Shown here piece by piece: positions 1 to 41,025 of a DNA stretch of 41,025 nucleotides. The first letter of the stretch is position 1, and each line of letters starts with the position of its first letter. The notes under the pieces were generated by a model. The model ran no database searches. It had not been told where the DNA came from and saw only the letters and a list, made by a program, of their open reading frames with translations. The DNA comes from Erysipelotrichaceae bacterium. GTDB lineage: Bacteria > Bacillota_I > Bacilli_A > Erysipelotrichales > Erysipelotrichaceae. The position numbers and the translations under genes were made by a program. The stretch spans positions 1-41,025 of the forward strand of contig JAFUCG010000052.1 in NCBI GenBank assembly GCA_017459795.1, given 5' to 3'.

Positions 1-2
1 AG

Positions 3-68
3 CGCTTCCATAAAGGACTGTCTTTATACAATGACAAAACTAAGATTATTACATTCATGTTTGAATGA
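3..68 (+). CDS. Possible C-terminal end of an upstream gene (partial)
   Basis: Reading from base 3, an open frame enters from outside the window and ends at TGA 66-68, giving 21 residues that include KGLSLYNDKTKIITFMFE. The composition looks protein-like, but the piece is too short to assign to a family. A short hairpin (CTTCC/GGAAG, 78-91) and a GC-rich stretch followed by T-rich DNA (91-128) come next and could end its transcript. A chance open frame is a real alternative. Confidence 0.3.
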   Translation, partial: RFHKGLSLYNDKTKIITFMFE

Positions 69-250
69 CCTCCTTCACTTCCTAAAGGAAGCGCGGAGTG
101 AAACGGAGCGCCCGATTTTTGGATTTTTGTCAACACTTTTTCACTATATTTTTGATTTCTCATTCACAGAAAAAAAGAGGGTCAAGTTTTACTCTTGACT
201 CTCTATCTTGTTTTTCCTTAACTTAATGACGTTGATCAATCGATGCCTTT
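69..250. other. Intergenic stretch without a recognised gene
   Basis: It holds a perfect small hairpin (CTTCCTAAAGGAAG, 78-91), a GC-rich segment (91-114) that differs in composition from the AT-rich DNA on either side, a T-rich stretch, and the strong leftward terminator at 170-204. The segment GCGCTTCC at 2-9 is the reverse complement of GGAAGCGC at 87-94, so the left edge could be a remnant of an inverted repeat. I see no credible ORF on either strand. Confidence 0.4.
170..204 (-). terminator. Rho-independent terminator of the nim-like transcript
   Basis: An 11-bp stem pairs bases 176-186 with 194-204, with a single G-T wobble and a 7-base loop. On the minus strand it is followed directly by a run of T (A170-A175 on the plus strand). 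It lies 47 bases past the stop of the small ORF at 251, so transcription from the NimA-like gene probably runs through that ORF and ends here. The plus-strand T-run is weaker, so bidirectional use is possible. Confidence 0.8.
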
Positions 251-481
251 TCAATTGGTTTCCTGATTATCGTCATCTTCCTTGTCGATGACCATTATCC
301 AGTATTTGTTTTCGGAAACAGGGAACATTTTCGTGAGAAAATAGCGGCCGCCTTCATTAGTGCCGTCTTCAGAAAGATATATGTTGGCAAATGCCTGGCA
401 CTCTTCCTTGGTGCCGGTAAATTCTATGTGCTTTATAAATGCGTCCTCCTGATTATCTATACTGCTTATGACTTTAAAAAT
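251..481 (-). CDS. Small ORF downstream of the nim-like gene, no standard start codon
   Basis: After the TAG stop of the NimA-like gene (488-490) the same frame stays open for 78 codons, to TGA at 251-253. The translated segment looks like real protein (for example FTGTKEECQAFANIYLSEDG, then KMFPVSENKYWIMVID). There is no ATG, GTG or TTG in frame before an internal methionine about halfway along. A perfect AGGAGG (445-450) lies 8 bases before an in-frame ATA codon (434-436), giving a 61-residue product. An ATT at 479-481 would give 76 residues. It may be a gene with a rare start codon, a 5'-damaged remnant, or a stop-codon readthrough extension. Co-transcription with the upstream gene is suggested by the terminator at 170-204. 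I do not recognise the family. Confidence 0.45.
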   Translation of the reverse strand: MFKVISSIDNQEDAFIKHIEFTGTKEECQAFANIYLSEDGTNEGGRYFLTKMFPVSENKYWIMVIDKEDDDNQETN

Positions 482-487
482 CCTAAA

Positions 488-970
488 CTATTTTCTTAAC
501 AGTTCCTTGCCCTGTTTTCCCGTCATGTGTTCAATTGTCAGTTCAATGCAGCTGACAGCCTTCAGAGAAGTTTCTATCTCATGAGGAAGTTCTTTTTCAT
601 AGCCTGGGCTGTACTTATGACCTAACATGGTTAATACATCAATTAGTTCATTTACATCACTCATGATCCTGGCTCTGGCGAAGACGATCACACTGCGGTA
701 AACAGTCGTGAACTTTTCCGGCAGAATGTCATCCATTTCAATGACAGTGAATGTTACCTTGTCGCTTCTTTTTAGGGCATCGATCTTATGGCCGGTCTTA
801 GCGCCATGAATGTAGATTTTGCCATTCTGAAAAGTATAGCTGACCGGTACACCATATGGGTAGCCGTCATCGCCATTAACTGAAAGAACACCGTTAGTGC
901 ACTTGTTTAAGATGGCAATGCATTCTTCTTCACTTAGCTGCTGAGCACTTCTGCGCATTTCTCTGAACAT
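488..970 (-). CDS. NimA-like pyridoxamine 5'-phosphate oxidase-family flavoprotein
   Basis: A 160-residue protein of the split-barrel flavin-binding superfamily (pyridoxamine 5'-phosphate oxidase / 5-nitroimidazole reductase type), expected to be cytoplasmic. The start MFREMRRSAQQLS, the barrel segment NGVLSVNGDDGYPYGVPVSY and the final HMTGKQGKEL are typical of this family and show it is full length. I place the start at 970: GAGG sits a suitable distance upstream, and the earlier in-frame ATG at 997 lies inside the probable -10 element. Family members bind FMN or F420 and reduce various small molecules; the substrate cannot be read from sequence. It is divergent from msrA, a pairing that hints at redox stress but does not prove it. 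Confidence 0.85.
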   Translation of the reverse strand: MFREMRRSAQQLSEEECIAILNKCTNGVLSVNGDDGYPYGVPVSYTFQNGKIYIHGAKTGHKIDALKRSDKVTFTVIEMDDILPEKFTTVYRSVIVFARARIMSDVNELIDVLTMLGHKYSPGYEKELPHEIETSLKAVSCIELTIEHMTGKQGKELLRK

Positions 971-992
971 GTTGTTTTCCTCATTTTTTAAT

Positions 993-1001
993 ATCATAGC
1001 A
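993..1001 (-). promoter_or_regulatory. Extended -10 promoter of the nim-like gene
   Basis: The minus strand carries TG-C-TATGAT (TG at 1001-1000, hexamer 998-993), an extended -10 element. I see no good -35, which extended -10 promoters often lack. Transcription would begin near 986, leaving a leader of about 16 bases before the ATG at 970. Confidence 0.5.
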
Positions 1002-1007
1002 TAATTG

Positions 1008-1037
1008 TTGCGTATTAAACATTTGATTTACTATAAT
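1008..1037 (+). promoter_or_regulatory. Sigma-A-type promoter of msrA
   Basis: TTGCGT (1008-1013), an 18-base spacer and a perfect TATAAT (1032-1037) form a good vegetative promoter. The expected start of transcription is near 1044. That makes the upstream GTG at 1046 an unlikely start codon and supports the ATG at 1055. Confidence 0.65.
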
Positions 1038-1054
1038 TTTAGCGGGTGATAAAA

Positions 1055-1558
1055 ATGACTAAAACAATATATCTGGCCGGTGGCTGTTTCTGGGGAATGG
1101 AGAAGGCGATGCAGTGCTTAAACGGCATTGTTAATACGACTGTTGGCTATGCAAATGGCCATGTTGACAATCCTGACTATAAGCTTGTCTGTACTGATAC
1201 GACCGGTCACAGGGAAACCGTAAAGGTTGAATATGATAATGATGTTGTTTCACTGGATACGATCTTAAAGGCCTATTTCATCTGTGTTGACCCAACTGTC
1301 AAGGACAGACAGGGTGGGGACATCGGTTCCCAGTATCAGACCGGTGTTTACTATGTTGATGATGAAACAAAAGAGTTCTGTGAAAACTACTTCTCAGAAG
1401 AAGAAAAGAAACATGAACAGTTCTTTGTTGAATTAAAGCAGCTGGAAAACTTCTGGGACGCTGAAGAGTATCATCAGAATTATCTGGTTAAAAATCCCGG
1501 CGGCTATTGCCATGTCAGCTCTCATGAGTTTGAATTAATAAAACAGTTAAACAAGTAA
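1055..1558 (+). CDS. msrA: Peptide-methionine (S)-S-oxide reductase MsrA
   Basis: A 167-residue cytoplasmic enzyme that reduces the S-epimer of methionine sulfoxide in proteins, using thioredoxin-type reductants. The signature GGCFWGMEKAM near the N-terminus carries the catalytic Cys (residue 11 from the chosen start). The segment TGHRETVKVEYD and the C-terminal YHQNYLVKNPGGYCH are family hallmarks, the latter with a possible resolving cysteine. No MsrB domain is fused. I start at ATG 1055 because GGGTGAT lies just upstream and pairs with the extended anti-Shine-Dalgarno; an in-frame GTG at 1046 would add three residues. It ends against the convergent ATP-grasp gene, with a shared terminator. 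Confidence 0.97.
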   Translation: MTKTIYLAGGCFWGMEKAMQCLNGIVNTTVGYANGHVDNPDYKLVCTDTTGHRETVKVEYDNDVVSLDTILKAYFICVDPTVKDRQGGDIGSQYQTGVYYVDDETKEFCENYFSEEEKKHEQFFVELKQLENFWDAEEYHQNYLVKNPGGYCHVSSHEFELIKQLNK

Positions 1559-1559
1559 A

Positions 1560-1580
1560 AAACCGCAGCTGCGGTTTTTA
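1560..1580. terminator. Bidirectional terminator between msrA and the ATP-grasp gene
   Basis: The perfect palindrome AACCGCAGCTGCGGTT (1561-1576) is flanked by A-runs on the left and T-runs on the right, so it can end transcripts from both sides. It sits between two convergent stop codons. Confidence 0.85.
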
Positions 1581-2588
1581 TAGTCCCTTAACGTATTTCT
1601 TGAAGAGAGGCCACTGGCCTTTTTTATCTTTTGAGTGAGAAGGCATCTGGGAAATGTCATGAGAAGGGAATGGGTTTCCTTCAATTAACTGCGGACCGTT
1701 TTCCCCAACCGCAATGTCCCAGCCAATGTAACCGATCTGCGGTACAACGTGGGCAGCCTCCAGACACATGTCTACGGCTTCCTTCCAATATGGCAACTGG
1801 TAGCCAATGAGATTTGTATGAGTCATTGGATGCTCCTTATAGGATACGTAGTTCTTATCATAGGCCGGATATTCAATGATGCCGTTGGTAATGTTAATTG
1901 GAGCACTCATGCCGCCGGCATTGATGTTATCGATGACTTTTCCTTCATTACCCATTCTGATTACGCTGTAAACAACATGGGCTTCATTATCACTCATTAC
2001 CGTTACGATACGGTAGGTATTTATTGAGTATGGGTAGATTTTTGAAACATCAGGATGCTGCTTAATGACTTCTTCAATGATGCCAGGATTCTGACCCTTA
2101 ACATATTGGTAGAACTGTTCAACAGTTTCATAATCCTTCTTATAGAGCTTTTCTACACCCTGACCGCAGGTGGCATCCAATGGTTTGATGATGATGTCAT
2201 CCTTATCGGCAATGAACTTAGTGAATGTTTCCAGGTTTAATTCATCCCCGGCCATCCAGTCACGCAGAATGTATTTCTTATATACTCTGTTGAATTCAAC
2301 CTTGTCATCCAGAATTCTGGTATAGGCAGGGTCGTTTAATAATTTGACGATGCTGTTGTTCTTGCCTCTGGTAACATAGGTTTCCTTTAGGGAATCAGGC
2401 AGCTTGTAGAATTCAAACAGGCTGTAGTCATTATAGCCTGCACCATATTTCAAACCGCATCTGATCACATCATAGAAAAGGAAAGCTGAACTCTTACCGG
2501 TTCTCTTGTGCAGTGAATCTATCATCTTAAAGAAGCTTGAATAGTCCATCTGGAATATTCGCTTGATCATGTACTTTACGTTCATCAT
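1578..2588 (-). CDS. ATP-grasp protein, sugar-transfer-associated type
   Basis: About 336 residues. The middle and C-terminal parts show ATP-grasp features: DDIIIKPLDATCGQGVEKLY (nucleotide-binding lysine and glycine-rich loop), a central INTYRIVT strand, and a C-terminal metal-binding segment GYIGWDIAVGENGPQLIEGN. This matches the family often annotated as sugar-transfer-associated ATP-grasp or hexapeptide-transferase-like (PF14397 type). ATP-grasp enzymes join a carboxylate to an amine or thiol through an acyl phosphate; the substrates here are unknown. The start is ATG 2588 (or 2585), preceded by AGGGTGAT, the same ribosome-site style as msrA. It is divergent from murT, so a role in cell-wall or surface polymers is possible but inferred. 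Confidence 0.8.
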   Translation of the reverse strand: MMNVKYMIKRIFQMDYSSFFKMIDSLHKRTGKSSAFLFYDVIRCGLKYGAGYNDYSLFEFYKLPDSLKETYVTRGKNNSIVKLLNDPAYTRILDDKVEFNRVYKKYILRDWMAGDELNLETFTKFIADKDDIIIKPLDATCGQGVEKLYKKDYETVEQFYQYVKGQNPGIIEEVIKQHPDVSKIYPYSINTYRIVTVMSDNEAHVVYSVIRMGNEGKVIDNINAGGMSAPINITNGIIEYPAYDKNYVSYKEHPMTHTNLIGYQLPYWKEAVDMCLEAAHVVPQIGYIGWDIAVGENGPQLIEGNPFPSHDISQMPSHSKDKKGQWPLFKKYVKGL

Positions 2589-2639
2589 TATCACCCTGTT
2601 ATTATTTTACTATTAATCAGTCCTTAAATCCATAATCAG

Positions 2640-2690
2640 CGTATAAGGGCATAATATAAGCGTGCAAGAGCAGTCATAATTGTCTATAAT
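2640..2690. promoter_or_regulatory. Divergent promoter pair for the ATP-grasp gene and murT
   Basis: On the plus strand TATAAT lies at 2685-2690, 17 bases after a weak -35 GTGCAA (2662-2667). On the minus strand the same six bases read TTGCAC, and 16 bases later comes TATACG (2645-2640). The two promoters therefore seem to share their -35 region back to back. The plus-strand start would fall at the AGGAG ribosome site, giving murT a very short leader. Confidence 0.4.
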
Positions 2691-2708
2691 ATCTTCAGGA
2701 GATTAACT

Positions 2709-4067
2709 ATGAGCAAACTGAGATTCGCGGCTGGCTTAGTAGCCGGTAGGCTGGCCTTAAATACATTTAAATTACTTGGTAAGGACTATCAGACTGACAG
2801 ACTGGGTTACCTGCCGGTTAAGATCTGCCCTGACTTTGCAACTCATGTTGCCAGACCAAAGGTAGCCATAGCCATTACCGGGACCAATGGCAAGACAAGT
2901 CTGACAAACCTCATTTCTGACATCCTGAAACAGTGCGGTAATACCGTTTCCTGTAATAACTGGGGCGGTAACTACATGGGCGGTCAGTCATGGGCTTTTC
3001 TTAATTCCGTAAATGTCTTTAACAAGTCTCAGGTTGACTACATCGTCATGGAAACTGATGAAGGCGATTCAGCCATCACCTATCCGGTAACCAAGCCTGA
3101 TAACATCCTCATCAATAACATAGCCAGAGATTCGATTTTCAAGAATCCGAATCCTGATTTCATCATGAGCAGATTAAGAAAGGCCATGGAAGGAACACCT
3201 GAATCAACTTTGATCTTAAACGCTGATGACCCGGTTTCCTGCTTCTTAAAGACCAATAAGAAGAATATCTACTTTGGCATAGCCGACTTAGGTAACGGTA
3301 CTCCTGAATATCTGATCAATGACTTCAGAGTATGTCCAAATTGCGGCGGCACAATTAAATACTTATATAAGAACTACGGTAACATCGGTAAGGTGGTTTG
3401 CCCGGATTGCGGCTTGAAGTCACCTGAAGCTGATTATCTTGGTGTAGAAGTGGCTAATGATCACATCTGCATTAAGGAACCGGATGGCAGTATCAACCGT
3501 TATCCGACCATCAGCGGGGATATCTATAATGCCTATAACATTGTTGAGGCTGTTGCCCTATTCAGAACCTTGGGCATACCGGCTGATAAGATAGCTGAAG
3601 CAATCGGCAAGGTAAAGCTGCCAAGCATCAGAGAAGAAAGATATCAGGGTAAGGAAATCGAAGTGGTAAACAGATCACTTAAGAACAGTAACGGTACTGC
3701 CGCTACCGTTCAGTTTGAATCCTTAAGCAAGATGAAGGATGACATGGCTGTCATTCTGATGCTTGATGAAGTTACCGGTAATAACAGAGTTGAAGCGATC
3801 ACCTGGATGTATGATTCAGATTATGAGTTATTAAACTGTGATCACATCAAGCAGATAATCATCGGCGGGGAAAGATGTCTTGACCATAAGCTCAGATGCT
3901 TATTAGGTGGGGTAGATAAGAATAAGATATCTACCTGTAAAATGGCCGTTGATACATTTGACTATCTGAAGCTTGAAGGCATTAAGAAAGTATACATTCT
4001 GTATGACATCTACAATACGGAAAGATCACATGCCGTATTTGAAAAGATAAGGGAAAGGATAGATTAG
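2709..4067 (+). CDS. murT: MurT-family ligase (lipid II isoglutaminyl synthase, MurT subunit)
   Basis: A 452-residue Mur-ligase-fold protein. In other Gram-positives MurT, with GatD, amidates the alpha-carboxyl of D-Glu in lipid II. Visible are the ATP loop GTNGKTS (58-64), METDEGD (115-120), the LNADDP segment (170-175), a Cys4 zinc ribbon (C209, C212, C231, C234) and the C-terminal DUF1727 domain. The ligase half looks functional. In the C-terminal domain, two segments that face GatD in known complexes are altered: KNSNG (325-329) where KNPAG is usual, and residues 352-373 where LNxxxADGxDVSW is usual. AGGAG precedes ATG 2709. The next gene starts one base after the stop. This pairs with a degenerate GatD, so the true acceptor chemistry is open. 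Confidence 0.9.
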   Translation: MSKLRFAAGLVAGRLALNTFKLLGKDYQTDRLGYLPVKICPDFATHVARPKVAIAITGTNGKTSLTNLISDILKQCGNTVSCNNWGGNYMGGQSWAFLNSVNVFNKSQVDYIVMETDEGDSAITYPVTKPDNILINNIARDSIFKNPNPDFIMSRLRKAMEGTPESTLILNADDPVSCFLKTNKKNIYFGIADLGNGTPEYLINDFRVCPNCGGTIKYLYKNYGNIGKVVCPDCGLKSPEADYLGVEVANDHICIKEPDGSINRYPTISGDIYNAYNIVEAVALFRTLGIPADKIAEAIGKVKLPSIREERYQGKEIEVVNRSLKNSNGTAATVQFESLSKMKDDMAVILMLDEVTGNNRVEAITWMYDSDYELLNCDHIKQIIIGGERCLDHKLRCLLGGVDKNKISTCKMAVDTFDYLKLEGIKKVYILYDIYNTERSHAVFEKIRERID

Positions 4068-4068
4068 C

Positions 4069-4785
4069 ATGATCATTGAAGTACTGTATCCTGAATTAGG
4101 GACTTTGTATGGTGAAGCAGGCAACCTGATCTATCTGAAAGCCTGTTGTCCGGATGCCAAAGTAATTGAAACAAATCACAAGGATGTTCCTTACTTTGTT
4201 AATCATGACGTTGATGTCATCTTATGCAGCTCAATGCTGGAAAGATTCCAGAAGACAGCGGCTGATGCCTTAAGACCTTATAAAATCAAGCTGTATGAAT
4301 TGATTGAAAAGGGCAAGGTAATGTTATTTACCGGTAATGCCAGTGACTTATTAGGCCAGTACATCTTAAGAGAAGATGGCAGTAAGGAAGAAATGCTGAA
4401 GCTGTTTGCCTACCATACGGAGATAAAGAAGCGAATCAATTCGCTGATACTGGCTGATTTTGAAGACATGCAGATAATCGGATATAAGGCGCAGAACGGC
4501 CAGATATTTGACAGTAAGGACTTTGGTTTCCTGAAGGTTAAGGGCGGCATGGGCAATAACAGGGAAGACAGTAATGAGGGTATTCATTACCATAATCTGT
4601 TCGTTACTTACCTGACTGGCCCGTTCTTACCGCAGAACCCATTATTCATGAAGTATCTGTTAAGACTGCTTAACAGGGATGACAAAGTAGCCTTTGAAGA
4701 AGAAGCCCTGGAGGCTTACGAAAACAGCTTAAGAGAATATACAGATCCGGCCATCAGCTATGATCTGATCTGGCACAATGTATGA
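4069..4785 (+). CDS. gatD: GatD-like glutamine amidotransferase subunit lacking the catalytic Cys and His
   Basis: A 238-residue class-I amidotransferase fold matching GatD along its whole length: LYPELGTLYGEAGNLIYLK at the N-terminus, LLGQYI after the nucleophile elbow, MGNNREDSNEG, and TYLTGPFLPQNP near the C-terminus. GatD normally hydrolyses glutamine to supply ammonia to MurT. Here the elbow reads LFTGNASDLLG instead of ICGGYQLLG, so Thr88 replaces the cysteine nucleophile. TYLTGP replaces TYLHGP, so Thr183 replaces the catalytic histidine. The only cysteines (26, 27, 53) lie far from the elbow. The gene is otherwise intact and coupled to murT by one base, so it is not a pseudogene. A structural or altered-specificity role is likely. 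Confidence 0.88.
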   Translation: MIIEVLYPELGTLYGEAGNLIYLKACCPDAKVIETNHKDVPYFVNHDVDVILCSSMLERFQKTAADALRPYKIKLYELIEKGKVMLFTGNASDLLGQYILREDGSKEEMLKLFAYHTEIKKRINSLILADFEDMQIIGYKAQNGQIFDSKDFGFLKVKGGMGNNREDSNEGIHYHNLFVTYLTGPFLPQNPLFMKYLLRLLNRDDKVAFEEEALEAYENSLREYTDPAISYDLIWHNV

Positions 4786-4786
4786 T

Positions 4787-4810
4787 AAGGAAGAGAGATC
4801 TTCCTTTTTT
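4787..4810 (+). terminator. Terminator after murT-gatD
   Basis: AAGGAAGA (4787-4794), a GAGA loop, TCTTCCTT (4799-4806) and a T-run form a perfect 8-bp intrinsic terminator one base after the gatD stop. It separates the murT operon from the potassium operon. Confidence 0.85.
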
Positions 4811-4897
4811 TAACACTTTCTCAACACGAATGGGCTTAAATCATAATGGAATCATAACGCTGCTCTAACCTACGATATTATTAAGGAGAGTAGCAAT

Positions 4898-5092
4898 ATG
4901 AAAGACTTTGAAGGAAAGATTCTGAAAATAACCTGCGACAATGTCCAGGGCTGGGTAGTTTCTACGGGATATTTCATTAAGCAGGAAGGCAGTTTCCTGG
5001 TAATAAAGGAAAAGAGCAGTAATAAAATCAAGTATCTGAACGAAAGATACATCAAGGCAATAGAAATAGCAGGTGACCTCAATGAGCAATAG
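4898..5092 (+). CDS. Small unknown protein leading the potassium operon
   Basis: A 64-residue soluble protein with alternating hydrophobic residues (GKILKITCDNVQGWVVSTGY, then SFLVIKEKSSNKIKYL), suggesting a small beta-rich fold. I do not recognise the family. AAGGAG lies upstream of the ATG. Its 3' end overlaps the first RCK gene by 11 bases, so the two are translationally coupled. Its position ahead of the Ktr genes makes an accessory or regulatory role in potassium uptake plausible. Confidence 0.7.
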   Translation: MKDFEGKILKITCDNVQGWVVSTGYFIKQEGSFLVIKEKSSNKIKYLNERYIKAIEIAGDLNEQ

Positions 5093-5492
5093 CAGTATGA
5101 AGTCAATTGTCATTGGGGCAGGCCGTCTTGGCAGTAATATTGCCAAGATGCTCAGCAAGGAGAAAAATGACGTAATCTTAATCGACCGTAACAGAGAAAA
5201 ACTCGGTAACGTAGTTGATTTCACCGGCTTTTTAGAGGCAGGAGATGCTACAGATCTGGGCTTGCTGGAAGAATGTGGCATAAAGGATGCTGACAGATTA
5301 GTAGCCTGTACGGATGATGATAATACCAATATCTTCATTTCCGATGTGTGCTGTTACATCTATTCCGTTCCTGAAGTTTACATCAGACTTAAGGATTCAA
5401 GAAAGATGAAAGTAGTTGATGACAGAGTAAAGTGCATCTGTCCTTTTGATCTGTCCTTAGTAGATTTCGCAGAACAGAAGAGAGGAGAGTAA
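5082..5492 (+). CDS. TrkA-N (RCK) domain protein, first potassium regulator
   Basis: A 136-residue protein made only of the RCK N-domain, a Rossmann fold that binds nucleotides and gates Trk/Ktr channels from the cytoplasm. The dinucleotide motif GAGRLGSNIA is intact (about residues 12-21), followed by VILIDRNREKL, AGDATD and VACTDDD, typical of TrkA. The C-terminal RCK_C domain is missing compared with KtrA (about 220 residues). I start at ATG 5082 because AGGTGA lies five bases upstream; a GTG at 5073 and an ATG at 5097 are alternatives. It probably works with the second RCK protein that starts one base after its stop. Confidence 0.85.
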   Translation: MSNSSMKSIVIGAGRLGSNIAKMLSKEKNDVILIDRNREKLGNVVDFTGFLEAGDATDLGLLEECGIKDADRLVACTDDDNTNIFISDVCCYIYSVPEVYIRLKDSRKMKVVDDRVKCICPFDLSLVDFAEQKRGE

Positions 5493-5493
5493 C

Positions 5494-6156
5494 ATGAAGA
5501 TAGTAATTACAGATGGCATGCATGAAGCTGATTACATCATCGGCATGTACAATACCAGAGAAAATGACATCATCGTATTAAATGAATCTGAAGATGCCTG
5601 TAAGTACTTAAGTGTCAGTAATGGCATACCGGTAATGAAGGGCAAGTGCACCAGAGAAACTGATTTAAGAGAAGCTGGGGCAGAGGATGCAGATCTGTTC
5701 ATTGCCTTATCCAAGAATGACATGAATAACTATGTTGCCTGTAAGACAGCCAAGATGTTATTAGGCGTTAAGAAGTGCATCGCAACGGTAGTTAACCCGA
5801 AAAACGTAGAAATGTTCAAGAAACTGGGCGTTGACTCAGTCATAAGTTCAACCTACATGTTAGGTGAATCAATCAGAAATGCCGCTTCAATTGAAAGCCT
5901 GATGAAGACACTGTCCCTGGAAGACAGCCAGGTAGTGATCATGGAAATCGGCATTACGGAAAATCTCAGAGTATGTAATAAAACCCTGAAGGAACTTAAC
6001 ATTTCCAACCTGTCCACCGTTTCAATGATCACCCGTAACCAGAAGTCCATCATTCCTAACGGTAATACGATGTTAATGAAGGATGATAAGGTTCTGGTAG
6101 TTACGACGGAAGAAAACAGAGAAACCATTGCATCGGTTTTCCAGAGGAAAGCGTGA
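5494..6156 (+). CDS. KtrA/TrkA-like RCK protein with a degenerate nucleotide motif
   Basis: A 220-residue protein with TrkA-N followed by TrkA-C, the usual length of KtrA. The N-domain pattern is recognisable (IIVLNESEDACKYL, DADLFIALSKNDMNN, VVNPKNVEMFKKLGVD), but the glycine-rich loop expected at the N-terminus reads VITDGMHEADYI and lacks GxGxxG. The C-domain (about 135-220) includes NGNTMLMKDDKVLVVTT, typical of RCK_C. The first RCK protein has the nucleotide loop but no C-domain, so the two may divide the work within one gating ring. The stop overlaps the start of the channel gene. Confidence 0.85.
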   Translation: MKIVITDGMHEADYIIGMYNTRENDIIVLNESEDACKYLSVSNGIPVMKGKCTRETDLREAGAEDADLFIALSKNDMNNYVACKTAKMLLGVKKCIATVVNPKNVEMFKKLGVDSVISSTYMLGESIRNAASIESLMKTLSLEDSQVVIMEIGITENLRVCNKTLKELNISNLSTVSMITRNQKSIIPNGNTMLMKDDKVLVVTTEENRETIASVFQRKA

Positions 6157-7613
6157 TGTTTAACCGTTATCATAAGTTAATAGCCTATTATCTCAGCATC
6201 TTTGTCATAATGATCGGCATCATTCAGTTACTGCCATTATTAGTGATTCCCTTTTATCCTGAGGAAATAAGCTATGCACCATGTTTCATAATTCCCGGTG
6301 TTGGGGCGATTTTCATAGGTTATCTGGTAGGATATTTCTTCCGGGGAACGGAAATACTGAAACTGGAGAGACACTATGATTCTGTCCTGGTAGTTTCAGT
6401 ATGGATCTTAGCCATCTTCATTTCAACTTTTCCCTGGATGTTAAAGGGCGACTATAACTTTACCCAGGCTTCATTTGAAATGACCAGCGGCTTTTCAACA
6501 ACCGGTTTATCAGTAGTTGATGTTGGTAATACCCCACACATCTTCCTAATGTTCAGATCAATTACTTTATTTGTCGGTGGCGTTGGCTTGGTACTTATTT
6601 TAACCTGCGCTTTCTCAGATAAGTACGGCTTGAATCTGTATAACGCTGAAGGCCATAACGACAGATTAATGCCTAACTTAGCCAAGAGTGCCCGTTTGAT
6701 TTTATCAATTTATTCATCATACATATTATTTGGTACGGTAAGCTACATCATCCTGGGTATGCCGGTATTTGATGCCATCAATACATCAATTGCGGCTCTT
6801 TCAACCGGGGGCTTCTCAGTAATCAATGAGAGCATCTATGGCTACCACTCATTAGGTGTTGAAATCATTACGATGATCTTAATGTTATTAGGTCAGACTA
6901 ACTTCTTATTGCACTTAAGCATGATCAAGAGGAAGTTCTCCAACATCTGGAATCACTCAGAAACCAAGTTCATACTTGCATTAATTATCATCTTCATACC
7001 GTTCATGGTGGTAAATCTTTTAACTACCGGTTATACAAACAGTTTCTGGGAAAGCTTGAGAGTATCAGCCTTCCAGTTTGTTACGACTATAACTACGACC
7101 GGATTTGTTTCCGTTGAAAACATGGCCTTATTACCAAGCGGCTTCATTACTGTCATGATCTTAATGATGCTGGTAGGTGGTGATTTGGAAAGTACCGGTG
7201 GCGGTATCAAGCAGTACAGAGTAATCGTTACCTTAAAGGGTATTTACCGTAACATCAAGAATACGATACTGAATAGCCGTACTGTAACAACCGACTACAT
7301 TACCAGAGCCGGTAAGAAGTATCAGCTTTCTCAGGATGAAGTTGCGTCAACCTCAAGTTATGTATTATTCTATGTTATATTATTTTTAATGGGATCACTC
7401 ATCTTTACGATGTATGGGTATTCCCTGCAGGATTCCATGTTTGAATTTTCAAGTGCCATTTCAACGGTAGGCTTGTCAGTTGGCATTACCAACTACTATG
7501 CTTCCCCGGTCATCTTATGGACCGCAATCGTTGGCATGTTCTTGGGCAGACTGGAAATAATGGTCGTATTTGAAGCATTGTTAAGAGTTGTTAAGGATGT
7601 TAGAGGAAGATAA
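6156..7613 (+). CDS. TrkH/KtrB-family potassium channel subunit
   Basis: A 485-residue integral membrane protein with the four pore repeats of the SKT superfamily. Selectivity-filter glycines are visible in TSGFSTTGLS, ALSTGGFSVI, TTTGFVSVE and ISTVGLSVG. TrkH/KtrB imports K+ (often with Na+) under control of RCK proteins. The start ATG (6156) overlaps the stop of the preceding gene as TGATG; an in-frame GTG at 6153 is possible. The stop overlaps the next start as TAATG, so the operon is tightly coupled. Without paired biochemistry the choice between Trk and Ktr naming is open. Confidence 0.93.
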   Translation: MFNRYHKLIAYYLSIFVIMIGIIQLLPLLVIPFYPEEISYAPCFIIPGVGAIFIGYLVGYFFRGTEILKLERHYDSVLVVSVWILAIFISTFPWMLKGDYNFTQASFEMTSGFSTTGLSVVDVGNTPHIFLMFRSITLFVGGVGLVLILTCAFSDKYGLNLYNAEGHNDRLMPNLAKSARLILSIYSSYILFGTVSYIILGMPVFDAINTSIAALSTGGFSVINESIYGYHSLGVEIITMILMLLGQTNFLLHLSMIKRKFSNIWNHSETKFILALIIIFIPFMVVNLLTTGYTNSFWESLRVSAFQFVTTITTTGFVSVENMALLPSGFITVMILMMLVGGDLESTGGGIKQYRVIVTLKGIYRNIKNTILNSRTVTTDYITRAGKKYQLSQDEVASTSSYVLFYVILFLMGSLIFTMYGYSLQDSMFEFSSAISTVGLSVGITNYYASPVILWTAIVGMFLGRLEIMVVFEALLRVVKDVRGR

Positions 7614-9073
7614 TGATTAAGAAATACAGAAACTTTCTGATATTCCTCAGTGTAATGGTATTTTCGATAGGTCTTGAATTAGCCCTTGATTCTTTAGGAG
7701 TTAAGGAAGAGAACATCTATCTGGTCTTTGTTCTGGCAATTCTGATCATAAACATTGAAACCAAGAACATCTGGTATGGCTTAGCCGGTTCACTGATTAT
7801 GGTCCTGTCATTCAACTATTTTATTACCGAGCCAAGAAGAAGTTTTGACGTCAGTGATACGAACTACTATGTAAGTTTCATCATGTTCATCGTGGTAACC
7901 TTCATGGTTAATTCACTTGTGCTGCAGTTGCAGCGTCAGATCAGAAAGTCCAAGGAGAATGAGAAGAAGGTAAATTATCTCTACCGTTTTTCAAATGACT
8001 TCTTACATGCTCAGTCCAGAAATGATGTATATCAGAAGGCTGTAGTCAGCCTTGATGAATATCTGATAAATGATGTTTCAATTGTTTCTGATGATGGCAC
8101 GATATATGGCAAGGCAATAAGTGATACTCTTGATACGGCAATAGAATTTGCCTCAAAATCAAACACAACGATCAATAAGGCAAATCCGATGTTCCGAAAC
8201 ATTGAAGAAACAATACTTCCAATCAACTCTCAGTTAAGAAGCTATGGCGCCATTGTCATTGATGGCAGTCATGAACTATCTGAAGAGGATATGGAATTCG
8301 TCAGAAACGTCATTGAGGAAATGACGGTCGTACTGGAAAAGAACTACATTGCCAGAGAACAGGAAAGAACCAGAGTTCAGGTCGAAAATGAGAAGTTCAA
8401 GACAAGCCTTTTAAGAGGCTTATCACACGACATAAAAACACCTCTGACCATGATTCAGGGTGGCTCAAACTTCCTCTATGAAAGTTTTGAACAGCTCGAG
8501 GAAGAGGAAAAGAAGGGCATCATCAGGGATATCTATGACGAATCATGTGACTTGTCTGAGTTCGTTAATAACTTACTGGACATGACCAGACTTGATGAGG
8601 AAAACGTCAAACTAAATAAGATTAATGAAGCGGTAGATGATATTCTCTTTGAGGTAAATGAAAAGGTCAAAAAGAGATTGGGTAATAAGAAACTGATCAT
8701 TCACAACAGTGATGAAATGGTACTGGTCTATGCAGATGTCAGCTTACTGACCCAGGTGTTTGTGAACCTGATTGATAACGCCATCAAGCATACCAGAGAT
8801 AATACTGTCATCGACGTTGACTATCAGAAAAAGGAAAATGAAATACTGTTCAGGGTAAAGGATAATGGCGGTGGCATAAAGCCGGAAAAGATTGAACACA
8901 TCTTTGAAAACTTCTATTCCATAACTGCCAATCAGGACCGTAAGCGTAACCATGGCTTGGGCTTGGGAATCTGTAAAACGATAATTGAAGCCCATGAAGG
9001 TAAGATCTGGGCGTATAATAATGATGAAGGCGGTGTAACCTTTGAGTTCACTTTGCCGTTAACAGGAGAGTAA
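7613..9073 (+). CDS. KdpD-like sensor histidine kinase, short form
   Basis: A 486-residue membrane kinase. A DUF4118-like block of about four membrane segments (about 8-105) carries FNYFITEPRRSF, characteristic of KdpD. A linker or GAF-like region follows (about 120-245), then the H-box LSHDIKTPLT with His272, the N-box FVNLIDNAIKHT, G1 DNGGGIK and G2 GLGLGICK. The long N-terminal KdpD and universal-stress domains of full-length KdpD are absent. There are no kdpABC genes beside it. Placed directly after the Ktr genes and before a KdpE-like regulator, it most likely senses potassium or osmotic state and controls this operon. Confidence 0.93.
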   Translation: MIKKYRNFLIFLSVMVFSIGLELALDSLGVKEENIYLVFVLAILIINIETKNIWYGLAGSLIMVLSFNYFITEPRRSFDVSDTNYYVSFIMFIVVTFMVNSLVLQLQRQIRKSKENEKKVNYLYRFSNDFLHAQSRNDVYQKAVVSLDEYLINDVSIVSDDGTIYGKAISDTLDTAIEFASKSNTTINKANPMFRNIEETILPINSQLRSYGAIVIDGSHELSEEDMEFVRNVIEEMTVVLEKNYIAREQERTRVQVENEKFKTSLLRGLSHDIKTPLTMIQGGSNFLYESFEQLEEEEKKGIIRDIYDESCDLSEFVNNLLDMTRLDEENVKLNKINEAVDDILFEVNEKVKKRLGNKKLIIHNSDEMVLVYADVSLLTQVFVNLIDNAIKHTRDNTVIDVDYQKKENEILFRVKDNGGGIKPEKIEHIFENFYSITANQDRKRNHGLGLGICKTIIEAHEGKIWAYNNDEGGVTFEFTLPLTGE

Positions 9074-9074
9074 A

Positions 9075-9758
9075 ATGGATAAGACTATTCTGGTTGTTGA
9101 AGATGACCCATCCATCATCAGACTTTTGAAGGTAGCCTTGAAGACCAATGGCTATAATGCTTTGGTTGTGGAAAAAGGCGTCGAAGGCATAGCCAGTTTC
9201 CTTTCCCAGAAGCCTGATCTGATCTTACTGGATCTGGGTTTGCCGGATATCGATGGCATGGAAGTACTGCAGCAGGTGAGAGCCATTTCCAGTGTGCCGA
9301 TCATCCTTGTTTCTGCCCGTGGCATGGAAAATGAAAAGGTTGAGGCCTTGGATAATGGGGCAGATGACTATGTCACAAAGCCATTTAACGTTGGTGAACT
9401 AATGGCCAGAATAAGAGTTGCCCTAAGAAAGCATCCGCAGATCAAAAACGAAGAAGTATTTGTCTGTAAGGACTTGAAGGTTGACTTTGAAAAGTATCAG
9501 ATAACCTTAAATGGGGAACCGGTACACTTTACACCAAACGAGTTTAAGATATTGAAACTGCTGATTGAACACAGAGGCAAGGTATTGACTCATAAGTTCA
9601 TTCAGGAAAATGTCTGGGGTTATCAGTCAGAAGATGAATACCAGTCATTAAGAGTGTACATGGCAGCCTTAAGAAGGAAAATAGAAAAGGATACATCCAA
9701 CCCGGAATACATCATTACCGAAGTTGGCATAGGATATCGATTTGTGGAAGGTGAATAA
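9075..9758 (+). CDS. KdpE-like response regulator (OmpR/PhoB type)
   Basis: A 227-residue regulator. The receiver domain has the acidic pocket VVEDDPS, phospho-acceptor Asp53 in LLDLGLPDIDG, Ser80 and Lys102 in YVTKPF. The C-terminal winged helix (about 130-225) ends in LRVYMAALRRKIEKD and VGIGYRF, typical of KdpE/OmpR. SARGMENEKVEALDNGADDY is characteristic of KdpE. It starts one base after the kinase stop. The expected targets are potassium-uptake promoters, possibly the one upstream of 4898. I saw no repeated operator there. Confidence 0.94.
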   Translation: MDKTILVVEDDPSIIRLLKVALKTNGYNALVVEKGVEGIASFLSQKPDLILLDLGLPDIDGMEVLQQVRAISSVPIILVSARGMENEKVEALDNGADDYVTKPFNVGELMARIRVALRKHPQIKNEEVFVCKDLKVDFEKYQITLNGEPVHFTPNEFKILKLLIEHRGKVLTHKFIQENVWGYQSEDEYQSLRVYMAALRRKIEKDTSNPEYIITEVGIGYRFVEGE

Positions 9759-9770
9759 CCTTCCTTTTTT
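9746..9770 (+). terminator. Terminator overlapping the end of the kdpE-like gene
   Basis: GGAAGGT (9746-9752), a 5-base loop and ACCTTCC (9758-9764) run into six T. The stop codon TAA lies at the loop-stem junction, so the hairpin overlaps the last codons. Confidence 0.85.
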
Positions 9771-9778
9771 GTTATAAT
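9770..9778 (+). promoter_or_regulatory. Extended -10 promoter placed for a leaderless mRNA
   Basis: TG-T-TATAAT (9770-9778) is a perfect extended -10 element located immediately after a terminator T-run. Transcription six or seven bases downstream would begin at about 9785, which is the A of the next ATG. No ribosome binding site is visible before that ATG. Confidence 0.6.
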
Positions 9779-9784
9779 GGAAAT

Positions 9785-10240
9785 ATGAAGAGAGTTTTGG
9801 CAGTCATCTGGCAGTTTACATGGGGAATCATTCAGTCATTATGCGGACTGGTTCTTTTTCTGTTGAATATTAATAAGAAGCATTACTGGTACAGAAATGC
9901 GGTCGTTACAGAATGGTATCATGAAGGAAGTGTTTCATTAGGTCTGTTTTTGTTTGTGGAAGTCAGTAAGAGAACTCTTGGCAAAAGCATCAGAGATCTT
10001 GGCGAAGAAAGAACGACCAGATACATCATCATGCATGAGTATGGTCATTCAATTCAATCAATGATATTAGGTCCTTTATACATGTTTGTCATTGGCATAC
10101 CTTCTCTGATCTGGTGTAATGTACCTTATTTTAATAAGTACAGAAAAAAAAGAGGAAAATCATATTATTCCTTTTACACGGAAAAATGGGCTAACAGCCT
10201 TTCCCGTAAGATGACAGGTGAAGAGGTAAAACTTAGATAA
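9785..10240 (+). CDS. Membrane protein with HExxH metallopeptidase-like motif
   Basis: A 151-residue protein with an N-terminal hydrophobic segment (about 5-28) and another at 92-110. HEYGHSIQS (HExxH at 84-88) and a downstream FYTEKWAN (Glu133) resemble the ligand set of a zinc peptidase, with Glu133 the possible third ligand. Similar short proteins with HEYGH plus a TE(K/R)xAN motif occur in many bacteria as uncharacterised membrane proteins. Activity and substrate are unknown. It stands alone between two transcription units with its own promoter, and the transcript may lack a leader. Confidence 0.75.
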   Translation: MKRVLAVIWQFTWGIIQSLCGLVLFLLNINKKHYWYRNAVVTEWYHEGSVSLGLFLFVEVSKRTLGKSIRDLGEERTTRYIIMHEYGHSIQSMILGPLYMFVIGIPSLIWCNVPYFNKYRKKRGKSYYSFYTEKWANSLSRKMTGEEVKLR

Positions 10241-10282
10241 TTTACAGCAGTGTTTTAAAACAAATTGTATACTTAATAAAAC

Positions 10283-10296
10283 TGTAGAATTCTACA
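10283..10296. promoter_or_regulatory. Perfect 14-bp palindrome, candidate operator
   Basis: TGTAGAATTCTACA is a perfect inverted repeat with no loop, 16 bases upstream of a candidate -35. The lack of a loop makes an RNA hairpin unlikely and a dimeric regulator site more likely. The regulator is not identified. Confidence 0.45.
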
Positions 10297-10311
10297 TTTA
10301 TTCATATTTGG

Positions 10312-10340
10312 TTTAGAAGTATGATAGCCTATGCTACAAT
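10312..10340 (+). promoter_or_regulatory. Promoter of the candidate structured RNA
   Basis: TTTAGA (10312-10317), a 17-base spacer and TACAAT (10335-10340), with TG-C before the -10 (extended -10). The predicted start falls near 10343-10347, exactly at the 5' arm of the long-range helix described for the following RNA. Confidence 0.6.
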
Positions 10341-10342
10341 AA

Positions 10343-10455
10343 ACTGATTGAAAGGGTAATGCCTCTGTGCTTTGAGTAACTTGGTTGTGAAGTAAGACGA
10401 CATTGCTGAAGGATGTTGTTATACCAGGGCTGGGAGATATACTTTGTTTTTCAGT
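10343..10455 (+). ncRNA. Candidate structured RNA of unknown class
   Basis: About 113 bases with coherent pairing and no ORF. The ends pair: ACTGA (10343-10347) with TCAGT (10451-10455), AAAG (10351-10354) with CTTT (10442-10445), then GTA (10356-10358) with TAT (10438-10440). An inner helix joins GCCT-C-TG (10361-10367, one bulge) to CAGGGC (10425-10430). Inside are two hairpins: ACTT/AAGT (10379-10393) and an 8-bp stem GACGACAT/ATGTTGTT (10396-10420) with a 9-base loop. It begins at a predicted transcription start. I could not match it to SRP RNA, 6S RNA, tmRNA, RNase P or a riboswitch I know. It could be a stand-alone small RNA or a leader of the next gene. No terminator is visible directly after it. 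Confidence 0.4.
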
Positions 10456-10480
10456 GGTAGTTAAGTTAACAGGTTTGCAC

Positions 10481-10486
10481 TATAAT
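10481..10486 (+). promoter_or_regulatory. Probable -10 element of the lysophospholipase gene
   Basis: TATAAT at 10481-10486 lies 44 bases before the ATG at 10530. I see no convincing -35 at the right distance. GGGAGGA (10520-10526) is the ribosome site. This element would let the hydrolase be transcribed separately from the upstream RNA. Confidence 0.45.
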
Positions 10487-10529
10487 AAGAATGTAAACTG
10501 GAATATAAATAATAATATCGGGAGGAAGT

Positions 10530-11432
10530 ATGGAAAAGAAATTAGCAGTTACCAATAAGGAAGATGGTGTTGTCTTACACGGTAATCTTTTTTATGATGA
10601 GAATTCAAAGAATGGCCTGATCCTTTTACTGCATGGCATGGCAGAACATAAGGAAAGATATGCCCACACAATTGAAAAGCTGGTTGAAAACGGTTATGCC
10701 GTATTATCAACTGATGAAAGAGGTCATGGTGAAAGTGCCATCGTCAAGGGGTACTTTGCCAAGGAAAAGGGCTGGTTAAGAAATGTTTCCGACCAGTATG
10801 CCTTGTACGAAGAGGCTAAGAAGACCTGTGATTTACCGTTAATCGTGTTTGGTCACTCAATGGGCACCTTAGTTGCCAGAAGTTTCTTAAAGAGACATGA
10901 AAATGAAGTTACCAAGGTTGTATTGACCGGCACCCCTAGCAATAATAAGGCCGTTAACGTTGCCATTACATTATGTAAGGTAATCAAGAAGTTCAAGGGC
11001 GAAGAATACAGAAGTCCATTATTGAATAAATTATGCTTCGGTGCATTCAACAGTGCCATTAAGAACCCAAAGACTGACTATGACTGGTTAAGTGTCAATG
11101 AAGAAAACGTTAAGACATACATCGCTGATGATGACTGCGGTTATACCTTTACGGTATTAGGCTTCAAGGACATGTTTGAAGGCATGAAGGACGTCTATGA
11201 ACCAGCTGGCTGGAAGATCAGGAAGAAGGAATTACCGATCAGATTCTTCAGCGGTTCTGAAGACCCATGCATGGGCAATCTTGATGGCTTAAAGGAAGCC
11301 GTAGATATCTTAAAGAGCTTTGGCTATCAGAACGTTGATTACAAGACCTATGAAGGTTACCGTCATGAGATCCTGAATGAAGAGATCAGAGATGACGTCA
11401 TTAACGACATCGTTGAATTCCTGGATAAGTAA
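10530..11432 (+). CDS. Alpha/beta hydrolase, lysophospholipase / monoacylglycerol lipase type
   Basis: A 300-residue cytoplasmic serine hydrolase. The oxyanion segment LLHGMAEHKERY, STDERGHGES and the nucleophile elbow GHSMG (Ser110) match the PldB/monoglyceride-lipase family. Asp245 in SGSEDPC and His279 in GYRHEIL complete the triad. No signal peptide is present. Family members cleave monoacylglycerols, lysophospholipids or other small esters; the natural substrate is unknown. A strong GGGAGGA precedes the ATG. The stop overlaps the next start (TAATG), so it is co-transcribed with the C_GCAxxG_C_C protein. Confidence 0.88.
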   Translation: MEKKLAVTNKEDGVVLHGNLFYDENSKNGLILLLHGMAEHKERYAHTIEKLVENGYAVLSTDERGHGESAIVKGYFAKEKGWLRNVSDQYALYEEAKKTCDLPLIVFGHSMGTLVARSFLKRHENEVTKVVLTGTPSNNKAVNVAITLCKVIKKFKGEEYRSPLLNKLCFGAFNSAIKNPKTDYDWLSVNEENVKTYIADDDCGYTFTVLGFKDMFEGMKDVYEPAGWKIRKKELPIRFFSGSEDPCMGNLDGLKEAVDILKSFGYQNVDYKTYEGYRHEILNEEIRDDVINDIVEFLDK

Positions 11433-11812
11433 TGATGGATAAAAGTGAACGGGCCGTAATCAATAAGCATAACGGCTGTAACTGTGCCCAGGCTGTTCTG
11501 ATGTGCTACAGTGATGAACTGGGCATTTCAGAAGAAACGCTTAAGAAGATGGGTGCGGCCTTCGGGGTCGGCATGGGCTGCATGGAGGCAACCTGTGGTG
11601 CCCTGTGTGCTGTGGAAATGATCCTGGGCCTTGAGAAATATGAAGGTAAGCCAATATTAAGAAATGCCAGGGAACTTCATGAGGAGTTCAGGCATAGGTG
11701 TGGGGCTACCATCTGTAAGGATCTGAAGGGAATTGAAACCGGAAAGGTTCTGTGTGAATGTGATGACTGTGTTAGAAACGCAGTCAGGATACTGGAAAGT
11801 AAGAGATCGTAA
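11432..11812 (+). CDS. C_GCAxxG_C_C family protein (putative redox protein)
   Basis: A 126-residue cysteine-rich protein. The pattern NGCNCAQAVL, then MGCMEATCGALCA, then RHRCGATICKDL and CECDDCV fits the C_GCAxxG_C_C family, thought to bind a metal or cofactor or to act in redox reactions; no activity is firmly established as far as I know. Either of two adjacent ATGs (11432 or 11435) could start it. It is coupled to the lysophospholipase-like gene. Confidence 0.85.
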   Translation: MMDKSERAVINKHNGCNCAQAVLMCYSDELGISEETLKKMGAAFGVGMGCMEATCGALCAVEMILGLEKYEGKPILRNARELHEEFRHRCGATICKDLKGIETGKVLCECDDCVRNAVRILESKRS

Positions 11813-11836
11813 CTTAGTGTTACGATCTCTTTTTTT
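11802..11836 (+). terminator. Strong terminator after the C_GCAxxG_C_C gene
   Basis: A perfect 12-bp stem, AGAGATCGTAAC (11802-11813) with GTTACGATCTCT (11819-11830), a 5-base loop and a run of T. The TAA stop lies in the left arm. The convergent esterase gene ends at 11835, so its stop lies within this region. Confidence 0.92.
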
Positions 11837-12797
11837 ACAGAATGTTGTTTAACCAGCCGGTACAGAGCTCTGCCCATTTATGAACCTGTGGAATGTCGCT
11901 GGCCAGATCATTGTGCCCATCCGCTAAGGCTAAGCCATGGACGCCTTCGGGGAACAGGTGCATTTCAAACGGGATGCCCATGGCAGTTAAGGCCTGCCCT
12001 AAGGTAAATGAATTACGCGGGTCATCACTGTTGGTCTGCCAGATGAACATCGGCGGTGTCTCTCTGGAAACACTGACTTCAGGAGAATAATAGATCAATT
12101 CATCCTTGGTAGCGAAGAACGGGTTTCTGATCTTATCACTGAATGGATCAACGAAGAAACCGCCCGGTAAGCCGGCAAAGGCGAATGCGCCATATCCGAT
12201 GACAGCGCCATCAGGACGGCAGGATTCTCTTTCGATCGGATCTTCACTGTCCTTATGGCCATAGTCAAATCTGGTTGCGGCATTTCCCGATAACATGCCG
12301 CCGGCGGAAAAGCCCATGCACACGATTTTATCGGTAACGTTTAATTCATCTTTCTTATTTCTGATGAGTCTGATGGCTCTCTGCATGTCATCCAGACAGT
12401 CCTTACGGCTGTATGGCTTTAACCTGTAAGTCAGAATGGCCGTATTGAAACCGGCATCAGCGAAATACCTGGCAACGTTAAATCCTTCGCAGCCGGTTCT
12501 TGATTCAAAACCGCCCCCGCAGGCAACTATTATCGTTCCTCTTTTTTCAGCTGTATTCTGAGCCGGTACGAAGATGACTGACGGTTCGATTTGTAACGGG
12601 TCTCTGTCATCCCAGTTCGGGGTTTCTCCTTGAGGCCATAAAGGCATGACATTGAATCTCTTAACGGCCCTGTTCCAGGTTGTCAGATTCTGTTCCAGAT
12701 TAAAGGTACCGTCTGGTTTACGATGTTTTGAAATGTTTATGATAACGGCGTCTTCTGCGACGACCTTTTTTAATTCCTCATAGTTTTCCTGATACAT
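11835..12797 (-). CDS. Alpha/beta hydrolase, acetyl-esterase / xylan-esterase-like
   Basis: A 320-residue protein of the esterase/lipase alpha/beta hydrolase fold without a signal peptide. GTIIVACGGGFESR holds the oxyanion loop, GFSAGG the nucleophile (Ser164), with Asp259 (TNSDDP) and His287 (EGVHGLAL) as triad partners. The layout resembles intracellular esterases that remove acetyl or other acyl groups from sugars (BD-FAE-like or acetyl-xylan esterase-like). A strong AGGAGGT lies before the ATG. It follows the UgpC-type ATPase gene with a terminator hairpin between, so it is probably expressed by partial read-through. Confidence 0.85.
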   Translation of the reverse strand: MYQENYEELKKVVAEDAVIINISKHRKPDGTFNLEQNLTTWNRAVKRFNVMPLWPQGETPNWDDRDPLQIEPSVIFVPAQNTAEKRGTIIVACGGGFESRTGCEGFNVARYFADAGFNTAILTYRLKPYSRKDCLDDMQRAIRLIRNKKDELNVTDKIVCMGFSAGGMLSGNAATRFDYGHKDSEDPIERESCRPDGAVIGYGAFAFAGLPGGFFVDPFSDKIRNPFFATKDELIYYSPEVSVSRETPPMFIWQTNSDDPRNSFTLGQALTAMGIPFEMHLFPEGVHGLALADGHNDLASDIPQVHKWAELCTGWLNNIL

Positions 12798-12811
12798 TTT
12801 AGGACCTCCTA

Positions 12812-12843
12812 TAAAAAAGGTTCATGTCCTGAGACATGAACCT
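12812..12843 (-). terminator. Terminator/attenuator between the ATPase and esterase genes
   Basis: A perfect 11-bp stem pairs 12818-12828 with 12833-12843 around a 4-base loop and is followed on the minus strand by six T. It stands only a few bases before the esterase's AGGAGG, leaving no room for a separate promoter. Confidence 0.88.
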
Positions 12844-12852
12844 GTGGGTTTT

Positions 12853-14052
12853 CTACAGTAAATTTGTCTCTGTTTCAGCGTCGAATACATGCAGCAGATT
12901 CTGGTTGAAGTTGAAGGTAAATGGCTTGCCTAAGGCAACCTTATCCAGATCAAGGTTGGCAGTTGGGATAACTGCGACAATGTCATCACCGTTCAGGTTA
13001 ATGTGCAGATGTACTTCTGAACCCATCATTTCTGATACTTCAATTGTACCGGTGAAGCCTTCATCACTCATTTCAATGTGGACAGGTCTGACGGCTACGA
13101 CGACTGCCTTTTCAGGTGTATTGGCTGCCTTTAAGGCTGTCTGATGCTTTTCATCAAGCTTCAGGTCTCTGCCCTGAATGGTTACGTAGTAATCGCCATT
13201 CTTGATGGTCATTGGAATGTTATGGAAGAAGTTGATCTGCGGTGTACCGATGAATCCGGCAACGAAGGTATTAACAGGGTGGCTGAATACTTCCTGAGGA
13301 GTACCTACCTGCTGGATGAATCCGTCCTTCATGACAACGATTCTGTCACCTAAGGTCATGGCTTCTACCTGGTCATGAGTAACATATACGAATGTTGTAT
13401 CGATCTTCTGACGCAGTCTGATGATTTCTGAACGCATCTGGCCACGCAACTTGGCGTCCAGGTTACTTAATGGTTCATCCATTAAGATTACCTGTGGCTG
13501 TCTTACGATGGCACGTCCGATGGCAACTCTCTGTCTCTGGCCGCCTGATAATGCCTTTGGTAATCTGTCCAGGATCTGAGTGATTTCCAGAGTTCTGGCA
13601 GCTTCCTTTACCTTGCGGTCGATTTCTTCCTTAGGCAGCTTGGCCAGCTTTAATGAGAAGGCCATGTTATCATAGACTGTCATGTGTGGGTATAATGAGT
13701 AGTTCTGGAATACCATTGCGATGTTACGGTCTCTTGGTGCAATGTTATTTGAGAATACATCGCCAATGTATAATTCACCGGATGTGATTTCTTCCAGACC
13801 GGCGATCATTCTCAGGGTTGTTGACTTACCACAGCCTGAAGGTCCGACTAATACGACGAATTCCTTGTCCTTGATGAACAGGTTGAATTCCTGAACGGCT
13901 ACGACGCCTTCATCAGTGATCTGCAGATTTGGAACGAAACCTTCCTCTGGTGCAGTTTCCTGTTTCTTCTTAGCTTTCTTCTTGTTTGACTTTGCCTCTT
14001 CAGGTGTAATTGGGTAAATCTTCTTGATGTTCTTAAATGTAATACTTGCCAT
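12853..14052 (-). CDS. ABC transporter ATPase, UgpC/MsmX/MalK type, with N-terminal insertion
   Basis: A 399-residue ATPase of carbohydrate importers. Walker [10 protein letters not shown] (70-78), the Q-loop in [11 protein letters not shown], signature LSGGQRQ, Walker B VILMDEP and THDQ are intact, followed by a TOBE/MalK regulatory domain. Residues about 15-48 form a Lys- and Glu-rich insertion between the first strand (FKNIKKIYP) and [10 protein letters not shown]. The truncated ATPase at 40687 has a comparable insertion. No permease gene is next to it, as with the shared ATPase MsmX, so it may energise several importers, including one here. The leader is unusually long and folded. Confidence 0.92.
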
Positions 14053-14094
14053 TATGATTCGCTCTGATGACTCAGCCTCCGCCTTGTCACCTCA

Positions 14095-14120
14095 TTCTGA
14101 ACCGACATGAAGGTTCAGAA
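14095..14120 (-). promoter_or_regulatory. Leader hairpin 2 of the ATPase mRNA
   Basis: A perfect 9-bp stem (TTCTGAACC with GGTTCAGAA) around an 8-base loop, about 45 bases before the ATPase start. The stop of the leader ORF lies in its 5' arm, so a ribosome finishing that ORF would disturb it. Confidence 0.5.
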
Positions 14121-14159
14121 CATTTTCAGCATGTCTCCACTATGCTGACCCGTGAGCAA
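14115..14159 (-). CDS. Possible leader peptide of the ATPase gene
   Basis: A 14-codon ORF starting with TTG, 7 bases after a perfect AGGAGG (14172-14167), and ending at TGA 14115-14117. Its predicted peptide is LLTGQHSGDMLKMF (the first residue would be fMet). It overlaps both leader hairpins. The AGGAGG has no other obvious start codon to serve. A translated leader that controls the ATPase gene is plausible but unproven. Confidence 0.35.
   Translation of the reverse strand: MLTGQHSGDMLKMF
14126..14148 (-). promoter_or_regulatory. Leader hairpin 1 of the ATPase mRNA
   Basis: A perfect 7-bp stem (TCAGCAT with ATGCTGA) around a 9-base loop, lying within the leader ORF. It is followed closely by hairpin 2. 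Confidence 0.45.
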
Positions 14160-14336
14160 CGGAATACCTCCTTTTCTTTACCGCGATTATTGGTGGAGAG
14201 CAGTATTTTCCAACCATATTATTACAGATATATTAAAATGCTCCTTTAAATTATGTAATAAGGATTTCCAAAAAAAATGAAACGGTGAATTATTTTTGTT
14301 ATTATTAATTAAGAAACACATCCGGGAGATAACGAT

Positions 14337-14828
14337 ATGAACATAATCCACGTCATTGAAAAGATACCGTTCATTGAAGCGGAAATATTTGAGCACTGGG
14401 GCCTGCCTTACATGATCTTACTGTATCTGATCGATGCCTTCTGTACCTACAGAATGTGCCGGCAGTTTGGTGAGCCGACCTGGACAAGATTCATACCGTT
14501 CTACAACTGGATCATGGTGTTCAGACACTGCTGGAACATGACCGCCTTCTATCAGCACTTTACTTTGGAAGTACTGAGTCTGGCCATACCTCTGATCATT
14601 GAACACTTCATCAGGGGAGAAGTACTGACCTTCATCTTTACGGTTCTTGACCTGGCGGTAGCCTTCATGGCTGTCAAGCACGCCATTGAGATTGGTGAGT
14701 TTACATTGAAGTCATATGGCTATGACCATCATAAGTACTTCTGGTCAATCTTCATCTTTGATGCCGTACTGATACTTACCTTAAGGGGCAGATATCTGGG
14801 AAACATGAGTCACGAAACATCTGATTGA
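14337..14828 (+). CDS. Small multi-pass membrane protein of unknown function (DUF5684-like)
   Basis: A 163-residue membrane protein with about four hydrophobic segments. PTWTRFIPFYNWIMVFRHCW resembles the WxxxIPFYNxxxL region of DUF5684-like integral membrane proteins found across Bacillota. The function is unknown. CGGGAGAT precedes the ATG. It is a single-gene unit ended by its own terminator, divergent from the ABC ATPase gene. Confidence 0.7.
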   Translation: MNIIHVIEKIPFIEAEIFEHWGLPYMILLYLIDAFCTYRMCRQFGEPTWTRFIPFYNWIMVFRHCWNMTAFYQHFTLEVLSLAIPLIIEHFIRGEVLTFIFTVLDLAVAFMAVKHAIEIGEFTLKSYGYDHHKYFWSIFIFDAVLILTLRGRYLGNMSHETSD

Positions 14829-14840
14829 GTTCAGATGTTT
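14815..14840 (+). terminator. Terminator after the membrane protein gene
   Basis: AAACATCTGA (14815-14824) pairs with TCAGATGTTT (14831-14840) around a 6-base loop, followed by further T. The TGA stop lies in the loop. Confidence 0.85.
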
Positions 14841-14922
14841 TTTTTATAAATTAATGAGTTTATTTTAATTCTTTATCTTTTTTCAGTCTGTTATGCTGAA
14901 ACTGATAAAGAGGATTAATAAT

Positions 14923-15783
14923 ATGCATGAAATAAAAACAGTTAAAGTAAATGGTATTACCCTGGCGTACCGTGAATACGGCAGCGGTGATAAGTATCTT
15001 CTGAGTACACAGAACTTTTTCTTCAGGGATTCCCACATGGCCTTATTAGGTCAGCCTCCGTATGACTATCACTGTTTCCTGGTCTACATGAGAGGCTATG
15101 GTGAATCTGAACACATATATGATCAGCAGCTGAGGGATTACGCTAAGGTATGGGGCGAAGACCTGATTGCCTTCGCTGAAACCATGGGCATTCCATCATT
15201 CTATTACACCGGCATTTCCCACGGGAACTGGGCCAGCTGGTACATTGCCTTCCACAGACCGGAACTCATCAGAGCCTATGTCTGTGTTGACGGCATTACC
15301 CAGTATCATGAACAGCGTGACTTACCGGCTCCATTAGCTAAGATGAGAGACCATGCTGAAGAATTTGTCGGCAATGAGGAACAGTTAAGAAAGACAGCCT
15401 GGATCGAAACCTGGCCAACCGAAAACCCACAGAGACTGGCCAGAAGAAAGGCTAACTTTGAAGAACATCTGGACATTTTAATGCACCGCAAGAAGGAAGA
15501 ATTTGCCTTACCGATGTTGGGTGACATGACCGGCTGTAATGCTAAGAGTGAAGAAGAGCTGATGGCTAGGCTTCACGAAATAAACTTCCCGGTATTGATA
15601 TGGGAAGGCGGTCTTGATCCACTGGCTACTCCTGAAGAAGCGTTAAAGGTAGCCAAGGCCATCCCTGGTGGTACATTGCTCATGTATCAGCACCTTGGTC
15701 ATGGTGGGGCTGATGAGATGCCGGAATTAGCAGCCAGAGACTGTGACAGATTCTTTAAGGATGTAGAGGGCAGGATCCTCTAA
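14923..15783 (+). CDS. Alpha/beta hydrolase, first gene of the esterase-phosphorylase operon
   Basis: A 286-residue cytoplasmic alpha/beta hydrolase. YTGISHGNWASWY carries the GxSxG nucleophile (Ser99), EGGLDPLA the acid residue and HLGHGG the histidine. VNGITLAYREYGSGDKY is a typical N-terminal strand pair of the epoxide-hydrolase/proline-iminopeptidase/esterase group. The exact reaction is unknown. I choose ATG 14923, with AGAGG upstream; an in-frame ATG at 14893 has no ribosome site. It begins a rightward series of six closely spaced genes up to 21860. Confidence 0.82.
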   Translation: MHEIKTVKVNGITLAYREYGSGDKYLLSTQNFFFRDSHMALLGQPPYDYHCFLVYMRGYGESEHIYDQQLRDYAKVWGEDLIAFAETMGIPSFYYTGISHGNWASWYIAFHRPELIRAYVCVDGITQYHEQRDLPAPLAKMRDHAEEFVGNEEQLRKTAWIETWPTENPQRLARRKANFEEHLDILMHRKKEEFALPMLGDMTGCNAKSEEELMARLHEINFPVLIWEGGLDPLATPEEALKVAKAIPGGTLLMYQHLGHGGADEMPELAARDCDRFFKDVEGRIL

Positions 15784-15793
15784 GAGAAATGAT

Positions 15794-17323
15794 ATGAAAT
15801 TACAACTGGCAATGATCTTTGGCGAACACATGGTGTTGCAGAGGGATCAGGAAATAAAAGTGTGGGGCAAGAGCTGTGAAAACGATACTATTACGGTTGA
15901 ACTGAATGAGCAGACTGAAAAAGCTGAAACTGTAAAGGGAAACTGGATGGTTACACTGAAACCTGAAGAGGCTAATGAGAAGACCTTCTTAAGAGTAACC
16001 AGTAAAAAGACAGGTGAATCAATTCAGTTCAATGATGTGGCAATCGGTGAAGTATGGCTGGCAGGCGGTCAGTCAAACATGGAATTTCTGATGAAGTATG
16101 ACTACGACTTCACTGATACCTGTAAACTTGAAAATGATGACTTACTGAGATATTTCTGTTACCCGCATGTACCTTTCCATGGCTATCTGGATTATAACGA
16201 CATCCCTGATGAAGGATACTGGCGCAAGTGGACTGATGAAAAGGAAAGAAGTTATTTCTCAGCCATTGCGACCTACATGTCAATGACCTTGAGAAAGAAA
16301 CTGAATGTACCGGTCGGCATCATCAACTGTAACTGGGGCGGTTCACCAGCCTTAGCCTGGGCTGATCCTAAGAAGATCGAAGATGATGAGACATTCAAGA
16401 CAGTAGTTGACTGGCAGAAGAGAAACCTGGACAATACGGACTGGCCAAGATATATCAATGGCAGTGAAACACCGTTACCGGAAAAGAGTGCGGCAGAACT
16501 GGAATTTGAGAACAGATTCATGATGGGTGAGGACATGACGGAGTTCTTCAAGAACTTTGATCCGTCAAAGATGCCGCAGCCAGATTATGCTTTATTTGCC
16601 TTAGGCCCACGTTCCGTAGTAAGACCTGGCGGCTTATATGAAACAATGCTTAAGCCGATTGCACCATATGGCATTAAGGGCGCCTTATGGTATCAGGGTG
16701 AAGATGATGATGCCCGTGAGTGGGTAGACTTCTATGATAAGAGCGTAAAGGCAATGATCGAAAGCTGGCATGAGTTATGGGGTTATGAATTCCCGTTCAT
16801 CATAATTGAGCTGGCACCGTTCATGGGAGTTGGCGTAACCGGAGCCAAGAGATATGATGACATGCGTAAGAAACAGGACAGGGTAGCTGAAGATGTTAAG
16901 AACGTTCATCCTGTCTGCATATTGGACGCTGGGGAACAGTATAACATTCACCCGCGTCACAAGAAGGTCGTTGGCAAGCGTGTCGGCAACATTGTCATGA
17001 AACATGTCTATGGTGATGAATCATTAACGGCTGACTGCCCGAGAGCAGTAAGCGCTGAACGTAAGGGAAATGAAATAACAGTCAGATTCATTAACAGTGC
17101 TGAAGGCCTGAGGGTCAAAGGTGATCTTAGGGAAGAACTGAAGGTACAGGTTAATGGACAGAATGTTGATTTTGAATATGAAGTAAGTAAAGATAAGCTG
17201 AAGATAAGCGCTGAGCTGAATGGGGATAAGGCAGTGATCAGATACTGCATTTCCAACTGGTGCATTGCCAGACTGTTCAATTCAGAAGATAATCCGGCCT
17301 TCGGCTTTGAATATGAGGTATGA
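15794..17323 (+). CDS. Sialate O-acetylesterase-like protein (SASA family)
   Basis: A 509-residue protein. An N-terminal beta-rich part is followed by an SGNH-type catalytic domain with LAGGQSNMEF (Ser94), NWGGSPALAW, ALWYQGEDD and a late DAGEQYNIHPRHK carrying the catalytic Asp/His. This is the sialate 9-O-acetylesterase (SASA) architecture, whose members deacetylate sialic acids or plant-polysaccharide oligomers. There is no signal peptide, so it would act on imported substrate. No sialic acid genes (nanA, nanE, nanK) are nearby, which argues for another acetylated sugar. It lies ten bases after the preceding gene. Confidence 0.88.
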   Translation: MKLQLAMIFGEHMVLQRDQEIKVWGKSCENDTITVELNEQTEKAETVKGNWMVTLKPEEANEKTFLRVTSKKTGESIQFNDVAIGEVWLAGGQSNMEFLMKYDYDFTDTCKLENDDLLRYFCYPHVPFHGYLDYNDIPDEGYWRKWTDEKERSYFSAIATYMSMTLRKKLNVPVGIINCNWGGSPALAWADPKKIEDDETFKTVVDWQKRNLDNTDWPRYINGSETPLPEKSAAELEFENRFMMGEDMTEFFKNFDPSKMPQPDYALFALGPRSVVRPGGLYETMLKPIAPYGIKGALWYQGEDDDAREWVDFYDKSVKAMIESWHELWGYEFPFIIIELAPFMGVGVTGAKRYDDMRKKQDRVAEDVKNVHPVCILDAGEQYNIHPRHKKVVGKRVGNIVMKHVYGDESLTADCPRAVSAERKGNEITVRFINSAEGLRVKGDLREELKVQVNGQNVDFEYEVSKDKLKISAELNGDKAVIRYCISNWCIARLFNSEDNPAFGFEYEV

Positions 17324-17325
17324 AC

Positions 17326-18183
17326 ATGAAGATAAGAGAAGTTGTTGATAAGATACTGGCCTATCATCCTGATCTGGGTGACTATCATGGTTGCGATGAC
17401 TATAAGTGCGGTGATCCTGATAAGGAATGCACGGGTGTTGTTACGGCACTTACACCTAACATTTCAGTAATCAAAAAGGCAATTGAGTTAAATGCCAATC
17501 TGATCGTTGTACATGAGCCGACTTTCTATACATCAGCTGATGAAGATGGCTGGTTTGAACCGTTTGAAAACAGTGTCTATGAAGAAAAGAGAAAACTGTT
17601 GGACGATCATGGCATCGTCGTCTGGCGTGACCATGACCACATGCACGCCAATCAGCCTGACAGCATCTTTACCGGTGTATTAAAGTATCTGGGCTGGAAT
17701 GATTACGTAAATGACAATGATACCGGATCATACGGCCACTATCTGGTAAAGATCCCGGAAATGACCTTAAGAGATCTGTGCCGTCATCTGATCGATACGA
17801 TTGGCTTACACGGTTTGAGATTCATCGGTGATCCTGAAGCCAAGGTATCATCAGTTGCCCTGGTTGGTCATCTTTACCCATCCCGTTATCATAAGAAGGA
17901 CGGCACGGAAGGTGAGTATTCCGTCAGCATCATTGACGTAATGGAAAAGGGAGCTGATGTAATTCTGCCGGGTGAAATAATTGACTGGACGGTACTGTCA
18001 TATGTCAGAGATGCCGTTGAATTAGGAAAGACCAGAGCAGTCATCAATGTCGGTCACTTCAATTGGGAAGAGTTGGGCATGAAGTACATGAAGGACTGGT
18101 TAGGTGAGCTGGTTGGTGAAGAATTAAAGGTAACATATGTCCCAAGCGGAGACATGTATGATTTCATAAAACAGGGAGAGTAA
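17326..18183 (+). CDS. Nif3-like dinuclear metal centre protein
   Basis: A 285-residue protein of the NIF3/YbgI/DUF34 group. Metal-ligand motifs are visible in LIVVHEPTFYT and in WRDHDHMHANQPDS, with a later INVGHFNWEELGMKY that supplies the C-terminal His/Glu pair. Family members bind two metals; their physiological reaction is uncertain. I choose ATG 17326, with GAGGTATG upstream; ATG 17320 overlaps the preceding stop. Its place in a catabolic operon suggests a hydrolase or lyase step in the same pathway rather than housekeeping. Confidence 0.82.
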   Translation: MKIREVVDKILAYHPDLGDYHGCDDYKCGDPDKECTGVVTALTPNISVIKKAIELNANLIVVHEPTFYTSADEDGWFEPFENSVYEEKRKLLDDHGIVVWRDHDHMHANQPDSIFTGVLKYLGWNDYVNDNDTGSYGHYLVKIPEMTLRDLCRHLIDTIGLHGLRFIGDPEAKVSSVALVGHLYPSRYHKKDGTEGEYSVSIIDVMEKGADVILPGEIIDWTVLSYVRDAVELGKTRAVINVGHFNWEELGMKYMKDWLGELVGEELKVTYVPSGDMYDFIKQGE

Positions 18184-18186
18184 ACC

Positions 18187-19278
18187 ATGAAGATCAAGGA
18201 AGCATTACCGTTATTACAGGTACACGGACGTACCATATTTGATGAAGAAAGGGAAGCGCTGTTCTGTAACTGGACCATGTCCGGTCTGACTGTAAGGCTA
18301 AGAGGAAAAGTGTTAAGAGTTAAATTGTTAGCCTTAAGCGATCAGCTTCCTGGCATGCCGGGCATGCCGACACCGCCAGCAGACTGGCCATGTGTTGGGG
18401 CAGTGGTAAATAATGAACTTGTCTACCGTCATGAATGCCGTGAAGCTGAACAGTGGCTGACAGTCTGGGAAAGTGAAGAAGCGCAGACTATTGAAATTGA
18501 GATCAGAAAGCTGTCAGAAAATGCCAGAGGAAAGCTTGGCATTGCGGAAATTGAAACAGATGGTGAACTGTTACAGGCTGAAAGAAAAAACAGAAAGGTC
18601 ATGGAAGTCATTGGGGACTCAATTACCTGCGGTTTTGGCAATGAAGCTGAAAACAATGGCATGGTATTCAGAACAAGTGAAGAGAACGGTTTCCTGTCAT
18701 ATGCGGCATTGGCTGCCAGAGAACTGGATTATGAACTGAATATGATCTGTGAATCAGGCATATCAGCTGCCAAGCCGGAACACCCGATGTTCCCGATGCA
18801 TGCGATGGAAGACATCTATGAATATACAGATGAATTATATGATCATAAGAGAGGCGCAGAACTGGCTAAGTGGGATTTTGAAAAGAACCATAATGACATC
18901 GTCGTAGTCAATCTTGGTACCAATGATTCCAACCCAATCAGATTCTACCGTGACTTTGGAGAAATCGAAGCCATGGAAAACTGGTTCCATGTCCGCTATA
19001 AGGAATTCATCAGGCAGTTAAGAAGAGCCAACGGTCCTGATACCTGGATATTATGCGGCTTAGGTTCAATGGATTACTATCTGTATTACCATATCAGAGA
19101 CATTGTCGCTGAGCTGAAAGAGGAAACAGGAGATCAGAGACTGGAGTGCTTTGAATTCATCCCGATCAACGTAATGTTTGAAGGATATGGCGCAATGGGT
19201 CATCCTTCTGTAAAAACTGATTTACGAATGGGCAGGGAATTGGTAAATTATATTCGTAAGTTTGTAAAGGAGAGTTAA
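18187..19278 (+). CDS. SGNH hydrolase, carbohydrate esterase family 2-like
   Basis: A 363-residue protein with an N-terminal jelly-roll-like part (about 1-130) and a C-terminal SGNH domain. EVIGDSITCGFG (Ser145), NLGTNDSN and GAMGHPSV (His339) are the blocks I, III and V of this fold. The combination of a beta-sandwich with GDSITCGFG is typical of CE2 deacetylases, which remove acetyl groups, often at O-6, from gluco- and mannosides. No signal peptide is seen. It starts three bases after the Nif3-like gene, with GGAGAG upstream. Confidence 0.85.
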   Translation: MKIKEALPLLQVHGRTIFDEEREALFCNWTMSGLTVRLRGKVLRVKLLALSDQLPGMPGMPTPPADWPCVGAVVNNELVYRHECREAEQWLTVWESEEAQTIEIEIRKLSENARGKLGIAEIETDGELLQAERKNRKVMEVIGDSITCGFGNEAENNGMVFRTSEENGFLSYAALAARELDYELNMICESGISAAKPEHPMFPMHAMEDIYEYTDELYDHKRGAELAKWDFEKNHNDIVVVNLGTNDSNPIRFYRDFGEIEAMENWFHVRYKEFIRQLRRANGPDTWILCGLGSMDYYLYYHIRDIVAELKEETGDQRLECFEFIPINVMFEGYGAMGHPSVKTDLRMGRELVNYIRKFVKES

Positions 19279-19279
19279 A

Positions 19280-20194
19280 ATGCTCAGAGACATAATTAAG
19301 AATGTAAAAGGGTGCAAGCCTGCCGAAGTAACAGGTTCAATTCCAAGCGGCGACATGCCAGGTGATAAGGTTCAGATCAATGAATCACACATTACCAAGG
19401 CTACCGTAATCTTTCCGGAATTACTGGGAAAGCTGGAACTTGTTGAAGGTGACAAGGCCGTAGTAACCGTCTTTGGCGGTTCAGGTGTCGGTAAGAGTGA
19501 AATAGCCAGCTTACTGGCCTATTATCTGAATTCAGCCGGTATCGGTACCTATGTCTTATCAGGCGATAATTACCCGTTCAGAATACCCCTGTACAATGAT
19601 GCTGAAAGAGCATCCATCTTCAGGGCTGAAGCTTTGAAGGGCTTATTAAAGGAAAAGAAATACAGTTCAGATAATCAGAAGGTATTAAATGAACTGTGGG
19701 CAAACGAAACCGACAGTGATCCTAAGCTGTGCGAACAGTATCCGTGGCTTAGTGATTATCAGAAGGCCGGCAGAAAGGCTTTATCAGGTTATCTGGGAAC
19801 AGACAGGGAACAGGACTTCGGTCAGTTAAATGACATCATTGCTCAGTTTAAAAGCGGCAGTGAAAAGATCTTCTTAAAGAGAATGGGCAGAAGTGAAGAT
19901 GCCCGCTGGTATGATGAAGTAGACTTCAGCAACATTCAGGTACTGGTCATTGAGTGGACTCATGGCGGTAATGAAAAACTGAACGGTGTTGATGTCAGAG
20001 TACTGCTTAACTCAACACCTGAGGAAACCAGAGAACACAGACGTTTAAGAGCCCGTGATGGCAAGACTGATTCAGCCTTTACAACCATGGTTCTGGAAAT
20101 TGAACAGACATTGTTAGACTCTCAGGCACCAAAGGCTGACATCATCATTTCCAAGTCTGCCGAATTAATGAATCCAGAGGATTTCAAGAGGTAG
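19280..20194 (+). CDS. P-loop kinase of unknown substrate, possibly a glycerate-type kinase
   Basis: A 304-residue cytoplasmic protein. TVFGGSGVGKSEIA is a Walker A loop (66-73), and YVLSGDNYPFRIPLYND resembles the substrate-binding DDFY-type segment of phosphoribulokinase/uridine-kinase-fold enzymes. LVIEWTHGG may be Walker B, and HRRLRARDGKT a lid. Such proteins are often annotated as adenylylsulfate kinase, but nothing else here points to sulfate metabolism. It is directly followed by a GH13_18 phosphorylase. If that enzyme releases glycerate, this could be a P-loop D-glycerate kinase. That link is inference. Confidence 0.7.
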   Translation: MLRDIIKNVKGCKPAEVTGSIPSGDMPGDKVQINESHITKATVIFPELLGKLELVEGDKAVVTVFGGSGVGKSEIASLLAYYLNSAGIGTYVLSGDNYPFRIPLYNDAERASIFRAEALKGLLKEKKYSSDNQKVLNELWANETDSDPKLCEQYPWLSDYQKAGRKALSGYLGTDREQDFGQLNDIIAQFKSGSEKIFLKRMGRSEDARWYDEVDFSNIQVLVIEWTHGGNEKLNGVDVRVLLNSTPEETREHRRLRARDGKTDSAFTTMVLEIEQTLLDSQAPKADIIISKSAELMNPEDFKR

Positions 20195-20198
20195 AAAC

Positions 20199-21860
20199 AT
20201 GCAGAAGAAAATGAGCATCGGGGCATTGTTGAATGCCTATCCGGACAGTGTTGGCGGCAAGCTGGCTGACATCGTTTCCTTATTGAAGAGAGATGAATTC
20301 AAGGGCGCTTTCCAGTCTTTCTACATTCTGCCGAGTGTCTTCAATACCGATCTGGACAGAGGCTTTTCGCTGATAAACTATGACTTAAGTGAAACTTATG
20401 CTTCAGATGAAGACATAAAGGATCTGCATGACATGAATGTTGATCTGATGATGGACTTCATCCTGAATCACATATCAGTTCTTTCACCGCAGTTTCAGGA
20501 CATCATAAAGAACGGTGAGAATTCAAAGTACCGTGACTTCTTCATTAACTGGAACACTTTCTGGGAAGGCTATGGCGAAATGGGACCTGACGGTTACATC
20601 GTTCCTGATCAGAAATACATCAAGGACATGTTCTTCCGCAAACCGGGTTTACCGATCCTGATGGTCAGATTCCCGGACGGCAGAGATGTACCTTACTGGA
20701 ATACCTTCTATCAGGAAGTGATTTATAACAAGGTTGATCCACTGGAACTGGTCAGAAACTGTAACATGCAGTATCAGAGTGCCGTTGACATCAGTAAGAA
20801 GGTCAATGAGGCACTGGATAAGAAGACTGCTCCTGAAGACATTGAATTGGGAGAACATGACAGATACAAGCAGATGGTAGTGGACTATCTGCAGGCTCAC
20901 AGAAGCTATCTGGGCCAGATGGACATGAACATCAAATCGCCGTTAGTCTGGGACTACTACCGTGATACCTTGGAGAGACTATCTGACTATGGTGTGGCAA
21001 TCGTCAGACTTGATGCCTTTGCCTATGCACCAAAGGAACCGGGAGAAAGAAACTTCCTCAACGATCCGGGTACATGGGACTTGTTAGGCAAGGTTGATGA
21101 GATCGCCAGTGAATACGGACTGACCTTATTACCGGAGATCCATGCCAGTTATTCCGAAAAGACCTATGAGTTACTGGCTAAGAAGGGCTACATGGTATAT
21201 GACTTCTTCCTGCCGGGTTTAATGATCGATGCCTTCATCAGAAAGAACGGCATCTATCTGAAGAAGTGGGCTGATGAAGTAATTGAAAACAACATCAGAA
21301 CCGTCAACATGCTGGGCTGTCACGACGGCATCCCGCTGCTTGACTTAAAGGGCCTGTTACCGGAAGAAGACATTCAGAACATGATCGACATCGTAGTTGA
21401 CCGTGGCGGTTATGTAAAGGATCTGCATGGGGCCAAGAATGTTTACTATCAGGTAAATGCGACCTTCTACAGTGCTTTAGGTGAAAGTGATAAGCGCATG
21501 TTAATGGCCAGAGCCATTCAGCTGTTCATGCCAGGCAAGCCGCAGATCTGGTATCTTGACTTATTCGCCGGCAAGAATGACTACGAAGCCATGGCCAAGG
21601 CCGGGGTAGGAGGTCATAAGGAGATCAACCGTTCCAACCTGTCACTGGCAGATGCTGAAAAGCAGCTGGAAAAGGACGTTGTAAAGAAACAACTGGAATT
21701 GTTGAAATTCAGAAACAGCTGTCCGGTATTCAGCGAAGATGCGGACATTACCGTTGACTGTAATGAGTCACTGTTAATGATCAGCTGGAGCAATGTTCAT
21801 GGCACGGCGACACTGAAAGTTGACTTTGAAAAGGAAACATACAGCATAGAAACAGCATAG
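20199..21860 (+). CDS. GH13_18 glycoside phosphorylase (sucrose / glucosylglycerate phosphorylase type)
   Basis: A 553-residue alpha-amylase-superfamily enzyme. Phosphorolysis would give glucose 1-phosphate and a free aglycone. Conserved blocks are DFILNHIS (88-93 region), IVRLDAFAYA (nucleophile Asp272), LLPEIHASY (acid/base Glu313) and GCHDGIPLLD (Asp376), characteristic of subfamily 18. The 41-residue spacing between Asp and Glu matches sucrose phosphorylase. The protein is about 50-70 residues longer than typical sucrose phosphorylases, with extra sequence before Asp272. This length is closer to glucosylglycerate phosphorylases such as E. coli YcjM. Specificity cannot be settled by reading. 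It is the last gene of its operon and is followed by a transporter unit. Confidence 0.88.
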   Translation: MQKKMSIGALLNAYPDSVGGKLADIVSLLKRDEFKGAFQSFYILPSVFNTDLDRGFSLINYDLSETYASDEDIKDLHDMNVDLMMDFILNHISVLSPQFQDIIKNGENSKYRDFFINWNTFWEGYGEMGPDGYIVPDQKYIKDMFFRKPGLPILMVRFPDGRDVPYWNTFYQEVIYNKVDPLELVRNCNMQYQSAVDISKKVNEALDKKTAPEDIELGEHDRYKQMVVDYLQAHRSYLGQMDMNIKSPLVWDYYRDTLERLSDYGVAIVRLDAFAYAPKEPGERNFLNDPGTWDLLGKVDEIASEYGLTLLPEIHASYSEKTYELLAKKGYMVYDFFLPGLMIDAFIRKNGIYLKKWADEVIENNIRTVNMLGCHDGIPLLDLKGLLPEEDIQNMIDIVVDRGGYVKDLHGAKNVYYQVNATFYSALGESDKRMLMARAIQLFMPGKPQIWYLDLFAGKNDYEAMAKAGVGGHKEINRSNLSLADAEKQLEKDVVKKQLELLKFRNSCPVFSEDADITVDCNESLLMISWSNVHGTATLKVDFEKETYSIETA

Positions 21861-21885
21861 GGAGACGAAAGTCTTCCTTTTTTTT
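21860..21885 (+). terminator. Terminator after the phosphorylase gene
   Basis: GGGAGAC, a GAAA tetraloop and GTCTTCC (one G-T wobble), then eight T. It begins at the last base of the stop codon. Confidence 0.88.
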
Positions 21886-21895
21886 AAAATTTTTT

Positions 21896-21910
21896 AAGAA
21901 AACGTTTTTA
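21896..21910. promoter_or_regulatory. Candidate cre/LacI-family operator
   Basis: AAGAAAACGTTTTTA contains a CG-centred inverted repeat (AAAACGTTTT). It matches the catabolite-responsive element consensus WTGNAANCGNWNNCW at all but two positions. It lies about 100 bases upstream of the promoter of a transporter operon. CcpA or a local LacI-type regulator could bind; no such regulator gene is in the window. Confidence 0.45.
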
Positions 21911-21917
21911 GCATGAA

Positions 21918-21974
21918 AATCTCAAAAACCCTTTTGTCATAGGGGTTTATGAGATTCTGTCTTTTTTTGGACAG
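21918..21974 (+). terminator. Two consecutive hairpins upstream of the transporter promoter
   Basis: The first is a 15-pair stem with one A-A mismatch (21918-21933 with 21941-21956), loop TTGTCAT. The second is CTGTCT/GGACAG (21957-21962 with 21969-21974) with a T-only loop. The first, followed after five bases by seven T, may be a back-up terminator. They lie upstream of the predicted transcription start, so they would not be in the transporter mRNA. Confidence 0.5.
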
Positions 21975-22006
21975 GTTTGCACGTGAAAAAAAGGCCTTCA
22001 TGTTCA

Positions 22007-22035
22007 TTTACATCATTATTAAATGGGATTATAAT
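22007..22035 (+). promoter_or_regulatory. Strong sigma-A promoter of the transporter operon
   Basis: TTTACA (22007-22012), a 17-base spacer and a perfect TATAAT (22030-22035). Transcription would start near 22042, 28 bases before ATG 22070. This excludes longer N-terminal versions of the binding protein. Confidence 0.85.
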
Positions 22036-22069
22036 GAAATCGCTTACAAAAGTAGTGAAGGGAGAAAAT

Positions 22070-23404
22070 ATGAAAAAGCTATTTTGTTTACTAATGAGTT
22101 TATTATTAGTAGTTTCTTTAGCTGCCTGCGGCGGAAACGGCGGTAATAAACCAGCAGCTGAAACTTCCGAAGTTCAGAAGATAATCGCTGAAGCTCAGAA
22201 CATGACTCTGGAAGAATTAGCTAAGAAAGCAATTGAAGAATCAAACGGAAAGACATTCTATGGCGTTGGTAACTCAAGCCGTGGTAAATCAGCTTTACCA
22301 TTGTTCATTGCTTACTTACAGTCAATTGATCCTTCATATGACATGAAGTTTGAATGGCAGCAGCCAAAGAACAATAAGATCTTTGATCAGCTGACCGCAG
22401 ACGGATTAAAGGAAACCGGTACATTCGCAATGACCCTGATCCAGGATGGTAACCAGATCGAATCAAAGATGGTTCAGACAGGTGTCTTAGATACCTTCAT
22501 TCCAAAGGGCTGGGCAGAAGCTAACGGTACAACACCTGACAAGTACGAAGGTTATTTACCATTACAGACATTGAATAAGATCTTCGAATACAACAACGTA
22601 AACCCTGACAAGAAATATACTAACTGCTGGGATTTCGTAGCTGAAGGCGAACACGGCTTATTCATGGGCATTGACTCAGAAATCGTTGGTAAGAACTTCT
22701 TATACATGCTGACTCAGGACAAGTATGCTACATACTTAAAGGAAGCTTATGACAAGCTGCCAGCTGACAAGCAGGCTTACTTCAAGACAACCATCGATGC
22801 TGTTGAAAAGGATGCCAAGGAATTAGGCTTAGGTGAAAACGGCAAGTACGCATTAGCATGGATCAAGTTATGGGTTAACAGCTATAATGAACAGACAGAT
22901 GATGGCCCAATCTGTAACATCTTGGTTAAGAAGTCATCAGTTGACCAGTTCGGTTTATTAGTTTACTCAAAGGTTCGTTCTGTTGAAGAAACAGATGAAA
23001 CATCAGTTACTAACCTGAACGTTGCTGCATACCAGGACGGTTATGAAGGCATCGGCGGTTACGCTTACTGTCATTACCTGTTTGTAACAGATAATTCACC
23101 ATTACCATGGACAGCATGTGCATTCATCGCTTACATGGTTGAAACAGTTGACGGTTTCAGTGCTTGGGGCAAGGACTTAGGCGGTTACTCTTCTAACCCT
23201 GTAGTCGCTCAGGAAACTGAAGCTAAGTTCCATCATTCAGAAGGCTTATCTGCTAAGGTTGCCTGCGATACAACTAAGGACAGAGGCTATGACTGGTGGG
23301 TTAATAATGGTAAGTTAGTCGTTGAAGATCCTAAGTACTGTGCATCAGTAGCATTCACAGTTGGCTCATGGATTGAAATGCTCGACAAGTATACACCACA
23401 GTAA
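22070..23404 (+). CDS. Solute-binding lipoprotein of an FbpA/AfuA-like ABC importer
   Basis: A 444-residue lipoprotein. MKKLFCLLMSLLLVVSLAAC ends in a lipobox with the lipidated Cys at residue 20. The mature part is a periplasmic-binding-type protein that I place with extracellular solute-binding proteins of the iron / phosphonate / sugar-phosphate group, mainly because of its double-length permease partner. The ligand is unknown. GGGAGA precedes ATG 22070. Codon choice (ACA, TTA, GCT rich) differs from neighbouring enzymes and suggests high expression. A large hairpin follows it before the permease gene. Confidence 0.88.
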   Translation: MKKLFCLLMSLLLVVSLAACGGNGGNKPAAETSEVQKIIAEAQNMTLEELAKKAIEESNGKTFYGVGNSSRGKSALPLFIAYLQSIDPSYDMKFEWQQPKNNKIFDQLTADGLKETGTFAMTLIQDGNQIESKMVQTGVLDTFIPKGWAEANGTTPDKYEGYLPLQTLNKIFEYNNVNPDKKYTNCWDFVAEGEHGLFMGIDSEIVGKNFLYMLTQDKYATYLKEAYDKLPADKQAYFKTTIDAVEKDAKELGLGENGKYALAWIKLWVNSYNEQTDDGPICNILVKKSSVDQFGLLVYSKVRSVEETDETSVTNLNVAAYQDGYEGIGGYAYCHYLFVTDNSPLPWTACAFIAYMVETVDGFSAWGKDLGGYSSNPVVAQETEAKFHHSEGLSAKVACDTTKDRGYDWWVNNGKLVVEDPKYCASVAFTVGSWIEMLDKYTPQ

Positions 23405-23442
23405 ATCGAATTTATTAAATAAAAAATAATATCGGTTAAATA

Positions 23443-23479
23443 GATAGAGCCTTCGTATTTTTACCACGAAGGCACTATC
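23443..23479 (+). promoter_or_regulatory. Intra-operon hairpin between binding protein and permease
   Basis: GATAG-A-GCCTTCGT (23443-23456) pairs with ACGAAGGC-A-CTATC (23466-23479), broken by one A-A mismatch, around a 9-base loop. Only three T follow, so termination is probably partial. It fits the common pattern of lowering permease expression and protecting the binding-protein mRNA. Confidence 0.7.
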
Positions 23480-23498
23480 TTTATAGGAGAGATAATTT

Positions 23499-25307
23499 AT
23501 GTCAAAATCAATGAAAATAAGAATCAACAGCATAAAGACCTATCTCAGCAAGCCACAGAACGTAATTCTGATCCTTACAGGACTATTGGTAACATTTACC
23601 ACCATTGCGCCAATTGTGGCCATCATCCGTGATACCTTCCAGATTCACCCTGGTACAATTGACCAGTATCTGTCAGGTAAGGCTAACGGCTTTACCCTGG
23701 TAAACTATGTTGACCTGTTCACCAGCGGCTTGGCAAAGACAAACCTGTGGAACCCATTGATGAATACGGTAATACTGGCCATCGGTTCATGTACCTTTGC
23801 CATTCTCTTTGGTGGTATCTTTGCCTACCTGGTAACCAGAACAAACATGGCGTTCAAGAAGTATTTGAGTTCAATATTCATCTTCCCATACATCATGCCG
23901 CAGTGGACTTTGGCTGTAGTATGGCAGAACCTGTTTAACTCAAATCAGGTAACCGGTACCTCAGATGGCTTACTGGCTTCACTGTTTGGCATTCACATGC
24001 CGGCATGGTGGTGTCTGGGCTTGTTCCCATGTATCATCGTCTTAGGCATGCACTATGCACCGTTTGCCTACATTCTGATCGGTGGCATTTTCAAGAACAT
24101 GGATGCCAATCTGGAAGAAGCTGCAACGATTCTGGATACCCCAAGATGGAAGATCTTTGCCAGAGTTACCATTCCTATGGTCAAGCCGGCAATCTTATCA
24201 ACCATCCTGTTAGTAGCTGGTTCTACGATAGGTTCATACCCGGTACCTCATTACTTGGGATTACCGACCCTGGCAACGAAATATGTCTCAATGAACGACA
24301 AATATACCGGTGAGGCATCCATAATAGCCATCATCATGATGTTGTTCGGCGTAGCCATCATGTATCTGAACCAGAGGTCATTACATTCACGTAAGTCATA
24401 TACGACGGTTACCGGTAAGAGCGGACAGATCACAAAGGTCAACTTAGGTAAGACAGGACGTTATGTCATCGCAGTGATCTTTGTATTTATCACTTTCTTT
24501 ACCTCAATATTCCCAATCATTTCGTTTGCCTTTGAAACATTCCTGCCTAACCCAGGAGACTATTCATTCCTGTATACCGGCAATACGAATAACCTGACAA
24601 CGAAGTGGTGGGTAACATCAGAGAACATTACTGAAAACGGCATGTATGGTCAGCTTGGTATCTTACATAACAAGACCATCTGGAACGCTTTCCGCGGAAC
24701 CATTCTGGTTGCGGTAATCTGTTGTCTGACAGCCGGTACGATTGGAACACTGATCGGTTATGCCGTCAGTAAGGACCGTCATGGCAAGCTGGCAAGCTAT
24801 GTTAACTCCATGGCCTTCTTACCATACTTGATGCCATCAGTAGCCGTAGGTGCAGCTTACTTCATCCTGTTTTCATCAGGAAAGATCAATCTGTTCAACA
24901 CCTATCTGGCATTGGTAATCGTCGGTACGGTTAAGTACATACCGTTTGCATCAAGAAGCTCACTGAACTCCATGCTGCAATTGTCAAATGAGATTGAAGA
25001 ATCAGCCATAATTCAGGATGTTCCTTGGATCAAGCGAATGACCAGAATCATCATTCCAATTCAGAAGTCATCAATCGTATCAGGATTCCTGTTACCGTTC
25101 ATGACCTGTTTGAGAGAGCTGTCACTGTTCATGTTACTGTGTGTTCAGGGTTTCATTCTTTCAACAACACTGGACTACTTTGATGAAATGGGCCTGTATG
25201 CATTCTCAAGTGGTATCAACCTGATTCTGATTGTTACAATTTTAATCAGTAATTTCGTAGTTAATAAGATCACAGGTGCAAGCCTGGATGAAGGTATCGG
25301 AGGTTAA
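23499..25307 (+). CDS. ABC permease with two fused transmembrane domains (FbpB/AfuB-like)
   Basis: A 602-residue membrane protein containing two complete BPD_transp_1 units. Each half has an EAA loop: EEAATILDTPRWKIFARVTI in the first and EESAIIQDVPWIKRMTRIII in the second. Fused double permeases are typical of importers for ferric iron, phosphonates, sugar phosphates and related anions. GGAGAG lies before the ATG. It works with the lipoprotein upstream and the ATPase that starts three bases after its stop. Confidence 0.9.
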   Translation: MSKSMKIRINSIKTYLSKPQNVILILTGLLVTFTTIAPIVAIIRDTFQIHPGTIDQYLSGKANGFTLVNYVDLFTSGLAKTNLWNPLMNTVILAIGSCTFAILFGGIFAYLVTRTNMAFKKYLSSIFIFPYIMPQWTLAVVWQNLFNSNQVTGTSDGLLASLFGIHMPAWWCLGLFPCIIVLGMHYAPFAYILIGGIFKNMDANLEEAATILDTPRWKIFARVTIPMVKPAILSTILLVAGSTIGSYPVPHYLGLPTLATKYVSMNDKYTGEASIIAIIMMLFGVAIMYLNQRSLHSRKSYTTVTGKSGQITKVNLGKTGRYVIAVIFVFITFFTSIFPIISFAFETFLPNPGDYSFLYTGNTNNLTTKWWVTSENITENGMYGQLGILHNKTIWNAFRGTILVAVICCLTAGTIGTLIGYAVSKDRHGKLASYVNSMAFLPYLMPSVAVGAAYFILFSSGKINLFNTYLALVIVGTVKYIPFASRSSLNSMLQLSNEIEESAIIQDVPWIKRMTRIIIPIQKSSIVSGFLLPFMTCLRELSLFMLLCVQGFILSTTLDYFDEMGLYAFSSGINLILIVTILISNFVVNKITGASLDEGIGG

Positions 25308-25310
25308 AAC

Positions 25311-26957
25311 ATGCCAAAAATCACATTGGAAAACGTAACAAAGCGTTGGGATAAATTCTACGCTGTTGAAGATCTTAACCTGGTAATTGAAGATAACGCA
25401 TTCGTTACCCTGTTAGGTCCATCCGGCTGTGGCAAGACCACGACCTTAAGAATGATCGCTGGCCTGGAAACTCCTACATCCGGAAAAATCACGATCGGTG
25501 ACCGTGTTGTATATGATTCTGCCGAAGGCATCAACATTCCTGCCAATAAGCGTAAGGTTGGATTCCTTTTCCAGAACTATGCATTATGGCCAAACATGAC
25601 CGTATATGAAAACATCTCCTTCGGTCTGACTAACGTCAAGGAAGAGATGGATGAAATAGACTTTGAAGCCCGTACTAATAACCGTCTGTCTGAAATCTTA
25701 CAGAAGCCGGAAGAAGTAGTAAAGGTAGTTGAAGAATGTTATGACAAAAAGGGTAAACTTGATGAAAAGAAACTGAACATCAAGCTTATCGACCGTTTTG
25801 AAATTTCAACATTCACAGCCAAAAAACTGGCAGATTATAACTTACAGAAGGCTGATAATCTTAAGAGTGCAGCTGAAAAATACGTTGCTGAATTAAGAAA
25901 GGCCGTTGAAGAAGCCAGAAAAAAGGCTGAGTTGTCAGGCAATACCTTAAGCGATGATTTTACTGTCATGAAGGGCGATAAGCCTGTCCGTAAGGTCCGT
26001 AAGCTGACCAAGGAAGAAATTGACTTAAGTGTCAGAAGAGTATCACGTATCGTTAAGATCGGAATGTTCATGGACAGATATCCGGCAGAACTGTCAGGTG
26101 GCCAGCAACAGAGAGTTGCCATCGCCCGTACATTGGCACCAGAGCCATCAGTACTGTTCATGGATGAACCGTTAAGTAACCTGGATGCTAAACTGAGACT
26201 TGAAATGAGAAGTGAGCTGCAGAGACTGCATCTGGAGACAGGAAGCACATTTGTTTATGTAACGCATGACCAGATGGAAGCCATGACTTTGGCTACCAAG
26301 ATCTGTCTGATCGATAACGGTGTCTTACAGCAGTATGATGCCCCATTAACCGTATACAACCATCCTAGTAACTTATTTGTCGCAGACTTCGTCGGTAACC
26401 CAGCCATTAACTTCATTGAAGCCAAGGGCATACAGAACGCTGAAGGCAATCTGGTATTGAAGATGTTTGATGATACAAACGCTGAATTCGTCTTCAACGA
26501 AAAGACAGATATTAAGAGCTGGTACGCTGAACAGGAAGAACTTGATAAGCACCATAAGGAACTTCAGGAAAAGAAGGCCCAGCAGAAGGGCTATGTTGAA
26601 AAGGGCAATAAGGATACCGTATTCAAGTATCATGTTGCGATGATTAACGAAAATGAAGATTATGGTGATGAAGTTGAACTGACTAATGAAGATTATGTCA
26701 TCGGTATCAGACCTGAAATGGTTGAAATTACACCTGACGGTAAGGTAGACGGTGAAATATATTCATCAATGCCTACCGGCATGGAAACGACTGTCAGAGT
26801 TGCCATTGGCAATTATCTGTTAACAGGTGTAATGTTTGGTGGCGTAGTTTATTCACTTGGCCAGAAGACAAAAGTTGACTTCAAGGGCAATGAAGCAATC
26901 TTGTTCAGCCGTAAGAACGGCAGGATCATCGGTCTTGGATCAATAAAGGTTAAATAA
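25311..26957 (+). CDS. ABC ATPase with a large insertion in the helical subdomain
   Basis: A 548-residue ATPase, against about 350-380 for ordinary members. Walker A GPSGCGKTT (36-44), Q-loop Gln88 in FLFQNYALWPNM, signature LSGGQQQ (261-267), Walker B VLFMDEP and THDQ are intact. Gln88 and the signature are 173 residues apart instead of about 50, owing to an insertion of roughly 120 residues (about 110-245) rich in Lys and Glu and probably helical. The C-terminal TOBE region has a second charged insertion (about 390-450). The frame stays open throughout and composition matches neighbours, so it is not an artefact. It is the last gene of the transporter operon. Confidence 0.9.
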   Translation: MPKITLENVTKRWDKFYAVEDLNLVIEDNAFVTLLGPSGCGKTTTLRMIAGLETPTSGKITIGDRVVYDSAEGINIPANKRKVGFLFQNYALWPNMTVYENISFGLTNVKEEMDEIDFEARTNNRLSEILQKPEEVVKVVEECYDKKGKLDEKKLNIKLIDRFEISTFTAKKLADYNLQKADNLKSAAEKYVAELRKAVEEARKKAELSGNTLSDDFTVMKGDKPVRKVRKLTKEEIDLSVRRVSRIVKIGMFMDRYPAELSGGQQQRVAIARTLAPEPSVLFMDEPLSNLDAKLRLEMRSELQRLHLETGSTFVYVTHDQMEAMTLATKICLIDNGVLQQYDAPLTVYNHPSNLFVADFVGNPAINFIEAKGIQNAEGNLVLKMFDDTNAEFVFNEKTDIKSWYAEQEELDKHHKELQEKKAQQKGYVEKGNKDTVFKYHVAMINENEDYGDEVELTNEDYVIGIRPEMVEITPDGKVDGEIYSSMPTGMETTVRVAIGNYLLTGVMFGGVVYSLGQKTKVDFKGNEAILFSRKNGRIIGLGSIKVK

Positions 26958-26965
26958 GCATTATG

Positions 26966-27004
26966 AAGGCGTAGAATCAGTTATGATATCTACGCCTTTT
27001 TTTG
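26966..27004 (+). terminator. Terminator of the transporter operon
   Basis: A perfect 10-bp stem, AAGGCGTAGA (26966-26975) with TCTACGCCTT (26989-26998), a 13-base loop and a run of T. It separates this operon from the convergent esterase operon. Confidence 0.88.
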
Positions 27005-27019
27005 TAGTTTACTCTTCTG

Positions 27020-27433
27020 TTATACTTCGTAGAACCTTATCCATAAACCGTCTTCTTCAACCGTACCTGTACCGATGAAATGATTGCGGTGCAGTAAATC
27101 CTGTAAAGCAGGACTGTCAGTATAGAAGGTAGGTACTGTCTTGAATGTTCTGGATGGCTTATCGTCATTAAGCCAGCCATTGTTTTCCACGAATATATGA
27201 CAATTATTACCTGTGTGATCAGTTCCCGTCAGCATGTAGCGGGCTGACAGTGTTCTGATACCGATCTGATTCTTTATCTGGGTATCAACACCCCATGGTT
27301 CAAGGATGCCGTTAAACAGTTCACCCTTGACCGTACCGGCAAAGGGGATCATGCTGACTTCTCCAAGCTCAGTTGTAAACTTCTTGCCGGGAGTGGTCAT
27401 GTCGACATGAACTTCAAATATCGGTTTATTCAT
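27020..27433 (-). CDS. DUF3237-like protein
   Basis: A 137-residue soluble protein predicted to be all beta. MIPFAGTVKGELFNGILEPWG and ARYMLTGTDHTGNNCHIFVENNG together with the ending EEDGLWIRFYEV resemble the DUF3237 family of small beta-barrel proteins. No reaction is established. Its start overlaps the stop of the carboxylesterase gene by one base (TAATG), so the two are coupled, and a role in processing the same ester substrate is plausible. Confidence 0.7.
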   Translation of the reverse strand: MNKPIFEVHVDMTTPGKKFTTELGEVSMIPFAGTVKGELFNGILEPWGVDTQIKNQIGIRTLSARYMLTGTDHTGNNCHIFVENNGWLNDDKPSRTFKTVPTFYTDSPALQDLLHRNHFIGTGTVEEDGLWIRFYEV

Positions 27434-29022
27434 TACTGTTCCTTTGGTGTGAACTTAGCTGGTCCGAATAACTGAACAACGAAGTTATTTGTCTGCAGCT
27501 TTTCGTAGAAGTAATGATATTTTTCCTGCTGATCAGCTGGCATCATGGCTGAATTGTTATTCAGGTTGATGATATCAAAGCTGTTTTCATATTTCTTCCA
27601 TTCAGGTCTGCCTTCACCGTTTGGATCACCTGTAGCAGCGAAGTTGTACCAGTAACCCTGGATCAGTTCCATGAAGTCATAGTCTGCGCCAACCCAGTGA
27701 TATGGGAAGAATGGATTTCTTTCACCATGGTCTACTCTGCCGAATACATATGGCATTTCAGCACAGTGCGGTGAACCTTCATTACGGCCTCTCTGGGTTT
27801 CATTTTCCTTGCTCATTAACCAGATGTAGGCGTTTCTGCCGAACTTATGGCATAATTCACCAAGCTTTGCACTGCCTAGTAACATGATGTCAGAAGCAAT
27901 CGTAGAACACTGCTTGGCTGCCTCAATGTTATTTGTGGCAGGATACCATCTCTTCATGTTCTCGGCATTGTCAGGGAAGGCTTCCTCTAAATATGCATGG
28001 AACTTTTCTACAGAGTATTCATCAGCCTTTACAGCTGGGAATTCCTGAGCACATGAACCCATTAAGACATCAAAGTCATTGAATTCACCGTTATCCATGA
28101 TTTCTGAATATGGCTTAGGAATGAATTCACCGTCAACACAGAAGCTGAAGCCCCAATGGCCCATGCCTCTGGCTCTTACCCATTCCTCATACTGGTCAAA
28201 TAATTCCCAGGCATCTCTTCTTCTTAATTCATCAATTGACTTACAGCCAACATGGTTCATGAATTCAACACCTAAGTCTTCCATGGCCTTTCTTGGACCC
28301 GGCTGCATGAAGCCCCAGTAGATAGGACCGCTTTCAATTGAAACACGGTTGATGATGCCTTTCATTAACGGTGATGCATGTAATGCACCTGTTCCGGCAG
28401 CGCCGCCTGACTGGCCGGCAACGGTAATTCTGTCTGGGTCACCGCCGAATTTGGCAATGTTTTCCTTAACCCACATGCAGGCCTTGCGCATGTCATATAA
28501 TGCATAGTTACCGCTGGTACCGCCGGCTTCAGCTGTCAGCTCAGGATGAGCAAAGAAGCCATAGAAACCCAGACGGTAGTTAATTGTTACAACAACGATG
28601 TCTTTTCTTTTCGCAAAGCCGATGCCGTCACAAACAACTTCGCATCCGCTTCCGGCAACCATGCCGCCGCCATGGATCCAGATAAATACCGGCAACTTGG
28701 CGTTTTCATCTTTTGCCGGGGTCCAGACATTCAGATACAGACAGTCTTCTTCGTACTGTGAAGGTGCCATGAACTGCGGTACGCCATGTACATTGGCCGG
28801 CATGTCAGCGATTTCCATGACATGCTGAATTGAGGCAGCACTGTACTGGGTAGCCTTACGGACGCCACGCCATTTTTCAGGATCCTGTGGGTGTCTGAAT
28901 CTTAAATTTCCTACAGGTGGGGCAGCGTATGGAATGCCCTTGAATATCTTTACATTTTCTTCAACATAGCCCTGAAGCCAGCCTTGCTTGACAAGGACTT
29001 TTGCGTTTTCAAAATCAGTCAT
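27433..29022 (-). CDS. Type-B carboxylesterase
   Basis: A 529-residue member of the carboxylesterase/cholinesterase family, cytoplasmic. FKGIPYAAPPVGNLRF, EDCLYLNVW and the oxyanion loop WIHGGGMVAGSG are hallmarks. The nucleophile elbow reads AGQSGGAAG (Ser205 from the chosen start) rather than the common GESAGG. The catalytic Glu and His probably lie in SCAQEFPAV and GSPHCAEMPY. I start at ATG 29022 because GGGAGG lies seven bases upstream; the ATG six bases earlier is too close to it. It is the second gene of a leftward operon of ester hydrolases. Confidence 0.9.
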   Translation of the reverse strand: MTDFENAKVLVKQGWLQGYVEENVKIFKGIPYAAPPVGNLRFRHPQDPEKWRGVRKATQYSAASIQHVMEIADMPANVHGVPQFMAPSQYEEDCLYLNVWTPAKDENAKLPVFIWIHGGGMVAGSGCEVVCDGIGFAKRKDIVVVTINYRLGFYGFFAHPELTAEAGGTSGNYALYDMRKACMWVKENIAKFGGDPDRITVAGQSGGAAGTGALHASPLMKGIINRVSIESGPIYWGFMQPGPRKAMEDLGVEFMNHVGCKSIDELRRRDAWELFDQYEEWVRARGMGHWGFSFCVDGEFIPKPYSEIMDNGEFNDFDVLMGSCAQEFPAVKADEYSVEKFHAYLEEAFPDNAENMKRWYPATNNIEAAKQCSTIASDIMLLGSAKLGELCHKFGRNAYIWLMSKENETQRGRNEGSPHCAEMPYVFGRVDHGERNPFFPYHWVGADYDFMELIQGYWYNFAATGDPNGEGRPEWKKYENSFDIINLNNNSAMMPADQQEKYHYFYEKLQTNNFVVQLFGPAKFTPKEQ

Positions 29023-29037
29023 TTTCATTCCTCCCGT

Positions 29038-29844
29038 TTATTTAACATTATCTAATAAATAATTGATTCCCTTTTCAGAGTTTGGAATCCAGAATTCCCA
29101 GTTATGAACTCCCGGACTTTCCAGATAGGTGAATCTGGCGTTCTGTTTACTTAGGAAGTCTCTCATCAGGTGGTTAGGTTCCAGTAAGAAGTCTTCACTG
29201 CCGCAGGCCATGAAGATGACCGGGTTTTCAACATTGTTCTTCTTATTACGCAGATAGAGAACTTCCGGGTTGTGGTCGCTTTCCAGCGCATTGCTCAGAT
29301 CACCGAATGTATCAGTATAATATGCATAGTTAGCCATTACCGGATAGGTATTATCCGGTTTCATGTCCTTTAAGTGGTAAACGATCAGGGCACTTGACAA
29401 GGCGATGATGCCGCTGAATGTTTCCGGATACATCAAACCGGTATGTAAGGCACCAAAGCCGCCCATTGATAAGCCGCCTATGAAGGTGTTTTCCTTTTCG
29501 GTAGCCAGGTTGAAGGTGTCTCTTAAGTATTCAACCAGATCTTCACCGATGAACTTGCAGTACTTGTGGCCGGTAGCTTCCTTGTCAACATAGAAGCTGA
29601 CCCCGCCGCTAGGCATGACGATAGCCAGATTGTATTTTAATGAATAGTCGGCAACAGGAGCGTTGTACAGCCAGTCTGTACAGTCTCCGCTGTAGCCGTG
29701 CAATAAGATCAGTGTCTTAGGTTTTCTCTTGTAATATGGATTGTCTGCCATGAAAGGAGGCAGCTGTTTAGGTGGTATGTGGATATAGAACTCACCGTTA
29801 CATGACAGTGCTTCACTGCGGAAGCGGACAAAGTGTGTTGACAT
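29038..29844 (-). CDS. Esterase of the EstA/esterase-D (feruloyl-tributyrin) type
   Basis: A 268-residue intracellular esterase. TLILLHGYSGDCTDWLYNAP, the elbow GGLSMGGFGAL (Ser126), GSEDFLLEPN (Asp218) and SPGVHNWEFW (His247) match the esterase family that includes tributyrin esterase EstA, S-formylglutathione hydrolase and feruloyl esterases. There is no signal peptide. AAGGAG lies upstream of the ATG. It is the first gene of the leftward operon and is divergent from the Lpl-type transport operon. Confidence 0.88.
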   Translation of the reverse strand: MSTHFVRFRSEALSCNGEFYIHIPPKQLPPFMADNPYYKRKPKTLILLHGYSGDCTDWLYNAPVADYSLKYNLAIVMPSGGVSFYVDKEATGHKYCKFIGEDLVEYLRDTFNLATEKENTFIGGLSMGGFGALHTGLMYPETFSGIIALSSALIVYHLKDMKPDNTYPVMANYAYYTDTFGDLSNALESDHNPEVLYLRNKKNNVENPVIFMACGSEDFLLEPNHLMRDFLSKQNARFTYLESPGVHNWEFWIPNSEKGINYLLDNVK

Positions 29845-29876
29845 TATGAAAGTACTCCTTTTATATATCTGATTTC

Positions 29877-29924
29877 AGTATAGGCAACGGAAAACAATAA
29901 AAATATTAAAAATGTCGGTTTTCC
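29877..29924. promoter_or_regulatory. Divergent control region of the esterase and Lpl operons
   Basis: On the minus strand TATACT (29882-29877) is a fair -10 for the esterase operon; no clear -35 was found. Just upstream lies a split inverted repeat, GGAAAAC (29889-29895) and GTTTTCC (29918-29924), which could be a regulator site between the two divergent operons. Confidence 0.35.
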
Positions 29925-29993
29925 TTTTGAGTTTCACATTTTAAAAGTGGAGATTATAAAAAAGTATTTATTTCTAAAATTGAAGTGACTTTT

Positions 29994-30021
29994 TTGAAAG
30001 TAATGGGTTTTTATGTATGTT
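29994..30021 (+). promoter_or_regulatory. Promoter of the Lpl-type operon
   Basis: TTGAAA (29994-29999), a 16-base spacer and TATGTT (30016-30021). The expected start is near 30028, 40 bases before the ATG at 30068; GGGAGGA is the ribosome site. Confidence 0.5.
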
Positions 30022-30067
30022 TTAATGAAGATACAGATAAGAACTCGTAATTGGGAGGAAATTAATA

Positions 30068-31561
30068 ATGAAGAAATTATTTGTTCTTTTACTCGCTGTT
30101 CTGATGCTTCTGGGACCTTTATCAGGTTGTACACCAAAAGAAGGCGGAGACAGCAAGGAACCTTCAGTAATCACATTGGAAATGTCTACTCTGTTCATCG
30201 TTCCATCTCTGGAAGCTACACAGAAGGTTGAAGACACAATCAATGACTATCTGAAGAACACATTACATGAAGAGGGATACAAGATTCACTTAAAGATCAC
30301 TGCCATTTCTGACTATTTCCAGGCAGTACCAATGGAATTGTCAAGCGGCGGCGAAGATGCTCCTGACCTCGTACAGGTATTCTCAATGGCTGACTGGGTA
30401 AACCAGGGCTTCATTCTGCCATTGGATGATTATCTTGATAAGGAATTAAAGCCAACTGTTGACATGATCGGCAATATCATCGGCAGTGGTAAGATGAGCG
30501 GTCATACATACATGATACCACGTTACTTCGGCACAGTTCTTGACTGGAAGTTCATCTACAACAAGGCTCTCGTTGACGCAGCAGGCGTTGATGTTACAAA
30601 GGCAACTGACATCGATTCATTAGGTGATGTATTAGCTGAATTAAAGACAGCTTATCCTGATGAACACTTCTTAGTTTACTGTGACCAGTTCAACAGACTG
30701 TACAACTTAAAGACACACACATCTCAGGTTGGTACATACGCTGCTACAGTAGGCGAAAACACAACACTTTACAACTACTATGAAACAGACGCTTTCAAGA
30801 GCGCAATCCAGAAGGCATATGAATTCCGTCAGAAGGGTTACGCTGATCCAGAAGGTTCTGCAAATACATTAAGCCATGACGCAGTAGTAATGGGCGGCTC
30901 TTCAAAGGGCGTTATCATGGGCCACAGTGCAGACGCTGAAGGCATCGCAAAGATGTTCACCAGAACAAATACATACGGTGCTGAATTCGGTGCTGTTACA
31001 ATCGGTAAGGATGACTTAATGACAGATACATTAGGTATCGGTATTGCTCACTACTGTAAGGATCCAGCTGCAGCTGCACGTTTCATCAACCTGTTATACA
31101 CAGATGAATTCGTATGGATCACATTGATCTATGGCGTAGAAGGCCAGGACTATGTATGGAACGCTGATCATACAAAGGTTAACTATCCAGAAGGATTAGA
31201 CTTCAACTCAGTACCATACAACTGCATCTACTCTTGCGGCATGATCGGTAACGGCTTCCAGGGTCTCGAATATGAAACATCTGACGAAAGCGGTTCTGAC
31301 AGAGAATACGGTAAGAAGTTAATGGACGAAGCTTGGTGTCCACCACTGTATGGCTTCACTCCTACAACTGTTAACGTAATGAATGAAGTTACTGCAGTAT
31401 CTAACGTTGTTGAACAGTACAATGACGTACTGACATTCGGTGACGTTGATCCAGCCGTTGAATATCCAAAGTTCATCGCAGCATTAAAGGATGCCGGCAT
31501 TGACAAGATCATTGCGGACTACCAGGCACAGGCAGATGAATGGGTTAAGGCTAACAGCTAA
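30068..31561 (+). CDS. Sugar-type solute-binding lipoprotein (LplA-like)
   Basis: A 497-residue lipoprotein. MKKLFVLLLAVLMLLGPLSGC holds the lipobox with the lipidated Cys at residue 21. Length and partners (two single permeases of the LplB/LplC kind, a YesM-like kinase and a YesL-like protein) place it with family-1 binding proteins for complex oligosaccharides. The ligand is unknown. Codon use favours ACA, TTA and GCT, unlike the regulators downstream, in keeping with high expression. A strong hairpin follows the stop. Confidence 0.88.
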   Translation: MKKLFVLLLAVLMLLGPLSGCTPKEGGDSKEPSVITLEMSTLFIVPSLEATQKVEDTINDYLKNTLHEEGYKIHLKITAISDYFQAVPMELSSGGEDAPDLVQVFSMADWVNQGFILPLDDYLDKELKPTVDMIGNIIGSGKMSGHTYMIPRYFGTVLDWKFIYNKALVDAAGVDVTKATDIDSLGDVLAELKTAYPDEHFLVYCDQFNRLYNLKTHTSQVGTYAATVGENTTLYNYYETDAFKSAIQKAYEFRQKGYADPEGSANTLSHDAVVMGGSSKGVIMGHSADAEGIAKMFTRTNTYGAEFGAVTIGKDDLMTDTLGIGIAHYCKDPAAAARFINLLYTDEFVWITLIYGVEGQDYVWNADHTKVNYPEGLDFNSVPYNCIYSCGMIGNGFQGLEYETSDESGSDREYGKKLMDEAWCPPLYGFTPTTVNVMNEVTAVSNVVEQYNDVLTFGDVDPAVEYPKFIAALKDAGIDKIIADYQAQADEWVKANS

Positions 31562-31585
31562 TAATTCATAAAAACTTAATACAAC

Positions 31586-31609
31586 AGGCGGGTGGATTAC
31601 CACCCGCCT
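31586..31609 (+). terminator. Partial terminator after the binding-protein gene
   Basis: A perfect 10-bp stem (AGGCGGGTGG with CCACCCGCCT) and a 4-base loop, but only three T follow. Probably an attenuator that sets a high ratio of binding protein to the rest. A TATAAT at 31616-31621 could restart transcription for the kinase gene. Confidence 0.7.
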
Positions 31610-31639
31610 TTGGACTATAATTTAAATGCGGGTAGTTTG

Positions 31640-33346
31640 ATGAAAAAATCATTGATAAGACGAATGACGATATTGCTGATCAGTGTACTGATAACCTCAG
31701 TACTCTCTTTTACTGCGATTTCTCTGGCCTATAGCAGTGTATACAGAGAGACCGTATTAAATAATAACGGCAGTATTGCTGAACGCTGGACTGAAGGCAT
31801 TGATACCCGTCTTAACTCAATGTATGAACATTTATATGACCTGCTTGTTACCTTATACAGAACGGCTGAGGTAAGACCTGGATCCATGGGCATGGACTAT
31901 CAGGACATCACCAAGATCCAGGATGCCATCAATTCAAAGATCATGGCATCTTCTGACCTTAACTGCATCTATCTGATTGATACGGAAAGTGATCTGTATC
32001 TCTACAGCAGCAACATGACAGTAACTCAGCCTGACATGTATAATCTGAAACTGTTTCTGCGTGACTATTCCCCGAATAATACCTGCGGCATAAATGACCG
32101 TAAGTGGCAGGTAATAGACATACTTGAAAGAGGATACTATTACAAGGCCTTCTCACTGGGCAAGTACATAGTCGGGGCAGTCAGCAACTGCGACTACTAT
32201 CAAATTGAAACATCAAACAGTTCAGGGGAGAGAATAGTCTGTCAGATATTAAGTCCTGATCATTCCTACACCATTCAGGGGAATAAGAATACGACAGTAG
32301 AAGTCTCTGATGACAGAAAGAGTTTCTTCGACAATGACTATGCGGTAACTGTCAATGAACAGAAATACGCTGATGCCAGAACAGTTTACATTACGCAGAA
32401 TCCGGAATTCCTGTTCAGATGGCGTATATCAGCCGCATTCATGATCGTTGACAGTGCCATCTGCGTACTTCTGGTCTTCATTCTGATCAGAGATGTAAAT
32501 AAGAACGTAAAGGAGCCAGTATACAAACTGGTTGATTCCAACCATGAATTATCAGCCGGAAACCTTGATTATAAGATCGATGTCAGTACGGCCGGCAGCA
32601 GGGAATTTGAAGAACTGTACGCAAGCTTTAATGACATGAGTGACAAGATCGGTCAGCTGACCATTGAATCGTATGACTTAAAGCTCAAGAGGGAACAGAA
32701 TCGACTTAAGATGTTAAGAGCACAGGTAAAGCCTCATACTTTCCTGAATGCCATAACAACCATAAGCAACATGACCTATACTGGTAAGCCTGAAGACATC
32801 AGAGCTTACATAGCCTCATTTGCCAAGTTTACCCGATATATGCTGCACACCAGGGATGACTGGACAACGATCGGTGATGAAATCACCAACATTGACAGTT
32901 ATGTAAAGATGCAGAAAATCAGATTCCCTGACAGCATCGAAATAACCTATGACGTACCTGAAGACATAGCTACGGTCCAGATACCGTATCTGATACTGTT
33001 CTCATTAGTAGAGAACTCCTTCAAGCATGCGATGTCACTGGTCGATACCATGTACATCAGCATCAGAGCTGAGAAATATGAAGAAGAAGGCTTCAGGGGC
33101 GTCAGAATAATTGAAGAAGATAACGGTTCCGGCTTTACTGAAGAAAGACTTAAGCAGCTGGAAGAAAGTGAAAATGATGATAATTTCACCAAGGAACACC
33201 TTGGATTAACAAATGTACGCTACAGTCTGAACCTGATCTATGGCAGAAACGATCTGTTAAGACTGTCCAACCGAGAAGATAAGGGAGCACACATTGAAAT
33301 ACTGATCCCTGAACAGGAGAACACCGATGAAACTACTAGTATGTGA
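31640..33346 (+). CDS. YesM-type sensor histidine kinase
   Basis: A 568-residue membrane kinase. A first membrane segment (about 9-33), an extracytoplasmic sensor part (about 35-260) and a second membrane segment (263-283) precede a HAMP-like stretch. The LytS/YesM-type kinase domain follows with QVKPHTFLNAI (His366), SLVENSFKHA (Asn459), DNGSGF and HLGLTNV. I start at ATG 31640, with GGGTAG upstream; longer frames would begin inside the hairpin. Its 3' end overlaps the response regulator gene by 20 bases. It probably senses the oligosaccharide or its bound protein and controls the Lpl operon. Confidence 0.92.
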   Translation: MKKSLIRRMTILLISVLITSVLSFTAISLAYSSVYRETVLNNNGSIAERWTEGIDTRLNSMYEHLYDLLVTLYRTAEVRPGSMGMDYQDITKIQDAINSKIMASSDLNCIYLIDTESDLYLYSSNMTVTQPDMYNLKLFLRDYSPNNTCGINDRKWQVIDILERGYYYKAFSLGKYIVGAVSNCDYYQIETSNSSGERIVCQILSPDHSYTIQGNKNTTVEVSDDRKSFFDNDYAVTVNEQKYADARTVYITQNPEFLFRWRISAAFMIVDSAICVLLVFILIRDVNKNVKEPVYKLVDSNHELSAGNLDYKIDVSTAGSREFEELYASFNDMSDKIGQLTIESYDLKLKREQNRLKMLRAQVKPHTFLNAITTISNMTYTGKPEDIRAYIASFAKFTRYMLHTRDDWTTIGDEITNIDSYVKMQKIRFPDSIEITYDVPEDIATVQIPYLILFSLVENSFKHAMSLVDTMYISIRAEKYEEEGFRGVRIIEEDNGSGFTEERLKQLEESENDDNFTKEHLGLTNVRYSLNLIYGRNDLLRLSNREDKGAHIEILIPEQENTDETTSM

Positions 33347-34892
33347 TGATGACATTTCAACAATCGACGTCATTCAGAGTCAGCTTGACTGTAAGGAGTT
33401 AGGCATTTCCAAGATTCTAAGAGCCTATAACGGCATCATGGCCAGAGAGGTAATAGACAAGGAAAATCCTGAACTGATTCTGTGTGACATCGGCATGCCT
33501 TTGAGCAACGGCATTGATGTTCTCAAATATGTCTATGAAAAGGATCCGGACATTGAGTTCTCGTTTCTGACCTGTTACGAGACCTTTGAATATGCTCAGA
33601 TAGCCATAAAGTATGGCGTGACAAGTTATCTGACCAAGCCGTTTGATCTGGAAGAGGTCAAGGTCTGCATCCAGAAGATGATTGCCAATGTTAAGAAGAA
33701 AAAGAATGAAACTGTCTTTCGTGAACAGAGCCAGTATGACATGCTCATGTCATCTGTCTTCAGACAGGCAAGTGACGGCCTGTTAGGCAATAACAGTGAA
33801 ATGGTAGATGCCGGTCTGAGGTTCAATGGTGTTGACTTTACCGCTGACAGTAAGTGGCGCATTGTCTTCAGTTGCGCTGACATGACTGATGCCATCAGAA
33901 AGACCTGGAGTAAGGATCTCTTACTGTTTACGGCCAGCCGTATTCACGATGAAGCCATTCTTGGTTACATTGGCTCAGCTTATACGGTTGTCAATTCCGA
34001 TGAACGTTTTGTCTGGAGCACCTGCTTTGTCAGAGGGGAAACTGATGACGAAACTCTGAAGACCAAGTGCGAACAGCTTGTTGAATTCGGCGGCAAGTAC
34101 ATGTCACTTGAACCTGTCGTATTGATCAGTGAACCTTTTGAATTCTATAAGGCCAGTGATGTAGTCGCCAATCTGTATGATCAGATGCGCAAGCTGCGTT
34201 ACTATGGCGGCAAGGTATTCTTTGAAAACGAAAAGCTCAATCTTGAACAGCAGAATACTAATGTGAATGAAAATCAGATCCTCTGGTATCTGAAGAAACA
34301 TGACGAAGAAGGCTATAAGGAGTATCTGCAATCACTTCTTGACAACCAGAAGAGCAATGCGGACAGTCTGGATCAGTTCCGTAAGGAGCTTGTAAATGTT
34401 TTTGTCACCTACTTCAGAGACAATGGCATGAGTTCAAATAACATCTTCATGGATGAGAAGATCATAAAGCTGGATGAGAAGGCTGTTACGTCAAAGTCAG
34501 CCATGATGGACTATGCCATCGGACTGTTTGAGATGCAGCAGAACAAGTTAAGAGAACTGACTGATTCTGAAGACATCATTGCCCGAGCCAAGCGTTTCAT
34601 TGATGAGAACTATCATGAAAACATCGACAGAAACGATGTTGCGGCCGTAGCCTTTGTCACGCCTAACTACCTGTCAAAACTGTTTAAGAACAGCATGAAC
34701 ATGAACTTGCGTGAATACATCAATCAGTTAAGAGTTGAAGAAGCCAAGAGACTGTTACTGTCTACTTCCATGTCCGTAAGTGAGATAGCTTCATATGTCG
34801 GTTATTTCAACATTTCCTATTTCTCAACGATCTTTCATAAGATTGTCGGTGTATCGCCTTTTGACTGGCGTAATGAAAGGGCAGCTGACTAA
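33327..34892 (+). CDS. AraC-type response regulator (YesN-like)
   Basis: A 521-residue regulator. The receiver domain has CDDD, Asp54 in LILCDIGMP and YLTKPFDLEEV. A long central linker (about 130-410) follows, then a C-terminal AraC helix-turn-helix pair with VAAVAFVTPNYLSKLFKN and VSEIASYVGYFNISYFSTIF. AGGAGA lies before the ATG, inside the kinase gene. Partner of the YesM-like kinase. Its targets are probably promoters of this operon and perhaps of the divergent esterase operon. Confidence 0.93.
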   Translation: MKLLVCDDDISTIDVIQSQLDCKELGISKILRAYNGIMAREVIDKENPELILCDIGMPLSNGIDVLKYVYEKDPDIEFSFLTCYETFEYAQIAIKYGVTSYLTKPFDLEEVKVCIQKMIANVKKKKNETVFREQSQYDMLMSSVFRQASDGLLGNNSEMVDAGLRFNGVDFTADSKWRIVFSCADMTDAIRKTWSKDLLLFTASRIHDEAILGYIGSAYTVVNSDERFVWSTCFVRGETDDETLKTKCEQLVEFGGKYMSLEPVVLISEPFEFYKASDVVANLYDQMRKLRYYGGKVFFENEKLNLEQQNTNVNENQILWYLKKHDEEGYKEYLQSLLDNQKSNADSLDQFRKELVNVFVTYFRDNGMSSNNIFMDEKIIKLDEKAVTSKSAMMDYAIGLFEMQQNKLRELTDSEDIIARAKRFIDENYHENIDRNDVAAVAFVTPNYLSKLFKNSMNMNLREYINQLRVEEAKRLLLSTSMSVSEIASYVGYFNISYFSTIFHKIVGVSPFDWRNERAAD

Positions 34893-35569
34893 TGAAGTGG
34901 CGTGAGCAGTTGGAAAAGGATAAGAAGCAATTGGCTGAATTAAAGACAACGGAGAAGAAGATTCAGTTCATCTGGGATTACTATAAGATACCGATCATAA
35001 CCGTAACGGTTGTCGTTGCCATTCTGATCATCAGTGCGATTTCAAATATTGGCAGACAGAATACGAAGATGTATGTCGTACTGCTTAATAATGATTCACT
35101 GGTCAGTGAATGTGATGAAACGGTCTTTAACCGGATGCTGGAAAACGGCGGCATTGACATGAGCAAAAGCAAGGTCGATGTAAACAAGGATCTTTCATTA
35201 GGCCGGGAACATAATGAAGCTGCCGACATGGAAACCCTGCAGGTCCTAACGGCTCTGTTTTCAATCAGTGACCTTGATGTCTATGTGGCAGATAAGGAAA
35301 ATTTTGATTATTTCGTAAAGGAAGACGGCTTTGCTAATCTTAATGTCTTGCTGGACAGAAATCTGCTTGAAGAATATGAGGATGATCTGTATGTTTATCA
35401 GGATTCCCGTGGCAATACCGTTACCGGCGGCATCATTCTTCATTCAGATTCCCTGCTGCATAAGGCAGGCTACTATCATGATGATGTCATTATCGGCATA
35501 GTGGGCAGGGCAGTAAATCTTGATGAGGCCGTGACATTTGTTAATGAACTTTTACGTAGTAGAAATTGA
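34892..35569 (+). CDS. Single-pass membrane protein of unknown function in the Lpl operon
   Basis: A 225-residue protein. A charged N-terminus with KIQFIWDYYKIPIIT leads into one membrane segment (about 33-52), and the remainder is probably extracytoplasmic. I do not recognise a domain. Proteins with a similar WDYYK-plus-membrane-segment start occur near sugar-transport two-component systems in gut Bacillota, as far as I recall. The start overlaps the regulator stop (TAATG). Confidence 0.75.
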   Translation: MKWREQLEKDKKQLAELKTTEKKIQFIWDYYKIPIITVTVVVAILIISAISNIGRQNTKMYVVLLNNDSLVSECDETVFNRMLENGGIDMSKSKVDVNKDLSLGREHNEAADMETLQVLTALFSISDLDVYVADKENFDYFVKEDGFANLNVLLDRNLLEEYEDDLYVYQDSRGNTVTGGIILHSDSLLHKAGYYHDDVIIGIVGRAVNLDEAVTFVNELLRSRN

Positions 35570-35656
35570 TAAATCCAGTGTACTTTTTTTAATGTTTGAT
35601 GGTTTATTAACCTTTAATATGAAAATAGGGATTACTGTAACATAAAGGAGTATATT

Positions 35657-36625
35657 ATGTCAGAAAATAATAAAACTCATGATGCTGAATTTGACAATGT
35701 CCTTAAGGAACAGTTAAAGCAGCAGAAAAAGGAAAAAATTAAAAATGACTTACCGCTCTATCTTATGATGCTCCCGGGAATGCTGTATCTCATTGCCAAT
35801 AACTACCTGCCTATGTTTGGTATCTTACTGGCATTCAAGAGAATCAATTATTCTATCGGTATCTTCAAGAGTCCTTGGGTTGCCTTTGACAACTTCGAAT
35901 ACCTCTTCAAGACCAAGGATGCCTTCATAATGATCAGAAACACACTGGCATATAACGCAGTCTGGATCTTAATGGACCTGGTTATAGCCGTATTCATTGC
36001 CCTGTGCATGAATGAAATTGCGCAGCGTAAGATTGCCAAGGTAATACAGCCTATCATCTGTTTCCCATCAATGGTATCAGCTGTTATCCTGTCATTCCTG
36101 GTATACGCATTCTTAAGCCAGAGCTATGGCTACCTGAATGCCACTATTTTCAAGGACAATCCTGTTCAATGGTATAACACAGCCAAGTACTGGCCGTTCA
36201 TTCTGACCATTGTTCATATCTGGCAGGGTGCCGGACAGTCTTCTGTCATTTACATGGCATCCATAGGCGGTATCGACAAGAGTCTTTACGAATCCGCCAG
36301 AATTGATGGCGCTACCAAGCTTGAACAGATCAGGTACATTACCTTGCCACTGTTAAAACCGATGATAACGATGATGTTATTACTGTCTGTCGGACGTATC
36401 TTTAACTCAGACTTCGGTCTGTTCTATCAGGTACCGTTAGGAAACGGCATGCTGTATGAAACGACCCAGACAATTGATACCTTCGTTTACCGTGCCCTGA
36501 TGATCAGCAATAACGTTGGTCAGTCATCCGCAGCCAGCGTATTCCAGGCTGTAATCGGATTCTTCCTGGTACTGATCAGTAACCTGATGGTACGTAAGAT
36601 CAATCCTGAAAACTCACTGTTCTAG
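35657..36625 (+). CDS. Oligosaccharide ABC permease, LplB-like
   Basis: A 322-residue permease with about six membrane segments. YLMMLPGMLYLIANNYLPMF is the typical N-terminus of the LplB/YtcP partner group, and the EAA loop reads YESARIDGATKLEQIRYITL. AAAGGAG precedes the ATG. It pairs with the next permease to form the channel. A possible weak promoter (TTGATG, then TATGAA) lies in the 87-base gap before it. Confidence 0.93.
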   Translation: MSENNKTHDAEFDNVLKEQLKQQKKEKIKNDLPLYLMMLPGMLYLIANNYLPMFGILLAFKRINYSIGIFKSPWVAFDNFEYLFKTKDAFIMIRNTLAYNAVWILMDLVIAVFIALCMNEIAQRKIAKVIQPIICFPSMVSAVILSFLVYAFLSQSYGYLNATIFKDNPVQWYNTAKYWPFILTIVHIWQGAGQSSVIYMASIGGIDKSLYESARIDGATKLEQIRYITLPLLKPMITMMLLLSVGRIFNSDFGLFYQVPLGNGMLYETTQTIDTFVYRALMISNNVGQSSAASVFQAVIGFFLVLISNLMVRKINPENSLF

Positions 36626-36636
36626 GAGATGTGATC

Positions 36637-37551
36637 ATGGCTAAGAGTAATAATAAAATCGTATTAATGAAAGGCGAAAAGGAATTCCATTACATTGCAC
36701 TTGTCATCATGGTGCTGATGATGATCTTCTGCCTTGTACCGTTAATTCTGATGCTGGCAGTATCATTCTCTTCTGAGAACTCATTGCTGCATGGCTACCG
36801 CTTTATTCCTGATGAGTGGTCTCTGGATGCCTACGCATTCATGTGGGCCAAGAGAGCGACAATTTCCCGTGCCTATGGCTTAACCATTCTGGTAACCGTT
36901 GTCGGTACGGCACTGTCACTTGTCATCACATCAATGTTTGCCTATCCTTTATCAAGAAAGGATTTCAAACCTAGAAACGTTGTCGCATTCATTCTGTTCT
37001 TCACCATGTTATTCAATGGTGGTATGACAGCTACATACATCGTTTGGACCAGACTGTTCCATATCAAGGATACCTTGTGGGCATATCTGTTGCCTGGCGC
37101 TCTGATGAACGGAATGAACGTCTTACTGGTAAGAAACTACTTCAATGCGAACATTCCATATTCAATCATTGAAGCTGCCAGAATGGACGGTGCCAAGGAC
37201 TGGACCATTTACTCAAAGATCATGGTTCCGTTATCAAAACCAATCATGACGACTATCGGTCTGTTCAGTGCCTTAGGTTACTGGAACAACTGGTCAGCCG
37301 GCTTATACTACATCGGTAATCCAAAACTCTATACGATTCAGGTATATCTGAAGAAACTGATGGACAGCATTCAGTTCTTAAAGACAACTGACCTGACTGA
37401 TGAAGCTGTACTGCTGGCTCAACGTACATTGCCTACTGAAAGTGCCCGTATGGCTATCGCAATCATCGCCCTGATTCCAATTCTGGCTGTATATCCATTC
37501 ATCCAGAAGGAACTCATCAAGGGTATGGTTGTTGGTGGCGTTAAGGGTTAA
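36637..37551 (+). CDS. Oligosaccharide ABC permease, LplC/YtcP-like
   Basis: A 304-residue permease. The EAA loop is IEAARMDGAKDWTIYSKIMV; MTATYIVWTRLFHIKDTLWA and WNNWSAGLYYI are typical of the LplC/YtcP group. I start at ATG 36637, with AGGAG eight bases upstream; an in-frame GTG at 36631 is less likely. It follows the LplB-like gene within 12 bases. The ATPase of this system may be the truncated gene at 40687 or the shared one at 12853. Confidence 0.92.
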   Translation: MAKSNNKIVLMKGEKEFHYIALVIMVLMMIFCLVPLILMLAVSFSSENSLLHGYRFIPDEWSLDAYAFMWAKRATISRAYGLTILVTVVGTALSLVITSMFAYPLSRKDFKPRNVVAFILFFTMLFNGGMTATYIVWTRLFHIKDTLWAYLLPGALMNGMNVLLVRNYFNANIPYSIIEAARMDGAKDWTIYSKIMVPLSKPIMTTIGLFSALGYWNNWSAGLYYIGNPKLYTIQVYLKKLMDSIQFLKTTDLTDEAVLLAQRTLPTESARMAIAIIALIPILAVYPFIQKELIKGMVVGGVKG

Positions 37552-37565
37552 AAAGGAGGAACTCT

Positions 37566-39065
37566 ATGAATTACCGCAAACCATTTGAAAAGGCCAGACC
37601 TGAGGAAGTCGGCGTTGAAAGCCGTCTGATTCTTGAATACATCGACAATCTGGAAAAGAGCCAGACTGAGATGCATGGCTTAATGATCATGCGTCACAAT
37701 AAGATGATCACCGAAGGCTGGTGGACACCTTATGGACCTAATTTAAGACATGGCTTACAGAGCCATACCAAGACCTATGCCGCAACAGCCGTAGGTATTG
37801 CCTATACGGAAGGGCTGTTAAGGCTTGATGAAAGAATCATTGACATCTTCCCTGATGAATCACCGGAAGATCCAAGTGAAAACCTGAAACTGTTAACGGT
37901 AAGAGATGTATTATGCATGGGCTGCGGCATGGACACAATGCCAATGCCAACCAAGGACTGGATCAGAGATTTCCTGCATACTCCAGTAAATCACAAGCCT
38001 GGTACAACTTACATGTACAACTCAACAGGTTCTACCTTATTAGGAGCCATCGTCAGAAAGAAAACAGGCTTGGGACTGCACGATTATCTGACACCTAGAT
38101 TATTCAATAAGATCGGCATCAATCCTGATAACCTGAAGTGGGCCTGCATGCCTGATGGCATGGAAGTTGGCGGCGGTGGCTTATTCGCTACTACTGAAGA
38201 TAACTTCCGCTTAATGAAACTGTATGCCGATGGCGGCGTATGGGAAGGCGAAAGAATTCTGGCTGAAGACTATGTCAAGCTGGCTACTACTAACCAGAAT
38301 GACTCAGCTACCGAATCAATCAATAACCCAGAAGCTTCTGATAACTTCCTAGGCTATGGCTTCCAGATCTGGATGTGCAAGCCGCATAACGCTTACCGCG
38401 CAGACGGTGCCATGGGTCAGTTTACGATCGTATTGCCTGACCTTGACATGGAAATTGCCATTACTGAAACGGCAGTTGGTGCGCATTGGGCTCAGAGTAC
38501 ACTGAACATTACCTGGGACTTCATTGAAAAGATCACAGCTGAAAACGCAATTGAAGCTGATGATGAAGGATATGAGGCATTATGCCGTAAGTTATCAAGA
38601 CTTAACATCGGTAATCCAACCTGTCAGCCATTCAGCCCTAAGGCTGAAGAGATAAGTGGTCAGAAGTACAAGGTTACCAACGGCATCTTCACACCGTTTG
38701 GCGGCAACTTCATGAACGGCCAGAAGCCTGACAACATTGATACCTTCTCACTTGACTTTGATCAGTACGGTTTCGTATGGAACTTTACGACAGAATCAGG
38801 CAGAAGTGAAAAGGTCAGATTCGCAACCAACGGCACCAGATTTACCAACATGCTTGGTACAGCTGATGACCTGACTCAGGTATATCTTGGCGATGCTTAC
38901 TGGAGAGAAGACAATGTTCTGGTAATGCATGGCAGATGGGTAGAAACCTGCATTCAGGATACTTACAATCTCGTATTTGAGGGTGATAAGTTCAGAGTAG
39001 AATCCGATAACAATTCAGCCTTCCGCTTCTTCAAGCCGGAGCCGATATTCGGAGAAAAGATTTAA
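37566..39065 (+). CDS. Serine hydrolase of the beta-lactamase / S12 family
   Basis: A 499-residue cytoplasmic protein. QSHTKTYAATAVG carries the SxxK pair (Ser66, Lys69). YMYNSTGSTLLG is the Tyr motif, reading YNS where penicillin-recognising enzymes have YxN; esterases of this fold often differ there. GGGGLFAT and MGQFTIVLPD follow. A separate beta-rich C-terminal part (about 355-499) is present. No signal peptide is seen, so an antibiotic-resistance role is unlikely. An esterase or peptidase acting on imported substrate fits the operon better. AAAGGAGGA lies before the ATG. Confidence 0.85.
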   Translation: MNYRKPFEKARPEEVGVESRLILEYIDNLEKSQTEMHGLMIMRHNKMITEGWWTPYGPNLRHGLQSHTKTYAATAVGIAYTEGLLRLDERIIDIFPDESPEDPSENLKLLTVRDVLCMGCGMDTMPMPTKDWIRDFLHTPVNHKPGTTYMYNSTGSTLLGAIVRKKTGLGLHDYLTPRLFNKIGINPDNLKWACMPDGMEVGGGGLFATTEDNFRLMKLYADGGVWEGERILAEDYVKLATTNQNDSATESINNPEASDNFLGYGFQIWMCKPHNAYRADGAMGQFTIVLPDLDMEIAITETAVGAHWAQSTLNITWDFIEKITAENAIEADDEGYEALCRKLSRLNIGNPTCQPFSPKAEEISGQKYKVTNGIFTPFGGNFMNGQKPDNIDTFSLDFDQYGFVWNFTTESGRSEKVRFATNGTRFTNMLGTADDLTQVYLGDAYWREDNVLVMHGRWVETCIQDTYNLVFEGDKFRVESDNNSAFRFFKPEPIFGEKI

Positions 39066-39070
39066 ACCTT

Positions 39071-39096
39071 AAGGCCCACTTAATTGTGGGCCTTTT
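39071..39096 (+). terminator. Weak hairpin within the Lpl operon
   Basis: AAGGCCCAC (39071-39079) pairs with GTGGGCCTT (39086-39094) around a 6-base loop, followed by two further T. The short T-run suggests partial termination between the serine hydrolase and the deacetylase genes. Confidence 0.6.
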
Positions 39097-39111
39097 CAGA
39101 AAGAGGATACT

Positions 39112-39963
39112 ATGGGAAAGAGATTTGACGTAATGTTATTTCCTGGCGGAAAGAAAAAGACTTTTACCTTAAGTTATGATGACGGGGTAATACAGGACAG
39201 AAGACTTGTTGAACTGCTTGATAAGTACGGTGTCAAGTGTACCTTTAATCTGGGATATGGCGTACTGGGTTATGAAAGTGATCCGAAAATGCCTTTCAGC
39301 ATTTCCAAGGTCAAACCGGAAGAAGTCAGAAAGCTTTACGAGAATCATGAAGTTGGCGGCCACAGTCTGTATCATTCAGACTTAACAGCCCTGAAGAGTC
39401 CGTATGCCATGTATGAGATCCTGGAAGACAAGGTTAATCTGGAAAGACTGGTTGGTAAACCACTTAAGATGTTTGCCTATCCGTTTGGCTTCTTCAATGA
39501 AGACGTTAAAAACTACCTTAAGATAGCGGGCTATAAGGGAGCCAGAACCGTAGTATCGACCCATTCATTTGACCTGCCTGATGATCCATTGGAATTAAAT
39601 CCAACCTGTCATCACGATGATGAAAAGCTCATGGAATTATTAAGACAGTTCGCTGAAATGAAGACAATCAAGCCAGCCATGTTCTACTTATGGGGTCATG
39701 GCTATGAATTTGACGGGCATGATAACTGGCAGGTAATTGAAGAAGCCGTCAGTTACATAGCTCAGTTTGAAAAAGACATCTGGTTTGCCACAAATGGTGA
39801 AATACTGGATTATATCCAGGCCTATAAGATGTTAGAATATAGTGTAGATGGATCAATGATATATAATCCAAGTGCCATTGACGTGGAAATAATGACTGCC
39901 TTTGGTCAGAATGAAATACTTAAGGCCGGACAGTTAACGCAGATAGGAGATACACCTTTATAA
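39112..39963 (+). CDS. Polysaccharide deacetylase (NodB / CE4 family)
   Basis: A 283-residue protein with the NodB fold. LSYDDG (Asp23, Asp24) corresponds to the TFDDG motif, GGHSLYH (His83, His87) to the metal-binding HxxxH, and MFAYPFG to a later conserved loop. Members remove N- or O-acetyl groups from chitin oligomers, xylan or peptidoglycan. There is no signal peptide, so it probably acts on imported acetylated oligosaccharides. AGAGG precedes the ATG. The next gene begins one base after its stop. Confidence 0.88.
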   Translation: MGKRFDVMLFPGGKKKTFTLSYDDGVIQDRRLVELLDKYGVKCTFNLGYGVLGYESDPKMPFSISKVKPEEVRKLYENHEVGGHSLYHSDLTALKSPYAMYEILEDKVNLERLVGKPLKMFAYPFGFFNEDVKNYLKIAGYKGARTVVSTHSFDLPDDPLELNPTCHHDDEKLMELLRQFAEMKTIKPAMFYLWGHGYEFDGHDNWQVIEEAVSYIAQFEKDIWFATNGEILDYIQAYKMLEYSVDGSMIYNPSAIDVEIMTAFGQNEILKAGQLTQIGDTPL

Positions 39964-39964
39964 G

Positions 39965-40687
39965 ATGAATTACGACAGTCCTTTCATTAAGATGCTGGAA
40001 ACGATAGCCAACATGCTCATAGTAAGTTTTCTGTGGGTACTGTTTTCATTGCCGGTAATTACCATCACTGCATCATGCAGTGCTCTTTACCATACCACCA
40101 ATAAGATCATTTTCGGCGTCGGTAAGGGCAATGGGGTATTTAAGGACTTCTTTGAAACCTATAAGCAGAATCTGATACCGGGAATAAAGTTATCATTGAT
40201 CACGGTAGTAGCCATTCTGTTTGTGCTGGAAGGCTTATGGACGGGTTACCAGTTCTATAAAGTCAGCATATTTGGCATGTTGTATTTCATGCTGGGTATT
40301 CTGATCACTTTTGTGGTCGTACCGGTAATCGTCTATGCACCGATCATGTTATCAAGATTTGATGCCCCGATACTGTCCATAATCAGAATGTCAGCTTACT
40401 TCGTACTTAAGAAGCCTCTGAAGGCAATATTAATTGTCATATTACTGGCCATAATGGTTCTTTTCGTTGATGTAGTGCCACTGGCACTGTTAATAGTCCC
40501 AGCCCTTTACATTGACCTGATCAGAGGATTAGTTGAAAAGGACATGCAGGCATTCATTAAGGAATATGAACTGGAAGAAAAAACTGAACCGGCAGTTAAT
40601 GAAGAAGATGAGGAAATAACTGAAGCTCAGTCATTAGCTGATCTGGATAAGAAACTTTCTGAAGGACGTAAGAGAGGTAAGAGATAA
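39965..40687 (+). CDS. YesL-like membrane protein (DUF624)
   Basis: A 240-residue protein with about five or six membrane segments and a charged C-terminal tail (about 200-240). [20 protein letters not shown] and [15 protein letters not shown] are characteristic of DUF624/YesL, which accompanies oligosaccharide importers and YesMN-type regulators. Its exact role is unknown. The stop overlaps the next start (TAATG). Confidence 0.88.
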
Positions 40688-41025
40688 TGCCTGAGATCAA
40701 ATTACTGGATGTTACTAAAATCTATCCTTTTCAGAAGGTCACAGGCTTATTCGGACGTAAGCAGCAGGAACTGATCCTCAAGCAGCAGAAATCCATGCCT
40801 CATCTTTCCAATGAAGGAGTAATAGCTCTTCAGCATTTTACTACTACCATTAAAGACGGTGAGTTTGTAGCTGTATTAGGACCTTCAGGCTCGGGTAAGA
40901 GCACCCTGTTAAGAGTTATCGCAGGGTTGGAATATCCTTCGGTAGGAATGGTCAGATTTGATGATGTGGACTTTAATGATGTAAGAGCTGAGGATAGAGA
41001 TGTAGCAATGGTTTTCCAGAACTAT
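40687..41025 (+). CDS. ABC ATPase of the UgpC/MalK type, cut by the window end
   Basis: The first 113 residues are present. [15 protein letters not shown] is the first strand and [10 protein letters not shown] the Walker A loop; the Q-loop VFQNY is the last visible piece. Between the first strand and GVIALQHF lies an insertion of about 30 residues, including GLFGRKQQE and MPHLSNE, comparable in position to that of the ATPase at 12853. It is probably the dedicated ATPase of the Lpl-type importer, which is notable because such systems often rely on a shared MsmX. Confidence 0.88.

Follow-up and report, generated by a model that had tools for sequence, protein, structure and literature searches.

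MurT/GatD pairs whose GatD subunit lacks the catalytic cysteine and histidine form one clade, maintained by selection in at least 15 related genera. The member described here lies in a 41,025-nucleotide stretch of the genome of an Erysipelotrichaceae bacterium from the goat gut (contig JAFUCG010000052.1), hereafter the window. To our knowledge, the characterised MurT/GatD enzymes are all glutamine-dependent amidases. A large natural clade that appears to have lost its glutaminase yet keeps a remodelled GatD implies that another reaction takes place at this position of the cell wall, and the annotation 'lipid II isoglutaminyl synthase' is unsafe in Erysipelotrichaceae. No report of the clade was found among open-access papers, an incomplete part of the literature.

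A MurT/GatD pair with an altered active site

The two genes in the window are separated by one base (Table 1). MurT contains the domains PF08353 (2.3e-15) and PF08245 (7.8e-11), and its alignment with the solved MurT chains 6fqb, 6gs2, and 9sq9 spans almost the full length. The solved structures matched by the GatD sequence are GatD chains only, from S. aureus, S. pyogenes, and S. pneumoniae. Both subunits were modeled as monomers: the AlphaFold2 model of GatD (pLDDT 78.7) first matches 5n9m and the GatD of 6gs2 with a TM score of about 0.7–0.77, and the MurT model best matches MurT chains, followed by the archaeal pseudomurein ligase pMurC (6vr7). Sequence and alignment bear out the initial annotation of this DNA in that MurT keeps its ATP loop, its acidic site (ExDE), and the Cys4 ribbon.

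Table 1. Coordinates of the gene pair, its key residues, and the adjoining ligase gene
Feature	Positions	Strand	Basis
PF14397 ATP-grasp ligase, divergent from murT	1578..2594	-	PF14397 1.2e-52; recurrent neighbour
MurT-like Mur ligase subunit (452 aa) that pairs with the Cys/His-less GatD	2709..4067	+	intact ORF
MurT ATP loop GTNGKT, residues 58-63	2880..2897	+	sequence, alignment
MurT Cys4 zinc ribbon, C209, C212, C231, C234	3333..3410	+	alignment; PF08271 match weak
MurT loop KNSNG, K325-G329, for canonical KNPxG; two residues longer	3681..3695	+	alignment
MurT Glu362 (NRVEAITW), region of canonical DGxDVSW / S. aureus Asp349	3792..3794	+	alignment
GatD-like subunit (238 aa) lacking the catalytic Cys and His	4069..4785	+	intact ORF
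GatD T88-G89-N90-A91, the clade's new motif; G89 at the Cys94 position	4330..4341	+	alignment with canonical GatDs
GatD Thr183 at the His189 position	4615..4617	+	alignment

The pair scores far below the NCBIfam equivalog cut-offs (143/800 and 67/400); canonical relatives also fall below them, and these cut-offs were therefore dropped as a test of membership. Judged by its parts, the pair has the MurT domains with the Cys4 ribbon, the GatD fold, and a gatD gene directly 3' of murT, all as in an isoglutaminyl synthase, and lacks GatD Cys94/His189, the MurT Asp349 motif, and the KNPxG loop.

GatD columns were assigned from an alignment of more than 110 sequences, both clade and canonical. The initial annotation had placed a threonine at the nucleophile position; the loss of the cysteine stands, but the residue in the Cys94 column is Gly89, with Thr88 occupying the Ile93 column. 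Its threonine at the catalytic histidine position was read correctly. The catalytic triad proposed for S. aureus spans the subunits, with GatD Cys94 and His189 joined by MurT Asp349 (PMC6113224), and for S. pneumoniae an Asp in GatD itself has been proposed as the third residue instead (PMC6085368); the window GatD is acidic at the latter position (Glu16). The canonical GatD loop GGG(S/A)D reads SSMLE in the window, and this change, together with the loss of DGxDVSW in MurT, further supports the loss of glutaminase activity that the sequence predicts from Gly89 and Thr183. An alternative Cys/His dyad was rejected, as no such pair is conserved across the Cys/His-less clade: the cysteines of the window GatD (26, 27, and 53) are unconserved and some members (e.g., L016) are cysteine-free.

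The altered pocket follows a recurrent pattern among the 64 aligned GatDs of the clade. Glycine occupies the Cys94 column in 61, preceded by threonine in 58 and followed by asparagine in 54; Gln98 is replaced by Glu/Asp in 58, which completes a new motif, TGNA-x-(E/D), and Asp63 by Glu in 60. Arg128 is retained in 61 of the 64, and the arginine at this position captures glutamine in known GatDs (PMC6085368). This conservation suggests a pocket that has been re-patterned rather than decayed, possibly a repurposed site for an amino acid or a carboxylate. Two clade members, L042:1793-2452 (G004) and L078 (G142), have a cysteine near the elbow (FCGSA and VCGNG, respectively) and no catalytic histidine; they are possible evolutionary intermediates.

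The MurT segments facing GatD, which the initial annotation had described as diverging jointly with GatD, are indeed altered, from KNPxG to KNSNG and from DGxDVSW to NRVEAITW, and the joint divergence extends to the whole clade. KNPxG and DGxDxxW are each missing from 59/59 partner MurTs, whereas canonical MurTs carry DGxDxxW in 47/48 and KNPxG in 45/48 cases. Nearly all clade MurTs retain the ATP site, the zinc ribbon, and the interface-loop RD. In many members the C-domain loop reads K-x-x-N-P, which we take to resemble the NANP loop of MurF.

Distribution and descent of the clade

We scanned 171 Erysipelotrichaceae genomes, each at least 90% complete, with a GatD profile and found the protein in 125. 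The Cys/His pair is missing from the fetched GatDs that score at least ~180 bits and from one that scores 80, and it is kept in those at 130–178 bits. With unfetched hits assigned to one type or the other by this score split, 38 genomes in 15 genera carry the Cys/His-less type only, 87 the canonical type only, and none carries both, which argues that the Cys/His-less pair replaces canonical amidation rather than supplementing it. Neither type was matched in the remaining 46 of the 171, and the family thus appears able to do without D-Glu amidation by MurT/GatD.

In a tree of 113 GatDs, all Cys/His-less sequences fall on one side of a single branch with a support of 100, and in a tree of 107 MurTs the partners of these GatDs are likewise set apart by a single branch (support 99). 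Clade members outside Erysipelotrichaceae comprise three from a different family within the same class (L205–L207) and two in metagenome-assembled genomes labelled Clostridia (L003 and L004). Between close relatives, the dN/dS of GatD is 0.08 (the window and L007) and 0.10 (G007 and G006), within the range of neighbouring genes, which indicates purifying selection rather than decay. The third-type murT of G007 (L041:1459-2813) is split into two overlapping ORFs of 219 and 241 aa, possibly by a frameshift or an assembly error in that genome. A MurT from G017 (483 bits), adjoined by a CRP-type regulator and with no GatD, was left out because it looks like a stray contig.

The source genome (assembly ~96% complete) encodes MurC, D, E, and F and three MurT/GatD pairs. 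The window GatD is 99% identical to that of a metagenome-assembled Erysipelotrichaceae genome from goat jejunum (L001), 40% identical to the GatD of the second pair (C64), and 27% identical to that of the third (C76/C175), whose MurT is apparently split over two contigs and is intact in G001. Every one of the three GatDs is Cys/His-less, and a canonical pair doing the amidation elsewhere in this genome was therefore rejected. Neither FemAB nor the DAP epimerase DapF was found in the ~96% complete assembly, and the MurE specificity motif, which reads TDDPRWEDP, was dropped as a guide to the position-3 residue because it is not decisive.

Gene neighbours and the proposed reaction

The ATP-grasp gene of the window is a repeated companion of the pair. 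A homologue is again divergent from the pair in L236, lies directly downstream of gatD (MurT-GatD-ATPgrasp) at L109 in one Erysipelothrix species, belongs to a four-gene run, flippase-ATPgrasp-MurT-GatD, in L234, and follows the order MurT-GatD-flippase-ATPgrasp in L002 and L235. ATP-grasp genes thus adjoin the pair in 4 of 15 genera, with a chance expectation of ~1e-6 for a 10-kb target in 1.8 Mb if shared ancestry is ignored. In the source genome, a SpoVB/MurJ-like flippase begins about 12 bases downstream of the C64 pair (L026:3642-6031), and its family also flanks pairs in L002, L032, L036, L037, and L234; this flippase belongs to PF01943, and its matches to the NCBIfam models TIGR02900 and MurJ fall short of the curated cut-offs. 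Many Cys/His-less pairs have neither gene alongside. Other surroundings include three tandem FemAB genes one gene upstream of a Cys/His-less pair in G023 (L044:2-3588) and, in two genomes of the source genus (G005/G008), a pair placed between mutS and an exopolysaccharide cluster with EpsG, Wzz, and epimerases (L034) or glycosyltransferases and LytR-CpsA-Psr (L035).

The association with PF14397 also holds at the level of whole genomes. Matches above the cut-off occur in 32/38 genomes with the pair versus 6/87 with canonical GatD (Fisher 8e-18) and, by genus, in 11/15 versus 1/27 (3e-6), both values uncorrected for relatedness. The PF14397 proteins of most carriers and of Erysipelothrix are 32–50% identical to the window ATP-grasp over nearly the full length. 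The six canonical cases, from genus g49, are only weaker or partial matches (25–34% identity), several in polysaccharide-type clusters; for these reasons they probably represent a different subtype. The open-access literature, with most subscription papers outside its scope, yielded no paper on the function of PF14397 or on the genes of group B peptidoglycan.

We give an even chance to the reading that the pair is an ATP-dependent ligase placing an amino acid on a precursor carboxylate, with GatD in a structural and perhaps substrate-binding role. Specifically, MurT would activate the carboxylate as an acyl phosphate, most likely the α-carboxyl of D-Glu on lipid II, for attack by a nucleophile that is most likely an amino acid and not ammonia released by GatD. 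GatD, no longer hydrolysing glutamine, would still be required to complete the complex, and its remodelled pocket (the retained Arg and Thr-Gly-Asn-Ala-x-acid) may hold the incoming amino acid. The pair would probably work with the adjacent ATP-grasp, adding a side branch or a bridge to the precursor of a cell that has no FemAB, and the SpoVB/MurJ-like flippase would probably cooperate with the sister pair. We infer the substrate carboxyl, the nucleophile, and the role of the ATP-grasp; an amino acid is preferred in view of the changes in the MurT loop, the new pattern of the GatD pocket, the several divergent pairs per genome, and the neighbouring amino-acid-type ligase. A GatD without glutaminase could serve structurally, by analogy with S. 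aureus, where MurT with GatD Cys94Gly loses the use of glutamine, keeps that of ammonia at pH 8.5, and still requires GatD (PMC3266927). Of the amino-acid ligase proposed in the initial annotation, a nucleophile other than glutamine-derived ammonia survives as the most economical explanation, but the tie to group B peptidoglycan as a general rule does not.

This tie is a special case of the amino-acid ligase, and our confidence in the one overlaps with that in the other. The pair would prime group B cross-links by placing the first bridge residue on the α-carboxyl of D-Glu, with the ATP-grasp adding the next, a role that we regard as possible and hold tentatively. As a group B bridge begins from a carboxyl, each extension step must activate a carboxylate; Mur-type and ATP-grasp ligases therefore fit better than Fem transferases. 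The source genome, like Erysipelothrix, has no detected FemAB or DAP epimerase, which is consistent with group B. With matches under about 50 bits left out, FemAB is present in 16/17 canonical genomes, 10/24 genomes with the Cys/His-less pair, and 0/7 Erysipelothrix genomes tested. FemAB is anti-correlated with PF14397 (5/27 vs 20/2, Fisher 3e-8), and among carriers of the pair the ATP-grasp occurs in 14/14 FemAB-less genomes versus 5/10 with FemAB (p 0.006), again uncorrected for relatedness. The 10 carriers with FemAB speak against group B priming by the pair, and so does Erysipelothrix itself.

A peptidoglycan of type B1δ has been reported for E. rhusiopathiae and Holdemania filiformis (PMC4062643). 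Genus g58 was identified as Erysipelothrix because it carries, at up to 96% identity, the end on the rumA side of the record for phi1605, a phage of E. rhusiopathiae. In 10 of its 11 species the profile scan found no GatD, and the only matches to MurT were weak ones from other Mur ligases; the eleventh carries a Cys/His-less pair. The pair is thus not the group B priming enzyme in those 10 species, and group B walls can apparently form without it; the expectation that loss of the GatD Cys and His tracks with reported group B peptidoglycan finds no support as a general rule, either here or in the FemAB-containing carriers. The PF14397 ATP-grasp is present in 10/11 Erysipelothrix species, usually in two copies, which in several lie about 6 kb apart and flank tig-lon-ysxC-like genes near glutamate racemase; in G151 (L232), a PF14397 gene is three genes from the racemase, the latter identified by eye. 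Since Erysipelothrix keeps this ATP-grasp mostly without MurT/GatD, we infer that it is the better shared candidate for group B. A bridge pathway made wholly of ATP-dependent carboxylate ligases, with amino acids attached by MurT/GatD pairs whose GatD has been repurposed to bind them, extension by PF14397, and export by a dedicated flippase, and with the ATP-grasp also building the group B bridge in Erysipelothrix, is a more speculative proposal that we consider rather unlikely. The pair and the PF14397 ATP-grasp are concrete candidates for the ligases of group B and other α-carboxyl-substituted peptidoglycans.

The S. aureus Cys94Gly result fits the use of ammonia equally well, which makes an ammonia-dependent amidase the main rival to an amino-acid ligase. 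MurT would then produce isoglutamine from free gut ammonia on an inert GatD scaffold, consistent with the glycine that the clade has exactly at the Cys94 position and with the replacement of canonical GatD by the Cys/His-less pair. We nonetheless find this explanation doubtful. The S. aureus enzyme does not use ammonia at pH 7.5 (PMC3266927), and the changes in the MurT loop and DGxDVSW, the three divergent pairs in one genome, and the new pocket motif exceed what the loss of a glutaminase calls for.

Transfer of an amino acid to another polymer, such as an exopolysaccharide or a teichoic-type chain, is suggested by the pairs that head polysaccharide clusters in the source genus (L034 and L035), owing to which lipid II may not be the substrate of every paralogue, and by the name of PF14397, that of a sugar-transfer-associated family. 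As a general explanation it is improbable: most pairs lie outside such clusters, as does the racemase-linked ATP-grasp of Erysipelothrix L232, and the pair never shares a genome with canonical MurT/GatD, which points to a common site of action. Finally, the lost catalytic residues could in principle mark a decaying pseudo-pair, an assembly error, or a frameshift, the last of which the initial annotation had thought unlikely; we reject all three almost with certainty, given intact coupled ORFs, a motif shared by 64 sequences from many assemblies in one clade, and the low dN/dS.

Comparison with known systems

The clade shares with the MurT/GatD complexes of known structure (6gs2, 6fqb, and 9sq9) the gene pair and its order, the MurT domains, the ATP loop, the Cys4 ribbon, and the GatD fold, and retains, as in known GatDs, the glutamine-capturing Arg and the GP-x-L-x-x-N segment. 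Unlike these complexes, the window pair has no Cys94, His189, or Asp349 motif and a changed GGG loop, and the clade has a longer, altered KNPxG loop and the new TGNA-x-E/D motif. The closest engineered parallel, S. aureus GatD Cys94Gly (PMC3266927), also combines a glycine at the nucleophile position with a GatD that is present without glutaminase activity, but it keeps His189, Asp349, and KNPxG, and its use of ammonia is confined to high pH; the natural clade has been altered further than this mutant. The archaeal MurT-like ligases (PMC11915815) and pMurC (6vr7) are MurT-related enzymes that likewise act without a glutaminase; they have no GatD partner, whereas the clade keeps its apparently dead GatD in a conserved operon. 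FemAB/FemX presumably serve the same process, the addition of a side branch or bridge to the precursor, through tRNA-dependent acylation of an amine, whereas the MurT/GatD pair would use ATP to activate a carboxylate.
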